Shown: piece after piece, positions 1-64,000 of the stretch
How the letters are laid out: every line of letters starts with the position of its first letter
Numbering within the stretch: the first letter of the stretch is position 1
Translations under genes and position numbers: made by a program
Assembly: GCF_001581005.1 (NCBI RefSeq)
Contig: NZ_LHZV01000061.1
Coordinates: 1 to 64,000 of the forward strand
Direction: 5' to 3'
DNA: 64,000 bases
From: Acetobacter orleanensis
GTDB lineage: Bacteria > Pseudomonadota > Alphaproteobacteria > Acetobacterales > Acetobacteraceae
Notes under the pieces: generated by a model
Told to the model about the DNA's origin: nothing
What the model saw: the letters and a program-made list of their open reading frames with translations, nothing else
Databases searched by the model: none

Positions 1-450
1 GTGGCGGGAGTAATTGAAGCCCCTGCGCTGGGGGAAGTGTACACGGCTCTGCGGGGTCAGGGCGCGTTTCTCAATGGTAAACGGATTCAGGCCTCCCCGG
101 TCACGGACCCGGCGAGTGCCATGATTGAAATGGGCTGGAGCAACCGGGTTCCCAAACCAATCTTCATGGAAAAAATTGATGCTATTATGGACCTCGGGGC
201 CATGCCGCGGTCTGGTGGCTCCGGCGCGTTGGCGCTGGCGGACGTCGCATGCGGGCGGCTGGACGGATATATCGAAATTGTCATTAATCTGTGGGATGTC
301 GCAGCCGCTCTGCCTCTTCTGGCGGAGGCAGGGGCCTGTGTCTCACCATTTCTGCGGGAGGGTGGGCTGACAGGCCCTGCGACAATTCTAGCGGCAAATC
401 CGCATATTGCGCGGGCATTGTCCTCTGCCGTAGGAATTTCTCTGGATTAA
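1..450 (+). CDS. Inositol monophosphatase family protein (3' part)
   Basis: C-terminal 149 residues of an inositol-monophosphatase-family enzyme (SuhB/IMPase-like Mg-dependent phosphomonoesterase). The reading frame is already open at base 1, so the true start lies outside the window and the first codon is not a start. Visible family marks are GAFLNGKRI near residue 21, the Gly/Ala-rich helix GSGALALADVACGRLDGY around 73-90, and WDVAAALPLLAEAGA from W98-D99, where the Asp is a metal ligand in this family. The N-terminal half with the DPxDGT metal site is not visible, so the substrate (inositol phosphate, histidinol phosphate or PAP) cannot be told. A second family member lies at 15459-16253. 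Confidence 0.85.
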   Translation: MAGVIEAPALGEVYTALRGQGAFLNGKRIQASPVTDPASAMIEMGWSNRVPKPIFMEKIDAIMDLGAMPRSGGSGALALADVACGRLDGYIEIVINLWDVAAALPLLAEAGACVSPFLREGGLTGPATILAANPHIARALSSAVGISLD

Positions 451-543
451 AAGCGGTGAGCTCTGGCCTTCGGGCCATTCTGCCGCCACAAAAGAGACTT
501 AAGACTTGGCCAGTAATTGAGGCCCATATTGGAGACTACCAGA

Positions 544-1401
544 ATGCGGTCAGTTTACCGTTTTTCCTCCTTTTCTCTTGCTCTGGGGATGGCAACCGCT
601 GTGATTTGCGCGCCTGTGCGGGCTCATGCGGCGGATAGCGGGCAGACGCTCGTGGATAAGGCTGCGCTGACGGTGCAGGATATTTTTGTGGGTGCGACGC
701 CACAGAGCAACGTCGCCATCAATCTCGGCAAATCCCGCGCTGTTATGGTCTGTCCTTCCATTTTCCGCATGTCCATTGCGTTCGGCGGAGCTGGAGGCGG
801 GTGCCTGCTGCTGGCGCGTGATGCACGTGGTTCATGGTCTGACCCGGCTTTCTACACGCTCAGCACGGCCTCCTTCGGCATTCAGATAGGCGTACAGAAC
901 TCGCAGGCCATGTTTTTTGTCATGACAGATCGCGGTTTGCAGGCGTTACTGGACAGCCAGTTTCAGTTTGGTGCCAATGCGGGGGTCTCGTTCGCGACCC
1001 TGAGCAGCAATGTTGAACGCGGCAATGCCGGCGCAAGCAACACCGATATTCTTGTGGCGCAGAAATCGCAGGGGCTTTTTGCTGGCGCGGCTCTAGGCGG
1101 CACAAAACTGACGGTTAACAGCGATGCCAACCGGGCTTACTATCACCAAAGCGTCGGGCCGGAAGATATTGTGGTGTCCATGCGGGTAAACAACCCCGGA
1201 GCGGACCCGCTGCGGAGTGTGCTCACCCGGTACGGAAAAATGGCCCCGGCAACGGCTGCGTCATCCGCAAAAACCGGTGCGGCGCAGCGTGGTGCGGCAA
1301 CCGGTGCTGATACGATCGGGAGTGACGCTGTGACAACGCCGGGCTCTGGCAGCATGGGCAGCGTCAAACATGAAACTCTTGCCCCGATAAAATCCCGATA
1401 A
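544..1401 (+). CDS. Exported SYLF (Ysc84-type) lipid-binding domain protein
   Basis: About 285 residues. The start is set at ATG 544, which has GGAG nine bases upstream; an in-frame TTG 27 bases earlier has no ribosome site. An N-terminal signal peptide ends near the Ala-rich APVRAHA segment. The rest fits the SYLF/Ysc84 domain: a conserved LVDKA start, a glycine-rich FGGAGGGCLLLARD stretch, FGIQIGVQNSQAMFFVMTDRGL, and the end DILVAQKSQGLFAGAALGG. SYLF proteins bind phosphoinositides in eukaryotes; bacterial members are exported proteins of unclear role. The last 60 residues are Ala/Thr/Gly-rich and look disordered. It is convergent with mltG, 51 bases away. Confidence 0.85.
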   Translation: MRSVYRFSSFSLALGMATAVICAPVRAHAADSGQTLVDKAALTVQDIFVGATPQSNVAINLGKSRAVMVCPSIFRMSIAFGGAGGGCLLLARDARGSWSDPAFYTLSTASFGIQIGVQNSQAMFFVMTDRGLQALLDSQFQFGANAGVSFATLSSNVERGNAGASNTDILVAQKSQGLFAGAALGGTKLTVNSDANRAYYHQSVGPEDIVVSMRVNNPGADPLRSVLTRYGKMAPATAASSAKTGAAQRGAATGADTIGSDAVTTPGSGSMGSVKHETLAPIKSR

Positions 1402-1452
1402 AATCCGGTTGGGGCAGAAGGTCCCTGCTGGCTTTCTTACGGCTCCATGCCC

Positions 1453-2448
1453 TTAATGCTGCGGCGTTTGGGCATGTTCGGCCTGTTTTTTCTGCCGAAA
1501 AACCTGCACATTTTTATTATGCTCTGTCAGGCTGGTCGCAAAGCTATGACCGCCCTGCCCGTTTGCAACAAAATACAGCATAGGCCCGTCTGCGGGGTGC
1601 GCCACAGCCTCCAGAGAGGATAGACCCGGAGAGCAAATCGGCCCCGGCGGCAGCCCTGTTACCATATAAGTATTATAAGGGCTGCTGACCTGAAGATCCG
1701 TATGGGTCAGGCTTCTACCCAGAGGCGGCGCGCCATTGGTCAGAGCGTAAATGACCGTTGGGTCCGTTTGCAGTTTCATGCCCTGTTGTAGCCGATTGAT
1801 AAAAACACGCGCGACAAGCGGACGCTCGGCGGGAAGAGCGGTTTCCTTTTCCACCAGAGAGGCCAGAGTCACAAATGTCTGCTCATCAGGAATTTCCGAT
1901 ATAGGTGCGCGTTTATTCCAGACAGTCAGGACTGCTTTCGTCATGGCTGTCTGCGTTCGGTCCAGCAAAGCTTTTCGGTCGGTATTACGTAGGTAGCCGT
2001 AAGTTTCTGGCATGACGGAGCCTTCGGGAGGCAAAGGTGCATCGCCTTCCAGAAAGGGTGCCGACTGGAGCAGCGCTTGAATCTGATGCGCCGTCAGGCC
2101 TTCCGGAATCGTCAGCTTATGCAGCACTGGGCGACCATGCCGCACAATATGCAGGGCATCTTGCATTGAAACAAACGCAGGAAAATGTAGTTCCGCGGCG
2201 TGAAGCTGTCCGTCTTTACGGGTTAGCAACACTGCGGCCAGACAGAGTTTTTCTGTCCAGAACCCGGAATGCAGAACTCCGGCCTGCTGCAATGTACGGA
2301 TCGTGCTGAGATAGTCGCCATGAGGAATGACAACATCAGTCTGGGTTACTAATGGCCCCGGATTTTTAAAATCGAGCCAAGCCTTAAGGACCGTGCCTCC
2401 TGCCCCCAGAAGGAGCAGAAGGAACAGGACCGATAATAACCTGCGCAT
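1453..2448 (-). CDS. mltG: Endolytic murein transglycosylase MltG
   Basis: 331 residues, the usual length for MltG (YceG family). It cuts nascent glycan strands at the inner membrane and helps end peptidoglycan polymerisation. One N-terminal membrane helix (about residues 3-22) is followed by a LysM-like region and the catalytic domain. The catalytic Glu is E200 in LASLVEKET; PEGSVMPETY (141-150) and LQTDPTVIYAL (226-236) are family signatures. AAAGGA precedes the ATG, which lies 11 bases after fabF. In many proteobacteria mltG follows the fab cluster, as here, so it is probably the last gene of a fabD-fabG-acpP-fabF-mltG operon. Confidence 0.95.
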   Translation of the reverse strand: MRRLLSVLFLLLLLGAGGTVLKAWLDFKNPGPLVTQTDVVIPHGDYLSTIRTLQQAGVLHSGFWTEKLCLAAVLLTRKDGQLHAAELHFPAFVSMQDALHIVRHGRPVLHKLTIPEGLTAHQIQALLQSAPFLEGDAPLPPEGSVMPETYGYLRNTDRKALLDRTQTAMTKAVLTVWNKRAPISEIPDEQTFVTLASLVEKETALPAERPLVARVFINRLQQGMKLQTDPTVIYALTNGAPPLGRSLTHTDLQVSSPYNTYMVTGLPPGPICSPGLSSLEAVAHPADGPMLYFVANGQGGHSFATSLTEHNKNVQVFRQKKQAEHAQTPQH

Positions 2449-2459
2449 ATCGTCCTTTA

Positions 2460-3785
2460 TCAGACGCCGCGCACAACCAGACTGGCATTTGTGCCGCCAA
2501 AGCCGAAGCTGTTGGACAGAGCAACATTAATCTGCCTCTGCTGCGCTGTATGCGCGACCCGGTCAATCACGCTCTCGCGTGATGGGTTATCAAGGTTAAG
2601 CGTGGGAGGCGCCACGTTGTCACGGATAGCAAGCATGCAGAAAATGGCTTCAATCGCCCCAGCCGCACCAAGCAGATGCCCGGTGGAAGACTTGGTGGAG
2701 GACATGGCCAGATTACGGGCATCATCGCCAAACAGACGCTCGACAGCTTCAAGCTCAAGGTCATCCGCCATTGTGGAGGTGCCATGAGCGTTGACGTAGC
2801 CAATATCTGCGGGCGTGACCCCGGCACTTTTCAGAGCCGAGCGCATGGCGCGGAAAGCCCCGTAGTGCCCTTCTGCCGGTGCCGTAATGTGATAGGCATC
2901 ACCCGACATGCCGTAGCCTACGATTTCCGCGTAGATTTTGGCACCCCGCGCTTTAGCGTGTTCGTACTCTTCCAGCACAACCACACCAGCGCCTTCACCC
3001 ATTACAAAACCGTCGCGGTCTTTATCCCACGGGCGGGAGGCTTTCTGTGGTGTTTCATTGAACCCCGTTGAAAGCGCTCTGGCTGAGCAGAATCCGGCAA
3101 TCCCCAGAGGGCAGACGGTTGCTTCCGCCCCACCTGCGACCATCACGTCCGCATCGCCAAACATGATGAGCCGCGCGGCATCACCAATAGCATGCACACC
3201 GGTTGCGCAGGCTGTCACCACAGAGTGGTTTGGCCCCTGAAACCCGTATTTGATGGACACATGCCCGGAGACAAGGTTGATGAGAGCCGATGGAATAAAG
3301 AAGGGAGAAAGACGCTTGGCGCGCCCCTCATGCACCGTGATGGAGGCATCATAGATGGTCTGTAGACCACCAATGCCTGAGCCAATCATCACACCTGTGG
3401 CGCATTTATCTTCTTCAGTCTGAGGTTTCCAGCCGGAATCCTCCACAGCTTCTGTCGCTGCGACCAGTCCCATATGAATGAAACGGTCCATCTTGCGCTG
3501 GTCTTTGACCGACACCCAGTCAGAAAGCGTCAGCTTTCCTTCTGAAGTTGGTCCTTCCGGCACCTGTCCGGCAACCTGCGCAGGCAGATCGCTAGGGTCA
3601 AAATGCGTGATTCGACCAATCCCGCTTTCCCCTGCGATCAGACGTGACCATACGTTTTCGACACCGAGGCCCAGAGGCCCCACCATGCCCATGCCAGTGA
3701 CGACAACGCGTCTCCGGCCCGAATTTGCTCCGGCCGACTGCAACAAACCAGCCCGCTCCCCGCTTGAATCTGTATGGCCCCTCAA
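2460..3785 (-). CDS. fabF: 3-oxoacyl-ACP synthase II (KAS II)
   Basis: Elongating beta-ketoacyl-ACP synthase of type II fatty acid synthesis. The Cys-His-His triad is present: C193 in VTACATGVHA, H334 in NAHGTST and H370 in KSSTGHLLGAAG. The frame opens at a TTG at 3785, giving about 24 residues before the RRRVVVTGMGMV strand where the family normally begins. No ATG lies in that stretch, so the start is probably this TTG or one of the TTG codons near 3750, and the exact N-terminus is uncertain. The gene sits 46 bases after acpP and 11 bases before mltG. Confidence 0.95.
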   Translation of the reverse strand: MRGHTDSSGERAGLLQSAGANSGRRRVVVTGMGMVGPLGLGVENVWSRLIAGESGIGRITHFDPSDLPAQVAGQVPEGPTSEGKLTLSDWVSVKDQRKMDRFIHMGLVAATEAVEDSGWKPQTEEDKCATGVMIGSGIGGLQTIYDASITVHEGRAKRLSPFFIPSALINLVSGHVSIKYGFQGPNHSVVTACATGVHAIGDAARLIMFGDADVMVAGGAEATVCPLGIAGFCSARALSTGFNETPQKASRPWDKDRDGFVMGEGAGVVVLEEYEHAKARGAKIYAEIVGYGMSGDAYHITAPAEGHYGAFRAMRSALKSAGVTPADIGYVNAHGTSTMADDLELEAVERLFGDDARNLAMSSTKSSTGHLLGAAGAIEAIFCMLAIRDNVAPPTLNLDNPSRESVIDRVAHTAQQRQINVALSNSFGFGGTNASLVVRGV

Positions 3786-3831
3786 GGAATGAGGGACCTT
3801 CCGTTAGTCTGCAAAAAAAAAGCGGCCTAAA

Positions 3832-4071
3832 TCAGGCGGCTTTCTGCTTTTCGATGTAGTCAATCGCGTCTTTAACCGTGGCGATCTTTTCAGCAGCGTC
3901 TTCCGGAATCTCGACATTGAAAGCTTCTTCAAAAGCCATCACGAGTTCAACGGTATCAAGGCTGTCTGCGCCCAGATCGTCGATGAAGGACGCTTCCGGC
4001 GTGACCTTGCTTTCTTCGACGCCGAGATGCTCGACCACAATTTTCTTAACCTTGTCAGCGATTTCGCTCAT
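3832..4071 (-). CDS. acpP: Acyl carrier protein
   Basis: 79 residues, acidic and helical. [19 protein letters not shown] carries Ser37, the site of 4'-phosphopantetheine attachment. It carries growing acyl chains for FabD, FabG and FabF encoded beside it, and for lipid A and lipoate synthesis. It is separated from fabG by 271 bases holding a large inverted repeat (4139-4189), so it may have its own promoter, as acpP often does to reach high expression. Confidence 0.97.
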
Positions 4072-4138
4072 CTGTCTCTGCTTCCTATGGGCCCTGTCAA
4101 TTGGGCAAGTTATCTAGGCGCTTAAGTCTGCCAGTTTG

Positions 4139-4189
4139 CCTGTTGTTGTGTGGGTGAGCGGGTTGCTCATTCTTCCCTCACACAACAGG
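4139..4189. repeat. Inverted repeat in the acpP leader
   Basis: Arms CCTGTTGT (4139-4146) and ACAACAGG (4182-4189) match perfectly over 8 bases, and inner GTGAG/CTCAC segments can extend the stem with asymmetric bulges. It lies about 70 bases upstream of the acpP start on the transcribed (minus) strand and has no following T-run, so it does not look like a simple terminator. It may be an mRNA structure in the leader, or part of the fabG-acpP gap. Confidence 0.5.
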
Positions 4190-4342
4190 GTTGCGGGCGC
4201 TTAGCACGTTTTTCCGGCTCACGCCAACATGAACCGGTCTACTGTGTTCCGGACACCTGCATCCAGACCATTTACGGAGCCTGTCTGCCACATCCAAAAA
4301 CAATTTGCACGATCTGTTGAAGCAATAGCCTCCGCAGCGTGT

Positions 4343-5086
4343 TTATACCATAGCCATGCCGCCATTAACATGCAGCGTGGAGCCTGTAACCCACCCGGCC
4401 TCTTCGGAACACAGATAGAGCACGGCAGAGGCAACATCTTCCGGTTTGCCAAGGCGGCCCAGCGGAATGGCGCTGGTCAGCTTCTCTTTCTGAGCATCCG
4501 GCAGAACATCCGTCATGGGGGTAACAATAAAGCCCGGTGCCACGACATTGACGGTCACGCCACGGGAGCCCGCTTCCTGTGCGAGGGATTTGCTCATCCC
4601 CACCATGCCCGCTTTTGCAGCGGCGTAATTGGCCTGCCCGGCGTTGCCGGTTGTGCCAACCACAGAGGCGATATTCACAATGCGACCGGCCCGGCGGCGC
4701 AGCATGCCTTTCAGAACAGCACGGCACAGGCGAAAGGGGGAGGACAGATCCACATTCAGAACCTGATCCCAGTCCTGATCTTTCATGCGCAGGGCGAGCG
4801 TGTCCCGCGTGAGCCCAGCGTTATTGACCAGAATATCCAGAGGTGCACCTGCAACCTCTTCCGCCTTGCCAACCAGCGCGTCAGCCTCCGCCGGTTCGGA
4901 CAGGTTGGCCGTGACATAAAACGCCCGCTCACCACCCAGTTCCGCAACCTGCTCCTGCAGCACGGCTTCCCGCGTGCCGGACAGAACGACGGTAGCGCCC
5001 TGTGCGTGTAACGTCGCGGCAATCGCGCGGCCGATGCCGCCGGAGGCGCCCGTCACCAGAGCGATTTTTCCATCAAGCCTGAACAT
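4343..5086 (-). CDS. fabG: 3-oxoacyl-ACP reductase
   Basis: 247-residue short-chain dehydrogenase/reductase, the NADPH-dependent second step of the fatty-acid elongation cycle. Rossmann motif TGASGGIG at 12-19, NNAG at 88-91, and the catalytic set N111, S141, Y154 and K158 (YxxxK). The closing NVVAPGFIVTPMT and HVNGGMAMV are typical of FabG. It lies 19 bases after fabD in the same direction. The fab context separates it from other SDR enzymes. Confidence 0.96.
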   Translation of the reverse strand: MFRLDGKIALVTGASGGIGRAIAATLHAQGATVVLSGTREAVLQEQVAELGGERAFYVTANLSEPAEADALVGKAEEVAGAPLDILVNNAGLTRDTLALRMKDQDWDQVLNVDLSSPFRLCRAVLKGMLRRRAGRIVNIASVVGTTGNAGQANYAAAKAGMVGMSKSLAQEAGSRGVTVNVVAPGFIVTPMTDVLPDAQKEKLTSAIPLGRLGKPEDVASAVLYLCSEEAGWVTGSTLHVNGGMAMV

Positions 5087-5105
5087 AATCTTTTATTCCG
5101 TTGTT

Positions 5106-6050
5106 TTAAAAGGATTTCAGGAAGGTTTCTATGTCAGAGACCGTGCCGACAGAACTGGTGGCAACTTCCGGGTCAATACGGCGCACAAGGCCTGAGAGAA
5201 CTTTACCCGCGCCAATTTCCACGAATGTATCCACGCCCATGCCGGTCATGGCTTCCACGCTTTCGCGCCAGCGGACACGGCCTGTCACCTGCTTTGTCAA
5301 AGCCTGACGAATCGCATCCGGGTCAGTCACCTTATCGGCGGTCACATTGGCGATAACGGGCACGATGGGGGTGGCGATGTCCGCTTTTGCAAGGGCTTCG
5401 GCCATGACATCTTCTGCCGGACGCATCAGAGAGCAATGGAATGGAGCAGACACAGGCAGTTTGACGGCCCGCTTGATTTTCATGTCCTTGGCGAGCGCAA
5501 TGGCGTTGTCGATAGCGGCCATGGTGCCGGAAATAACAATCTGCCCGCCGCCATTATCATTCGCGATTTCCAGAACGCCGTCCTGCGCGGCGTTTTCACA
5601 GATTTCCTGCGCCTGAGCGAGTGTCGCGCCAATAAGAGCGGCCATTCCGCCCTCACCTGCCGGCACGGCTTTCTGCATGGCCAGCCCGCGGGTGCGGAGC
5701 AAACGTGCGGCATCCGCAACGCCAAACGCCCGGCCAGCCGCCAGTGCGGCATATTCCCCAAGAGAGTGCCCGGCCAGCAGGGTTGCTTTTCCGGCCAGAT
5801 CCAATCCGCCCTGCTCTTCCAGAACACGCAGCACCGCCATGGAAACAGCCATCAAAGCGGGTTGCGTATTGTCCGTGCTGGTCAGAGCCTCCATCGGCCC
5901 TTCAAAAATGGTCTTGGAGAGCTTTTCGCCCAGTGCGTCATCCACTTCTTCAAACACAGCGCGTGCTGAAGGAAAGGCAGCGGCAAGGTCAGCCCCCATA
6001 CCGACGGACTGGCTACCCTGCCCCGGAAAAATAAAAGCGTAAACAGCCAT
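5106..6050 (-). CDS. fabD: Malonyl-CoA:ACP transacylase
   Basis: 314 residues. Loads malonyl groups onto ACP to start each elongation. The nucleophile is S96 in GHSLG, with R121 and H205 completing the site and GQGSQ at 10-14. Length and motifs match FabD of other proteobacteria. A short AGG lies four bases before the ATG. It begins the fab gene run after a 111-base gap downstream of the ydcF-like gene. A near-palindrome at 6079-6091 (AGCCTG-A-CAGGCT) lies in that gap. Confidence 0.96.
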   Translation of the reverse strand: MAVYAFIFPGQGSQSVGMGADLAAAFPSARAVFEEVDDALGEKLSKTIFEGPMEALTSTDNTQPALMAVSMAVLRVLEEQGGLDLAGKATLLAGHSLGEYAALAAGRAFGVADAARLLRTRGLAMQKAVPAGEGGMAALIGATLAQAQEICENAAQDGVLEIANDNGGGQIVISGTMAAIDNAIALAKDMKIKRAVKLPVSAPFHCSLMRPAEDVMAEALAKADIATPIVPVIANVTADKVTDPDAIRQALTKQVTGRVRWRESVEAMTGMGVDTFVEIGAGKVLSGLVRRIDPEVATSSVGTVSDIETFLKSF

Positions 6051-6161
6051 AATACCTACTGTTTCAAGAGGTTCTTCAAGCCTGACAGGCTGAAATCAGA
6101 TCAAACGCAGTTCATGGAGTGCTGTTTGAAAGGAGAAAGTGAAAAGATACGCTGCCCGTGC

Positions 6162-6713
6162 TCAGCGCACAATACGCCAGCGAATGACCAGCAGGGCATC
6201 CCATACGCTGGCAACAATTTCATGCCCCACTCGCAGGCCTGTTCGCAGTCGGTTTTCACGGCCCGTAACAGGAAATGGAAAGGGCACGGCGTGTACATGC
6301 CACCCAGCAAGGTGCATGAGAAGCAGGCAGCGCGGGAGATGGTAGCGGCTGGTTGCCAGTGCGACCCGACGGTCGCCCAACCCCTGCTGCTCAAGAATTT
6401 TTGTGCAGTTTACCACGGAATCAAACGTATCCGTTGCGGCGTGGTCGGCAAGGATGGTCTCGGCGGGAACACCGTTATCCAGCAGTAACCCGCGCATCAC
6501 GGCGGCTTCTGTCACCCCCTTACGCGGCACGCCGCCCGTTACGAGATAAAGCGGCTGGGCCTGATTTGCACCAAATCTTAAGGCGGCTTGCACCCGATGC
6601 TGCAAAGCGGGAGAGGGCGCACCATCAGCCCGAAGTGCTGCGCCAAAAATGATGATCGGTATGGCGTCCAGCCCAGCCCAACCACTTGCGGGCGTGTCAG
6701 GCCGCAGCGTCAT
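6162..6713 (-). CDS. YdcF/ElyC-like DUF218 protein
   Basis: 183 residues covering one DUF218 (YdcF/SanA/ElyC) domain. Markers are IIIFGAALRADGAPSP (20-35), LVTGG (57-61), DTFDSVVN (95-102, equivalent to the usual ExxxTxxN segment) and ATSRYHLPRC (120-129). Members are linked to envelope integrity or bind nucleotides; the reaction is not established. No clear membrane helix or signal peptide is seen, unlike SanA/ElyC. Its start overlaps the methyltransferase stop by four bases, so the two are translationally coupled. Confidence 0.8.
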   Translation of the reverse strand: MTLRPDTPASGWAGLDAIPIIIFGAALRADGAPSPALQHRVQAALRFGANQAQPLYLVTGGVPRKGVTEAAVMRGLLLDNGVPAETILADHAATDTFDSVVNCTKILEQQGLGDRRVALATSRYHLPRCLLLMHLAGWHVHAVPFPFPVTGRENRLRTGLRVGHEIVASVWDALLVIRWRIVR

Positions 6714-7969
6714 GCCGGGGGCTGGAGCAGGACGCGGTTCAGGCGTTCCAGCGTGTAAAAGGTTTCCTGCCAGACCGCATGGAATTTATTTTCCGGTACG
6801 CCGCGTGTCGCGAGGATTGCGGCCAGTTCGCCCACTGTGCGCTCACCGTCGATAAGCGGCAGAAGCCCCCTCGCCTGCGGGGGCAACGGAACCGGCACAA
6901 CTAGCGTTCCGAAAGCAAAAGGCAGCGTATGGTCAGGCCGCATCTGCTTGGCGAGTTCAATGCCGGGAATTTCCCGCATGACAGGCACGGCATCAAAAGA
7001 GCAGGCATCCGCAGGCGTAACGCTGGTCCCTTTGCGGACGACATAGGCCACATGGGTTGCCATATTGCCCGCCAGAGACTCTGCAATCGTGGCTTGTTCC
7101 CGTGCGGGAAGCTGGGTGATGCGTGCCCGTAACTTTGGGTCGGGCAGGAAAAGTGCGGGATCATACCGTGCTGGTTCCATCAGGCACGTGCTTTCCAGCC
7201 CTGCCCTATCCAGCAAGTCCAGAAACGCCCCAACAGTATAAGCACGGTCTCTGGGGTTGAGGAGCAGATCATACAAACCGGCGTCTCCACCGCTCAGATG
7301 GTCCCCAAAATTGCCGTTTTGCCGCAGCCATGCCGTAGCAGGCAGATGGCGCATGACACGTTTGGCGATGTCCAGACGGGTCGCCGGTTTTTCATCAAAT
7401 GGGGCGAGCTGTTCCAGCGCGTCCTGCATCATATAGACGCCGGTGCGACCATAAGGCGCATAGACCATCACCCCCATGCCCCCGCCCGGTGCGAGGGCTG
7501 CCACCAGCCCGGCCAGTGCTGCATCGGGGTCGGGCAGATGGTGCAGAACACCACAGCAATCAATGTAATCAAACAGGCCGAGGTCAAGTGCTCCCAGATC
7601 AGTCAGGGAGCCTTCTACGAAGCGTATAGTCGTCAGGCCGCGCATGGTGGCGCGAGCCTGCGCGATGGAGAGAGCGTGGCGGGAACGGTCAACGCAGACA
7701 ACTTCCCCCGGTCGGCCTGCGCGTGCCATCTGTGTGGCAAGCATGATTGCGCCGTCGCCTGTGCCGCATCCAGCAATCAAGGCGCGAAGCGGCTGGCTGC
7801 GTGGACGCTTTGCGCCGAACACCCAGTAGTCAATTTCGCGCAGATGGCTGGGGCTGCCAATCAGCAGCCGTCGTGCTTCATCCTGCGGGTTTCGCTCCGG
7901 GTAGGGATACGCTTCATACTGCGCAGCCAGTTCAGTATCCCGCGTATCGCTGCTGGTATGTTCTGTCAC
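6710..7969 (-). CDS. Class I SAM-dependent methyltransferase with extra C-terminal domain
   Basis: About 419 residues from the GTG at 7969, which has AAAGGAG nine bases upstream; a longer frame to 8014 would overlap the previous gene and is less likely. QYEAYPYPERNP (17-28) precedes the SAM fold. Motif I is GCGTGDG (67-73), and the motif-IV-like segment is DYIDCCGVLHHL (134-145). After the roughly 230-residue methyltransferase core comes a linker and a C-terminal segment (last about 80 residues, LPLIDGERTVGELAAIL onward) resembling small winged-helix or PqqD-like modules. Substrate unknown. It is coupled to the ydcF-like gene and follows the betaine-binding-like gene by 14 bases. Confidence 0.8.
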   Translation of the reverse strand: MTEHTSSDTRDTELAAQYEAYPYPERNPQDEARRLLIGSPSHLREIDYWVFGAKRPRSQPLRALIAGCGTGDGAIMLATQMARAGRPGEVVCVDRSRHALSIAQARATMRGLTTIRFVEGSLTDLGALDLGLFDYIDCCGVLHHLPDPDAALAGLVAALAPGGGMGVMVYAPYGRTGVYMMQDALEQLAPFDEKPATRLDIAKRVMRHLPATAWLRQNGNFGDHLSGGDAGLYDLLLNPRDRAYTVGAFLDLLDRAGLESTCLMEPARYDPALFLPDPKLRARITQLPAREQATIAESLAGNMATHVAYVVRKGTSVTPADACSFDAVPVMREIPGIELAKQMRPDHTLPFAFGTLVVPVPLPPQARGLLPLIDGERTVGELAAILATRGVPENKFHAVWQETFYTLERLNRVLLQPPA

Positions 7970-7983
7970 GCGCAAGCACTCCT

Positions 7984-8733
7984 TTAGCGCGGCAGCAGCT
8001 TGCCGCGTTGCCATGATTCGGCAGCCTCATCCGCCGTCATCCCTTCCGTGCGCATGGCGAAATCCATGGCGCTGATGACCTTGGTGCTCAGCATCAGTTC
8101 ATCCAGTTCATCCTGAAGGTCCGGATCCATATCGTCTGTCAGGCCGGGGCGCATCAGCATGCTAGCTTCCTGCTCTTTGCCCATGCTCCCTTTGGGGTCA
8201 GACAAAATACGAAAGCCGCCCTGATGGAACAGGAAGCAGGGCTGAACAAGCGGCATGAGAACGCAGTCTCCGCTATTCAGCGCCGTCGTGAGTGAGGCTA
8301 AAGCCTCCTCATCAGGCAGAACTTTAAGAGTGAAGCCTGCGGCTGCAAGGCTATAATCAGCAAGCATCTGCTCAACATGCTTTTGCAGAGAGGTAGGTGT
8401 GATAATGGTGCGAGAAAGTTCCGGACCGGCCTGCACGACGTCACTCAATGAGACAACTGGCCCATCTTCGCGTGAAATACAGCAGCATGCGCTGGGCTGA
8501 AACAGTTTGCCGAGGGGTGTTACTCCCGGTGCCAGCAGGTCTGAATCATCGTCCGGCAGCCATGCTGAGACGTAGAGATCAATCTCGCCATTTTTGAGCA
8601 TTTCAGCGAGAGCGGATTTCGGGCCGATGACAATGTCCGGCTCGACATCATTCGCTTCCAGAACTCGGATGATAGCCGCCGCTGTCGCCTCATGAACTGT
8701 TGAGTCTGGGTGGGCGAGAGTTATCGTCGTCAT
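7984..8733 (-). CDS. Glycine-betaine-binding-like (OpuAC/ProX fold) protein without signal peptide
   Basis: 249 residues resembling the substrate-binding domain of glycine betaine/choline ABC transporters: TITLAHPDSTVHEATAAAIIRVLE at the start, then DLYVSAWLPDDDSDLL (52-67), the region that gives aromatic ligand-box residues in the family. It begins directly with the mature fold and has no signal peptide or lipobox. AAGGA lies seven bases before the ATG, so the N-terminus is probably right. No permease or ATPase gene is nearby. It may be a cytoplasmic sensor, carrier or orphan. It heads a probable operon with the methyltransferase and YdcF-like genes. Confidence 0.7.
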   Translation of the reverse strand: MTTITLAHPDSTVHEATAAAIIRVLEANDVEPDIVIGPKSALAEMLKNGEIDLYVSAWLPDDDSDLLAPGVTPLGKLFQPSACCCISREDGPVVSLSDVVQAGPELSRTIITPTSLQKHVEQMLADYSLAAAGFTLKVLPDEEALASLTTALNSGDCVLMPLVQPCFLFHQGGFRILSDPKGSMGKEQEASMLMRPGLTDDMDPDLQDELDELMLSTKVISAMDFAMRTEGMTADEAAESWQRGKLLPR

Positions 8734-8884
8734 ATCATCTTCCTTAAAGTCAGGACTGGAGGTCTTGCTGATGAGACCTTGCAGCAGGAGACGGCCGGAT
8801 GCGCAATCCCTGAAATCGTTTTACTGCTCTTCTGCGTATGCGCAGCATGTCGTTCAACAAGACGTCAAATAAACAGAAACGCCA

Positions 8885-8920
8885 ATAAAAAACAGTCTGA
8901 CGCATGGGCGTCAGACTGTT
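8885..8920 (-). terminator. Rho-independent terminator (minus strand)
   Basis: Perfect 13-bp stem AACAGTCTGACGC (8891-8903) and its complement (8908-8920) with a 4-base loop. Reading the minus strand it is followed by TTTTTTATT. It ends transcription of the small gene at 8976-9350 before the downstream operon. Confidence 0.85.
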
Positions 8921-8975
8921 CCAGAAAAGATCATGCTTGAGGAGAAAGGGCTGTGAAGGAAAGAGGTCCGGTCAG

Positions 8976-9350
8976 TCAGGCAGCCACAATTTTCTCTGGG
9001 AGGGGCAGAACGGGCCGCACCATGTGCAGGGCGTCCGCAAAGGAACGGAACTGCCCGAGCACGTTTTCCCGAATGGCGTCCATCACCACCCAGCTATTGC
9101 CACGAGAGTAAATTTTATAGGCCGGGTCCGCCGTTTCCCGCACCCAGATCAGCGCGTAACCGGAAGAGACGCCTGCCTGCCGCTGTTCGGCGGAAAAAAT
9201 ATCGGCATCACACACGCCCATGGGTTGGCCTGCGTGAACCCAACGGGAGAGATATTCCCGGTGATGCGACAAAATTTCCATCTGAAATGGGATAACATTG
9301 CTGACAAATGGGGCATCATTCTTGCGCGGCATCAGATTTTCCATTTCCAT
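8976..9350 (-). CDS. Conserved-looking protein of unknown function
   Basis: About 124 residues from ATG 9350; a TTG at 9380 and an ATG at 9344 are other options. I do not recognise the family. It is soluble, with no signal peptide or membrane helix. The middle reads SGYALIWVRETADPAYKIYSRGNSWVVMDAIREN, suggesting a compact alpha/beta domain, and the end is rich in Pro and hydrophobic residues. It stands alone between the lpxR-like gene and its own strong terminator (8885-8920), so it is probably transcribed as a single gene. Coding character is normal for the region. Confidence 0.6.
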   Translation of the reverse strand: MEMENLMPRKNDAPFVSNVIPFQMEILSHHREYLSRWVHAGQPMGVCDADIFSAEQRQAGVSSGYALIWVRETADPAYKIYSRGNSWVVMDAIRENVLGQFRSFADALHMVRPVLPLPEKIVAA

Positions 9351-9499
9351 CGAACACCAGAGGATATTTGCTGAGTTCAAATGTAAAATGGCGATTTCCG
9401 TAACGCCAAGACAAAACGTGGGTTTGCGCCTCAGAATGAGGCAGAAACTTCATAAAGTTGCGCAAAAACCACAAAAAACGAAATGTGACAAAATTTTAA

Positions 9500-9516
9500 T
9501 GCCTATTTGTTAGGCA
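9500..9516 (-). terminator. Possible weak terminator after the lpxR-like gene
   Basis: TGCCTA (9500-9505) and TAGGCA (9511-9516) pair around a 5-base loop. On the minus strand the stem is followed by TTAAAATTTT. It lies 27 bases after the stop of the lpxR-like gene. The stem is short, so this is tentative. Confidence 0.35.
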
Positions 9517-9542
9517 AATGATTTTCTTGTGAGCGTTTCTGA

Positions 9543-10604
9543 TCAGAATTTTGCAGAAACCATAAGCGAGCCGTAGTTGAACAGACCGGACTTCGCACCG
9601 TCAAATTGCTGAGTCTGCCAAACCTGACTGTAGGAAACACGCACACCGTAGAACATGACGGCCAGACCGGCGTGGATTTCACCCACATCCCACTTCTTAT
9701 TCACATGCAGGGAATTGCTGCGCATGGTGTTGCCTTCAAGAGAGGCATCATACGCCACAGCCTGCCCCGTCACGCCGCCAAAGAAGTACCATGCAACCGG
9801 GCGTGTCGCCTTATAGGCGTCTCCGCCGTCGGTGACTGAACTCTGAATGGTCGGCAGGCCGAAATCACTACTAAGCCCTTGCCCAAAGCGGAACATATCC
9901 CCGAGTTTGCCGTAAATCTGATAGTCACCGATTGCGGCAGAGGCTGAGGGCAGGTTGTCAAATTCAATCGGGCCGAGATTAACCAGCGGCAAACGCCATG
10001 TGCGCCCACCCTGCACCTGAAAAATAGGCTGGTTTTGTAGCTGATGCTTCCAGCCCAGATTTTTTGTATCGCCGATCGCGCCATGGAAACCATTTTGAAG
10101 CTGGCGCCCCAGACCTGCCGGACCCATAACGCCCACCTGAATACCAAACACGCTGCGTGTGGTGTCAGTATCTGTGATCAGATTGATGGTGCCGAGCAAA
10201 AGACTTGAATAAGGCCGGTCACGCAGCAGGCTATTATGGGGCTGGCCCGCTCCCCACGGATTGGCGGCCTGTGTATCGCGCGGCGTAAAAATCAGTTGCT
10301 GGAGTCCCATGCTGATCCGCTGCACGCCGTTTCCCCAGATGGCTTTGTTGATGGCGGCAATGGGGGTGGGCAGCGTATCCGTGCCGGATGTCCAGTTCAG
10401 CCGCAGGCCGCTAGTGTAATACTGGTCGGACGTGCCTTTCAGGGTGGAAACGGCATCGTTTTCCCCCTGTAGAGTCCATGTGCCCTGCTTATCTTGCAGG
10501 GGCGTTGCATGCGCAGCGGAGCGAGAGACAACAGCACTGCCAGCCAGCATAAGGGTTGCGGCAGCAATATACCTCACATGGGGTAATTTCATGATGGCGG
10601 ACAT
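9543..10604 (-). CDS. LpxR-like lipid A 3'-O-deacylase (outer membrane)
   Basis: 353 residues from ATG 10604, preceded by GAGAGGAAACCT; an upstream frame to 10670 lacks a site. The signal peptide ends near SAAHA (residue 33). The body matches the LpxR/DUF2219 barrel: GEND (47-50) with the paired N49-D50, YYTSGLRL (62-69), TPRD (107-110), RPYSSLLLG (130-138) and GRQLQNGFHGAIGD with H174, equivalent to the catalytic His of Salmonella LpxR. LpxR removes the 3' acyl chains of lipid A in a Ca-dependent reaction. Whether this one acts on the unusual lipid A of acetic acid bacteria is not known. The C-terminus ends in Phe, as barrel proteins do. Confidence 0.8.
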   Translation of the reverse strand: MSAIMKLPHVRYIAAATLMLAGSAVVSRSAAHATPLQDKQGTWTLQGENDAVSTLKGTSDQYYTSGLRLNWTSGTDTLPTPIAAINKAIWGNGVQRISMGLQQLIFTPRDTQAANPWGAGQPHNSLLRDRPYSSLLLGTINLITDTDTTRSVFGIQVGVMGPAGLGRQLQNGFHGAIGDTKNLGWKHQLQNQPIFQVQGGRTWRLPLVNLGPIEFDNLPSASAAIGDYQIYGKLGDMFRFGQGLSSDFGLPTIQSSVTDGGDAYKATRPVAWYFFGGVTGQAVAYDASLEGNTMRSNSLHVNKKWDVGEIHAGLAVMFYGVRVSYSQVWQTQQFDGAKSGLFNYGSLMVSAKF

Positions 10605-10913
10605 AGGTTTCCTCTCGTTCTGCCAATGCAGAGTCAGTTTTAAAGTCTTTAGTTGATTGCGCAGCAACAAGAAACCCTACTTTCCAGCTATTCGCTCTGC
10701 GCCATGCTGTGTTTTGTGCCTTATTCAGGTGCGGGAGTCACAAAAATGTTACTCTCAGGAAAAGTGGTGAAACCCCTGCTGATTTCATGCTTTTCTATAG
10801 ATACGCCACGGCCGGTATGGTAAGTCATACTTGGATGTGGTTGCAGACCACTCTGCCGTATTTTCAATATCTGGAGAAGCAAATGCCTTCTCCATGCTCC
10901 AGGATCAAGACCG
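10605..10913. other. Divergent gap between the lpxR-like and cold-shock genes
   Basis: 309 bases with no convincing gene. It should hold both promoters and the leader of the cold-shock gene. I see a hairpin at 10872-10894 and a smaller GTATG/CATAC repeat near 10815-10830. No strong -35/-10 pair could be picked by eye. Confidence 0.5.
10872..10894 (+). repeat. Hairpin in the cold-shock gene leader
   Basis: TGGAGAAG (10872-10879) and CTTCTCCA (10887-10894) form a perfect 8-bp stem with a 7-base loop, ending six bases before the AGGA ribosome site at 10901-10904. Its position suggests an mRNA structure affecting access to the ribosome site, as in other cold-shock leaders; function is inference. 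Confidence 0.5.
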
Positions 10914-11642
10914 TTGAGAAGTAACAGGACCGACCGCAGCTCTCGTTCTCCGCGCCGCGGCGGATTTGACGATGATTTTATGTCAACGCCTTCCTATGGC
11001 GAACGTCCCGCTTTTGGTGGCGGTGGCGGTGACCGTGGCGGATATGCTCCGCGTAGACCCGCAGGTGGTGGCGGTGGTGGCCCGCAGGTTATCGCTTCCG
11101 GTCCGGAAATCGGAGCGACTGTCAAATGGTTCAACAGCGAAAAAGGCTTCGGCTTTGTTGAACTGTCTGATGGGTCTGGCGATGTTTTCCTGCATGCCAA
11201 CGCTCTGTCTCAGGCTGGTCATGATGGCGTGAGCCCCGGTGCCACTCTGTCCGTGCGTATCGGTCAGGGCCCGAAGGGTCGTCAGGTAGCGGAAGTCATT
11301 TCCGTTGACGAAAGCACGGCTCAGCCGGAACGCCCGCGCGCTCCGTCTGGTGGTGGCTTCGGCGGCGCACCGCGCGCTGGTGGCGGCTTTGGTGGTGGTC
11401 GCGCTCCGCGTCCGGCTCCGGACCTTTCTTCTGCAGAAGAAGTCCGTGGGACCGTGAAGTGGTACAACGCGACCAAAGGCTTCGGCTTCATCACGCCTGA
11501 TGGCGGTGGCAAAGACATTTTTGTTCACGCCTCTGCTCTGGAGCGCTCTGGTCTGGCTAGCCTCAACGAAGGTCAGGTCACGAATGTAAGGGTTGTTCAG
11601 GGCCAGAAAGGTCCAGAAGCCGCTGCAATCGATGCAGACTAA
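10914..11642 (+). CDS. Two-domain cold-shock (CspA-family) protein with glycine-rich linkers
   Basis: 242 residues with two cold-shock domains. The first (about 66-132) has RNP1 KGFGFVE at 77-83 and RNP2 VFLHA at 91-95. The second (about 177-240) has KGFGFIT at 188-194 and IFVHA at 202-206. The N-terminal 60 residues and the linker (140-170) are Arg/Gly-rich and disordered. It binds single-stranded RNA/DNA, probably as an RNA chaperone. The TTG start at 10914 has AGGA nine bases upstream; ATG 10980 would remove 22 Arg-rich residues. E. coli CspA has only one such domain. It is followed by two tandem hairpins. Confidence 0.9.
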
Positions 11643-11664
11643 GTTTTATACATCCGTATAAAAC
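11643..11664. repeat. Perfect inverted repeat just after the cold-shock gene
   Basis: GTTTTATAC (11643-11651) and GTATAAAAC (11656-11664) pair perfectly around a 4-base loop, starting at the base after the stop codon. It sits directly before the terminator and may protect the mRNA 3' end. Confidence 0.55.
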
Positions 11665-11669
11665 GAGAA

Positions 11670-11695
11670 AACCCCGCCTAGTGCGGGGTTTTTTT
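11670..11695. terminator. Rho-independent terminator, probably bidirectional
   Basis: AACCCCGC (11670-11677) and GCGGGGTT (11683-11690) with a 5-base loop, followed by a run of T to 11695. On the minus strand the stem is followed by TTCTCG, so it could also serve smpB, which ends 50 bases away. Confidence 0.9.
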
Positions 11696-11744
11696 ATGAC
11701 TGAATATTTGAAAACATGCGACACGCTCTCATAAAGAGCACGGG

Positions 11745-12242
11745 TTAGTAGTCCCCGCGCCCTTTATTGCGAAGCAGTCTGGCTTTGTCTCTCTGCCAGT
11801 CACGGTCCGCAATCGCGTGGCGCTTGTCCACGCTCTTTTTGCCTTCACCCAGACCCAGCGTGACTTTCGCGCAGCCGCGCGCATTGAAGTGAATATCGAG
11901 CGGCACCAGAGTGGCACCTTCTCGGGCCACAGCGCCAAGAAACTTCTCGATCTGCTTACTGTGCAGGAGGAGCTTGCGCGGAGCACGCGTATCAAAACGA
12001 GACAGAACGCCGCCCTGATATTCTGGAATGTAGCTGTTAAGCAGCCAGAGTTCTCCATTCCGTTCCGCGGCAAAAGCTTCAGCAATCGTGGCGCGGCCCA
12101 TGCGGAGGCTTTTGACTTCTGCCCCTTTGAGGACAAGGCCAGCCTCGATTGTTTCGGTAATGGTGTAGTTAAAACGTGCCTTACGGTTTTGCGCCGCGAT
12201 TCCATGAGAAATCATGGTGGGCTTTGCTGGTTTTTTTGCCAT
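11745..12242 (-). CDS. smpB: SsrA-binding protein SmpB
   Basis: 165 residues. Binds tmRNA and brings it to stalled ribosomes for trans-translation. Typical segments are NRKARFNYTITETIEAGLVLKGAEVKSLR near the start, RAPRKLLLH in the middle and the basic tail RDWQRDKARLLRNKGR. It follows dapA by three bases, so the two are probably cotranscribed; dapA-smpB adjacency is common in alphaproteobacteria. The tmRNA gene itself is not seen in this window. Confidence 0.95.
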   Translation of the reverse strand: MAKKPAKPTMISHGIAAQNRKARFNYTITETIEAGLVLKGAEVKSLRMGRATIAEAFAAERNGELWLLNSYIPEYQGGVLSRFDTRAPRKLLLHSKQIEKFLGAVAREGATLVPLDIHFNARGCAKVTLGLGEGKKSVDKRHAIADRDWQRDKARLLRNKGRGDY

Positions 12243-12245
12243 GGC

Positions 12246-13136
12246 TCAGTTCAGCAGCCCGGCATCAACCAGAGCGGCTTTAACGTGCTGACGTGACGAG
12301 TCTGTCAGAGGTGCTAAAGGCAGACGGCACGTTTCTCCTGCAAGCCCCAGCAGGCTGGCCGCGTATTTAACCGGAGCGGGATTACTTTCGCAGAACAGGG
12401 CATCATGCAGAGGTAACAGCTTATCCTGCCCCGCAATGGCATCCGCCACACGGCCAGCCTGCCAGTCTGCCTGAATCCGGGCGCACAGAGCCGGTGCGAC
12501 GTTGGATGTCACGCTGATGCAGCCGTCCCCGCCCGCAGCGAGGAAGGAAACGGCCGTACCATCTTCCCCCGAGAGCTGATTAAAGGGCTTGCTGACGGCG
12601 CGGCGTACCTGAAGCGGGCGTAGAAGATTGGCGGTAGCATCTTTCACGCCGATGATATTGGCATGCCGTGCCAGACGCGCCGTTGTTTCCACACTGATTT
12701 CAACAACAGACCGACCGGGGATATTATAGAGCATGACCGGGATAGAAATGGCATCGGCAACCGCCATGAAGTGCCGGTAAAGCCCTTCCTGCGTTGGCTT
12801 GTTATAATAAGGCGTAACCACCAGAACCGCAGACGCTCCAGCTTTTTCTGCGTGACGCGCCAGATCGACCGCTTCGGCTGTGCTGTTGGACCCTGCCCCG
12901 GCAATAACCGGCACCCGACCAGCAGAGACCTTGATGGCGCGTTCAATAACCGCATGATGTTCCTGATGCGACAGGGTCGGGCTTTCACCCGTTGTTCCCA
13001 TAGCGCACAGCGCAGACGTTCCTTCCTCAATCTGCCAGTCCAGCAGACGTTCAAAGGATGTGAAATCCAGACTTCCATCCCGGTTCATGGGGGTAATCAG
13101 TGCGGTGATGGAGCCTGTAAAGCGTGTATGTGACAT
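12246..13136 (-). CDS. dapA: 4-hydroxy-tetrahydrodipicolinate synthase
   Basis: 296 residues from ATG 13136, where the MSHTRFTGSITALITP start matches the family; a longer frame to 13190 would overlap pheA. Condenses pyruvate with aspartate semialdehyde, the first committed step to lysine and diaminopimelate. Schiff-base K165 in GVKDAT, Y137 in YNIPGR, and T48-T49 in GTTGESPT are present. It lies between pheA (10 bases) and smpB (3 bases) in one run. The ribosome site is weak, consistent with coupling to pheA. Confidence 0.95.
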   Translation of the reverse strand: MSHTRFTGSITALITPMNRDGSLDFTSFERLLDWQIEEGTSALCAMGTTGESPTLSHQEHHAVIERAIKVSAGRVPVIAGAGSNSTAEAVDLARHAEKAGASAVLVVTPYYNKPTQEGLYRHFMAVADAISIPVMLYNIPGRSVVEISVETTARLARHANIIGVKDATANLLRPLQVRRAVSKPFNQLSGEDGTAVSFLAAGGDGCISVTSNVAPALCARIQADWQAGRVADAIAGQDKLLPLHDALFCESNPAPVKYAASLLGLAGETCRLPLAPLTDSSRQHVKAALVDAGLLN

Positions 13137-13146
13137 AAGCCGTCGT

Positions 13147-14055
13147 TTATCCCGAAATGGCGTCTGCATAGCCTGAAGTCTGCTCTTCAAGCGGAGAGCC
13201 GGTCATGTGCCGCCGGAAAGGCGACTGCGTATATACGCCCAGAATTTCGGCGTTCTCGGCAAAAAATTCAAGTTCTGACAAAGCTTTGCCTAGCCGGTCT
13301 TCTTCCGGATGGCCTTCAACATCCATCAGAAAGCGTGTCGCGGCAAAACTTCCGCCCGTCATATAACTTTCCAGCCGTGTCATGTTCAGGCCGTTGGTGG
13401 CAAAGCCTCCCAGCACTTTATAGAGCGCGCCGGGAATATTTTTGACGTTGAAAATCAGCGTCGTCATGACATGCGGTGTGCCAGCGGCTGGCCGGTCTGC
13501 CGTGCGGGAAGCAATATAGAAGCGTGTGGTGTTATGCTTTGCATCTTCCACGTTTTTTAGCAGAATTTCCAGCCCGTTTAGTTGGGCCGCGAGTTCAGAG
13601 GCCACAGCGGCCTCCTCCTTCCTTCCCCACAACGCCACGAGTTCAGCCGCACCGGCGGTATCAAACTCCGTAACAGGCGTCAGGCCGCGGTCACGCAGAA
13701 GATTGCAGATCTGCCCCATGGCGACAGGGTGGGTGTGAACCCGCTTGATATCATCCAGCGTGGCCCCCGGGACACCCAGCAGGCAATGTTCAATACGCTG
13801 GAAATATTCTCCCACAATATGCAGGCCTGAGGCTGGCAGAAGGGTGTGAATATCTGGGACACGCCCAGCAAGACTATTCTCACAGGCCAGCATGGCGAGG
13901 TCCGCGCGGCCTGTATGAACAGCCTCTATAGCCCCGGCGAATGTCTTGCAGGGGAGCGTGCGCCAGCCGGGTTTAACGGTCCGGCAGGCAAGATCAGAAT
14001 AGGCTCCCAGTGTGCCCTGAAAGGCGATGATCTTATCAGTCATTGCGTGCGTCAT
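13147..14055 (-). CDS. pheA: Prephenate dehydratase (PDT-ACT)
   Basis: 302 residues. Turns prephenate into phenylpyruvate for phenylalanine synthesis. The catalytic domain spans about 8-185, with ACENSLAGRV (58-66) and the TTRF motif (176-179). An ACT regulatory domain follows (about 198-280). Its ligand loops read GALYK and LESYM rather than the GALV/ESRP of E. coli; this variant is what I know from alphaproteobacterial enzymes. There is no chorismate mutase domain. The ATG overlaps the kdsB stop by four bases; a second ATG (residue 5) is also possible. Confidence 0.93.
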   Translation of the reverse strand: MTHAMTDKIIAFQGTLGAYSDLACRTVKPGWRTLPCKTFAGAIEAVHTGRADLAMLACENSLAGRVPDIHTLLPASGLHIVGEYFQRIEHCLLGVPGATLDDIKRVHTHPVAMGQICNLLRDRGLTPVTEFDTAGAAELVALWGRKEEAAVASELAAQLNGLEILLKNVEDAKHNTTRFYIASRTADRPAAGTPHVMTTLIFNVKNIPGALYKVLGGFATNGLNMTRLESYMTGGSFAATRFLMDVEGHPEEDRLGKALSELEFFAENAEILGVYTQSPFRRHMTGSPLEEQTSGYADAISG

Positions 14056-14786
14056 GCCTTGAAATGCTGCCGGGCTCGCTCAAGATCGGCCGGGGTATCC
14101 ACACCAAACGGGGCTGCGTTGATACGCGCGCAGCCAATGCGCATTCCGGCTTCCAAAGCGCGAAGTTGCTCTAGTTGCTCGCGCCGTTCAAGGCCGGATT
14201 CTGGTAGGGAGACAAAACGCGCCAATGCACCCCGCCGCCAGCCATAAACCCCAACATGGTGCCAAAATGTCCCCTGTCCCCACGGAATCGGGTTGCGGGA
14301 GAAGTACAGGGCCGGCGCGCAGAGCGTATCAGCCTCAAAATGGCAGGCAACCTTGACGACTGATGCGGCCTCTTTTTCATCCTGCGACAAAACAGGTGCG
14401 ACCAGTGTGCCAATGTCAAAAGCCGGGTCTGGCATGACACGCATGACGGCCCGTAGATCGTCCGGGGAAAAGGTTGGCAGATCCCCTTGCAAGTTGATCA
14501 GCACATCATGTTGACCCTCGGGGTCCAGTTCCTGCGCGGCCTGCCAGACTCTGTCTGAACCGGATGGCAGCTTGGGGTCTGTCAGGACAGCGCGGCCACC
14601 AGCTTGGGTGACGACATCACAGATTTCCTGATCAGCCGCCGCAACGGCAACTGGCCCGACATCCGCAGCAAGGGCTGCATCCAGCACACGCAAAATCATG
14701 GCGCGCCCGGCAATATCGGCCAGTGGTTTACCGGGCAGGCGTGTTGAGGCAAGCCGGGCGGGGATGATGACGAGCGGAGAGATCAT
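14052..14786 (-). CDS. kdsB: CMP-KDO synthetase (3-deoxy-manno-octulosonate cytidylyltransferase)
   Basis: 244 residues. Activates KDO with CTP for lipopolysaccharide inner core assembly, working downstream of KdsA (53838-54677). The N-terminal nucleotide-binding segment IPARLASTRLPGKPLADIAG is diagnostic; INLQGDLPTFSPDDL and WGQGTFWHHVGVYGWRRGALARF follow the family. It heads the kdsB-pheA-dapA-smpB run and is divergent from the cytochrome c gene across about 150 bases. Confidence 0.95.
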   Translation of the reverse strand: MISPLVIIPARLASTRLPGKPLADIAGRAMILRVLDAALAADVGPVAVAAADQEICDVVTQAGGRAVLTDPKLPSGSDRVWQAAQELDPEGQHDVLINLQGDLPTFSPDDLRAVMRVMPDPAFDIGTLVAPVLSQDEKEAASVVKVACHFEADTLCAPALYFSRNPIPWGQGTFWHHVGVYGWRRGALARFVSLPESGLERREQLEQLRALEAGMRIGCARINAAPFGVDTPADLERARQHFKA

Positions 14787-14934
14787 CAGCTTGCTCTGGA
14801 ATACGGCACAGAATATAGCCTTGGAAACAGTGTGAAAACGCTGCCGAACCCGGCGCGGCGCCCTTTATTGCTGGGGCGGCGTACAGTCTAGAAAAGGCGT
14901 GAGCCAAACGCAACCGGAGGTCCCGGCTTCTCGT

Positions 14935-15462
14935 ATGGACAGCATGTTTCTTAATCGGTTGGGGGCAGCCTTTCTGCTTTCCGGGGTTTGCGTTTGGGTC
15001 TGCTACGCGACAAGCTCAGCCGTCGTGCCGCACACTGCCCCGGCAAAGCCCGCGTTTTCGCTCCCCGCATTGGACAACAAGCCGATAGCACCTTTCATGG
15101 CGCATGCAGACGCGCAAAGAGGCGATGCGCTGGTGCATCAGGTCTGCACAAATTGTCATGCGGTTAATGACGGCGCCTCTGATGGCGTTGGGCCTAATCT
15201 GTCTGGTGTGGTCGGGCGTCCTATCGCGGGGTTATCTGGCTATTCCTATTCTCAGGCGCTTAAAGCCCAGCATGGGCACATTTGGTCGGATCAGGCTTTG
15301 TCAGACTGGCTAACCGCCCCTGCCCGCTTTGCACCCGGCACGCGGATGTCTCTTGTTGGTCTGCCCGATGCCGCGCAGCGGGCGGATATTATCGCCTATC
15401 TGCGCACATTGGGCGAAAGTGACGTGCCCGCCCCGCCTGCCTCTCCCGGAGTAACACCATGA
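14935..15462 (+). CDS. Membrane-anchored class I cytochrome c
   Basis: About 175 residues. The heme attachment motif CTNCH lies at about residues 71-75, and GTRMSLVG further on supplies the likely Met ligand. A single N-terminal hydrophobic segment (FLNRLGAAFLLSGVCVWV) is probably an uncleaved anchor, as in CycM-type cytochromes that link the bc1 complex to terminal oxidases. The start is uncertain: GTG 14899 lies in the same frame, and GGAGG at about 14914 is 14 bases from ATG 14935. The stop overlaps the next start (ATGA). Confidence 0.85.
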   Translation: MDSMFLNRLGAAFLLSGVCVWVCYATSSAVVPHTAPAKPAFSLPALDNKPIAPFMAHADAQRGDALVHQVCTNCHAVNDGASDGVGPNLSGVVGRPIAGLSGYSYSQALKAQHGHIWSDQALSDWLTAPARFAPGTRMSLVGLPDAAQRADIIAYLRTLGESDVPAPPASPGVTP

Positions 15463-16253
15463 CAACTGAGGACCTTACCCCCTTTCTGGATGTTGCCAGC
15501 ATGATGGCGGATGCCGCACGCTGTGTTGTGCAGCCGTGGTTCCGGCGAGGTCTCAGCGTTTCAGACAAGGCAGACGAAAGCCCTGTGACCATTGCGGACC
15601 GCACAGCCGAGCGCGTGATGCGGGCCATTCTAGCCGAACGCCTGCCAGACCATGGCGTGTTTGGAGAGGAGTTTGGCCTTGAGAATGAGGCAGCCCGGTA
15701 TCGCTGGCTGCTGGACCCCGTGGACGGCACACGGGCGTTTGTAACAGGCCGCCCGATGTTTGGTACGTTGATTGCGCTTTTACGGGATGGGGTGCCTGTC
15801 ATCGGGGTTATTGATCAGCCTGTTCTACAAGAACGCTGGATTGGCGTGGCTGGTCAGCCGACACGGTTTGCGTCTCCTCTCGGGGGCTCTCCAGTTACAC
15901 GACGCTGCCTGCGTCTGGCGGATGCGGAACTGTCCTGCACGTCGCCCGAAATACTGGAAAGTGCGCCGCATGACGGATGGAAAACCCTGAAAGCCCGTGC
16001 CAAACGCATGACGTGGGGTGGGGATTGCTACGCGTACGGCCTGCTGGCGCTCGGTCAGATTGATCTGATTGCAGAATGTGACATGAATCCGTGGGACTGG
16101 GCGGCTCTGGTGCCGGTTATTGAAGGGGCCGGTGGGAAAATTACGGCATGGGACGGCAGCCCCCTGCGAGCGGATGGGGATAGGACGGTGCTCGCCGCCG
16201 GGGACCCCACTCTGCATGCGGATGCTGTGAAGGTTCTTGCCGAGCAGAACTGA
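15459..16253 (+). CDS. hisN: Histidinol-phosphatase-like inositol monophosphatase family enzyme
   Basis: 264 residues. Metal ligands are E70 and E71 (VFGEEFG), D86 and D89 in LDPVDGTRAF (85-94), and D213 in PWDWAALVPVIEGAGG. The overall pattern is closest to the HisN group, which hydrolyses histidinol phosphate; the distinction from inositol or PAP phosphatases rests on similarity only. The start overlaps the cytochrome stop by four bases, and serA begins about 100 bases on. Confidence 0.8.
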   Translation: MTTEDLTPFLDVASMMADAARCVVQPWFRRGLSVSDKADESPVTIADRTAERVMRAILAERLPDHGVFGEEFGLENEAARYRWLLDPVDGTRAFVTGRPMFGTLIALLRDGVPVIGVIDQPVLQERWIGVAGQPTRFASPLGGSPVTRRCLRLADAELSCTSPEILESAPHDGWKTLKARAKRMTWGGDCYAYGLLALGQIDLIAECDMNPWDWAALVPVIEGAGGKITAWDGSPLRADGDRTVLAAGDPTLHADAVKVLAEQN

Positions 16254-16353
16254 CAGACGCAGTCCTTTTAACGTTTTACGGCGGCAGACCTATGAATTTC
16301 CCGCATTTTGCGATAGGCCTGCCCTTCGGCGCAACTGGTATGGTCATCTTCCC

Positions 16354-17607
16354 ATGAGCACACAACTGTCCCTCCCCAAGGATAAAATCCGCATTCTACT
16401 GCTGGAAGGCGTGCATGACAGTGCCGTCGCACTGCTGAAAGCCAGCGGGTACGAGAACGTGGTGCGCCACAAGGGCGCGCTGGAAGGCGACGCCCTGAAA
16501 AAAGCTCTGGAAGGTGTCCACGTTGTGGGTATTCGCTCCCGCACCCAGTTGACCAAAGAGGTCCTTGAAGTCGCTGATCGCCTGATTGCCATCGGCTGTT
16601 TCTGCATTGGTACCAATCAGGTGGATCTGGAAGCGGCCCGGCTGAATGGAGTGCCGGTGTTCAACGCGCCTTACAGCAACACGCGCTCTGTGGCGGAATT
16701 GGTCATGGGCGAGATTGTCATGCTCATGCGCCGCATTTTTCCGGGCTCCATTGGCTGCCATCAGGGGCTATGGAACAAATCCGCCGCCAATAGCTGGGAA
16801 GTGCGTGGCAAGACTCTCGGGATTGTTGGCTACGGCTCCATCGGCTCCCAGCTTTCTGTTCTCGCGGAAGCCTTCGGTATGCGCGTGATTTATTATGACG
16901 TGGTGGACAAACTCGGCCACGGTAATGCCATGCCAGTAGATACGCTGGAAGATCTGCTGAGCCAAAGTGACGTGGTCAGCCTGCATGTGCCGCAAATTCC
17001 CGCCACCCGGAATATGATGGGGGCGGAGCAGATCCGCGCCATGAAAAAGGGATCGTTCCTGATCAACAACGCCCGTGGGAATGTGGTGGATCTGGAGGCT
17101 CTGGCTGAGGCACTGAAAGACAAGCACCTTCTGGGCGCTGCGGTTGATGTGTTCCCCAAGGAACCCAAAGGTCCGAATGACCGGCTCGCAACGCCGCTGA
17201 TGGAGCTGGATAACGTTATCCTCACGCCGCATATCGGTGGCTCCACGGCGGAAGCGCAGGAACGGATTGGTGTGGAAGTGGCCCGTAAGCTGGTTGAATA
17301 TTCCGATGTGGGGTCGACTTTTGGGGCCGTCAATTTCCCCGGTGTGCAGCTTCCCCAAAGCCCACGCGGCACGCGCTTCATGCATGTGCACCATAATGTG
17401 CCCGGTATGATGATGCGTTTGAATGAAGTTTTTCTCAAACAGACCTGCAATGTCACCGCCCAGTTTTTACAGACGGATGGTGAAATTGGATATGTTGTGG
17501 TGGAAGCCGATACAGGCGGCAACAAGGATACGGATGATACCATCCTGCATGCGCTGCGTGACATTGAAGGCACAATTCGTGCGCGCCTGATCTATCAGGG
17601 TCACTGA
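16354..17607 (+). CDS. serA: D-3-phosphoglycerate dehydrogenase (ACT type)
   Basis: 417 residues from ATG 16354; the frame is open to 16237, but that would overlap the upstream gene. First step of serine synthesis, oxidising 3-phosphoglycerate with NAD. NAD-binding GYGSIG at 159-164 and catalytic R241, E270 and H293 are present. The length and the single C-terminal ACT domain (about 340-417) match the E. coli type, which serine inhibits, rather than the longer type with an extra regulatory domain. Confidence 0.95.
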   Translation: MSTQLSLPKDKIRILLLEGVHDSAVALLKASGYENVVRHKGALEGDALKKALEGVHVVGIRSRTQLTKEVLEVADRLIAIGCFCIGTNQVDLEAARLNGVPVFNAPYSNTRSVAELVMGEIVMLMRRIFPGSIGCHQGLWNKSAANSWEVRGKTLGIVGYGSIGSQLSVLAEAFGMRVIYYDVVDKLGHGNAMPVDTLEDLLSQSDVVSLHVPQIPATRNMMGAEQIRAMKKGSFLINNARGNVVDLEALAEALKDKHLLGAAVDVFPKEPKGPNDRLATPLMELDNVILTPHIGGSTAEAQERIGVEVARKLVEYSDVGSTFGAVNFPGVQLPQSPRGTRFMHVHHNVPGMMMRLNEVFLKQTCNVTAQFLQTDGEIGYVVVEADTGGNKDTDDTILHALRDIEGTIRARLIYQGH

Positions 17608-17625
17608 TTTTATGAGGGTTCGGGA

Positions 17626-19131
17626 GTGGGAATGATCAATTCCCGCATCCGTAGCTTTGCCTTCGCCGGGATTGAAGCGCGGCCTGTCTGGGTGGAAGTT
17701 CAGATCTCATCCGGCCTTCCAGCTTTTCTGATTGTCGGTCTGCCTGATAAGGCTGTGGCGGAAGCCCGTGAGCGTGTAAGGGCTTCCCTGACTTCCATGG
17801 GCATGGCGCTCCCTGCCAAGCGGATTGTCATCAACCTTGTGCCAGCGGATATCCCAAAAGAAGGATCACATTTTGATCTTCCCATCGCGCTGGCTCTGCT
17901 GTGCGCCATGGAAGTTCTACCCTACGAAGAGGTGTCGCGGTTTGCGGCCCTCGGTGAATTGTCGCTTGATGGCAGACTGAACCCTGTTGCGGGTGTGCTG
18001 TCTGCGTCCATCGAGGCCTCGGCGATGTCTCTAGGGCTTATCTGCCCAGCAATGCAGGCGGAAGAGGCCTTGTGTGGCGGGGATATCGCGATCCTCGGTG
18101 CCCCTACACTTCTTGCCTTAATTAATCATTTCACCGGTCTTCAGATTCTGACACCGCCTGTTTTTTCAGAACAGACGGCTGACCCGACTCCCGAACCTGT
18201 TCCAGACCTTGCGGACATCAAAGGTATGGAAACAGGTCGGCGGGCATTGGAAATTGGTGCAGCGGGCGGCCATTCCATTCTGCTCTCTGGCCCACCGGGT
18301 GCGGGAAAATCCATGCTTGCCGCCCGTCTGCCGGGCCTGTTGCCGGATCTGACACAGCGGGAAAGTCTGGACGTTTCCCGTATTTACAGCGCCGCCGGGC
18401 TGTTAAAAAATGGACGCCCTATCAGACGTCCGCCGTTTAGAGACCCGCATCATTCCGCAACATTGCCTGCGCTTGTTGGCGGTGGGAACAAGGCGCGTCC
18501 GGGTGAAATCAGTCTGGCTGACCATGGCGTTCTGTTTCTGGACGAATTGCCCGAGTTTTCCCGCTCAGCACTGGAAGCTCTTCGGCAACCTCTGGAAACA
18601 GGTCGTGTAAGTATCGCACGCGCCGCCTTGCATGTGTCCTACCCTGCCCGCTTCCAGCTTATTGCCGCCATGAATCCGTGCCGGTGTGGGTATCTGGGGG
18701 ATGCCAGCAAGGAATGCCGCAAAGCTCCGCGCTGCGGGGAGGAGTATATGGGCCGCCTGTCTGGCCCGCTGCTAGACCGCATTGATATTCACGTCGCCAT
18801 GCAGCCCTTTGTGCCGCTGGACTATCTTTCTGGCCCATCTGGTGAAGCAAGCGCGCCAGTGGCGGAACGCGTGCAGGCGGCACGTGCGCGTCAGTATGCT
18901 CGGCAGGACGGTCTAAAAAACGCGCAAGCCACGCTGGAGCAGATGCCCATAACCGAGGCAGCACAAACTCTCGCGCAGAAAGTAGCGGCTCGTTTCCACT
19001 TTTCAGCCCGTGGCTACACCCGCATGGTCCGTGTTGCCCGGACCATTGCCGATCTGGCTGGTGAAAGCGAAATTCAGACCGCCCACGTAGCCGAAGCGGC
19101 AACCTTCCGCCTTCGCTCCGCTCAGAATTAA
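17626..19131 (+). CDS. comM: YifB/ComM-family Mg-chelatase-like AAA+ ATPase
   Basis: 501 residues. The N-terminal ChlI-like domain (VGLPDKAVAEARERVRASL) is followed by the AAA+ core with Walker A GPPGAGKS (222-229) and Walker B VLFLDELPEF. A Cys-rich insert CRCGYLGDASKECRKAPRC lies near 350, and a C-terminal Mg-chelatase domain follows. In naturally competent bacteria ComM is a helicase promoting branch migration during transformation; in others the role is open. Start GTG 17626 or ATG 17632, both near GGGAG. It is convergent with metC, 15 bases apart. Confidence 0.9.
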   Translation: MGMINSRIRSFAFAGIEARPVWVEVQISSGLPAFLIVGLPDKAVAEARERVRASLTSMGMALPAKRIVINLVPADIPKEGSHFDLPIALALLCAMEVLPYEEVSRFAALGELSLDGRLNPVAGVLSASIEASAMSLGLICPAMQAEEALCGGDIAILGAPTLLALINHFTGLQILTPPVFSEQTADPTPEPVPDLADIKGMETGRRALEIGAAGGHSILLSGPPGAGKSMLAARLPGLLPDLTQRESLDVSRIYSAAGLLKNGRPIRRPPFRDPHHSATLPALVGGGNKARPGEISLADHGVLFLDELPEFSRSALEALRQPLETGRVSIARAALHVSYPARFQLIAAMNPCRCGYLGDASKECRKAPRCGEEYMGRLSGPLLDRIDIHVAMQPFVPLDYLSGPSGEASAPVAERVQAARARQYARQDGLKNAQATLEQMPITEAAQTLAQKVAARFHFSARGYTRMVRVARTIADLAGESEIQTAHVAEAATFRLRSAQN

Positions 19132-19146
19132 AGAGGCGTATGGGCC

Positions 19147-20358
19147 TTAGCAATGGGCTTTCAGCACGCTAAATCCCTGCTCCAGATCACCAATTAGATC
19201 CTCAGTTGATTCCAGACCGATTTGCAGGCGCATGGATGGGCCTTCAGTGTCGTCTGCGGGGAAGTTGCGGATAATGCTCTTGCTTGTTGGCAGCACAAGG
19301 CTTTCGTACCCGCCCCATGAGGCTCCGATTCCAAAAAACCTGAACGAATCAACCATGGCTTCCATAGCGTTCTGGGTGAACGTGTTTCTCAGAACGAAGC
19401 CAAAAAGGCTTCCTGCCCCGGTAAAATCGCGTTTCCATATTTCGTGACCGGGACAGTCAGGCAGAGCAGGATGCAGGACCCGTGCGACTTCAGGTCTCGT
19501 CTTCAACCACTGAGCTACGCGCATGGCTGATTGTGCCTGATGAGACAGCCGGACACCCATGGTGTGCAGACCGCGCAGAGTGAGCCAACAATCGTCCGGC
19601 CCGGCGAGTTGGCCAAGCTGAATGGCGGTCTCTCGTAGCAGATGCCAGTCTTCCGTTTTTGCAACCGTCACCGCGCCGGCAATCACATCGGAATGGCCTG
19701 AAGGGTATTTGGTGAGTGCCTGAATGGAGACATCAACACCATGGGTGAACGGCGCAAAAATGCCAAAACCCCACGTGTTATCCATCATCAATCTGGCCCC
19801 ATGCGCGTGGGCGATGCGCGATAGCATGGGAATATCCTGCACTTCAAACGTATGGCTACCGGGACTTTCGGCAAACAGGACGCGCGTGTTCGGCTGGATC
19901 AGACCGGTGAGTTCCTCGGCGGAGGCACAGGGCGGATAATAAGTTGTTTCTACGCCAAAGCGTTTGAGCACCTTGTCTGCAAACCGCCGGGTGGGGCTAT
20001 AAACAGAATCGGGAATCAGGCAGTGCTCCCCGGCGTTTAGAAAGGCGAGCAGCGGCGTGGTGCAGGCAGCAAGGCCCGAGGAGACAACCTGACAGTCTGT
20101 GCCGCCTTCAATAACGGCAATCGCTTTTTCCAACTCGTGCTGCACGGGCGTGCCCATAGCGCCGTAAATATAGGCATGGTCAAAATGTTTCTGACCCTGC
20201 CTACGCATGTCGCTGAGCGATGGAAACAACACAGTTGAGCCGCGGGTCATGGGCATGTTCACGGGTGCGCCTTCCGGGGCGGCTTCCGGTCTGGCCAGAC
20301 GTGTCAGTGTCGAGGAGAGTTTATCCCAGCCTTGTGTCACAGTGATATCAGACGGCAT
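19147..20358 (-). CDS. metC: Cystathionine beta-lyase
   Basis: 403-residue PLP enzyme of the Cys/Met metabolism family. The Schiff-base Lys is K217 in ALTKYPSGHSD; D193 in MMDNTWGFG and the SSG loop (93-95) contact PLP, and Y119 is in the active site. Probably cleaves cystathionine to homocysteine, pyruvate and ammonia. Sequence alone does not exclude a related gamma-lyase or a cysteine desulfhydrase role. It starts three bases after sseA and is downstream of an XRE regulator, forming a likely sulfur amino-acid operon. Confidence 0.88.
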   Translation of the reverse strand: MPSDITVTQGWDKLSSTLTRLARPEAAPEGAPVNMPMTRGSTVLFPSLSDMRRQGQKHFDHAYIYGAMGTPVQHELEKAIAVIEGGTDCQVVSSGLAACTTPLLAFLNAGEHCLIPDSVYSPTRRFADKVLKRFGVETTYYPPCASAEELTGLIQPNTRVLFAESPGSHTFEVQDIPMLSRIAHAHGARLMMDNTWGFGIFAPFTHGVDVSIQALTKYPSGHSDVIAGAVTVAKTEDWHLLRETAIQLGQLAGPDDCWLTLRGLHTMGVRLSHQAQSAMRVAQWLKTRPEVARVLHPALPDCPGHEIWKRDFTGAGSLFGFVLRNTFTQNAMEAMVDSFRFFGIGASWGGYESLVLPTSKSIIRNFPADDTEGPSMRLQIGLESTEDLIGDLEQGFSVLKAHC

Positions 20359-20361
20359 ACG

Positions 20362-21204
20362 TCACACTCCTTTTGTCACCGGTGCATCTGGCGTTGCACC
20401 CCATTCCGCCCATGATCCGTCATACAATGCGCCTTCGTCAAAACCTGCCAGCGCGAGGCCAACGCTTAACACGGCCGCTGTCATGCCCGACCCGCACGTT
20501 GTAATGGCGGGTTTATCGGCTGGCAGGCCGGCTTCCAGAAACACGTTCCGAGCGCGGTCAGCAGGGAGAAATTCACCGTTTTCTGCAAGCAGATTTTTGT
20601 AGGGGAGATTGATAGCCCCCGGCATGTGTCCCGATGCCAGTCCCGGCCGTGGTTCAGGAACCTGCCCATAAAACCGTGCAGCCGAGCGTGCATCCAGAAT
20701 GGGGTTTAGTCCTTGCACAACAGTATCAAGCATATCGCCCAGCCCTTTCAGGCGGGAAAAATGAGTGTGGCAGGTATAGGGGCGTGAAGCGGGTTTCTCA
20801 GGGGTGCCTTGCTCGACGGGTTGATTATCACGCAACCATGCAGGAAGGCCGCCATCCAGCACAGAAACCTGTTCATGCCCAAACAGTCTGGCCAACCACC
20901 ACCCCCGGCAGGCGGAGGCGATATTGCCCTGATCATAAAAGATAACGTGCGTTGCGCGGGTAATACCAAGATCCCCAAAAAGTCGACCGAAGCGCGCGGC
21001 TGAGGGAGCCGTGTGAGGCTGCGTGCTTTCTGGGTCGGAAAAATAATCGATATTAAACCGAAGGCTGCCGGGGATATGGGCTTTCTGAAAAGCGTCGTCC
21101 GGGTTGCTGGTTTCTCCGGGTAAAAGTGCTGTTGCATCCAGAATGCGCAGCAGGGGGTTTTCCTGCAAGGAAGCAAGAGTTTTGACTGAAATCAGGGGAG
21201 ACAT
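20362..21204 (-). CDS. sseA: 3-mercaptopyruvate sulfurtransferase
   Basis: 280 residues in two rhodanese domains (about 5-130 and 155-280). The active-site Cys is C237 in the CGSGMTA loop; the CGSGxTA form marks mercaptopyruvate sulfurtransferases rather than thiosulfate sulfurtransferases. It transfers sulfur from 3-mercaptopyruvate to thiols or cyanide. It is paired with metC in one run, linking cysteine catabolism and methionine synthesis. A 92-base gap separates it from the XRE gene upstream. Confidence 0.92.
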   Translation of the reverse strand: MSPLISVKTLASLQENPLLRILDATALLPGETSNPDDAFQKAHIPGSLRFNIDYFSDPESTQPHTAPSAARFGRLFGDLGITRATHVIFYDQGNIASACRGWWLARLFGHEQVSVLDGGLPAWLRDNQPVEQGTPEKPASRPYTCHTHFSRLKGLGDMLDTVVQGLNPILDARSAARFYGQVPEPRPGLASGHMPGAINLPYKNLLAENGEFLPADRARNVFLEAGLPADKPAITTCGSGMTAAVLSVGLALAGFDEGALYDGSWAEWGATPDAPVTKGV

Positions 21205-21296
21205 GGCTTTAATTCCGGAACAACGACAAGTGGTTGAGCAGGGTAAAGCAAGTCTGTCTGGAAAGGTATCGGTTAGAATTTCAAAATCTTGGATTT

Positions 21297-22178
21297 TCAG
21301 GCCGCGCCATGACGTTCCACAAGCGTTTTAAGGCGCCCTATTGCATCAGCACCTTTAAGGGATGTTTGCCACAAGCGTTCAAGCATATGCTGGTGTGTTG
21401 TCACGGCTTCCAGTGAGGACGTAATAAGCGCCACGCCAGTCGTAGTGTTGGGAGAACAGTCACACCGGAACGGATTGATAGCGACAGCCATCTGCTCACT
21501 GTGGCGCATGAAAATGCACGACGTCACGGTTATAGTGTCTGGAATAACGCTAAATTGAAGCCCCATGGGGGCAGCATCAATCAAGGTGATGATATTGCGG
21601 ATTTCCTGCACCGCAACCTGCCGGGCCTTATGCCGCAAAGGTTGCGACATTGGGACGCCTGCCCCGACACCATGCGTCAGGAAATCAATAACCCGGCTTT
21701 CATGAAGCATGGAAATAATAGACGGATTTCTCTGACTATAGAGTGCGCGCCGCTTGGACTGTGCCAGAACAACAGGCGTTGTCGTGATGTCTTGCCCATT
21801 TTTTTGGAGTTGGTCGGTTTGGGCTTCAAGCAGAATGGCATCATAAGCCGGTGATGTTACTTGGTAGCAGACCGGGTCTGAGACTTGAAGAATCTGTTCT
21901 ATATCGCTTTCAATCGCGGCCATTTTCTGAAAAAATTTGTTAGGGCAATTATAATATTCAATCCCAATCCCTAGAAGCGTCAGGGGTGAGATATTCAGGA
22001 GTTCGGCAAGTTTCTGGACAGTATCCAGCTTGATGACTTCCCCTTTTTCATAACGGTATAACGCCGCGCGGGAGACGCCGAGCCGCAATGCAATCTCGTC
22101 CGCCCGCATTCCGGATTCAAGGCGGAAAGCTCTTAACTGCTGACCAATTTCACCAAGATGCATTGTGACGGCAGCCAT
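21297..22178 (-). CDS. XRE-family transcriptional regulator
   Basis: 293 residues. The N-terminal helix-turn-helix (about 8-65) reads IGQQLRAFRLESGMRADEIALRLGVSRAALYRYEKGEVIKLDT in register with XRE regulators. The remaining 220 residues form an unrecognised domain, perhaps sensing a ligand; HESRVIDFLTHGVGAGVPMS and a Cys-containing FRCDCSPNTTTG stretch are noted. A perfect 20-bp palindrome at 22241-22260 overlaps its predicted promoter, so it is probably autoregulated. Its position upstream of sseA-metC suggests control of these genes. Confidence 0.85.
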   Translation of the reverse strand: MAAVTMHLGEIGQQLRAFRLESGMRADEIALRLGVSRAALYRYEKGEVIKLDTVQKLAELLNISPLTLLGIGIEYYNCPNKFFQKMAAIESDIEQILQVSDPVCYQVTSPAYDAILLEAQTDQLQKNGQDITTTPVVLAQSKRRALYSQRNPSIISMLHESRVIDFLTHGVGAGVPMSQPLRHKARQVAVQEIRNIITLIDAAPMGLQFSVIPDTITVTSCIFMRHSEQMAVAINPFRCDCSPNTTTGVALITSSLEAVTTHQHMLERLWQTSLKGADAIGRLKTLVERHGAA

Positions 22179-22231
22179 TTATCTCACCTTATGAATCAAC
22201 ATGTTATGGATAAAAATCTTTATCTAATAGC

Positions 22232-22260
22232 TACGTTAATAATACGTTAATTAACGTATT
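22232..22260. promoter_or_regulatory. Palindromic operator upstream of the XRE gene
   Basis: A perfect 20-bp palindrome with half-site AATACGTTAA fills 22241-22260. The 9-mer TACGTTAAT occurs at 22232-22240 and again at 22243-22251, an 11-base (one helical turn) step, so three half-sites are present. This is a strong candidate binding site for the XRE regulator at 21297-22178. It could also influence the divergent AI-2E gene. Confidence 0.75.
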
Positions 22261-22275
22261 GTAAAGTCTCGTCAA
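22247..22275 (-). promoter_or_regulatory. Candidate sigma-70 promoter for the XRE gene
   Basis: On the minus strand TTGACG (22270-22275) is followed after 17 bases by AATTAA (22247-22252), which lies at the centre of the palindrome. A repressor bound there would block the promoter. The -10 element is only a partial match. Confidence 0.4.
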
Positions 22276-22380
22276 TGTGACACTTGGATACAGCCCTAAT
22301 ACCCGGTGCTGGGATAGTATATTTTGCAATGCGGAAAAGTCTTTACAGCACCAGACAAACCGTAAAATCCGTGGTTTACT

Positions 22381-23478
22381 GTGCTTATGATGGATGGGCT
22401 GACTTTGACAACGGAACGAATCATGCTGGCTCTGCTACTTGGTGGCATTGCTTATGGGTGTGTTATCGTTCTCGCCCCGTTTTCTTCAGCTATTTTGTGG
22501 GCTGGTGTACTGACATACGCGACATGGCCCGTTTTCCAGTATTTCCGTCGCCGGATGAGTGCTCTCGCCGCCAGTCTGATCATGACGTTCCTGTGTGCTG
22601 TTGGATTCGTCATTCCTCTCGCTTTTCTGGCCTCCACGACCATCGCAGCCAGCCCGCGCTGGGCTTCCCGGCTGAATGAATTTTTTAGTTTTTCCCATCA
22701 GATCCCACCACCACCGGGCTGGCTGATCACGCTCCCCATGGTCGGGCAGGACCTTGTCAACCAGTGGCAACATTGGAGCCATGATTTTGACCATTTAGGA
22801 GCCAGCCTGAGGCCATATGCGGGGGATATTATTCAGTCTCTGCTGGTGCTCCTTATACAGGTTGCCAACGGGGCGCTTCATCTGGTGATGGCGCTGTTTA
22901 TAGCCTTTTTTTTCTGGCTCAGCGGCTCCTCTCTGGGGGATACGCTTAAAGCTGTCATGACGCGTATTGCCGGGCCGCATGCTAGCAGACATCTGCACAT
23001 TATTGGCGGGACCGTGCGCGGCACTGTTTACGGTATTCTGGGCACTGCGATTATTCAGGGCATTCTGACAGGCGTTGGCTTCTGGCTGACAGGACTCTCA
23101 GAACCCGTCATGTTTGGTGTGCTGGCGGCTTTTCTCGCTGTTTTGCCCATAGGTGCGCCGTTGGTCTGGGTTCCAGCTTCACTCTGGCTGCTGGTTGACC
23201 ATCATGTTGTCAGAGGCGTTTTGCTGGCTCTTTATGGTATCGTGCTAATCTCTGGCGCTGACCATATTATCCGACCGCTGTTTATTGCCCGAGGAAGCAA
23301 GCTGCCTTATCTTTTAACAGTGTTGGGTGTCATTGGTGGCGTTATGGCATTTGGTGGTTTGGGGATTTTTCTCGGACCAATTCTGCTGGCGGTCGGTTTT
23401 ACATTGACTGTTGAGTTTGCCGATCAGGAAGTATCTTCTCATTCTTCGTCTGATGATCAAAGGAGACTGCCTTCATGA
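22381..23478 (+). CDS. AI-2E family (PerM-like) membrane protein
   Basis: About 365 residues with roughly eight hydrophobic helices. Two paired helices are at the N-terminus, a long amphipathic soluble region (about 90-150) follows, and conserved glycine-rich helices come next (GTVRGTVYGILGTAIIQGILTGVGFWLTG, then FLAVLPIGAPLVWVPAS). This is the AI-2E/PerM layout; members export autoinducer 2 in E. coli (TqsA) or move ions or unknown solutes. The frame opens at GTG 22381 with ATGs at 22387 and 22390 and no clear ribosome site. The stop overlaps the next gene's start. Confidence 0.85.
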   Translation: MLMMDGLTLTTERIMLALLLGGIAYGCVIVLAPFSSAILWAGVLTYATWPVFQYFRRRMSALAASLIMTFLCAVGFVIPLAFLASTTIAASPRWASRLNEFFSFSHQIPPPPGWLITLPMVGQDLVNQWQHWSHDFDHLGASLRPYAGDIIQSLLVLLIQVANGALHLVMALFIAFFFWLSGSSLGDTLKAVMTRIAGPHASRHLHIIGGTVRGTVYGILGTAIIQGILTGVGFWLTGLSEPVMFGVLAAFLAVLPIGAPLVWVPASLWLLVDHHVVRGVLLALYGIVLISGADHIIRPLFIARGSKLPYLLTVLGVIGGVMAFGGLGIFLGPILLAVGFTLTVEFADQEVSSHSSSDDQRRLPS

Positions 23479-24179
23479 GGCGTCATTTTCTCCGTCTCAT
23501 GGATGGGCGTCGTCACAAAAAACAGATCAGGCCACTTGTGACCGGGGAGCAGGACAGCACAAAAATTATCAGCTGGAATCTGCTGCGTAGAACCGGAGCC
23601 ACCGTGCATGATGTTGTCGCGCTGATTGAAGAAGAAAAGCCCGATATTCTTCTGATGCAGGAAGCCACAGAAGAAATAGATGTGCTGCCCGATATTATGG
23701 GAGGCTATTATTCCCGCGCTCCCCTGCCCGGCCGTATTCATGGTCCAGCCTGCTGGAGCCGCACCCCTTTTGCTCGTGAGCCTCGCGCCTGTACCATTCC
23801 TTCCGGTGCGGTTGTCAAAAGGCATGCTCAAATTATTGATTACGGTCCGTTTTCTCTGGCAAATGTGCATTTATCACATGGGCAGGTGCTCAACCGGCGG
23901 CAGTTGCGGCGTATTGCGACACTCCTTCCCGCTCCATGTGCTATTTTAGGGGACTTCAACCTTGTTGGCCCCACGCTTGTTCCCGGTTTTTCCGATGTGG
24001 GGCCAAAAGCGCCGACGCACCGCATGGTAGATCTCGTCCCTATCCGTATTGACCGTTGTTTGGTCGAGGGAATGACCTGCCTGAATGCCAAAGTCCTTCC
24101 GGTTTTTGCCTCAGATCACCGGCCCATTTCAGTGCGATTGCGGCCAGACATCAAAGTTCTGGCGTCTGTTGCCTCATAG
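23475..24179 (+). CDS. Endonuclease/exonuclease/phosphatase (EEP) family protein
   Basis: 234 residues, one EEP domain. Metal and phosphate motifs in order: ISWNLLRR (32-39), LLMQEAT with the Glu, NVHLSHG, ILGDFN and ASDHRPISV with the terminal His. Members cut DNA or hydrolyse phosphodiesters, including sphingomyelin and lipid headgroups. The substrate here is unknown. It is coupled to the AI-2E gene (four-base overlap) and its end overlaps the convergent cls gene by six bases. No signal peptide is obvious. Confidence 0.8.
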   Translation: MRRHFLRLMDGRRHKKQIRPLVTGEQDSTKIISWNLLRRTGATVHDVVALIEEEKPDILLMQEATEEIDVLPDIMGGYYSRAPLPGRIHGPACWSRTPFAREPRACTIPSGAVVKRHAQIIDYGPFSLANVHLSHGQVLNRRQLRRIATLLPAPCAILGDFNLVGPTLVPGFSDVGPKAPTHRMVDLVPIRIDRCLVEGMTCLNAKVLPVFASDHRPISVRLRPDIKVLASVAS

Positions 24180-25601
24180 ATAAGGCATAAAGAGACGGGC
24201 CGCGGCATCGCGGATCTGGACTAACTTGTTTCGCTTATCCAGATCATGATGCGTGAGGCGGCGGTTTCTATGATGGCAGATGAAATCATCCAGCATTTCA
24301 GCCATCCCGACATCATAAGTTTCCATATTGATCTCGAAATTCAGCCGCAAACTGCGAATATCGAGGTTGGAGCTCCCGACAAAAGACCATGCCCGGTCCA
24401 CGACCATAAGCTTGGAATGGTTGAAGGGCGGTTTGACTCGCCACACGCGTACGCCTGCATCCAGTAATGGAGAAATATTGGCGGCACAGGCCCAGTCTAG
24501 TGGCGGATGATTACTATGGAGTGGAATAACCACATCCACCTGCACTCCCCGCAGAGCAGCGAGTGCTAATTCTGACATAACCCGCGACCCCGGCAGGAAA
24601 TAGGGGGTCATAACCCTCACCTGCCGTCGGGCCAGCGTGACAGCCTGAAGCATGGTATATTCAATTTTTTCGAGGTCGGTATCAGGTCCGGCTGTTACAA
24701 TCCGAGCGACAGAGTCTCCGCTACAGGTATGCTCTTTGAAGTAGATATCGCCTTCCAGCATTTCCTGCGTCACAAAATGCCAGTCCCATGCCATGGCTTC
24801 TGCCAACTGTTTGACAATTGGCCCTTCCAGACGGAAATGGGTGTCTGACACAGGATTGGGCGGTTTTCTGGAGACCAGATTTTCATCCGCGATGTTCAAT
24901 CCGCCCATGAAGCCAATCCGTCCATCCACCACCAGAATTTTCCGATGGTTCCGCAGATTGATGAAGGGCATCCGCCAAGGCAGCATGGAGTGCATAAAGC
25001 GCGCACACGGCACCCCTGCCCTGCTTAGGCGGCGGTAAACGGCGGACAGAAAATATCCACTGCCAATTCCGTCCACCAGAACACGCACCTGCACACCACG
25101 CTTTTGTGCTGCGATGAGCTTTTCAATAAAAACACCCCCAATATGGTCATTCCTGAAAATATAGGAACACAGCAAAATGCTTTGTTCCGCATTTTCAATT
25201 GCTTCCAGCATGGAGGGATACGCACCATCACCATCATGCAGCGGGACGATCCTGTTGCCGCCAACCAGCGGGCGGCTGGTGAGTTTGCCGACCATAATAG
25301 CCAGCGGCGCAAACTGCCCGTCCAGCTCCCTGTTCCATGATGAACTATGTGGGTCTTCAAACCTGCGCGAAAATTGGCCGCTTACCAATTTTTTGGCTAA
25401 CCGCCGGACCCGGTTTATCCCGAACATGAGATAGAGAACGGTGCCAAGAACAGGCATAAGAATACAAACGCCAATCCACCCAATGGCCGATGAGGTATTT
25501 CTTTTGGTCAGCAGAATATGCAACGCAACGCTTGTCACCAGCACAAAACGAATGACCGTAACTGTCACCAGAGAAAAATGCGGCATAATGTCAAACGTCA
25601 T
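24174..25601 (-). CDS. cls: Cardiolipin synthase
   Basis: 475 residues. Two N-terminal membrane helices (about 10-32 and 40-62) are followed by two PLD domains, each with an HKD motif: H219-K221-D226 in NHRKILVVD and H395-K397-D402 in NHSKLMVVD. Joins two phosphatidylglycerols to make cardiolipin, whose precursor comes from PgpA (35731-36219). It is divergent from yraN with only 32 bases between. Confidence 0.93.
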   Translation of the reverse strand: MTFDIMPHFSLVTVTVIRFVLVTSVALHILLTKRNTSSAIGWIGVCILMPVLGTVLYLMFGINRVRRLAKKLVSGQFSRRFEDPHSSSWNRELDGQFAPLAIMVGKLTSRPLVGGNRIVPLHDGDGAYPSMLEAIENAEQSILLCSYIFRNDHIGGVFIEKLIAAQKRGVQVRVLVDGIGSGYFLSAVYRRLSRAGVPCARFMHSMLPWRMPFINLRNHRKILVVDGRIGFMGGLNIADENLVSRKPPNPVSDTHFRLEGPIVKQLAEAMAWDWHFVTQEMLEGDIYFKEHTCSGDSVARIVTAGPDTDLEKIEYTMLQAVTLARRQVRVMTPYFLPGSRVMSELALAALRGVQVDVVIPLHSNHPPLDWACAANISPLLDAGVRVWRVKPPFNHSKLMVVDRAWSFVGSSNLDIRSLRLNFEINMETYDVGMAEMLDDFICHHRNRRLTHHDLDKRNKLVQIRDAAARLFMPYL

Positions 25602-25633
25602 GGGGCAAGATGCATCCTGAAGGAAAATAGAGC

Positions 25634-26050
25634 GTGATAGTCAGACCTCAGCCCATAACGCCAGAACAGACTCCGCAAAGGCTAGATCGGCAGGCGCGTG
25701 GCGCAAAAGCTTATCAGGACGGTCTGTGTGCGGAAGAGGTTGTCTGTTCTGCTTGTATAAAGGTCGGCTGGACTATTCTATTAAAAAGGGCCCGAACCCG
25801 ACGTGGTGAAATTGATATTGTGATGCGCAAAGGCGGCTTGATTTGCTTTGTAGAAGTAAAAAAGCGCCAAACCCTGCGGGGTGCTGCGGAATGTTTGACG
25901 CTTGTCCAGCAAAAGCGCCTTTATCGGGCAGCTGAGTGCCTGCTGGCCCTCTATCCGCATTGGTCTTATGAAGAACTACGCTTTGATTTGATAGCGGTGG
26001 ATGATCAGAACGCTTTACTCTGGGTCAAAGACGTTATTCGTCAGATGTAG
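25634..26050 (+). CDS. YraN-family (UPF0102) nuclease-fold protein
   Basis: 138 residues. RQARGAKAYQDGLCAEEVVCSAC is the usual start, then RTRRGEIDIVMRKGGLICFVEVKKRQT shows the E-x-D-I-V ... EVK pattern of the PD-(D/E)XK fold, and LRFDLIAVD closes the domain. The cellular role of YraN is not settled. The start is a GTG. In many genomes it neighbours rsmI; here it stands alone and ends in a shared terminator. Confidence 0.88.
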   Translation: MIVRPQPITPEQTPQRLDRQARGAKAYQDGLCAEEVVCSACIKVGWTILLKRARTRRGEIDIVMRKGGLICFVEVKKRQTLRGAAECLTLVQQKRLYRAAECLLALYPHWSYEELRFDLIAVDDQNALLWVKDVIRQM

Positions 26051-26085
26051 AAAAAGCGCGGTGCCTGAGGCGAGCCGCGCTTTTT
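26051..26085. terminator. Bidirectional rho-independent terminator
   Basis: AAAAAGCGCGG (26051-26061) and CCGCGCTTTTT (26075-26085) pair perfectly over 11 bases around a 13-base loop that itself holds GCC/GGC. T-runs occur on both strands, so it serves yraN (plus) and the His-rich gene (minus). Confidence 0.92.
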
Positions 26086-26110
26086 ACAAGACGTTTAGAG
26101 GCCTGATGGC

Positions 26111-26413
26111 TCAGGTGCGATGGCGATGCGTCGCCGCATGAGCCACGGTATGTCTTGCGGCATGGTAGGATACCAGATGCACCATGCTGTGAGAGGACAT
26201 GCCATGCGTCTGATGCGCGACGTGCATGACATGACTGACACGGTGAACATGCACAACCGGCGGCGGAGCGGCAGTAAGAGACGCAAATGTCAGCTTACTG
26301 GCTTCCAGATCAGAAATAACGCGTTCCGCGTGCGCTGAGGAATGAACTGCCAGAGTACCTGCGCTCAAACCAACAAAAGCGAAGGCACAGCGCATAAACG
26401 GAAAACGCATCAT
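26111..26413 (-). CDS. Small exported histidine-rich protein
   Basis: 100 residues from ATG 26413 (a GTG at 26428 adds five more). A hydrophobic signal peptide ends at about HSSAHA. The C-terminal 46 residues hold 13 His, spaced mostly every 3-5 positions (HVHRVSHVMHVAHQTH and onward), with many Val, Ala and Met. No Cys remains in the mature part. This composition suggests binding of Zn, Cu or Ni in the periplasm or buffering of acid, but no family is recognised. It is a single gene with its own terminator at 26051-26085. Confidence 0.6.
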   Translation of the reverse strand: MMRFPFMRCAFAFVGLSAGTLAVHSSAHAERVISDLEASKLTFASLTAAPPPVVHVHRVSHVMHVAHQTHGMSSHSMVHLVSYHAARHTVAHAATHRHRT

Positions 26414-26485
26414 TAAAAAATATCCCACCTCTGTTTGTCTGTTGTCAGACTACACAGCACTCTGATCGTCTGACAACTTAAAAAA

Positions 26486-26824
26486 TCAGGATGCAGCTTT
26501 AAGAGGAATATTTTTTTCTTTCAGTAGCGTCTGTAGTTCACCGGACTGGTACATTTCAGTCACGATGTCGCACCCGCCAATAAACTCCCCTTTAACGTAA
26601 AGCTGGGGAATGGTTGGCCAGTTTGAGAAATCCTTAATGCCTTGACGAATGCTGGCATCGGCCAGAACGTTTACAGTCTTGAACGGCGCACCAACATGCT
26701 CAAGAATCTGCACAACGCGCGCTGAAAAGCCGCACTGCGGGAAGTCGGCATCACCCTTCATGAACAGCATGACGGGATTGGTATCAATTTCGTTCTGGAT
26801 CTGCTGTTTGACAGTTTCCGACAT
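26486..26824 (-). CDS. grxD: Monothiol glutaredoxin Grx4
   Basis: 112 residues. The CGFS active site (C31-S34) defines Grx4/GrxD-type monothiol glutaredoxins, which bind and pass on [2Fe-2S] clusters rather than reduce disulfides. WPTIPQLYVKGEFIGGCDIVTEM matches the glutathione-binding region. It follows bolA by 40 bases in the same direction; BolA and Grx4 form a cluster-bridged complex, so the pairing is functional. Confidence 0.96.
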   Translation of the reverse strand: MSETVKQQIQNEIDTNPVMLFMKGDADFPQCGFSARVVQILEHVGAPFKTVNVLADASIRQGIKDFSNWPTIPQLYVKGEFIGGCDIVTEMYQSGELQTLLKEKNIPLKAAS

Positions 26825-26864
26825 TACTCTGGATCCTTGCTAAAAGAGCGGAAAAATAGGCTGT

Positions 26865-27095
26865 TCAGGGTGCTGATGTCTGCAACGCAAGAGCATGAAG
26901 CTTGCCGCCCATGTGCCCCTGTAGCGCCTGATAGACAAGCTGATGCTGCCGGACGCGGTTGAGGCCTTTGAAGGCTTCACTCACGATAGAGCAGGAATAA
27001 TGATCACCATCCCCGGCCAGATCATCAATTTTGATCTGGGCATCGGGGAAAGCCTGACGAAGATACGTCTCAAGTTCAGTGGCGGACATCGCCAT
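26865..27095 (-). CDS. bolA: BolA-family protein
   Basis: 76 residues, one BolA domain of the short (BolA2/IbaG-like) type. FKGLNRVRQHQLVYQALQGHMGG contains the invariant His used in cluster binding, and HALALQTSAP ends the domain. It works with GrxD just downstream in Fe-S trafficking and regulation. It is 24 bases after purL and appears to be cotranscribed with the purine genes. Confidence 0.93.
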   Translation of the reverse strand: MAMSATELETYLRQAFPDAQIKIDDLAGDGDHYSCSIVSEAFKGLNRVRQHQLVYQALQGHMGGKLHALALQTSAP

Positions 27096-27119
27096 GGCTT
27101 ACAGATCCCTTTCAGTTAC

Positions 27120-29318
27120 TCAGCGGGTCATCAAGGCCGGAAAAAAGGCCTCATGGGCTACAACAAGCCGTGCAGCAGATATTGTGACGCCACTGGGCAA
27201 AATCAAATCATTTCCGCCAGACTGACCAATCAGGCGAGCCGGAACGCCAGCTTTTTCCGCGCGAGCACAGAAATCCGCAGCATTATCCACGCACACCAGA
27301 TAGCGGGCCTGATCTTCACCAAACCAGAAGGCTTCGGGGCGGATACCGCTATCCGGGCTTTCCAGTTCACAGCCCACGCCACTTGCCATCACCATTTCTG
27401 CCACGGCAACCATCAGGCCGCCGTCAGAAAGATCATGGCAGGCGGAAACCGTGCCGTTCAGAATTTCCTGCCGGACAAAATCGCCATTGCGTTTTTCAGC
27501 TACCAGATCAACAGGCGGCGGTGGCCCATCTTCACGTCCTAGGATTTCACGCAGCCAGATAGACTGCCCCAGTTCCCCGTGAGTTTCACCCACCAGAACC
27601 ACGGCTTTCCCGTCCTGCATGCCAAGGCCAACGGCTTTCTCCACATCATTCAGCACACCCAGCGCACCAATGGCGGGGGTTGGCAGAATGGCCATGGCGG
27701 AGCCGTCCGGCTGCCTTGTCTCGTTATACAACGAGACGTTGCCACTCACGACCGGGAAATCCAGCGCGCGGCAGGCATCCCCCATGCCTTCAATGGCGGC
27801 AATAAACTGCCCCATGATTTCGGGCTTTTCCGGGTTGCCGAAATTCAGGTTGTCCGTCACAGCCAGCGGGCGTGCGCCAGTGGCGGTAATGTTCCGCCAT
27901 GCTTCCGCCACGGCCTGCGCGCCGCCAGTTTTTGGGTCTGCATGGCAGTAGCGTGGCGTACAGTCCGTTGTGATAGCCAGTGCGAGCGAAGTGTCTTCAA
28001 TCTTGACAATCGCAGCGTCAGCAGCGCCCGGACGACGGACAGTCTGGCCGCCAACCGTGCTGTCATACTGGTTCCACACCCATGCGCGGGAGGCGAGATC
28101 GGGCGAGCCAATAAGCTTGATCAGGGTCGCGTCCAGAGAAAGCGGCGCATGCACCGGGCCAAGCGGTTCCGGCACAACCGGCGTTGTTGCCGGACGATCA
28201 TAGATCGGAGCCTGATCCGCCAGCGGGTCCAGCGGAATATCGGCTTCCACCTGCCCTTTGTGCTTCACTACAATATGGCCGGTTTCCGTCAGATGCCCGA
28301 TAATGGCGAAATCCAGTTCCCATTTCTCGAAGATCTTGCGCGCCACTTCGGTGCGGTCCGGTTTGAGGACCATGAGCATGCGTTCCTGACTTTCGGACAG
28401 CATCATCTCATAGGCTGTCATGCCCGGTTCGCGCTGCGGCACGGCATCCAGATCAAGCTCGATCCCTACGCCACCCTTCCCGGCCATTTCCACGGCGGAA
28501 GAGGTCAGACCAGCAGCACCCATGTCCTGAATAGCGACAATGGCATCTGTCGCCATCAGTTCCAGACAGGCTTCAATCAGCAGCTTTTCAATGAACGGGT
28601 CGCCAACCTGAACGGTTGGGCGCTTCGCCATGGCGTTTTCGTCAAACTCGGCGGAAGACATGGTAGCACCGTGAATGCCATCACGCCCCGTGCGGGAGCC
28701 GACATACACAACCGGGTTGCCAACGCCTGCCGCGGCAGAGAGGAAAATGCGGTCTTTACGCGCAAGGCCAACCGTCATGGCGTTAACGAGCGGGTTGCCA
28801 TCATAAGCCGGGTGGAAATTTATTTCCCCACCAACTGTCGGCACACCAACGCAGTTACCATAACCGCCAATGCCACGCACAACACCATCAATAATCTGGC
28901 GTGTCCGGGGCGTTTCGGGGTTGCCAAAACGCAGGGCGTTCAGGTTGGCAATGGGGCGCGCGCCCATGGTGAACACGTCACGCAGAATACCGCCAACGCC
29001 GGTGGCAGCCCCCTGATAGGGTTCGATAAAGGACGGGTGGTTATGGCTTTCCATCTTGAAAATGGCGGCATAACCCAGTCCGATATCCACCACACCGGCA
29101 TTTTCACCCGGACCATGAATAACCCAAGGGGCTTTGGTCGGAAGCGTGCGCAGCCATTTGCGGGAGGATTTATAAGAACAGTGCTCGGACCACATGACCG
29201 AAAACACGCCAAGCTCTGTCAGGCTAGGCATGCGGCCCATGATGGTCACAACGCGCGCATATTCTTCAGACGTCAGCCCGAATTCCCGGGCCAGAGAGTC
29301 ATCAACGGTCTTTTTCAC
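27120..29318 (-). CDS. purL: Phosphoribosylformylglycinamidine synthase, large subunit (PurL, small form)
   Basis: 732 residues, the length of the split-type PurL that works with PurQ and PurS. Converts FGAR to FGAM using ATP and ammonia from Pur[14 protein letters not shown] holds H46 of the active site; [28 protein letters not shown] and the later [29 protein letters not shown] are the two AIRS-like ATP domains. The start overlaps the purQ stop by four bases, which supports balanced synthesis. Confidence 0.97.
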
Positions 29319-30016
29319 CGGACAAGAGCCTCCACAAGACCTTCAAACAGCGGCAGACCGTCCACGCCGCCCATCAGCGGGTCAACCAGATCTTCCGGGT
29401 GAGGCATCATGCCGCAAATACGGCTATTTTCGCTCAGAATTCCCGCAATGCTGTTCACACTGCCATTGAGGTTGCTGGCACTATCATCCGCCTGCACAAC
29501 ACCTTGCGCCGTGGCGTAACGGAAGGCCACAAGCCCCTCGCCTTCCAGACGGTCCAGCGTGCTCTGGTCGGCTGTGTAGTTGCCGTCCCCATGGGCCATC
29601 GGTGTGCGGAACACGTCGCCTTTTTTCCATTTGTGGGTGAAGGGCGTGTCCGCCCGTTCCACACGCAGGTGGCAGTCCTGAGACAGGAAACGCAGATTAG
29701 CGTTCCGCAACAGGGCACCCGGCAGCAGGCCGGTTTCCGTCAGAATCTGAAAGCCGTTACAGACCCCCAGAATATGACCACCCTTATGCGCGAAACTGCG
29801 GATTTCTGTCATAATGGGAGAATGGGCCGCCATGGCGCCACAGCGCAGGTAATCCCCGTAGCTGAAGCCACCTGCCAGAACAACGAGATCAATCCCCGTC
29901 AGGTCTGTCTCGCGGTGCCAGACCATGCGGGGTTCATGTCCGGTAACACGACGCAGAGCGATCGCCATATCGCGCTCGCGGTTCGTGCCCGGAAAAACAA
30001 CAATCGCTGCTTTCAT
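29315..30016 (-). CDS. purQ: Phosphoribosylformylglycinamidine synthase, glutaminase subunit
   Basis: 233 residues, class I glutamine amidotransferase. The nucleophile is C86 in [20 protein letters not shown] near the end supplies the His and Glu. Delivers ammonia to PurL. It overlaps purL (4 bases) and the upstream Rap1a/Tai-like gene (4 bases), so that small gene is locked into the purine operon. Confidence 0.97.
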
Positions 30017-30396
30017 TTTGCGGCGCTACAGGGGTAAGAGTCGTGCAAAGCCTTGAAGACGCTTTCGCCAACCGGCTTGGACAGGGCGTCTGAATGCGCT
30101 TTGAGCCATGTCAGCACTTTTCCGCGCATGGCGGCACCGTTTTCTGACGTCGGGACGCAGAAACCAGTCGGTGCTGACGGGTCACCTTCATTCCGGTCAT
30201 TGATCTTGGAGAGTGCCATAGCGTCTGCCAGCCCGGTGATGTAGGCATCACAGGCTGTAGCGCCTGCCGGACGGCTACAGATGCGGGCAAAATTGCCGGT
30301 CTGCATAGGAGAAATACGCTGCGCTTGCGCCAGATCCGGTGCAAGCAGAGCGCCGCCCAAAGCAATCAGCGGGGCAATCAGGACAAGGCGTTTCAT
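30013..30396 (-). CDS. Exported Rap1a/Tai-like domain protein
   Basis: 127 residues. The signal peptide is [25 protein letters not shown]. The mature part ([30 protein letters not shown], then [32 protein letters not shown]) resembles the Rap1a/Tai immunity-protein fold. It has four Cys, consistent with two disulfides in the periplasm. In type VI secretion such proteins neutralise amidase effectors. No secretion or effector gene is visible here, so a housekeeping role is as likely. It overlaps purS and purQ by four bases on each side. Confidence 0.7.
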
Positions 30397-30635
30397 CCAA
30401 GCACCTCAACCGTAAAGTCTTCAATGACCAGATTGGCCAGAAGATCGCGGCCCATGTCTTCAGCCTGCTTCTGGACGGCGGCACGATCCGTGCCCTCAAC
30501 ATCCAGATCAATAATCTTGCCAACCCGGACGTCCTGCACACCCGGAAAACCTAGCGTATGCAATGCGTGGCCGATGGCTTTCCCCTGCGGGTCAAGCACA
30601 CCTTCCTTAAGCATGACGGTTACACGTACTTTCAT
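30393..30635 (-). CDS. purS: Phosphoribosylformylglycinamidine synthase subunit PurS
   Basis: 80 residues. Small structural subunit that bridges PurL and PurQ in organisms with the split enzyme. MKVRVTVMLKEGVLDPQGKAIGHALHTLGF and VRVGKIIDLDVEG are typical. It lies 28 bases after purC. Its end overlaps the Rap1a/Tai-like gene rather than purQ, which would be the expected neighbour. Confidence 0.95.
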   Translation of the reverse strand: MKVRVTVMLKEGVLDPQGKAIGHALHTLGFPGVQDVRVGKIIDLDVEGTDRAAVQKQAEDMGRDLLANLVIEDFTVEVLG

Positions 30636-30663
30636 GATAAAGCTCCCATTGCTGTCGGCATAG

Positions 30664-31431
30664 TCACTGCATGGTCTCCGGACCCTTCATATCTCCGCCA
30701 TTGCCTGCCTCAGGCAGGATGCCCAGTCTGCGGGCAACTTCCTGATAGGCTTCCCGGACATTGCCCAGATCACGGCGGAAACGGTCCTTATCGAGCTTCT
30801 CGTTGGTCTGGTTGTCCCACAGGCGGCAGTTATCCGGCGAAATTTCATCCGCCAGCACAATCCGCATGTCGTCCCCTTCCCACAAGCGACCAAATTCAAG
30901 TTTGAAGTCGACAAGCTGAATGCCGATCCCGCTGAACAGGCCACATAGGAAATCATTGACCCGCATGGCCATGGACGTCATGTCCTCAAGGTCGTGCGGG
31001 CAGGCCCAGCCAAAAGCAATAATGTGGTCTTCAGAGACCATAGGATCATTCAGCTCGTCATTTTTGTAGTAAAACTCAACAATGGACCGCGGGAGGCGTG
31101 TGCCTTCCTCAATCCCGAAACGCTTGGCAATGCTGCCCGCCGCAATATTACGGACAACAACTTCAAGCGGAATAATCTCGACTTCCTTCACCAGTTGCTC
31201 GCGCATGTTGATGCGGCGGATGAAGTGCGTGGGAATGCCGATTTCCTGCAAGCGCAGCATCAGATGTTCACTGATGCGGTTGTTCAGCACACCCTTGCCG
31301 GTAATAACGCCGCTTTTGGCACCGTTTCCGGCCGTGGCGTCATCTTTAAAATACTGCACAAGGGTGCCGGGTTCCGGACCTTCAAAAAGGATTTTGGCTT
31401 TACCTTCGTAAAGCTGGCGGCGACGGGCCAT
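30664..31431 (-). CDS. purC: SAICAR synthetase
   Basis: 255 residues from ATG 31431, which has AAGGA five bases upstream; an ATG six bases earlier is too close to it. Joins CAIR with aspartate in purine synthesis. [47 protein letters not shown] and LVDFKLEFG are signatures. It leads purC-purS-(Rap1a-like)-purQ-purL-bolA-grxD, with purB upstream across 133 bases. Confidence 0.97.
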
Positions 31432-31564
31432 GGTCATCCTTACCTGTCTTGAACGTTTAAAACCGATCCCTGCAACAGGTCCGGGGGAAGACTGTTGCCA
31501 GCCTTCCCTTCTTCAGACGCGTCATAGCAGGCTTCGGGCATGGAGGATATAGGGAGAGCCCCGC

Positions 31565-32914
31565 TCACAGAGCCGGGCCGGGTTCCCCAAAGACTTTCTG
31601 ATACAAGCCATCCAGCGCCTTCAAATGCTGGCGGCTATCCATGGCGGCATCCAGCGTTTCGGCCGAAACGCGGCCGGAAATTTCCGGGTCAAGTGCCAGA
31701 TTTTCACGGAAGGTGCGGCCTTCCGGTGTGCCGAGCTTTGTCCATGTTTCCATCGCGTTGCGCTGCACAATACGATAGGCGTCTTCACGGGAAAGGCCGG
31801 CGCGGGCCAGAGCCAGCAGGACCTCGCCGGAATGGACAACGCCGCCAAGGCTTTCAATATTGGCTGCCATGCGGTCCGGGTAGATCATCAGCTTGCTCAT
31901 CATCCCGGCAAGGCGCGCCAAAGCGAAGTCCAGACCGATGGTGGCATCCGGGCAGATATTCCGTTCAACGGAAGAATGGCTGATATCGCGTTCATGCCAC
32001 AGCGCCACGTTTTCAAGCGCCGGGATAACGGCGGACCGCACAAGGCGGGCAAGGCCCGTCAGGTTTTCAGTCAGCACCGGGTTCCGCTTATGCGGCATGG
32101 CGGAGGAACCCTTCTGGCCTTTATGGAAGAATTCCTCGGCTTCCCGCACTTCAGAACGCTGAAGGTGGCGGACTTCAATGGCCAGACGTTCAATCCCACT
32201 GGCAATCACGCCCAGTGCGCAGAAATAGGCGGCATGGCGGTCACGCGGGATGACCTGCGTGGACACAGGCTCAGGCATCAAGCCCAGACGTTCGGCCACG
32301 TAGGACTCAACCCGCGGGTCGAGATGCGCAAAGGTGCCGACAGCGCCGGAAATGGCGCAGGTGGCGATTTCCGCCCGCGCTGTTTCAAGACGGGCCTTGT
32401 TGCGCAGGAACTCGGCATAATGCCCAGCAAGCTTCAGACCGAAAGATGTCGGCTCGGCATGGATGCCGTGGCTGCGGCCAATGGTCAGCGTGTGTTTGTG
32501 TTCAAACGCACGGGTGCGCAGGGCATCCAGAACATCGTCCAGATCTTTCAGCAGCAGGTCCGTCGCCTGCACCAGTTGCACCGCCAGACACGTGTCCAGA
32601 ATGTCGGAAGACGTCATGCCCAGATGCACAAAGCGGCTTTCCGGCCCAACTTTTTCAGCAAGCCACGTCAGGAAGGCAATAACATCGTGGCGGGTTTCCG
32701 CCTCGATTTCGTCAATGCGGACCAGATCAGCATCGGAGAACGCGGCCATTGCGGCATCGCCTTTCTCGCGCACCACTTTCGCGGCTTCTTTTGGCACAGC
32801 GCCGTATTCGGCCATGGCTTCACAGGCCAGTGCTTCAATCTCAAACCAGATGCGGTAGCGATTTTCTGGCGACCAGATAGCGGCCATGACAGGGCGAGTA
32901 TAGCGCGGCACCAT
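31565..32914 (-). CDS. purB: Adenylosuccinate lyase
   Basis: 449 residues, fumarase/aspartase superfamily. Splits SAICAR to AICAR and adenylosuccinate to AMP, releasing fumarate. MVPRYTRPVMAAIW is the usual start and GSSAMPHKRNPV is the superfamily signature loop with its flexible catalytic Ser. It lies upstream of purC in the same direction; the gap between them holds short GCAACAG/CTGTTGC and GGGAAG/CTTCCC repeats but no clear terminator. It is divergent from the terC-like gene. Confidence 0.97.
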   Translation of the reverse strand: MVPRYTRPVMAAIWSPENRYRIWFEIEALACEAMAEYGAVPKEAAKVVREKGDAAMAAFSDADLVRIDEIEAETRHDVIAFLTWLAEKVGPESRFVHLGMTSSDILDTCLAVQLVQATDLLLKDLDDVLDALRTRAFEHKHTLTIGRSHGIHAEPTSFGLKLAGHYAEFLRNKARLETARAEIATCAISGAVGTFAHLDPRVESYVAERLGLMPEPVSTQVIPRDRHAAYFCALGVIASGIERLAIEVRHLQRSEVREAEEFFHKGQKGSSAMPHKRNPVLTENLTGLARLVRSAVIPALENVALWHERDISHSSVERNICPDATIGLDFALARLAGMMSKLMIYPDRMAANIESLGGVVHSGEVLLALARAGLSREDAYRIVQRNAMETWTKLGTPEGRTFRENLALDPEISGRVSAETLDAAMDSRQHLKALDGLYQKVFGEPGPAL

Positions 32915-33072
32915 AACGCGGTGTTCCTCCTGAGAGCGGAATGATGCGGGCTTCTCTACCCGATTCCCAGCGCCACGTCTGCCCGTGAAACGAAAAACTT
33001 TGACAGTCGAGCGTATTTCAGACTGTTCAGGCGCTTGATTTTCCCGTCTCAGCTTCTCGAATCGGAGTTTTC

Positions 33073-33690
33073 GTGCACGGTTTTCTGGATGCTTTCACCC
33101 TGAAGGCTGTCTTTGCCTTTCTTCAGGTGGTGATGATTGATGTCACGCTGGCCGGGGACAACGCCGTTGTTATCGGGTTGGTCGTGCGGTCTCTTCCTGT
33201 CAATGAACGCCGGAAGGCCATTCTGGCCGGGGTCCTGCTGGCAGCAGTCATCCGCATTCTGATGGCTCTGGTTGCTGTGCAGCTTTTACAGATTATCGGG
33301 CTGACGTTAGCCGGTGGCCTGCTGCTGTGCTGGGTGTGCTGGCGCATGTACTGCGAATTGCGCGCGGGACACAATGAGGACGGTGAGGAAACCGCCCCGC
33401 CCGGCAGCTTTGGGAAGGCCGTTTTTCGTATTCTGTTAGCTGACCTTTCCATGAGTCTGGATAACGTGCTGGCGGTTGCTGGAGCAGCGGCTGACCACCC
33501 ATGGGTGTTGATCTCTGGACTGGTGCTTTCTGTTTTGCTGATGGGCGTTGCAGCCTCCTTCATCGCCCGTCTGCTGGACCGGTATAAATGGATTGCATGG
33601 GTTGGGCTGCTGATTGTTCTGGCGGTTGCTATTGAACTGATTGTTAAAGGCGGCGGGGAGGTCTGGACGCACCTCCTGACGCCCCGCTGA
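33073..33690 (+). CDS. TerC/YjbE-family integral membrane protein
   Basis: 205 residues with about seven membrane helices. The family marks are two Asp-containing helices: DVTLAGDNAVVIGLVVR (about 23-39) and DLSMSLDNVLAVAGAAADH (about 124-142). Members are linked to tellurite resistance and to manganese or calcium export that helps metalate exported enzymes. The start is a GTG. An isolated TTGACA lies at 33000-33005, but I found no good -10 element. No metal-sensing riboswitch is seen in the short leader. Confidence 0.88.
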   Translation: MHGFLDAFTLKAVFAFLQVVMIDVTLAGDNAVVIGLVVRSLPVNERRKAILAGVLLAAVIRILMALVAVQLLQIIGLTLAGGLLLCWVCWRMYCELRAGHNEDGEETAPPGSFGKAVFRILLADLSMSLDNVLAVAGAAADHPWVLISGLVLSVLLMGVAASFIARLLDRYKWIAWVGLLIVLAVAIELIVKGGGEVWTHLLTPR

Positions 33691-33760
33691 GGGGGCCGGT
33701 TTCTTGTCTGCCGGATAGATCAGGCTTGCCAGCGCAGGCAGGATCGCTGATCTTTCAGCA

Positions 33761-35728
33761 ATGTCAGTTTTTCTTTTCCCCCGGGCGCGTCAGCAAGCGG
33801 TTCTACCGCTGGCTTTTCTGCTTTTAAGCGCGTGTTCAGCGCCGTCTGATACACGGCCTGCAACCGCTCCGTCTGCTCCAGAAACGGCTCAGACTGCGGA
33901 TGTCTTTCCGGCCCGACGGGGTGCGTCGTCAGGCTCTGTCTCGGAGCGGCTTGCCGTGTGGCTCAGTCTGGTTGGCTCCCCGCATGCCAGCGCACAGGAT
34001 TACGCGGATTTTCTGAAAACACGCCCTGTCTGGCCGCGTTGGGGGCTTTTGCAGGCCCGCATGCAGCAGGCGCTGGCAAAGGAGACTGATCCTGCGGTGC
34101 TTGGGCGGCTCTGCGCTCAGACACTGACCTACGGCCCTGCTCTGGCCCAGTGTGCCGCGCAAGTCGGAACGACAAATTCAGGGCTTTCCAACCATCTTGC
34201 CGCCGACGCACGGCAGGCGTGGATGAATGGCAACGATTCCGCTGCCGCTTCAGCCGCCTTATCGGGAGCCTTCCCGCAGGCCATGACGCAGGAAGGCTCA
34301 TGGCTCCGGTTTAACCGAGAAGAAAAAGCCGGATTGCTTGCGGCGGCCAAGCAGACCATTCCCTATCTCAGTGGCTCCCGGCAGAAACTGGCTTTAGCCC
34401 GGCTTGCATTCCGCACGAATGATGGCGGAGCAGAAGCACAGGCAGCCGCCCTCCCCGGCTCCGATGCCCCAGACCCTTACCTTATTCTCGATCATCTTCA
34501 CTGGTTGCGCACCCAGCAGCGCGATGCGGATGCCGTGGCGCTTTGGAAAACGTCTGGTACGCAGGCGGAAGCGAATGCGCGCAATCCCGCTTTCTGGCGT
34601 GAGCGTGACGCACTGGCGCGGGATTTGCTTCAGGCCGGACAGGCTGAAGATGCTTTGTTTATGGCGAATGATGCCACGCTGAGCGGCACCAACCGGCTGG
34701 ACGCCCAGTTCCTGAGTGGCTGGATTGCGCTGCAAAAACTACACAATGCGACACAGGCTGAAGTGTTTTTCAGGCCATTGGCCGACTCCCCGGCGCTGAT
34801 AACCAAAAGTCGTGGGTTTTACTGGCTTGGGCGAGCCCGTCAGGCCGCGCAGGATACGGCGTCCGCTACGGCTGACTGGCAGAAAGCCGCAGGGTATCCC
34901 GGCACATTTTACGGCCAGATGGCCGCTGCAAAGCTATCTGGGAATGAAACGACGCTGCTCGCGCCAGACCATATCCCCACGTCCATTACAAAAGCACTTT
35001 CTGCGCAGCGCGATCCTGCGGCATCCGCCAATCGTCTTGCCGGGAGTGACCTCGTTCAGGCAGCGCAGCTTCTTGCGTCATGGGGTGATAAACCCCATGC
35101 GCGGGATTTTTTGACACTTCTTAGCCAACAACTGGTGTCTGTCTCCGATCGACTGGCATTGTGTGATCTGGCAACGCGGCTGACCCTGCCAGATGTGTGC
35201 GTAGCGGTCTCTCGGCAGGTTGGGCGTGACGGACTGTTCCTCTTGCATGCCGGCTGGCCTGCACCTTACACGCCGCCTGCTACAGGGCTTCCATCCGGTC
35301 TGGTGCTCGGGCTGGCACGTCAGGAGAGCAATTTTAATCCTGATGCCATTAGCTCATCCAACGCCATTGGTCTGATGCAACTCAAACCCTCCACTGCGGG
35401 AGATATGGTCCGGCGCGCGGGTGTTCCGGCTTCGGCCGCGACCGCATCCGGACTGCATGACCCTGAGAACAATCTGGCGCTCGGGTCAGCTTACCTGTCC
35501 TACTTGCAGGATAAATTTGGCAATGTCGTACCGTACATGGCTGCTGCTTATAACGGTGGGCCGGGGCGACTCTCGCGCTGGCTGGCTGCCTCGGGGGATC
35601 CGGGGCGCAGCGGTGCCTCGCAGGATGAAATGATTGACTGGGTGGAAAGCATCCCGTTTTCAGAAACACGAAACTACGTCCAGCGCGTGTGGGAAAACAT
35701 GACCATTTATGCGACCATGGGGAAATAA
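33761..35728 (+). CDS. slt: Soluble lytic murein transglycosylase-like lipoprotein
   Basis: 655 residues. The signal peptide ends in the lipobox LLSAC, so the protein is probably an outer-membrane lipoprotein rather than soluble. A long alpha-helical superhelix (about 60-480) is followed by the SLT catalytic domain, with E522 in LARQESNFNPDAIS, then GLMQLKPSTA and AAYNGGPGRLSRW. Cleaves glycan strands to 1,6-anhydro ends. A second lytic enzyme is MltG (1453-2448). pgpA starts two bases after the stop. Confidence 0.92.
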   Translation: MSVFLFPRARQQAVLPLAFLLLSACSAPSDTRPATAPSAPETAQTADVFPARRGASSGSVSERLAVWLSLVGSPHASAQDYADFLKTRPVWPRWGLLQARMQQALAKETDPAVLGRLCAQTLTYGPALAQCAAQVGTTNSGLSNHLAADARQAWMNGNDSAAASAALSGAFPQAMTQEGSWLRFNREEKAGLLAAAKQTIPYLSGSRQKLALARLAFRTNDGGAEAQAAALPGSDAPDPYLILDHLHWLRTQQRDADAVALWKTSGTQAEANARNPAFWRERDALARDLLQAGQAEDALFMANDATLSGTNRLDAQFLSGWIALQKLHNATQAEVFFRPLADSPALITKSRGFYWLGRARQAAQDTASATADWQKAAGYPGTFYGQMAAAKLSGNETTLLAPDHIPTSITKALSAQRDPAASANRLAGSDLVQAAQLLASWGDKPHARDFLTLLSQQLVSVSDRLALCDLATRLTLPDVCVAVSRQVGRDGLFLLHAGWPAPYTPPATGLPSGLVLGLARQESNFNPDAISSSNAIGLMQLKPSTAGDMVRRAGVPASAATASGLHDPENNLALGSAYLSYLQDKFGNVVPYMAAAYNGGPGRLSRWLAASGDPGRSGASQDEMIDWVESIPFSETRNYVQRVWENMTIYATMGK

Positions 35729-35730
35729 AC

Positions 35731-36219
35731 ATGAAACTCTCCCGTTTTGTCGCGACCTTTGGTGGATGCGGTCTCGCACCACGTGCGCCGGGAACAGTCG
35801 GGTCTCTGGCAGCCTTACTGCTGGGGCTCCCGCTTCTGAAGCATCCTAAAGCGTTGGTCGGTGCCATTGGTGCCGCCTCCCTTCTCGGCTGGTGGGCATC
35901 CGACCGCGCTGGCGAGGGAGAGGACCATAGCTGGATCGTGATTGATGAGGTCGCAGGCATGTGGGTCAGTCTGCTGGCCTGTCTGCCAGAAAATCCGGAA
36001 GACCCCGCCTCAGTGCGTAAAAGTCTGGGGCTTTCAGTTCTGGCGTTCGGTCTTTTCCGTCTGTTTGATATCAAAAAGCCCGGCCCGGTTGGCTACTTGG
36101 ATCGCAAGCATGGCGCGACAGGCATTATGGGGGATGATCTGGTTGCAGGCGTCATGGCCGCAGCCTGCATCAAGGCTGGGCGTCTGGTTACACGCCGCTT
36201 CTCCTTTTCCAAAAGCTGA
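35731..36219 (+). CDS. pgpA: Phosphatidylglycerophosphatase A
   Basis: 162 residues from ATG 35731; the frame extends upstream into slt but the MKLSRFVATFGGCGLAPRAPGTVGS start is that of the family. Removes the phosphate from PGP to give phosphatidylglycerol, the substrate for Cls (24174-25601). IDEVAGMW holds metal ligands, and FRLFDIKKPGPVGYLDRKHGATGIMGDD is conserved. It has several membrane helices and lies two bases after slt. Confidence 0.94.
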   Translation: MKLSRFVATFGGCGLAPRAPGTVGSLAALLLGLPLLKHPKALVGAIGAASLLGWWASDRAGEGEDHSWIVIDEVAGMWVSLLACLPENPEDPASVRKSLGLSVLAFGLFRLFDIKKPGPVGYLDRKHGATGIMGDDLVAGVMAAACIKAGRLVTRRFSFSKS

Positions 36220-36224
36220 ACGCA

Positions 36225-36740
36225 ATGCCTCTTTCTTTTCTGTCAGACGCTCTTTCGGCTGAACTGCTGCAACAGTCTGAAAGTGTGCTGGACGCGCTCA
36301 GACGTGCGGGCGCAAAACTTGTGACAGCGGAAAGTTGTACAGGCGGGCTGGTCGCCGCTTTGTTGACCCATCACGCAGGCTCTTCTGATGTAACGGAAGG
36401 CGGCCTTGTGACGTATTCCAATAGCATGAAGCACTCCGTTCTGGGTGTGCGAGTAGAAACATTACAGCAATTTGGGGCGGTCAGTTCCGAGACAGTTCAA
36501 GAGATGGCCGCAGGCGCTCTCAGCATCGCGCAGAACGCCACGCATTCTGTCTCTATTTCTGGCATTGCTGGTCCCGGCGGTGGGTCCGAAGAAAAGCCTG
36601 TGGGACTGGTCTGGTTTGGAACGGCTGTGCGAGGTGGCGCACTGCGCTCAGACTACCAGATTTTCCAAGGAGATCGCACAGACGTGCGTTCACAGGCAGC
36701 GCGTTACGCTCTTGCTCTTGTAGCACGGCGTCTAGCTTAA
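36225..36740 (+). CDS. CinA C-terminal domain protein (NMN amidohydrolase)
   Basis: 171 residues, only the PncC/CinA-C domain without the N-terminal MoaB-like part. TAESCTGGLVAALLTHHAGSSDVTEGG and VSISGIAGPGGGSEEKPVGLVWFG are diagnostic. The domain deamidates nicotinamide mononucleotide in NAD recycling. It starts five bases after pgpA. pgpA-cinA pairing is common in alphaproteobacteria. Confidence 0.93.
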   Translation: MPLSFLSDALSAELLQQSESVLDALRRAGAKLVTAESCTGGLVAALLTHHAGSSDVTEGGLVTYSNSMKHSVLGVRVETLQQFGAVSSETVQEMAAGALSIAQNATHSVSISGIAGPGGGSEEKPVGLVWFGTAVRGGALRSDYQIFQGDRTDVRSQAARYALALVARRLA

Positions 36741-36752
36741 GGTGCAAACACT

Positions 36753-36784
36753 AAAAAGGCGTCAGAAGGTAGCCCCTGACGCCT
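36753..36784 (-). terminator. Rho-independent terminator (minus strand)
   Basis: AGGCGTCAG (36757-36765) and CTGACGCCT (36776-36784) form a 9-bp stem. On the minus strand a run of T follows (36753-36757). It ends transcription of the small exported-protein gene at 36840-37229. Confidence 0.85.
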
Positions 36785-36839
36785 CTAAAGTCACATCTTC
36801 AATCCAGACAAAGCTGAAATTTCAGTGTGTTATCGCTTT

Positions 36840-37229
36840 TTACTGACCAGCAGCAGGAGCGTTAGCCGGTACTGTAACGCTCGGAGCGGCAGGAGCCGTC
36901 ATGCTCGGCATAGCCGGTGCTGCGGGAACGGCTGGTACTGTAACACCCGTGCCAGCAGCCGGAACGCCGACAGTCGTGCCCGGAGCAGGAACCATAACCT
37001 GAGCATTCGGGCCAGCAGCAAACGCCGGAGCATTGGCGCGCTGTGCGGCAGACAGGCTCTGATTGTTCAGGTCATCCGTCTTGGACTCACCTTTTGCGGC
37101 TTTAGCAGCACATTTTGCGCCAGAGCAGTGTGCTTCATGGTTGTGGGCATGGTGGTGCGTGGCAGCAAAAACCGGGCTAGCAGCCAGTGCGGCAGTAATA
37201 AGCGCAGTTGCAGCAAAAAGTTTTTTCAT
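36840..37229 (-). CDS. Exported Ala/Pro-rich protein with N-terminal histidine cluster
   Basis: 129 residues from ATG 37229 with AAGGA nine bases upstream; the frame is open further but without support. The signal peptide is MKKLFAATALITAALAASPVFA. The mature N-terminus is a His cluster (ATHHHAHNHEAHCSGAKC) with two Cys. The last 70 residues repeat short Val-Pro-Ala-x motifs and are probably disordered. No family is recognised. The His/Cys cluster suggests metal binding. It has its own terminator and lies apart from coq10. Confidence 0.65.
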   Translation of the reverse strand: MKKLFAATALITAALAASPVFAATHHHAHNHEAHCSGAKCAAKAAKGESKTDDLNNQSLSAAQRANAPAFAAGPNAQVMVPAPGTTVGVPAAGTGVTVPAVPAAPAMPSMTAPAAPSVTVPANAPAAGQ

Positions 37230-37371
37230 AAGTGTCAGTCCTTCTCTAGAACGATGAGTCACTTTTACAAAAAGCAACTTTCCAACAGATTTGTAATCTA
37301 TAGAAAATTGTGCCCCGTAACAATAACCCAACGTGTTTTAGTAAGCGCAACCTGAACTGCGTCTCTGTGTC

Positions 37372-37848
37372 TTACTGTGCAACCGGATGTTCTTTTGGCA
37401 AAGATGCGGCGGTTTCCGGCGGCCCGTAAACCTCGCGTGCCCGGCGGAGAAAGGCAGAAACCATCAGGCGTACGGCTTCACCAAATACAACGCCGATAGC
37501 GGCCTGAAGGATGCGGGAGCGAAACTCAAAATCGACAAAAAACTCTACAACGCAGCCGTTTTCGGCGGGGGTGAATTTCCAGAGATTTTTGAGGTAGCGG
37601 AACGGACCACGCTCATATTGCACAGTAATACTGTCCGGGCAATTGAGCGTGACACGGGACGTAAAACTTTCACGGAATGGCCCGAACCCTACTGTCAGAT
37701 CAGCCACCAGTTCAGTCGCGGTGCGCGTCCGGACACGGGCGGCAACACACCATGGAAGAAATTCCGGGTAATGCCCGACATCCGCAACAAGATCAAAAAT
37801 CTGGTCGGCCCGATACGCGAGAACACGCTTTTCTGCGTGTTTAGGCAT
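37372..37848 (-). CDS. COQ10-like START-domain protein
   Basis: 158 residues, START/polyketide-cyclase fold. VLAYRADQIFDLVADVGHYPEFLPWC and YLKNLWKFTPAENGCVVEFFVDFEFRS are typical. It is the bacterial counterpart of Coq10, which binds ubiquinone and helps respiration; the same family is often labelled RatA toxin, which fits poorly here. The start overlaps the lipA stop (TGATG). lipA-coq10 pairing is typical of alphaproteobacteria. Confidence 0.88.
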   Translation of the reverse strand: MPKHAEKRVLAYRADQIFDLVADVGHYPEFLPWCVAARVRTRTATELVADLTVGFGPFRESFTSRVTLNCPDSITVQYERGPFRYLKNLWKFTPAENGCVVEFFVDFEFRSRILQAAIGVVFGEAVRLMVSAFLRRAREVYGPPETAASLPKEHPVAQ

Positions 37849-38822
37849 CAGTGCGCTCCTGCAAGACGCGCGTTGCGTGTCTGCCGGAGTTCAGCAAAAT
37901 CAGAATCAGCATGGTAGGATGAACGGGTCAGCGGGCTGGAACTGACCTGAAGGAAACCTTTGACGCGGGCCATGGCGCCATACTCCTCAAACTCAGTGGG
38001 GGTGACAAAACGCGCAACTGCTGCGTGCTTCACCGTAGGCTGCAAATACTGGCCCATTGTAATAAAATCTACATCCGCAATGCGCAGATCATCCATGACC
38101 TGAGCGATTTCCATTTTCTCCTCACCTAGTCCCAGCATCAGGCCGGATTTGGTAAAAATGGAGGCATCCAGTTGCTTGACGCGGTCCAGCAGGCGCATGG
38201 ACTGGTAATAACGCGCGCCCGGACGAATGTTGGGATAAAGGCGCGGCACAGTTTCCAGATTGTGATTGAATACATCAGGACGCGCTTCAACAATAATTTC
38301 TAACGCATTGTTTTTGCGTAAAAAATCAGGCGTTAAAATTTCAATGGTTGTCTCGGGCGAAACGTCCCGGATTGATGTGATGACGCGCGCAAAATGACGC
38401 GCTCCCCCATCTTCAAGATCATCACGGTCAACAGACGTAATCACAACGTGCCGCAGGCCCAGCTTGGCCACAGCTTCTGCTACGCGGGCCGGTTCATCCG
38501 CATCCAGAGCATACGGCAAGCCTGTGGTGACGTTGCAGAAGGAACAGGCGCGCGTGCAAATTTCCCCCATGATCATCATGGTGGCGTGCCGCTGGGACCA
38601 GCATTCGCCAATATTCGGGCAGGCTGCTTCTTCACACACCGTGACCAGACGGTTATCCCGCATTAGCTTACGCGTTTCGTGATACACGGGGTGCGTCGGC
38701 GCTTTAACGCGGATCCATTCGGGTTTGCGGGCAATCGGATTGTCAGGCCGGTGTGCCTTTTCCGGGTGGCGGCTTTTGGCGGCTCCGCCTTTCCGATGAT
38801 CAATCAAGACGCGTGTAGACAT
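37848..38822 (-). CDS. lipA: Lipoyl synthase
   Basis: 324 residues from ATG 38822 (GGAG about 11 bases upstream; GTG 38840 is too close to it). Radical-SAM enzyme inserting two sulfurs into octanoyl groups on lipoyl domains. The radical-SAM cluster is C89-x3-C93-x2-C96, the auxiliary cluster is C63, C68 and C74, and the RSSYHAD segment near the C-terminus holds the family's conserved Ser ligand. Its targets include PdhB and PdhC, encoded just upstream. No lipB is seen in the window. Confidence 0.96.
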
Positions 38823-38850
38823 GGTATCGCCCGCTCCCACACTCCGGGTT

Positions 38851-38891
38851 AAAAAGAACTGGAACGCTCTTACCCCTGCGTCAAGGTAAGA
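38851..38891 (-). terminator. Possible terminator between lpd and lipA
   Basis: TCTTACC (38868-38874) and GGTAAGA (38885-38891) pair around a 10-base loop, extendable with one or two mismatches. On the minus strand, TTCTTTTTAA follows a few bases after the stem. The gap of 131 bases suggests lipA may have its own promoter here. Confidence 0.4.
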
Positions 38892-38953
38892 ACGTCCCTA
38901 TTGGTGCGCTTCATAGCATCACACCCCCGCGAGCAGCGGTCTGGTGAAGCAGA

Positions 38954-40363
38954 CTAGAAGTGCAGCGCGCCGTCATAAGCTGCGAGAACGGCCTCATGCA
39001 TGGACTCAGAAATGGTCGGATGCGGGAAGATGGTCTCTGCCAGTTCCGCTTCCGTCAGTTCTCCGGTGCGGGCAATCACGTAACCCTGAATCATTTCTGT
39101 CACTTCAGCGCCGATCATGTGGGCACCAAGCAACTCGCCGGTCTGCGCATCAAAAACAGTCTTTACCAGACCCTCAGGTTCACCCATGGCAAGTGCCTTG
39201 CCGTTGGCCATGAGCGGGAATTTGCCTACGCGGACTTTATAGCCAGCCTCTTTGGCCCGCGCTTCCGTGTAGCCAACAGACGCGATTTGTGGACGGCAAT
39301 ACGTGCATCCCGGAATTTTTGTACTATCAATGGGATGAACATGCTTTCCTGCAATGGCTTCTACACACATAACAGCCTCGTGGCTGGCTTTGTGCGCAAG
39401 CCAAGGAGCACCGGCAAGATCGCCAATGGCATACACGCCGGGCTCACCCGTGCGGCAAAGGGCATCGGTCACCACATGGGTGCGGTCAGTTTTGACCTTT
39501 GTGCCTTCTAGGCCGATATTTTCAACGTTACCGACAATACCAACGGCTGAGATCACACGATCAACAGTGAATTCTTCTGTCTTGCCATTCACTTCAACAG
39601 GGACAGTGACGTCGCTTGCGGATTTACGCAGAGCGCCAATTTTAGCGCTTGTGAGCACGCGTATACCCTGCTTTTCAAAAGCCTTGCGGGCCAGCGCGCT
39701 GATCTCTTCATCTTCCACCGGCAGAATACGGGGAGCGACTTCCACCAGCGTGACCTCTGAGCCCATATTCCGGTAGAAGGACGCAAACTCGCTGCCGATA
39801 GCGCCGGAGCCAATCACCAGCAGGCGGCGCGGGAGTGCCTCGGGCACCAGAGCCTCGCGGTAAGACCAGACCAACTTGCCGTCTGGTTCCAGCCCCGGCA
39901 GCGTACGGGCGCGTGCGCCAGTTGCGAGGATGACGTGTTTTGCCGTCAGCGTAACCGCTGCACCTTTTTCCGGCGTGACCAGAACCTTGCGTTTTGCTCC
40001 GTCAACGCCGTCCAGTTTCCCGTAGCCTTCAAAAACCGGCACTTTTGCTTTTTTCAGCAGATGCGCCACACCCCCGGAAAGCTGTTTGGAAACGGCTCTG
40101 GAACGGGCGACAATCTTTGAAAAGTCGAAGCTGACTTTTTCTGCGCTGAACCCGTAAGGGCCGAGGTCATGCAGTAGATGGTTAATCTCAGAGGCACGCA
40201 GCAGCGCCTTGGTGGGGATACAGCCCCAATTGAGGCAGATGCCGCCAAGATGCTTGGCCTCCACCACCGCAGCAGACAGGCCGAGTTGGGCAGCGCGCAG
40301 CGCTGCAACATACCCGCCGGGACCGCCACCTACGATAATAATATCAAAATTCGTTGCGCTCAT
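38954..40363 (-). CDS. lpdA: Dihydrolipoyl dehydrogenase (E3)
   Basis: 469 residues from ATG 40363 (MSATNFDIIIVGGGPGGYVA); a longer frame overlaps pdhC. Reoxidises dihydrolipoamide with FAD and NAD. FAD motif GGGPGG at 12-17, redox pair C43 and C48 in GGICLNWGCIP, second nucleotide motif GSGAIGSEFASF, and the C-terminal HPHPTISE with the catalytic His. It lies 23 bases after pdhC in the same run. Confidence 0.96.
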   Translation of the reverse strand: MSATNFDIIIVGGGPGGYVAALRAAQLGLSAAVVEAKHLGGICLNWGCIPTKALLRASEINHLLHDLGPYGFSAEKVSFDFSKIVARSRAVSKQLSGGVAHLLKKAKVPVFEGYGKLDGVDGAKRKVLVTPEKGAAVTLTAKHVILATGARARTLPGLEPDGKLVWSYREALVPEALPRRLLVIGSGAIGSEFASFYRNMGSEVTLVEVAPRILPVEDEEISALARKAFEKQGIRVLTSAKIGALRKSASDVTVPVEVNGKTEEFTVDRVISAVGIVGNVENIGLEGTKVKTDRTHVVTDALCRTGEPGVYAIGDLAGAPWLAHKASHEAVMCVEAIAGKHVHPIDSTKIPGCTYCRPQIASVGYTEARAKEAGYKVRVGKFPLMANGKALAMGEPEGLVKTVFDAQTGELLGAHMIGAEVTEMIQGYVIARTGELTEAELAETIFPHPTISESMHEAVLAAYDGALHF

Positions 40364-40386
40364 GGTCGTTTCCCGCAAGCCCGCGA

Positions 40387-41646
40387 TTAAAGAACAAGTG
40401 TCAGAGGAGATTCGACCACAGACCGGAAGGCTGAGAGCCATTCCGCCGCAACCGCGCCATCCACAACGCGGTGGTCAACGGAGAGTGTAACCGTCATGAC
40501 TGTCGCAATCGCCAGTTCGTTCCCCTTCACCACAGCCTGTTTTTTTGCTGCGGCAATGGCCAGAATGGCAGCTTGTGGCGGGTTGATGATGGCGGAGAAG
40601 TCACGCACGCCGAACATCCCCATATTGGAAATGGAGAATGTTCCGCCCTGAAACTCTTCCGGTTTCAGTTTGCCTGCGCGGGCCCGCTTGACCAGATATT
40701 TCGTTTCCTGACTGATCTGCTTCAGGCTCTTCTGATCCACCCGTGTGAGGATGGGCGTAATCAGCCCGTCCGGGATCGAGACAGCGATGGAAATATCCAC
40801 ATTGTCATGCAGAACCATCGCCTGCTCCGTAAAGGAGGCATTGACGTTAGGAACCCGCTTGAGCGCAATGGCTGAGGCTTTAACCAGCATGTCATTAACG
40901 GACAGCTTGAACGCATCTGGCCCCTCTTCGGGAGAGGCTGCATTAAGCTGAGAACGCAACGCCAGCAGAGCATCCAGTTCCACATCCACAGAAACGTAGA
41001 AATGCGGAATGGTGCTTTTCGCTTCCGTCAGGCGGCGCGCAATGACCTTCCGCATGCTGGAATGAGGAATAGAGCGGCTTGTGGGACCTGATGCGGCAAC
41101 CGGTGCGGTGCTTGCCGCAGTAACCATGCTCTGGCTCGTAGCCTTGTCCACATCACGGCGCACAATACGGCCGCTCGGCCCGGTGCCTTGAATGTGGGTA
41201 AGATCAAGCCCCTTCTGGCTGGCAATGCGCTTGGCCAGAGGAGAGGCAAGGATACGCTTGCCCGTGGCCGCAGGTTTAGCCGTAGAGGCAACCGGAGCAG
41301 GCGCTGCAACCGGAGCAGAACCTTGAGGCGTCGCAGCCGCTGGACTAGCTGCGGGTGCAGTCGCCGCTTGCGGCTTGACCGCTCCGGCTTCCGGCACAGC
41401 CTCACCTTCTGCCACCAGAATTGCGATGGGGGAGTTCACCGCAACGCCCTGCGTACCTTCCGGCACAAGAATGCGGCCTAGAATGCCGTCTTCAACGGCT
41501 TCCACTTCCATGGTGGCTTTATCGGTTTCGATTTCGGCAATGACATCGCCAATCGCAACCTTATCGCCTTCCGCTTTAATCCAGCGGGCCAGCGCGCCTT
41601 CCGTCATTGTCGGCGAAAGGGCCGGCATCAGAACTTCAATAGCCAT
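40387..41646 (-). CDS. pdhC: Pyruvate dehydrogenase E2 (dihydrolipoamide acetyltransferase)
   Basis: 419 residues. One lipoyl domain (1-80) with K43 in [14 protein letters not shown], an Ala/Pro-rich linker (about 85-130), the peripheral-subunit-binding domain (about 131-165, ILASPLAKRIASQKGLDLTHIQGTGPSGRIV) and the acetyltransferase core ending in DHRVVDGAVAAEWL with H392 and D396. Forms the core of the complex. The lipoyl domain is nearly the same as the one in PdhB. Confidence 0.96.
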   Translation of the reverse strand: MAIEVLMPALSPTMTEGALARWIKAEGDKVAIGDVIAEIETDKATMEVEAVEDGILGRILVPEGTQGVAVNSPIAILVAEGEAVPEAGAVKPQAATAPAASPAAATPQGSAPVAAPAPVASTAKPAATGKRILASPLAKRIASQKGLDLTHIQGTGPSGRIVRRDVDKATSQSMVTAASTAPVAASGPTSRSIPHSSMRKVIARRLTEAKSTIPHFYVSVDVELDALLALRSQLNAASPEEGPDAFKLSVNDMLVKASAIALKRVPNVNASFTEQAMVLHDNVDISIAVSIPDGLITPILTRVDQKSLKQISQETKYLVKRARAGKLKPEEFQGGTFSISNMGMFGVRDFSAIINPPQAAILAIAAAKKQAVVKGNELAIATVMTVTLSVDHRVVDGAVAAEWLSAFRSVVESPLTLVL

Positions 41647-41656
41647 CTCTTTGTCC

Positions 41657-43042
41657 TCAGATCAGGCGACGCACGGCTTCAATGACGTGCTCGGGCTGCG
41701 GCAGGGCCAGTTTTTCCAGATTGGCGGCGAAGGGCATTGGAACATCCTCGCCTGTTACACGCACAGGCGGGGCGTCGAGCCAGTCAAACGCATGCTCAAT
41801 CACCTGCATGGCAACTTCCGCGCCGATACCAGCAAACGGCCAGCCTTCTTCCAGTGTCACCAGACGGCTGGTTTTCTTCACGCTTTCCACAATAGTCGCC
41901 GTATCCAGCGGACGCAGACTGCGCAGATTGATGACTTCCGCTTCAATGCCCTGCTGAGCCAGTGCTTCCGCAGCTTCCAGAGCAGTTGTCACCATGATGG
42001 AGAACGTCACAATGGTAACGTCCCGCCCTTCCCGCTCCACCTTTGCCTTGCCGATTGGCAGAATGAAATCCTCATCAACTGGGCAAGGGAATTTGCGCCC
42101 GTAAAGAATTTCATTTTCAAGCACGATGACCGGGTTGGGATCTCTGATGGCCGCACGAAGCAGCCCTTTGGCGTCGGCCGAGGACCACGGAGCGACGACT
42201 TTCAGGCCCGGAACATGAGCATACCAACTGCCATAGCACTGGGAATGCTGTGCACCGACGCGTGCCGCAGCACCATTCGGGCCACGGAAAACAATAGGGC
42301 ACCCCATCTGGCCACCAGACATATAAAGCGTCTTGGCCGCAGAATTAATAATATGATCAATGGCTTGCATTGAGAAGTTCATAGTCATGAACTCCACAAT
42401 CGGCTTAAGGCCAGTCAGAGCTGCGCCAACGGCCATGCCGGTAAAACCGTGTTCGGTGATCGGCATATCGATAACGCGCTTATCACCAAACTCAGCCAGC
42501 AAACCCTGAGAAATCTTGTAAGCGCCCTGATATTCCGCGACTTCTTCACCAATCAGAAAAACATCCGGGTCACGGCGTAATTCAGCCTGCATGGCATCAT
42601 GCAGAGCTTCACGAACGGTGATTTCAGCCGTCGGCCCCCAGTCCTTTTCCGTTGCCGGGGCACTCAGCGCCGTGCTGACTGGCGCGGCAACTGCGGACGA
42701 CATCTGTTCTGCTGGTGCTTTTACTGCCTGTGTTTTGAGGGCAGAGTCAGTCTTATCGGTCGCTGAGACCTGAGTGGAGGCGGCGTTTGGAACGGCTTCC
42801 CCTTCTGCAACCAGAATGGCAATCGGCGAATTAACGGCGATATCCTGTGTGCCTTCCTGAACCAGAATGCGGCCGAGAATGCCGCTTTCCACGGCTTCGA
42901 TTTCCATGGTTGCTTTATCGGTTTCAATCTCGGCAATCACATCGCCAATTGAAATCGTGTCACCTTCAGCTTTTACCCAGCGCGCGAGAGCCCCTTCCGT
43001 CATGGTTGGGGAAAGTGCGGGCATTAAAATATCTGTTGCCAT
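41657..43042 (-). CDS. pdhB: Pyruvate dehydrogenase E1 beta with N-terminal lipoyl domain
   Basis: 461 residues, about 130 longer than a plain E1-beta. Residues 1-80 are a lipoyl domain (K43 in [14 protein letters not shown]), then an Ala/Thr-rich linker to about 130, then the E1-beta fold ([37 protein letters not shown] and so on). Such fused E1-beta subunits are known in several alphaproteobacteria. It lies six bases after pdhA and ten before pdhC. Confidence 0.96.
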
Positions 43043-43048
43043 AATCCG

Positions 43049-44059
43049 TTACGCCTCTAGCAGCACGTTTGTATAGAGTTCGGCAGGATCAGGCTCTGGG
43101 CTGCTCTGCGCGAATTCGGCTGCGTCGTTAACTGTCGCTTTGATGTCATCTTCAATCTTGCGCAGGCTGTCTTCACTCACCCCGGCGTCCAGCAGAATAT
43201 GCCGCACATGTTCAATGGGATCGCGCGTTTTACGCACCTCTTCCACTTCTTCACGCTTACGGTATTTGGCCGGGTCAGACATTGAATGCCCGCGATAACG
43301 GTAGGTCATCATTTCCAGCAGGTAAGGTCCCTTTCCTGCCCGGCAATGCGCGACGGCTTCGGCTGCGGCTTCATGCACAGCGGCAACATCCATGCCATCC
43401 ACACGTCTGCCCGGAATGCCCCACGGTTCGCCATTCCGCCAGAGTTCGTGAGACGCGGAGGCGCGCTCCACGCTTGTACCCATGCCGTAGAGATTGTTTT
43501 CAATCACAAACAGGCACGGAAGTTTATGCAGTGCCGCGAGGTTGAAACTTTCGTAGACCTGCCCCTGATTGACCGCCCCATCACCAAAATAGGCGACAGA
43601 GACTTCATCCGTGCCACGATATTTGTTGGCAAAAGCAAGGCCGATACCCAGTGCGACCTGCGCCCCGACAATTCCATGTCCGCCGTAAAAGTTTTTCTCG
43701 CGGGAGAACATGTGCATGGAGCCGCCCTTGCCGCGGGAATAGCCCGTAGCGCGGCCGGTGAGTTCAGCCATGACGCCACGCGGTGTCATTCCGGCGGCCA
43801 GCATCTGCCCATGGTCACGATAGGAGGTGATAAGCTTGTCACCGTCCTTCAGCGTCATTTGAATGCCAACGACGACGGCTTCCTGTCCGATATAAAGATG
43901 GCAGAAGCCACCAATCAGACCCATCCCGTACAGTTGTCCGGCTTTTTCTTCAAACCGACGTATCAACAGCATCTCATGGAAAGCTTCCATAAATTGCTCA
44001 CGGGTTAAGGAGGGCCCGTTGCCTCCCACGCGTGCTACGTTTTTTTGGCCCGCCGTCAT
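43049..44059 (-). CDS. pdhA: Pyruvate dehydrogenase E1 alpha
   Basis: 336 residues. Thiamine diphosphate motif GDGAVNQGQVYESFNLAALH (159 onward) ending in ENN near 188. YRYRGHSMSDPAKYRKREEVE is the active-site loop that carries the regulatory Ser residues in mitochondrial enzymes. AAGGAAG precedes the ATG. It leads pdhA-pdhB-pdhC-lpd. The 96-base gap to moaC probably holds the promoter; TATAAC about 30 bases upstream is a possible -10 element with no good -35. Confidence 0.96.
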   Translation of the reverse strand: MTAGQKNVARVGGNGPSLTREQFMEAFHEMLLIRRFEEKAGQLYGMGLIGGFCHLYIGQEAVVVGIQMTLKDGDKLITSYRDHGQMLAAGMTPRGVMAELTGRATGYSRGKGGSMHMFSREKNFYGGHGIVGAQVALGIGLAFANKYRGTDEVSVAYFGDGAVNQGQVYESFNLAALHKLPCLFVIENNLYGMGTSVERASASHELWRNGEPWGIPGRRVDGMDVAAVHEAAAEAVAHCRAGKGPYLLEMMTYRYRGHSMSDPAKYRKREEVEEVRKTRDPIEHVRHILLDAGVSEDSLRKIEDDIKATVNDAAEFAQSSPEPDPAELYTNVLLEA

Positions 44060-44155
44060 CGGCTCTTCCTTATGATTTTCAATGTTATACTGCGCACTCA
44101 GTTATCTACGGGACAGAGTTTTATAAAGCTGAAGCAGTCCGTATGCTTTTCTCAC

Positions 44156-44632
44156 TTATTCCGCGTTATAATCGCCTGATCTGCCCCCGCTTTTATGCAG
44201 GAGCCTAATCCCGTCAATCCTCATGCCGCGATCGACCGCCTTGCACATGTCATACAAAGTCAGGGCTGCCGTACTTACGGCAGTTAACGCTTCCATTTCA
44301 ACACCGGTTGCGCCTTTTGTTGTAACAAAAGCTGTGATCTCGATTTTGTTATCAGCAGGAAGCAGATCAACTGACACGCGGCTGAGTGCCAGAGGATGAC
44401 AGAGCGGAATAATATCCGCTGTTTTCTTAGCTGCCATGATGCCGGCAATGCGGGCGGTCGCCAGTACATCCCCTTTTGGCATGGTGCCTGAAACAATCAT
44501 GCTCAGGGTTTCTGGCTGCATCAGAATGCAGCCCGTCGCAACGGCTTTACGGTGTGTGTTGGTTTTTTCGGAAATATCCACCATGTGGGCGTTTCCGGCG
44601 GCATCAAGATGAGTGAGTGCCTTTTCAGACAC
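44156..44632 (-). CDS. moaC: Cyclic pyranopterin monophosphate synthase
   Basis: 158 residues from GTG 44632, one base after the trpC stop; a longer frame into trpC lacks family similarity. Acts in molybdenum cofactor synthesis after Moa[48 protein letters not shown] and [23 protein letters not shown] are diagnostic. In many alphaproteobacteria trpC-moaC is followed by moeA; here the next gene is pdhA. Confidence 0.93.
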
Positions 44633-44633
44633 G

Positions 44634-45500
44634 TCAGGCAAATCCCAGCAGCGCACGGGCAGCCTTACCCGGATCCGGCTCGCGCAGCAGAGATTCTCCA
44701 ACCAGAAAACCTGTCACGCCAATTTCCGCCAGAGACATGATGTCTCCATGCGTTTTGATGCCGCTTTCGGATACGATAATCCGATCGGGCGGGACGAGAG
44801 GCGCAAGGCGATTGGTTGTCTCAATATCGGTTTGTAACGTCTTGAGATTACGGTTGTTAATACCGATCAGGAACGTATCAAGCGCCAACGCCCGGTTGAG
44901 TTCCTCTTCGTCATGCACTTCCACCAGAACGTCCATATCCAGACCCTTGGCATGGTCCACCAGAGCCAGAGCTTCTTCATCACTCAAAATGCACATGATG
45001 ATGAGAATGCAATCCGCCCCCAGAACCCGGCTTTCATAAACCTGCCATGGGTCGACGATGAAATCCTTGCGCAGTACGGGCAGAGAGCAGGCCGCACGGG
45101 CTGTCTCAAGATCATCATTCTGACCATGAAAGCAGGAGCTTTCGGTTAAAACCGACAGGCAGGCCGCACCGGCTTGCTCATAGCCAACCGCAATTTTCGC
45201 GGGATCGTAGTCTTCGCGCAGAATACCGGCGGATGGAGAGGCCTTTTTGATTTCGGCAATCAGCCCAATGGCTCTGTCCGCAGCCTTTTCTTTCAGCGCA
45301 CGCCCAAACCCACGCGGCGGTTCTTTAGAATCCTGCGCTTTGGCCATCATCTCTTTCAAAGGCACAAGGGTTGAACGGTGCTCAACCTCAACTCTTGTCC
45401 GCGCGCAGATTCGCGCGAGCACATCCGGCAGATGGTCTGCGTTAATGCAAGCCTCTGCGTCAGAATTTCCGGCAGCGGACGAATTGGGTATTTCGTTCAT
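44634..45500 (-). CDS. trpC: Indole-3-glycerol phosphate synthase
   Basis: 288 residues from ATG 45500 (AGGA five bases upstream); ATG 45506 would overlap the trpD stop. TIM-barrel enzyme for the fourth tryptophan step. [45 protein letters not shown] and [13 protein letters not shown] hold the catalytic Lys, Glu and Asn. It is the monofunctional form without the TrpF domain. No trpF, trpB or trpA is seen nearby. Confidence 0.95.
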
Positions 45501-45502
45501 AA

Positions 45503-46624
45503 TCATCCTGTTATGTCTTGAGCATGCGTGCCAGAAGATGATGCACGCAAACCATTGAGCACCGCCAGTGCGGCACCGTTGTCCAACACGCGGCTGACAT
45601 CGGCCACGCACTCTTTGAAAGCCTGAGGGTCTATCTGCAAACCCGTCAGAATGGAACGCTGACCGGCGACATGAAGCGCACAGGCCGCGTTAAGCAGAAC
45701 GGTATCACGATACGCCCCATGCGCGCCATGGAGCAACGCTTCCAGCACCTGAGCATTGTGATGTGCATCGCCGCCCTGAATGGCAGCAACGGGCGCATAG
45801 GGCAGCCCTGCCATATCAGCCTGCACAACAAAGCTGTGCGTTGCGCCGTTTTCAAGAGCAACGACGCGGGTGGGGCCAGCCAGCGTGAGTTCATCAATGC
45901 CCTGCGTTTCTCCGTCAGGCAGGCCGCAGACGGCCCAGACACGGTCTGAACCGAGCCCATGCAGCACATCCACAACCATGTGCAGCCATTCTGGCGCAAA
46001 AACACCAACAAGTTGATGCTTGACACCCGCAGGGTTCACCATAGGTCCCAGCAGATTGAACAGAGTGCGAATGCCCAGCGTTTTCCGGATAGGAGCGGCG
46101 TGACGCATGGCTGGATGATGGTGGGGAGCCGCCAGAAAAACCAGCTTATGTCGGGCTAACTGACGAGATAGGTCTACAGGGTCTGACAGCAGAGGCACAC
46201 CAAGTGCCAGCAAAACATCTGATGCACCAGACCGGGAGGAGACAGCCCGGTTGCCATGTTTGGCCACAGGAACCCCGAGGGCAGCCAGCACAAAGGCGAC
46301 GGCTGTGGAGACGTTCAGCGTGCCGTAATTATCCCCGCCTGTGCCGCAGACATCAATGGTGCCTGCCGGAATCTGAGAAACCGGAATCATACGGCGTCTT
46401 AAAGCCGTAACAGCCCCTAAAACTTCTTCAAACGCTTCACCGCGTACACGCATGCCCATCAAAAAAGCGGCAACCCGTTCTGGAGGCAGCGACCCATCCA
46501 TGATGATGCCAAAGGCGGCCTCGGCTTCTGCGCTCGTCAGCGTTTTTCCATGTGCCAGAGCATTCAGGATGGAAGTAAAAAAAACGTCTGGATTTTCCAA
46601 GAGAGAGGGCAAGGTCTCCGGCAT
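45503..46624 (-). CDS. trpD: Anthranilate phosphoribosyltransferase
   Basis: 373 residues, slightly longer than usual because of about 20 extra at the N-terminus. CGTGGDNYGTLNVST (93-107) is the phosphoribosyl-pyrophosphate loop; VAKHGNRAVSSRSGASDVL binds anthranilate. It starts one base after trpG and ends two bases before trpC. Confidence 0.95.
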   Translation of the reverse strand: MPETLPSLLENPDVFFTSILNALAHGKTLTSAEAEAAFGIIMDGSLPPERVAAFLMGMRVRGEAFEEVLGAVTALRRRMIPVSQIPAGTIDVCGTGGDNYGTLNVSTAVAFVLAALGVPVAKHGNRAVSSRSGASDVLLALGVPLLSDPVDLSRQLARHKLVFLAAPHHHPAMRHAAPIRKTLGIRTLFNLLGPMVNPAGVKHQLVGVFAPEWLHMVVDVLHGLGSDRVWAVCGLPDGETQGIDELTLAGPTRVVALENGATHSFVVQADMAGLPYAPVAAIQGGDAHHNAQVLEALLHGAHGAYRDTVLLNAACALHVAGQRSILTGLQIDPQAFKECVADVSRVLDNGAALAVLNGLRASSSGTHAQDITG

Positions 46625-46625
46625 G

Positions 46626-47222
46626 TCAGGCCGCTGTTTTCTTCTTGTTCCACGCGCGGGCGTCGTTAACGAAATTCCGCATTAGGTCATGCCCGTATTC
46701 GGATGCAATGCTCTCGGGATGAAACTGCACGCCAGAGATCGGATACTGCTTGTGACACACCCCCATAATTACCCCATCTTCCGTCCATGCGGTGACGTCC
46801 AGACTGTCAGGAATGCTTGAGGGCTCAAGTGTAAGGCTATGGTACCGTGTGGCGTTGAACGGATTAGGAAGACCTGCAAACACATCTGTGTCGTTATGAA
46901 AGACGGGGCTGACTTTGCCGTGCATGGGGGTTGGTGCTCTCACAACCTGTGCGCCAAACACCTGCCCTATGGCCTGATGCCCGAGGCACACGCCAAAAAC
47001 CGGGATTTTTCCGGCGGCTGCGGCAATCAGGTCGCAACAAATCCCGGCTTCATTCGGGGACCGTGGCCCCGGTGAGAGCACGATCGCTTCCGGAGCGAGC
47101 GCCACTGCCTCTGCCGCCGTGAGGGAATCGTTACGCCGTACATCACAGGCCTCCCCCAACTCGCCCAGATAGTGGACGAGATTGAAGGTAAAGCTGTCAT
47201 AATTATCGATCAGAAGGATCAT
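46626..47222 (-). CDS. trpG: Anthranilate synthase component II (glutaminase)
   Basis: 198 residues. C79 in [15 protein letters not shown] is the nucleophile; [13 protein letters not shown] holds the His and Glu. Supplies ammonia to TrpE. In many bacteria the same subunit also serves aminodeoxychorismate synthase (PabA), and no separate pabA is visible here. It lies 54 bases after trpE. Confidence 0.95.
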
Positions 47223-47276
47223 GACTTTATGATGACCTTATGCGGCGCACAGGTCAAATGACGGAGATGCAAGAAC

Positions 47277-48815
47277 TCAGCCTTTGTCCCGTGTAGCATA
47301 GTGAATGGCCTCTTCCGCGGCCCGGAAAACGGCGCGGGCTTTGTGGCGTGTTTCTTCATATTCCAGTTCCGGTACGCTATCGGCAACAACACCACATCCG
47401 GCCTGTACGTGCATCATGCCGTCTTTCACAACAGCCATCCGTAGCCCGATGCAGGTGTCCATATCGCCCCCTGCCCCAAAATATCCGATACAGCCCGCAT
47501 AGGTTGCCCGGCGACTGCGCTCGATTTCATCAATGATTTCCATGGCACGGATTTTCGGGGCTCCGGTAAGGGTGCCTGCCGGAAAAGCAGCCACCAGAGC
47601 ATCCAGCGCGTCCAGATTCGGGCGGATTGTGCCTTCCACATTGGAGGAGATGTGCATGACGTGGCTGAAACGCTCGATAACAAACCGTTCCGTCACTTTG
47701 ACAGAGCCGGGCTGGCAGACGCGGCCAACGTCATTTCGTCCAAGGTCGATCAGCATGAGATGCTCGGCACGCTCTTTTTCGTCCGCAAGCAAATCTTGCT
47801 CTAGCCAGAGATCTTCAGCGTCATCTTTTCCACGCGGACGCGTTCCAGCCAGCGGTCTGACCGTCATGGTGCCGTCCCGCAGACGCACCAGAATTTCGGG
47901 CGAAGAACCAACGAGAGAAAAGTTACCCAGATCCAGATGGAACAGAAACGGTGCCGGGTTGATGCGGCGCAGTGCGCGGTACAGTGCAAGAGACGGCAGG
48001 GTAAACGGTGCTGAAAAACGCTGGCTGGGAACAACCTGAAAGGCATCCCCTGCGGCAATATAGTCCTGAATTTTCTCAACAGCCGCGCAGAAATCGTCAC
48101 GTGAAAACGTGGAGTGCGGGGCTTCAAACGCGGCAGGCAGAGCAGTCTCCTGTGCGGCAGGGAGCGCTCCAGCCAGACAGGTGCGTGCTCTGGCAAGCAG
48201 TGCATGCGCTTTATCCCACGCCTCCCTGGCGTCTTCTCCTGCCGCCGGGCGGACAGGAGCCGCCAGAATAAGTTCGTCGCTCACCGTGTCAAACACCGCA
48301 AACAGGCCCGGACGCATCATAACAGCTTCCGGCAGATTCAGGTCATCCGGTGGGGCGTCTGGCAGATGTTCCATCTGCCGCACCATGTCATACCCCAGAT
48401 ACCCAAACAGGCCGGCAATCATGGGAGGAAGGCCTGTGGGCAAATCAAGCTGCGTCTCGCGGATCAGCGTTCGCAGAGAGTCGAGAGCCTTACCCTCTAC
48501 CGATCGAACCTGCGTCTCGGGCTGTGCAGGATTTTCATCCAACGTGACGCGCCCGTTATGGCAGGTCCAGACCAGATCGGGTTTGAGCGCAATCACGGAA
48601 TACCGCCCGCGAGACACGCCACCTTCAACGCTTTCCAGAAGGAGCGTATGGCGGCCGGTGCCACCATCAAACCCGGCAAGCCGCATGTAGGCCGAAACTG
48701 GCGTGAGCAGATCCGCAGGTTCTACGGAAAAAACGATGGAAGGCTTTCCAGCACTCCATGCCGCCTGACAGGCCTCGCGTGAGGGCGAGGCCGCAATGCG
48801 TGCCGTAACACTCAT
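47277..48815 (-). CDS. trpE: Anthranilate synthase component I
   Basis: 512 residues. Makes anthranilate from chorismate. The N-terminal LLES segment (HTLLLESVEGG, about 57-67) is part of the tryptophan feedback site; VRPLAGTRPRGKDDAEDLWLEQDLLADEKERAEHLMLIDLGRND is the chorismate-binding core. The ATG overlaps the ppiD stop by four bases, so the trp genes are translated from a message that also carries a protein-folding gene. No tryptophan leader peptide is seen. Confidence 0.95.
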   Translation of the reverse strand: MSVTARIAASPSREACQAAWSAGKPSIVFSVEPADLLTPVSAYMRLAGFDGGTGRHTLLLESVEGGVSRGRYSVIALKPDLVWTCHNGRVTLDENPAQPETQVRSVEGKALDSLRTLIRETQLDLPTGLPPMIAGLFGYLGYDMVRQMEHLPDAPPDDLNLPEAVMMRPGLFAVFDTVSDELILAAPVRPAAGEDAREAWDKAHALLARARTCLAGALPAAQETALPAAFEAPHSTFSRDDFCAAVEKIQDYIAAGDAFQVVPSQRFSAPFTLPSLALYRALRRINPAPFLFHLDLGNFSLVGSSPEILVRLRDGTMTVRPLAGTRPRGKDDAEDLWLEQDLLADEKERAEHLMLIDLGRNDVGRVCQPGSVKVTERFVIERFSHVMHISSNVEGTIRPNLDALDALVAAFPAGTLTGAPKIRAMEIIDEIERSRRATYAGCIGYFGAGGDMDTCIGLRMAVVKDGMMHVQAGCGVVADSVPELEYEETRHKARAVFRAAEEAIHYATRDKG

Positions 48816-50731
48816 GGGGTAGAGTTGCCGTCATACCCGAGGGAAGACAATGTCGCTGTGACGGCCCGCTGAATAATAACCGGCGGCGTGCGTTTGCTCA
48901 GAGCTTCGACATAGGATGCCACAAGATCATCTCCGACAGATTGCGTCAGAGCATTTTTCAGGCGCTGATACGCAGCCAGATCAGCCGTGGGGTTGGGGGT
49001 GGAAACAGCGGTAACGGTTGCTATCAGGAACTCGCCGGCGTCTTCACCCATAACAGATTGCCCAGCCTTCATACGCGGCAGGAAATCCATCAGTTCCGCT
49101 GGGATAGATTTGTTCGGTGTGGAGCGTGAGAAGGTTATGCCCTTTACAATCGGCGCTCCGGCACCAGCAACATTCGCAAGGCCACCTTTTTCCTTGGCTG
49201 CTGTGTAGAGAGCGGCTGCCTGTTCATCCGCCGCATGTTTGCGGGCCTCGGCCTGCCATGCCGCCAGAACATGCGCTTTGGCTTGCTCGAATGGCAGTTG
49301 CGCGGCTGGGGTTACATTATCGACCTCAACGGCATACCAGCTATTATCAGGGCCTTCCATCAGGTTCGGCTTGGCACCTTTTGTCTGTGCGAAAATCTGC
49401 TGCACAATGGCGTCACGCAGTTTACCAGAAGCAGGAAGAGGGGCTGGGGTGCCGTCCTGCATATTTCCATGGATATCCAGCGTGCCTGCGGCTGCCGCAG
49501 CGCCAATATCTGTCGGGATGGCATCCAGACCGTTTCCGGCAAGAGCATCCTGCAACTGGCGGCTGCGTTCGCCAACAACGGACGGTGCTTTTGCCTCACG
49601 ATACTGCTGAAGAATCTCTTTTTTTGCGACGTCATACGGTGTGTCTTTAGGCGGGGTAACCTTTGTAACCCGCAGCACAACCCAACCGCCTTCTGATTTA
49701 AACGGCCCCTGAATCTGGTTAAGGGGGGCTGCAAAAACAGCCTTGCTCAGGCTTTCAGACGGAATGGTAGAAGGACGTGCGCCCGGCATTTCCACCGAGG
49801 CGCCGCCTTTAGCGGCGGCCTGTACTGCGGACCAGTCAGCGCCTTTTGTCCAGATATCCGCAACGGTCCGGGCCTGAGCCTCATCCGGCATGGTAACAAC
49901 CTGCACATCCCGTGTTTCCGGGAGGTGATAGCGGTCACTTTCTTCATCATAGACGCGTTTGAGGTCTTTATCGTCAATGGTGATCGTGTCGGCCACTGTG
50001 GCCGGAGAAAGCACGACAACGCGGGCATGACGCAGTTCCGCTGTCTGGAAATCCCACAGGTGATTCGCGTAATAGCGGCGGAGTGTCGCGTCGTCCGGCG
50101 TGGCCGGGGTGGTCTGTTCCACAAAGGGGATACGGATCAGGTCAACGGTGCGCGTCTGCAACCCGAAGTCGGACAGGCGCTTTGCAATGGTGTCAGACAC
50201 ACTGGCAGCCTGCCCGATGGGCTGCAAAAGAGTGCGGCTGGTCAGGTCATCACGGATCATCGCAAGGAAGCGCTGTTCCGGAATTTGCCGCTCACGCAGG
50301 CGGGCGTTCAGAATATTCCGGTCAAACTGGCCGTTTGTCCCTTTAAAATAGGGCAGAGAGAACACTTCATCCCGCACAGCGGAATCAGGCACAGAAATGT
50401 TCAGCTTCCGCGCGGCATCCTGCAATTCCGCTTGCCCGATCAGCCGTTGCAGAACCTGATAGGCAATCTGCTGCCGCATGGCAGGTGGCACCTGCGCGGG
50501 GTCTGCGACACCCATCTGTTTGGCGATTGCGGGCATTTCTCCCTGTAGGGACTGCCCGAGGTCAACCGAACTGATGCGCTGTTGGCCAACCTTGGCGACC
50601 ACATCGGTTTCCGTGCCCATGTAGCCAAGCACATCTCCCACCCCCCAGCCAATGAAAGCGAGGAAAATGACGATGGCGCAGACACGCCCAAGCCAGGATT
50701 CAACAAAAACGCGACGCAGATAGGAAATCAT
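48812..50731 (-). CDS. ppiD: PpiD/SurA-like peptidyl-prolyl isomerase, membrane anchored
   Basis: 639 residues from ATG 50731 (MISYLRRVFVESWLGRVC); the frame is open to 50875 but the extension has no similarity. One N-terminal membrane helix (about 16-36), then a SurA-N-like chaperone region, a parvulin-type PPIase domain (about 260-370, where ETRDVQVVTMPDEAQA starts) and a C-terminal chaperone region. Helps outer-membrane and periplasmic proteins fold as they leave the Sec channel. SecG is encoded on the other side of tpiA. Confidence 0.9.
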   Translation of the reverse strand: MISYLRRVFVESWLGRVCAIVIFLAFIGWGVGDVLGYMGTETDVVAKVGQQRISSVDLGQSLQGEMPAIAKQMGVADPAQVPPAMRQQIAYQVLQRLIGQAELQDAARKLNISVPDSAVRDEVFSLPYFKGTNGQFDRNILNARLRERQIPEQRFLAMIRDDLTSRTLLQPIGQAASVSDTIAKRLSDFGLQTRTVDLIRIPFVEQTTPATPDDATLRRYYANHLWDFQTAELRHARVVVLSPATVADTITIDDKDLKRVYDEESDRYHLPETRDVQVVTMPDEAQARTVADIWTKGADWSAVQAAAKGGASVEMPGARPSTIPSESLSKAVFAAPLNQIQGPFKSEGGWVVLRVTKVTPPKDTPYDVAKKEILQQYREAKAPSVVGERSRQLQDALAGNGLDAIPTDIGAAAAAGTLDIHGNMQDGTPAPLPASGKLRDAIVQQIFAQTKGAKPNLMEGPDNSWYAVEVDNVTPAAQLPFEQAKAHVLAAWQAEARKHAADEQAAALYTAAKEKGGLANVAGAGAPIVKGITFSRSTPNKSIPAELMDFLPRMKAGQSVMGEDAGEFLIATVTAVSTPNPTADLAAYQRLKNALTQSVGDDLVASYVEALSKRTPPVIIQRAVTATLSSLGYDGNSTP

Positions 50732-50965
50732 GAACCCAAGGATCCGTAGGAGACAGAACACCATGCCACGGGCAAACCCGGGCGCGGCACCATAAGCGGA
50801 CCAGCCGCTCTTGACCAGCGGTAACAAACCGGTAAGGCCTGAAACAGGCATGCAGCATCTTGCCCCACAGGCCAACTGTATGGTTTAGCCTGTGCCAGAG
50901 GCTCACGTAGTGCAATGATGATGCGGGTATGATGTGGATACCGGCAGCACGGAAGGACGAGGCGT

Positions 50966-51706
50966 ATGACCAGACAGATTATCGTCGGCAACTGGAAGAT
51001 GAACGGCACCAGCCGGGATTCGCTGGCGCTTGTTGAAGCTCTGCTGGCAGGGCTCCCCGCCACTGGACCGGACATTGTCACCTGCCCGCCCTTCACGCAG
51101 CTTGCGCTGCTGGCAGACAAGCTGAAAGGCTCTCCCATCGCTCTGGGTGCGCAGGATTGCCACAAGGATGTATCCGGCGCGCATACAGGTGATATTTCTC
51201 CCGCCATGCTGACGGACCTTGGCGTATCCTATGTTATTCTCGGCCATTCCGAGCGCCGTCAGGAACATGGTGAACTGGACGAGACCGTGCGTGAAAAAGC
51301 GGTTGCGGCTACCAAAGCTGGTCTGACACCGATTGTCTGCATCGGGGAAACAGAAGACCAGCGCGAAGCCGGAGAGCATTTCGATACGCTGGGCTGGCAG
51401 ATTAAAGGCTCCTTGCCCGACAATTTTTCCGGCATTCTGGCCTATGAGCCGATCTGGGCTATTGGCACCGGACGCGCTGCCACAGAAGACGAAATTGCCG
51501 AAACCATGAAATTCCTGCGTGAAGAACTGGTGCGGCAGTTTGGCGAGGCTGGCAAAACGCTCAGGATTCTGTATGGTGGCTCCGTTAACGCCAAGAATGC
51601 GGCTTCCATTCTGTCTATTACAGATGTAGCAGGTGCTCTTGTAGGGGGTGCCAGCCTGAACGTAGAGGCATTCTTATCCATTATCGGCGCGGCTTCTGCT
51701 GCCTGA
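50966..51706 (+). CDS. tpiA: Triose-phosphate isomerase
   Basis: 246 residues. N9 and K11 in VGNWKMNG, H94 in ILGHSERR and E161 in YEPIWAIGTG form the active site. Interconverts DHAP and glyceraldehyde-3-phosphate. It leads tpiA-secG-pyrG-kdsA on the plus strand, a gene order typical of alphaproteobacteria, and is divergent from ppiD across 234 bases. Confidence 0.97.
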   Translation: MTRQIIVGNWKMNGTSRDSLALVEALLAGLPATGPDIVTCPPFTQLALLADKLKGSPIALGAQDCHKDVSGAHTGDISPAMLTDLGVSYVILGHSERRQEHGELDETVREKAVAATKAGLTPIVCIGETEDQREAGEHFDTLGWQIKGSLPDNFSGILAYEPIWAIGTGRAATEDEIAETMKFLREELVRQFGEAGKTLRILYGGSVNAKNAASILSITDVAGALVGGASLNVEAFLSIIGAASAA

Positions 51707-51732
51707 TTTCCGCACTTTATCGGGAACTCGAC

Positions 51733-52071
51733 ATGACTACAGCCCTGCTGATTCTGCATATTTGCGTGACCATAGCTCTGATTGGCACTGTGCTGATCCA
51801 GCGGAGTGAAGGCGGCGGCCTCGGCATTGGCAACAGTCAGGGCATGGGGGCTTTCATGTCCGGTCGGGGTACGGCCAACCTGCTGACGCGCACCACCGCA
51901 GTCCTCGCAGGGCTGTTTATGCTGCTGTCTCTGGTGCTGGCGGTGCTTAACCGAGGGTCTTCCTCTGGCGCAGGCCATGATATTCTGGCTCAGCCCCCGG
52001 CTCCTGCCGCCGTCACAACGCCTGTGCAGCCTGCTGCGCCGCCGGCCGCACCCGCTCCTTCCAAACAATAA
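51733..52071 (+). CDS. secG: Protein-export translocase subunit SecG
   Basis: 112 residues, two membrane helices (about 2-22 and 55-75) joined by the conserved loop QRSEGGGLGIGNSQGMGAFMSGRGTANLLTR. Subunit of the SecYEG channel. The Ala/Pro-rich tail is typical of alphaproteobacterial SecG. It lies 26 bases after tpiA. Confidence 0.95.
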   Translation: MTTALLILHICVTIALIGTVLIQRSEGGGLGIGNSQGMGAFMSGRGTANLLTRTTAVLAGLFMLLSLVLAVLNRGSSSGAGHDILAQPPAPAAVTTPVQPAAPPAAPAPSKQ

Positions 52072-54677
<2,606 letters not shown>

Positions 54678-54702
54678 CCTCTGTTTTCAAAGAGGCCGAC
54701 TT

Positions 54703-54746
54703 AAAGAGGGTCAAAAGAGCTATTATTGGCTCTTTTGACCCTCTTT
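54703..54746 (+). terminator. Strong rho-independent terminator after kdsA
   Basis: An 18-bp perfect stem: AAAGAGGGTCAAAAGAGC (54703-54720) and its complement (54729-54746) around an 8-base loop, ending in a run of T that continues to 54749. It terminates the tpiA-secG-pyrG-kdsA operon. Confidence 0.95.
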
Positions 54747-54893
54747 TTTATTTGGGATTTGATTGGACTTTCTGTGGCTGTTCCAGCGATGGCGCATTGT
54801 CACAGCATTCTGAAAAACCATAACGCAGGTAATGTCCGGCTGGCTTATTCGCTCTCATAACGCTTTTCAGCCGTGTCGTAAGGAAGTGTCGGC

Positions 54894-54927
54894 GTAAGAC
54901 GTAAGACGTAAGACGTAAGACGTAAGG
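54894..54927. repeat. 7-bp tandem repeat (GTAAGAC)
   Basis: Four exact copies of GTAAGAC run from 54894 to 54921 and are followed by GTAAGG. A related CGTAAGGA lies just upstream (about 54877-54884). The unit is not a multiple of three, and no gene covers it. Such arrays change copy number by slippage. Confidence 0.9.
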
Positions 54928-54973
54928 ATTGCGTATTTTTTTATGGGAAAAAGATATTTTTGTATGACCGTGC

Positions 54974-55001
54974 AAAAAAATGGGGAGCAAAGATGCTCCC
55001 C
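54974..55001 (-). terminator. Rho-independent terminator of gyrB
   Basis: GGGGAGCA (54982-54989) and TGCTCCCC (54994-55001) form an 8-bp stem with a 4-base loop. On the minus strand it is followed by ATTTTTTT. It lies 34 bases after the gyrB stop. Confidence 0.88.
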
Positions 55002-55035
55002 ATGGTCCGCTTTTAAAATGTAAAAGCTTGCCGCC

Positions 55036-57522
<2,487 letters not shown>

Positions 57523-57586
57523 TTATACTCCGGCCAGCGCAGTCCGACCAGATTAGAAGCTCTCTTTTGTGAGATTGTTTCCCGCC

Positions 57587-58696
57587 TTATGCGAGAAATT
57601 CCCCCTGTTTTAGTGTGGCGAATTGCGCCTGCGCTCTCAAATCCTGAAAGGGCGCTTCATCTGTTCCGGTCAGGATTACGGATGCACGAAAATCCCGGAC
57701 AATTTCCAGCAGTGAGGCCCGCCGCTTGTGGTCCAGATGTACCAACGGTTCATCCAGCAGCAGGACAGGCGGTGTGCCACGGTAATCTTCCACCAGCCGC
57801 GCATGCGCCAGCACCGTGCCCATCAGAAGGGTTTTTTGCTGGCCCGTGCTGGCTGTGGCCGCCGAAAGGCCGCTTTGCAGGTCAGACAGCTTAAAATCAG
57901 ACCGATGCACCCCTGCCGTAGCCCGTCCGCGCTCCCTGTCCTGCTGCCTGTTTGCCGCAAGCTGGTCACGCAGCCAGTCTTCTACAGTGAGTGCTGGGGC
58001 ATGATGAAGCTGATCAGCAACTTCACACAGCAAGGTAACGTCCACGCCCGGAAAAGCACCGAGGCTTGAGCGGGCAAACAGGCACAGTTGCTGCACCATC
58101 TCGCGTCGGCCAGCCGCAACAGCAACACCGTGTCGCGCCATGGAGGCTTCCAGTCCACTGAGCCATGATGCTTCAGAAAATCGGGTTTGAAGAAGGCGAT
58201 TGCGCTGTGTCATGGCGCGGTCATACGCCAGCAGTTCGCGCGCATGGTGGGGTGTGACAGCCATAACCAGACGGTCCAGAAAGCGCCGCCGACCGGAGGC
58301 GCCTTCACTGAACAGGCGGTCCATCTGCGGGGTAATCCATACGGCGGAGAGCGTGTCCTCCAGCGCGTCACGGTTACGAACCTGCTGACCGTTCAGCAGA
58401 TAGACCCGCCGAGCAGCCTCCCCGGTGCCAGCCATGCCGGTGCCGAGTTCAAGTGCGTCGTCATGCAAAGAAAAACGTGCGGATATTCCCCAGCTTGTCG
58501 CACTGTTCCGGCCCAACTGAGCCAGCGGCGCGCCGCGTAGCCCCCTGCCCGGTGTTAAAAGCGACAAGGATTCAAGCAGATTGGTCTTGCCGCTTCCGTT
58601 CTCTCCGGTGATGACAACCAGAGAGGCATCCGGTGACCACACCAGACGCTCATAATTCCGAAAATCAGAAAGGGTCAGTTTAAGAAGCTGCGCCAC
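57587..58696 (-). CDS. recF: DNA replication and repair protein RecF
   Basis: 369 residues, SMC-like ATPase. Walker A GENGSGKT (31-38), signature region LSAATASTGQQKTLLMG and Walker B PPVLLLDEPLVHLD are all present. Loads RecA at gaps with RecO and RecR. It lies 113 bases after dnaN; a near-palindrome at 58733-58748 is in that gap. Confidence 0.95.
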   Translation of the reverse strand: MAQLLKLTLSDFRNYERLVWSPDASLVVITGENGSGKTNLLESLSLLTPGRGLRGAPLAQLGRNSATSWGISARFSLHDDALELGTGMAGTGEAARRVYLLNGQQVRNRDALEDTLSAVWITPQMDRLFSEGASGRRRFLDRLVMAVTPHHARELLAYDRAMTQRNRLLQTRFSEASWLSGLEASMARHGVAVAAGRREMVQQLCLFARSSLGAFPGVDVTLLCEVADQLHHAPALTVEDWLRDQLAANRQQDRERGRATAGVHRSDFKLSDLQSGLSAATASTGQQKTLLMGTVLAHARLVEDYRGTPPVLLLDEPLVHLDHKRRASLLEIVRDFRASVILTGTDEAPFQDLRAQAQFATLKQGEFLA

Positions 58697-58732
58697 ATTT
58701 TATCCGAGAGGATGTGTCGCTGAGAGAAAGCA

Positions 58733-58748
58733 TTGCTTACGTGAGCAA
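58733..58748. repeat. Near-perfect 16-bp palindrome between dnaN and recF
   Basis: TTGCTTAC (58733-58740) is followed by GTGAGCAA (58741-58748), matching its reverse complement at 7 of 8 positions. It lies 36 bases upstream of the recF start. It is a possible protein-binding site; no function is known from sequence. Confidence 0.45.
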
Positions 58749-58809
58749 GCCCCCTTCCCTACGCCTGTTTCAGCGAAAAAACCGGCGCAGGGCATAGGGG
58801 CAAACGGCC

Positions 58810-59934
58810 TTAAACGCGCATAGGCATCAGCACATACAGTGCTGATGGACTATCAACATCGCGCACAATGGTAGGCGCTGAGTTATCTGAGAACGCGAAT
58901 TCAACGTCTTTTTCGACCTGATCGGTAATGTCGTTCAGATAGCGTGCCTGAAAGCCGATTTCCAGAGCTTCCGCATCGTAGGAAATGCGGCTTTTATCCA
59001 GCTCTTCCGTCGCCATACCCTGTTCCGGGCTACTGGCTGACAGCGTTAGCAGTCCGGGCTCGAGTGCCATTTTGACCGGACGGGAGCGTTCCTGACTGAT
59101 GGCTGCCACACGGGCCACGGCATCGGAAAAGTCTTTCTTTCCAACCCGCAGGATGCGCGTGTTATTCAGGGGAATAACGCGGTCATATTCCGGGAACGTG
59201 CCGTCAATCAGCTTGGAAGTCAGCATGACGGAGCCAGTCGTAAACTGCACGCGGGTTTCCGAGAGAGCGACTTCAATCTCTTCCGGCGCTTCATCAAGCA
59301 GCTTGCGCAGTTCTGCGACTGTTTTGCGCGGAATGATGACGCCGGGCATGGTTTCCGCCCCGGCAGGCAGTGCTGCTTCCACGCGGGCAAGACGGTGGCC
59401 GTCTGTCGCCACGGCGCGGAGTTGTTTGCCGCTGTCTGTATCCGCTGCGTGAAAGAAAATGCCGTTCAGGTAATAACGGGTTTCTTCGGTGGAAATCGCA
59501 AAGCGTGTGCGGTCAATCAGGGAGCGCAGCACAGCGGAGCCGAGCTTGAAGTGGCACGGCAGATCACCCGTCCCCATGGAGGGGAAGTCATCCACGCTCA
59601 GCACGTTCAGGCGGGTGGCGTAGCGGTCGGCACGGAGCAGCAGTGGGCCTTCACTGTCAGCCTGATCCAGCTCCACTTCTACGCTATCAGGCAGTTTGCG
59701 GACAATTTCGTACAGAACCGAAGCCGGGACCGTCGTCGCGCCGTCACGCGTGATGGTGGCCGGAATGTCTTCCACCACCTCAATTTCCATATCGGTCGCT
59801 TTAAGGCTCAGCCGACCGTTTGCCGCCTGAATCAGAACGTTCGCAAGGATGGGTATGGTGTTACGCTTTTCAGCAACACTCTGGATGTGTGCCAAAGCTT
59901 TGAGCAGTATTGCGCGCTCAGCTGAAAATTTCAT
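58810..59934 (-). CDS. dnaN: DNA polymerase III sliding clamp (beta)
   Basis: 374 residues, three repeated clamp domains of about 120. The MKFSAERAILLKALAHIQSVAEKRNTIPILANVLIQA start and the end SPSALYVLMPMRV are typical; MPMR-like residues form the peptide-binding pocket of the clamp. Encircles DNA and tethers polymerase III. It lies between dnaA and recF in the ancestral replication cluster. Confidence 0.97.
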   Translation of the reverse strand: MKFSAERAILLKALAHIQSVAEKRNTIPILANVLIQAANGRLSLKATDMEIEVVEDIPATITRDGATTVPASVLYEIVRKLPDSVEVELDQADSEGPLLLRADRYATRLNVLSVDDFPSMGTGDLPCHFKLGSAVLRSLIDRTRFAISTEETRYYLNGIFFHAADTDSGKQLRAVATDGHRLARVEAALPAGAETMPGVIIPRKTVAELRKLLDEAPEEIEVALSETRVQFTTGSVMLTSKLIDGTFPEYDRVIPLNNTRILRVGKKDFSDAVARVAAISQERSRPVKMALEPGLLTLSASSPEQGMATEELDKSRISYDAEALEIGFQARYLNDITDQVEKDVEFAFSDNSAPTIVRDVDSPSALYVLMPMRV

Positions 59935-60033
59935 CTATGCCTCTTCCCTGCATGACCGGCCCCACGCAGGAATTCAGGCGGGCCGGGATTATCCTGTTGA
60001 AAACTAACAGCCGTAACGGTGCAGTCAATCTCT

Positions 60034-60069
60034 GAATGCCCGTATCCCTGCGTGAGACTGCGGGCATTC
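60034..60069 (-). repeat. Hairpin between dnaA and dnaN
   Basis: GAATGCCCG (60034-60042) and CGGGCATTC (60061-60069) pair perfectly over 9 bases, starting six bases after the dnaA stop on the transcribed strand; inner CGCAG/CTGCG-type segments allow alternative pairing. There is no T-run, so it is more likely an mRNA stability or partial-termination structure that sets the dnaA:dnaN ratio. Confidence 0.5.
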
Positions 60070-60074
60070 CCGGT

Positions 60075-61511
60075 TTAGCTTTCCAGCATCCGGCGCATCA
60101 GTTCGACATCTTCTGCAAAAGCGGGGTCACGCTCCATAAGTTCCGCCACGCGAGAGACGGCGTGCATGACAGTCGTGTGGTCGCGGTTTCCAAATTTGCG
60201 GCCAATTTCTGGCAGAGACCGGCTGGTTAATTGCTTGGCCAGATACATGGCAACCTGCCGTGGGCGGGCAACCGCTCTGGCACGACGGGCTGAAGACATA
60301 TCCGTCAGACGGATATTCCAGTGCTCTGCCACCCGCTTCTGGATTTCTTCAATCGTCACGCGGCGATCATGCGCCTTGAGAATATCGTGCAGGACATCCT
60401 GCGTGGCTTCCAGCGTAACGGGGCGGCCAAACAGATTGGCATGCGCAATCAGGCGGTTCAGCGCACCTTCAAGTTCGCGCACGTTGGATGTGATCTTATG
60501 GGCCAGAAACTCCAGAACCTTGCCCGGTACAACCACGCCGGAGGCTGCGGCCTTGGATTCCAGAATGGAGATGCGCAGTTCAAAAGTCGTGGCGTGAATA
60601 TCCGCCACCATGCCACAGCCCAGCCGGGTGCGTAGACGGTCTTCCAGCCCGGATAGATCGGATGGAGATTTGTCAGCCGACACCACAATCTGCCGTCCAG
60701 CATCAACCAACGCGTTGAAGGTGTGGAAGAATTCTTCCTGCGTGTTGTCCTTGCCGATCAGAAACTGGAGATCATCAATCATCAGGACATCGACGGAGCG
60801 GAGTTGCTCCTTGAATTCCATGGTCGATTGAGACCGGATGGCCGCGATGAAGCGGTACATGAATTTTTCAGCAGACATATAGGCAACGGAGACATTGCCG
60901 CTCTGCACCAGTTCCGCGCCGATGGCATGCATCAGATGCGTTTTGCCCAGACCTACGCCACCATACAGAAACAGCGGATTGAAGCCGACGCTGGAGGGCT
61001 TTTCAGCCACGCGCCGGGCGCAGGCATAGGCAAACTCATTCGGTTTGCCGACCACAAATGTATCGAACGTAAAGCGGGTATCCAACGTGGTGACGAGGTC
61101 ACTCCGCACTTCCGGTGCGCTTCGCGGAGCGTCTTCCACGTCAATGGCGGGAGTAGAGGCGGTCGGGGCATCTTCCGTGACAAGGGCAAGCGGAGGCGCG
61201 ACCGGATCACCCGGACGGGCGACCTGAAGCTCAACACGGCGAATGGCGGGGAGGACCTGATTCCAAAGCTCGCTCAGGCGGTCTCCATACTGGCTACGCA
61301 CCCAGTCACGCAGAAAGCGGGTGGGCAGGAGGAGTGTAATCTCATCACCATCCACAGGCCCCAGCGCGATCTTGGTCAGCCAAGTACGGTATTCAACCTC
61401 CCCGACTTCTCCCTTCAGCCTTGAACAGATCTGTAACCACGATTCCTCAAGAGCCTTGCTGTCTTCAGCTAGGGGGAATGCCCTTTCGTCCTCGTCCACT
61501 CCGATTGTCAT
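60075..61511 (-). CDS. dnaA: Chromosomal replication initiator DnaA
   Basis: 478 residues. Domain I (about 20-90) binds partners, a Pro/Ala-rich domain II (100-140) follows, then the AAA+ domain III with Walker A GGVGLGKT (184-191) and Walker B VLMIDDLQF, and domain IV with the DNA-binding signature around DHTTVMHAVSR. FTFDTFVVGKPNEFAYACARRVAE is the usual domain III start. It binds DnaA boxes to open the origin. It lies downstream of rpsT in the same direction. Confidence 0.98.
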   Translation of the reverse strand: MTIGVDEDERAFPLAEDSKALEESWLQICSRLKGEVGEVEYRTWLTKIALGPVDGDEITLLLPTRFLRDWVRSQYGDRLSELWNQVLPAIRRVELQVARPGDPVAPPLALVTEDAPTASTPAIDVEDAPRSAPEVRSDLVTTLDTRFTFDTFVVGKPNEFAYACARRVAEKPSSVGFNPLFLYGGVGLGKTHLMHAIGAELVQSGNVSVAYMSAEKFMYRFIAAIRSQSTMEFKEQLRSVDVLMIDDLQFLIGKDNTQEEFFHTFNALVDAGRQIVVSADKSPSDLSGLEDRLRTRLGCGMVADIHATTFELRISILESKAAASGVVVPGKVLEFLAHKITSNVRELEGALNRLIAHANLFGRPVTLEATQDVLHDILKAHDRRVTIEEIQKRVAEHWNIRLTDMSSARRARAVARPRQVAMYLAKQLTSRSLPEIGRKFGNRDHTTVMHAVSRVAELMERDPAFAEDVELMRRMLES

Positions 61512-61840
61512 CTACGCTCCCGAGCGGTCATAAACGCGGCCAGCCGCGCATAATTTTCGATAAAGGGACTGTTTGCACAGCCACCGGACAGCCAGCCTTC
61601 CAGCCCGCCTCACTCCCGCCATGACTACGGCGCAGGTGCGCAAAAAAGACGCAGTCCTGAGAGTGGAGGCTAACTGCCAGAACTAAAGCAGGCACGGGGG
61701 TGGAGCAATGAAAATCTCGGCACCCCAGCCCTCATTTCTGTCATGCCAAAGCGCATGCAAAAATAAAGCCGAATCACCCTAGGATGATTCGGCTTTACAG
61801 AACGCATGCTTCAGAAGGCTGCGGATGCAGCCCGAAGGTC
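61512..61840. other. Gap between rpsT and dnaA
   Basis: 329 bases with no supported gene. It holds the rpsT terminator (61759-61796) and presumably the dnaA promoter. I found no good DnaA box and no AT-rich block, so there is no sign that the origin lies here. Confidence 0.65.
61759..61796 (-). terminator. Rho-independent terminator of rpsT
   Basis: AAAGCCGAATCA (61765-61776) and its complement (61785-61796) form a 12-bp stem around an 8-base loop. On the minus strand TTTATTTTT follows. It separates rpsT from dnaA. Confidence 0.92.
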
Positions 61841-62110
61841 TCAGGCGGTTGCCAGAGACTTCACGCGAGCAGACAGGCGGGAGATTTTGCGTGCAACCGT
61901 GTTTGCATGCACAACGCCCTTGATCACGCCGCGCTGCAGTTCCGGCTGAGCAACACGCAGAGCTTCACGTGCTTCTTCATGGTTGCCAGCAGCAATAGCA
62001 GTTTCAACTTTCTTGATGAACGTGCGCATGCGAGATTTGCGGGCTGTGTTACGAGCAGTCCGCTTTGCGGTCTGCCGGATGCGCTTACGCGCTGAAGCGA
62101 TATTCGCCAT
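61841..62110 (-). CDS. rpsT: 30S ribosomal protein S20
   Basis: 89 residues, strongly basic and helical. [36 protein letters not shown] is typical of S20. It binds 16S rRNA early in 30S assembly. It has its own terminator. rpsT next to dnaA is common in alphaproteobacteria. Confidence 0.97.
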
Positions 62111-62189
62111 GAGTTTCTATTTAATCCAGCACAAAAGAAATGGTAGCCACCCGACAATGCCGGGTTGGCTGCAAAGAGTAGCGGTGCTG

Positions 62190-62210
62190 TAATCCACAGC
62201 GGTATCCACA
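62190..62210 (+). promoter_or_regulatory. Two DnaA-box-like 9-mers upstream of rpsT
   Basis: TAATCCACA (62190-62198) and GTATCCACA (62202-62210) each differ from TTATCCACA at one position and repeat with a 12-base step. They lie about 80-100 bases upstream of rpsT. They could be weak DnaA sites; two sites are too few to call an origin. Confidence 0.3.
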
Positions 62211-62242
62211 GTCAAGCCGCTTCCCTCATTATAGAGGTAATT

Positions 62243-63082
62243 TTACCTTATTTTCTGCCGTAAAGGGCAGAAAAAGGTGGAGCGACCGGCCTGCGTTATC
62301 TGTTCAACCCCCATACAGTCCGGCGGGCCGGGGCAGTCCGGGCAAGGCTGGCCCTTGCGCCCATAAACTCGCCATGCATGCTGAAAATACCCTAAACCGC
62401 CTTCTGGCCGGACATAATCTTTCAGGCTTGAACCGCCTGCCGCGATGGCCTCATTCAGCACATCTTTGATGGCCTGAACGAGCCGCTTCGTCTCCTGCGG
62501 TTTCAGGGTGCCAGCCAAGGTCTTCGGATGGATGCCTGCTCGGTATAAGGCTTCACACACATAGATGTTACCAAGCCCGGAGACAATCTTCTGGTCCAGC
62601 AGCGTGGTCTTGATCGGAGATTTCCGCCCCTTGAGAGCGGCGTGGAGCACGGCCCCCGTAAACGCGGGTTCCAGCGGCTCCGGCCCCATGGCGGAGAAAA
62701 ACTTATAACGTTCTTCGTGGGTGGTCGGCACAAGGTCGAGCATTCCGAACCGGCGAGGGTCAACAAACCCGCAACGGCGTCCGTCCTCTGTGAGGAATGT
62801 CACATGCTCATGCAGGGCCGGGGCGATTGGAGAATCGAGAACAATGCGTCCCGACATGCCCAGATGCAGCACGATGGACAGATTATTAGACAACCGGATG
62901 AGAATATATTTTCCGCGACGGCGAAACCCGATGATGGTCTGTCCGGCGACGGATTGCCGAAAATCCGCAGGAATCTGCCATCGCAGATCCGGGCGGCGGA
63001 GAATGACATCGCTGAGTGCGTGGCCTTGCAGGGCGATCTGCATACCGCGCATCACGGTTTCGACTTCAGGGAGTTCCGGCAT
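62243..63082 (-). CDS. mutM: Formamidopyrimidine-DNA glycosylase (Fpg)
   Basis: 279 residues from ATG 63082, giving MPELPEVE, in which the exposed Pro after Met removal is the catalytic nucleophile and E3 assists. K58 (RRGKYI) and the helix-two-turn-helix region are present. Removes 8-oxoguanine. The C-terminal zinc finger is unusual: Cys residues are C247, C250, C256 and C272, and position 275, normally the fourth Cys, is Arg (CPLRQ). The tip R267 in GRSTFF is retained. Confidence 0.95.
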
Positions 63083-63111
63083 GAGTGCAAAGTAGGGTAT
63101 AGGGTAACACC

Positions 63112-63897
63112 ATGACCGACAATAGCTTTGCGCTCTCCCCCTCATCTTCCGCTGCGCCGCAGGTGGAAGAAACCGATTTCGGCTTCCGCTCCGTCCGGAA
63201 GGAAGAGAAGAAACCCCTCGTCCGCGCTGTTTTCGACAGCGTTGCGGGTAAGTATGACGTCATGAATGATCTGATGTCTCTGGGGATTCACCGGATCTGG
63301 AAACGTATTTTTGTCACGGAGCTCGGGCCGCAGCCCGGCCTGTCCCTGCTGGATCTGGCGGGCGGCACGGGTGACATCAGCTTTGGCTGGTTGCAGGGCG
63401 GCGGCGGCCCTACCATCATGACCGACATTAACGCCAGCATGCTCTCCATCGGGCGGGACCGTGCGCTGAGCCGGGGTTTCGTCTCTGATCTGTCCTTTGC
63501 TGTGGTTGATGCAGAAGCGATTCCGCTGAAAGACATGTCTGTTGACCGCGTATCCATTGCGTTCGGTCTGAGAAACTGCACCGATAAAATGGCCGTTATT
63601 CGGGAAGCCCGCCGTGTGCTGCGTCCGGGCGGGCGATTCATGTGCCTTGAATTCTCCCGTGTGCAGGTTGCGGCTCTCGCCCCGATTTATGACGCATGGT
63701 CATTCAAGGTCTTGCCGACCATGGGCAGCATGGTGGCGGGAGACCGGGAAAGCTATCAGTATCTAGCGGAAAGCATCCGTACCTTCCCCGATCAAGAAAC
63801 ACTGGCGGACATGTTCCGTGAGGCCGGTCTGTCTCATGTGCGGTATCAGTCTCTCTCAGGCGGGATTGCGGCCATTCACTCTGGCTGGCGTCTCTGA
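63112..63897 (+). CDS. ubiE: Ubiquinone/menaquinone C-methyltransferase UbiE
   Basis: 261 residues. SAM motif [13 protein letters not shown] (80-92), [27 protein letters not shown] and the [19 protein letters not shown] segment are characteristic. Methylates the benzoquinol ring in ubiquinone synthesis, the main quinone in acetic acid bacteria. It is divergent from mutM with 29 bases between the starts. COQ10-like protein (37372-37848) acts on the same quinone. Confidence 0.96.
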
Positions 63898-63903
63898 TCC
63901 TTC

Positions 63904-64000
63904 ATGACGGCTGCCCTCCCTCTCCGCTCTGTCCTGCTCATTGTCAGCGGGAGCATCGCGGCTTTTAAAGCGCCGGAACTCATCCGCGCTTTGCAGTCTG
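63904..64000 (+). CDS. coaBC: Coenzyme A biosynthesis bifunctional protein CoaBC (5' part)
   Basis: Only the first 32 codons are present; the gene runs off the right edge. The translation MTAALPLRSVLLIVSGSIAAFKAPELIRALQS matches the flavoprotein start of phosphopantothenoylcysteine decarboxylase (ILLxVSGGIAAYKxxELIRxL). It starts six bases after ubiE. The rest of the fused enzyme cannot be checked. Confidence 0.8.
   Translation, partial: MTAALPLRSVLLIVSGSIAAFKAPELIRALQS

Follow-up and report, generated by a model that had tools for sequence, protein, structure and literature searches.

An XRE-family regulator of the Acetobacteraceae with a conserved head-to-tail candidate operator and a predicted phospholipase D-like domain

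The XRE-family regulator encoded upstream of sseA and metC in Acetobacter orleanensis is probably an autorepressor that acts on an 11-bp head-to-tail repeat enclosing the -10 element of its own promoter and that carries a phospholipase D (PLD)-like sensor domain. A regulator that is widespread in the Acetobacteraceae gains by this a specific candidate operator, a predicted sensor fold and its first candidate targets beyond the operon. Should a metabolite prove to bind the PLD-like domain, the protein would represent a second route from the phospholipase D fold to a transcriptional sensor, beside that of archaeal TrmB. The locus lies in a stretch of 64,000 nucleotides, called the window below, on contig C56 of a 3.0-Mb genome in 67 contigs (Table 1).

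Table 1. Features of the regulator locus, in positions of the window
Feature	Position	Strand	Basis
metC, cystathionine beta-lyase	19147..20358	-	TIGR01324, 446.8 bits (cut-off 365.9)
sseA, 3-mercaptopyruvate sulfurtransferase-like, two rhodanese stretches	20362..21204	-	NCBIfam PRK11493, 241 bits, just below the cut-off of 250
XRE-family regulator, 293 aa	21297..22178	-	HTH_3 E 1.6e-12, HTH_31 E 1.3e-10
C-terminal domain, residues 68-293, predicted PLD-like fold without HKD motif	21300..21977	-	AlphaFold2 model and structure matches
DNA-binding domain, residues 10-76	21951..22151	-	Mean pairwise identity 0.934 (67 sequences)
Conserved candidate operator, head-to-tail half-sites TTAACG + TTAACG, 11 bp apart	22234..22250	-	Sequence conservation
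Putative -10 element TATTAT between the half-sites	22239..22244	-	14/21 orthologues by script, plus L010 and L011 by eye
Perfect 20-bp palindrome AATACGTTAATTAACGTATT, window only	22241..22260	.	10/10 pairs in 1/21 orthologues
Reversed half-site CGTTAA completing the palindrome	22251..22256	-	YGTTAA in the 7 closest genomes only (window included)
Putative -35 element TTTACA, 15 bp from the -10	22260..22265	-	18/21 orthologues by script, plus L010 and L011 by eye
Divergent AI-2E-family transporter gene; start possibly a few codons later	22381..23478	+	PF01594, E 4.5e-38

The order of the regulator gene, sseA and metC on one strand, described earlier by a sequence-only reading of this DNA, is confirmed in the window. 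A scan of positions 19000-22700 for consensus promoters and terminators returned 3 and 4 sites, against 3.1 and 4.2 expected. The nearest named orthologues of the regulator, with a protein identity of 74-81%, are those of Acetobacter cerevisiae, A. malorum, A. persici and A. farinalis. In a sample of 49 genomes of the genus, the regulator was matched at E <= 0.001 in 29. Twenty-two of these matches are orthologues, 21 of them near full length, including that of the window (L009-L029, 52-100% identity), and one a fragment (L030). The other seven matches are only weak and HTH-sized. At all 22 loci sseA adjoins the regulator gene downstream, and the divergent transporter gene is present at 21, the sole exception being a locus that begins at a contig end.

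The regulator family was found in 252 of the 347 Acetobacteraceae genomes sampled and in 80 of 102 genera, mostly as a single copy. In a class-level sample 8 of 289 genomes, the window's own included, passed E <= 1e-15. A phylum-wide search returned 2 of 398 genomes, both from Acetobacteraceae; we set it aside as a measure of spread because the entries shown were all Alphaproteobacteria, with very high completeness. Gene order around the regulator varies across the Acetobacteraceae, and an AlaX-type gene can separate the regulator gene from sseA. Of 80 named loci of this group, 44 have sseA, 42 have metC and 54 have the transporter gene, and sseA is the immediate next gene after the regulator in 22. 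Both sseA and metC lie within 3.5 kb, or slightly beyond, in 42 of the 72 named loci with at least 3.5 kb of downstream sequence. Hence, the link between this gene pair and the regulator is common, but not general.

A match to sseA was found in 46 of the 49 genus genomes, namely in all 22 that bear the regulator and in 24 of the 27 that do not (the misses are G035, G038 and G039), and on these counts the idea of a sulfur regulon based on co-occurrence was dropped. Thirty sseA loci were returned and examined. In regulator-less Acetobacter, the transporter gene, sseA and metC are still adjacent at 22 of the 22 sseA loci examined (L249-L269 and L271), where the regulator gene is cleanly absent between the AI-2E transporter gene and sseA.

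What is conserved upstream of the regulator gene is a direct repeat. The pattern TTAACG-N5-TTRACG occurs exactly in 17 of the 21 upstream regions of Acetobacter orthologues. The remaining four comprise L012 with one mismatch, L010 and L011 with two and three mismatches at the aligned place, and L029 with a different arrangement. As the script took the best-scoring place in each 200-bp region, L010 and L011 were misplaced and had to be read by eye. Orthologues without TATTAT between the half-sites have a variant of it there, and the spacer between TTTACA and TATTAT is 15-16 bp long across the orthologues. The distance between the half-sites is specific: of 16 upstream regions, taken from 15 named Acetobacter and from the window, 14 show a spacing of 11, and no other spacing from 6 to 23 occurs in more than one.

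In near genera, an 11-bp direct repeat of CGTTA/TGTTA in the opposite orientation is present at four of the five loci with compact gene order (L117, L127, L129 and L135), each equalled by 0-2 of 300 shuffles, and at the fifth (L119) the repeat was no better than shuffles (28 of 300). Over the named loci outside Acetobacter, the repeat was found in 5 of 65 (shuffle mean 0.05, maximum 1), in L137 probably by chance, and other lineages would therefore have a different or decayed operator.

Genome-wide counts of the same pattern follow the presence of the regulator. The 22 regulator-bearing Acetobacter genomes contain TTAACG-N5-TTRACG 43 times, compared to 9 occurrences of a reversed-pattern control, and 22 regulator-less genomes contain it 4 times, compared to 15 for the control. 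On these sequence counts, the regulator and its candidate sites appear to go together, and the direction is plain. Fisher's test of sites against regulator presence gives p 2.8e-6, or 4.0e-4 without the 17 regulator promoters, and both values are too small because the genomes are related and the counts are not independent events. The regulator-bearing genomes are also somewhat larger than those of the regulator-less set. The latter consists of 22 of the 27 genomes, G027, G035, G038, G039 and G043 being excluded as incomplete, small or fragmented; with a slightly longer pattern, G035 (68% complete) has the WbsX site described below and G038 has one site. The window's genome has two copies each of the exact pattern and of its reversed control, so that no regulon is visible in this genome alone. 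A relaxed pattern with up to three mismatches gave 8 matches there against 9 for the reversed control, with no signal past the regulator's own promoter.

Beyond the 17 regulator promoters there are 26 sites, of which 9 belong to a small HTH gene, 6 lie between metX and a WbsX-type gene, 4 are by a small XRE gene and 7 are single. The first nine precede the aligned start of the HTH gene, which encodes a protein of about 100 residues, by 74-77 bp; their half-sites are kept and their spacer bases vary. This gene stands between UbiA-family and DEAD-box helicase genes (L223-L229, L234 and L235), and the two of its products that were scanned had no Pfam match above cut-off. On the TTAACG strand these nine sites have a poor -35 (2-3 of 6 positions), and the promoter geometry is thus not universal.

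Six sites are found between metX and a divergent gene for a WbsX-type glycosyltransferase (L203:2852-3958 is an example of such a gene), and a seventh is present in G035, in whose 68% complete genome the regulator was not seen. We examined 30 metX loci from the 49 genomes. The site is present at 7 of 7 loci with a neighbouring WbsX gene and at 0 of 23 without it. Read towards WbsX, all seven have a -35 matching 5 of 6 positions at 15-17 bp, a geometry as at the regulator promoter, and here too the half-sites are kept and the spacer bases are variable. Since the site tracks the WbsX gene and reads towards it, metX (homoserine O-acetyltransferase) was rejected as a target. As for riboswitch control, 20 of the 30 metX loci and the window gave no Rfam match at the gathering threshold.

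Four sites with near-identical surroundings (G001, G034, G036 and G040) accompany a small XRE gene that has a TyrRS-like gene as its neighbour. Three of the seven single sites are near genes for large Hint_2-domain proteins (G000, G042 and G011); in G011 a resolvase-like gene is nearer than the Hint_2 gene on the site's strand. The site in G000 (contig C5), the sole other exact one in the window's genome, is located 49 bp upstream of the gene for a 670-aa Hint_2-domain protein (L242:702-2711). Another, in G032, is near genes for polysaccharide export (BBP2_2, Poly_export and a sub-threshold Wzz match), and a common theme is absent from the remaining three (G017, contig C37 of G032, and G001). 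The single sites are weak, because about 4 (by the regulator-less set) or 9 (by the reversed control) chance matches are expected per 22 genomes, and a cell-surface theme among the candidate targets is a lead and not a result. Outside its own promoter, the regulator may act in Acetobacter on a few targets that change from species to species, and these would include the WbsX-type promoter and the HTH gene for the protein of about 100 residues.

We propose that two N-terminal HTH domains bind TTAACG and TTRACG, which, being 11 bp or one helical turn apart, would be read from the same face of the DNA. The occupied half-sites would enclose the -10 of a TTTACA-N15/16-TATTAT promoter and shut out RNA polymerase. 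With the polymerase excluded, the regulator gene would be repressed and so, by read-through, would sseA and metC. For the emptied PLD-like domain, the probable role is to bind a small molecule and thereby free the protein or change its pose, much as the PLD-like sugar domain of TrmB does. This autorepressor model draws support from the exact operator with its -10 and -35 in 17 of 21 orthologues, the specificity of the spacing, the co-loss of regulator and sites, and the near-invariant HTH, and further from the 11-bp repeats at near-genus loci, the coupling of the site to the WbsX gene and the predicted PLD fold. It has a precedent in MsrR of Corynebacterium glutamicum, described as an XRE autorepressor whose gene is cotranscribed with that of a 3-mercaptopyruvate sulfurtransferase and lies divergently to an efflux transporter gene (PMC7532634).

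The same protein at the same site could also be an activator or a dual regulator, for instance with the loaded PLD-like domain contacting RNA polymerase. The -35 spacer of 15-16 bp is short, and short spacers occur in some activator-dependent promoters. The small-HTH sites, with their distance from the aligned start and their poor -35, point the same way, and the TrmB family is described as including activators (PMC4158304). We nevertheless consider activation, alone or in a dual role, unlikely. At both the regulator's own promoter and the WbsX promoters the site encloses the -10, which is the usual position for a repressor.

Alternatively, the repeat might be mere core promoter or the operator of another regulator, with the XRE protein not binding it at all. 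The repeat does contain the -10, which would be conserved anyway, and we infer binding by the XRE protein from patterns in the DNA. However, the pattern outnumbers its control where the regulator is present and falls short of it where the regulator is absent, and the half-sites at the WbsX and small-HTH sites are kept while the spacer varies, all of which makes this explanation quite unlikely.

The sequence-only reading amounts to a model in which a dimer sits on a perfect 20-bp palindrome and controls cysteine and mercaptopyruvate sulfur flow through sseA and metC, perhaps in response to a sulfur metabolite. Direct reading of the sequence finds the palindrome present and perfect, and likewise the third half-site that had been noted beside it: the 9-mer TACGTTAAT occurs at 22232-22240 and 22243-22251 on the forward strand and at 22250-22258 on the reverse strand. 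A half-site search of the window's own genome gave nine copies of this 9-mer in 3.0 Mb, three of them at the regulator promoter. The palindrome also stands out from chance: the 64-kb window contains one perfect 20-bp palindrome, whereas 40 first-order Markov resamples averaged 0.15, with a maximum of 2. Its left arm is kept as YGTTAA in L009-L015, but is absent from that place in the other 14 of the 21 orthologues; sseA, furthermore, stands beside the regulator in every regulator-bearing genus locus. Yet the reading had itself tied its operator to conservation upstream of orthologues, and the palindrome is perfect in the window alone. By this comparison, the perfect palindrome is a local accident and not the conserved element, which is composed of the third half-site and the right palindrome half. 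A striking palindrome can mislead when the conserved element is the repeat beside it.

The TTGACG/N17/AATTAA promoter of the same reading fared similarly. Its hexamers exist on the reverse strand (22275-22247), the second at the palindrome center, but they are not conserved: in the corresponding position, L015 and the 14 orthologues beyond the seven closest lack TTGACG. The sulfur-flow purpose is weakened both because all 22 regulator-less loci retain the transporter gene, sseA and metC, and because the other recurring sites adjoin glycan and small-HTH genes, not sulfur genes. Taken together, a palindrome-bound regulator of sulfur flow is very unlikely, although a sulfur metabolite may still be the ligand. 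What stands of the first reading is an apparent autoregulator at the head of one gene string; its operator and promoter were wrong, and its function was probably drawn too narrowly.

The N-terminal Cro/C1-type HTH of the regulator scores above curated cut-offs (HTH_3 47.7 bits, cut-off 23; HTH_31 41.8 bits, cut-off 27), and both families match 67 of 67 family members at E <= 1. Residues 77-293 are far less conserved than residues 10-76, with a mean pairwise identity of 0.539 versus 0.934 over the 67 sequences. In the window protein, no Pfam family at E <= 1 outside the HTH covers the C-terminal part: PF01978 and PF11495 are absent from the 18 families listed, and DUF5753, considered as the identity of the C-terminal domain, was rejected as it is not among the matches. 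A sequence profile of the C-terminal domain matched no PDB chain up to E 5.

The sequence-only reading did not recognize this domain, and structure prediction now suggests what it is. The AlphaFold2 model of the full-length protein has a pLDDT of 85.4 and a pTM of 0.73, and that of residues 68-293 alone a pLDDT of 88.3 and a pTM of 0.85. With the domain-alone model, the best Foldseek match in the PDB was TrmBL2 (E 2.5e-5, with modest TM-scores of 0.45/0.40), and VIA-align matched vaccinia F13 with a Z of 12.2 and 3.7 Å over 162 residues; the best matches of both programs are PLD-type chains and TrmB/TrmBL2. The active-site motif of the phospholipase D superfamily, HxK(x)4D, was found in 0 of 67 family members. 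The prediction for the C-terminal domain, made with good confidence, is a PLD-like fold that lacks the catalytic motif, and the domain is plausibly a sensor.

The surroundings of the regulator gene in other lineages bear on what might be sensed. In basal Acetobacteraceae (L137:3176-4855, L144, L158 and L174) it comes after a gene resembling 2-oxo-tetronate/hydroxypyruvate isomerase; in L137, L158 and L174, but not in L144, a tartronate semialdehyde reductase-like gene also precedes it, and a TPP-enzyme gene is nearby in L158. The genes of L137 and the TPP enzyme of L158 were assigned by family search and the other basal loci by eye. In L137, the same-strand upstream isomerase scored best as 2-oxo-tetronate isomerase (378 bits, cut-off 325; hydroxypyruvate isomerase 347 versus 353) and the tartronate semialdehyde reductase scored 400 bits against a cut-off of 341. 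Distant homologues outside the Acetobacteraceae (L184, L187, L190 and L191) are located beside sulfopyruvate-decarboxylase-like, TauD-like and molybdenum-hydroxylase-like genes; the neighbours that were scored are all below curated cut-offs except a TRAP binding protein, and L187 was read by eye. These neighbour genes hint at ligands among small 2-oxo acids.

A bolder reading would see in the protein a bacterial equivalent of TrmB that arose independently, by the joining of an XRE HTH to an emptied PLD fold, and that senses a small 2-oxo acid and links metabolic state to cell-surface genes (glycosyltransferase, polysaccharide export and Hint-domain surface-like proteins). The ligand would perhaps be 3-mercaptopyruvate here and hydroxypyruvate or sulfopyruvate in relatives. 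We give this picture only a slim chance. A thiol switch of the MsrR type, in which cysteine oxidation frees the DNA and induces the 3-mercaptopyruvate sulfurtransferase, would fit the shared locus plan of an XRE-3MST operon divergent from a membrane transporter (PMC7532634), but is highly improbable because no invariant cysteine was found among the 67 members, where the best column (position 104) has 50 and lacks it in L016-L028 of Acetobacter, and no column of residues 1-77 has cysteine in at least 10.

All in all, the regulator most probably represents a familiar kind of autorepressor whose sensor is unusual. A full-text search, outside of which most subscription journals lie, brought up no work that we recognized as dealing with this regulator or with any XRE protein that carries a PLD-like domain. 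Among the loci that have been studied, msrR-3mst-mfs of C. glutamicum comes closest; it shares the plan of an XRE gene followed by a 3-mercaptopyruvate sulfurtransferase gene and a divergent membrane transporter, although its third operon gene encodes a putative protein in place of metC (PMC7532634). Going by its description there, MsrR has 240 residues and one oxidation-sensing cysteine (PMC7532634), whereas the regulator here has 293 residues and no invariant cysteine.

With the Cro/C1/XRE repressors SinR, C.AhdI and DdrO the regulator shares the sequence and fold of the N-terminal HTH. Such repressors end in short or unrelated C-terminal parts and typically bind palindromic operators, whereas here the head-to-tail pair is the conserved element. 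Residues 68-293 align with nucleases of the phospholipase D superfamily, namely Nuc (1byr; Z 10.2, 3.6 Å over 147 residues), NucT (6ehi_D; Z 11.7, 3.1 Å over 144) and SauUSI (7clg_B; Z 11.5, 3.2 Å over 160). Unlike these nucleases, which have the HKD catalytic motif, all 67 members of the present family are devoid of it.

The effector domain of TrmB is itself PLD-like, in agreement with the fold match of the domain-alone model. VIA-align superimposes this model on TrmB (2f5t_X) with a Z of 9.6 and 3.4 Å over 128 residues and on TrmBL2 (5box_A) with a Z of 10.7 and 4.4 Å over 139 residues. The DNA-binding part of TrmB is a winged helix (PF01978), whereas that of the regulator is a Cro/C1-type HTH, and the aligned parts are only 5-10% identical, with neither PF01978 nor PF11495 matching here. 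Nevertheless, the archaeal proteins TrmB, TrmBL1 and TrmBL2 are likewise described as a DNA-binding N-terminus joined to an effector domain, whose fold is similar to the one predicted here (PMC4158304; PDB 2f5t, 3qph, 5bpi and 5box).
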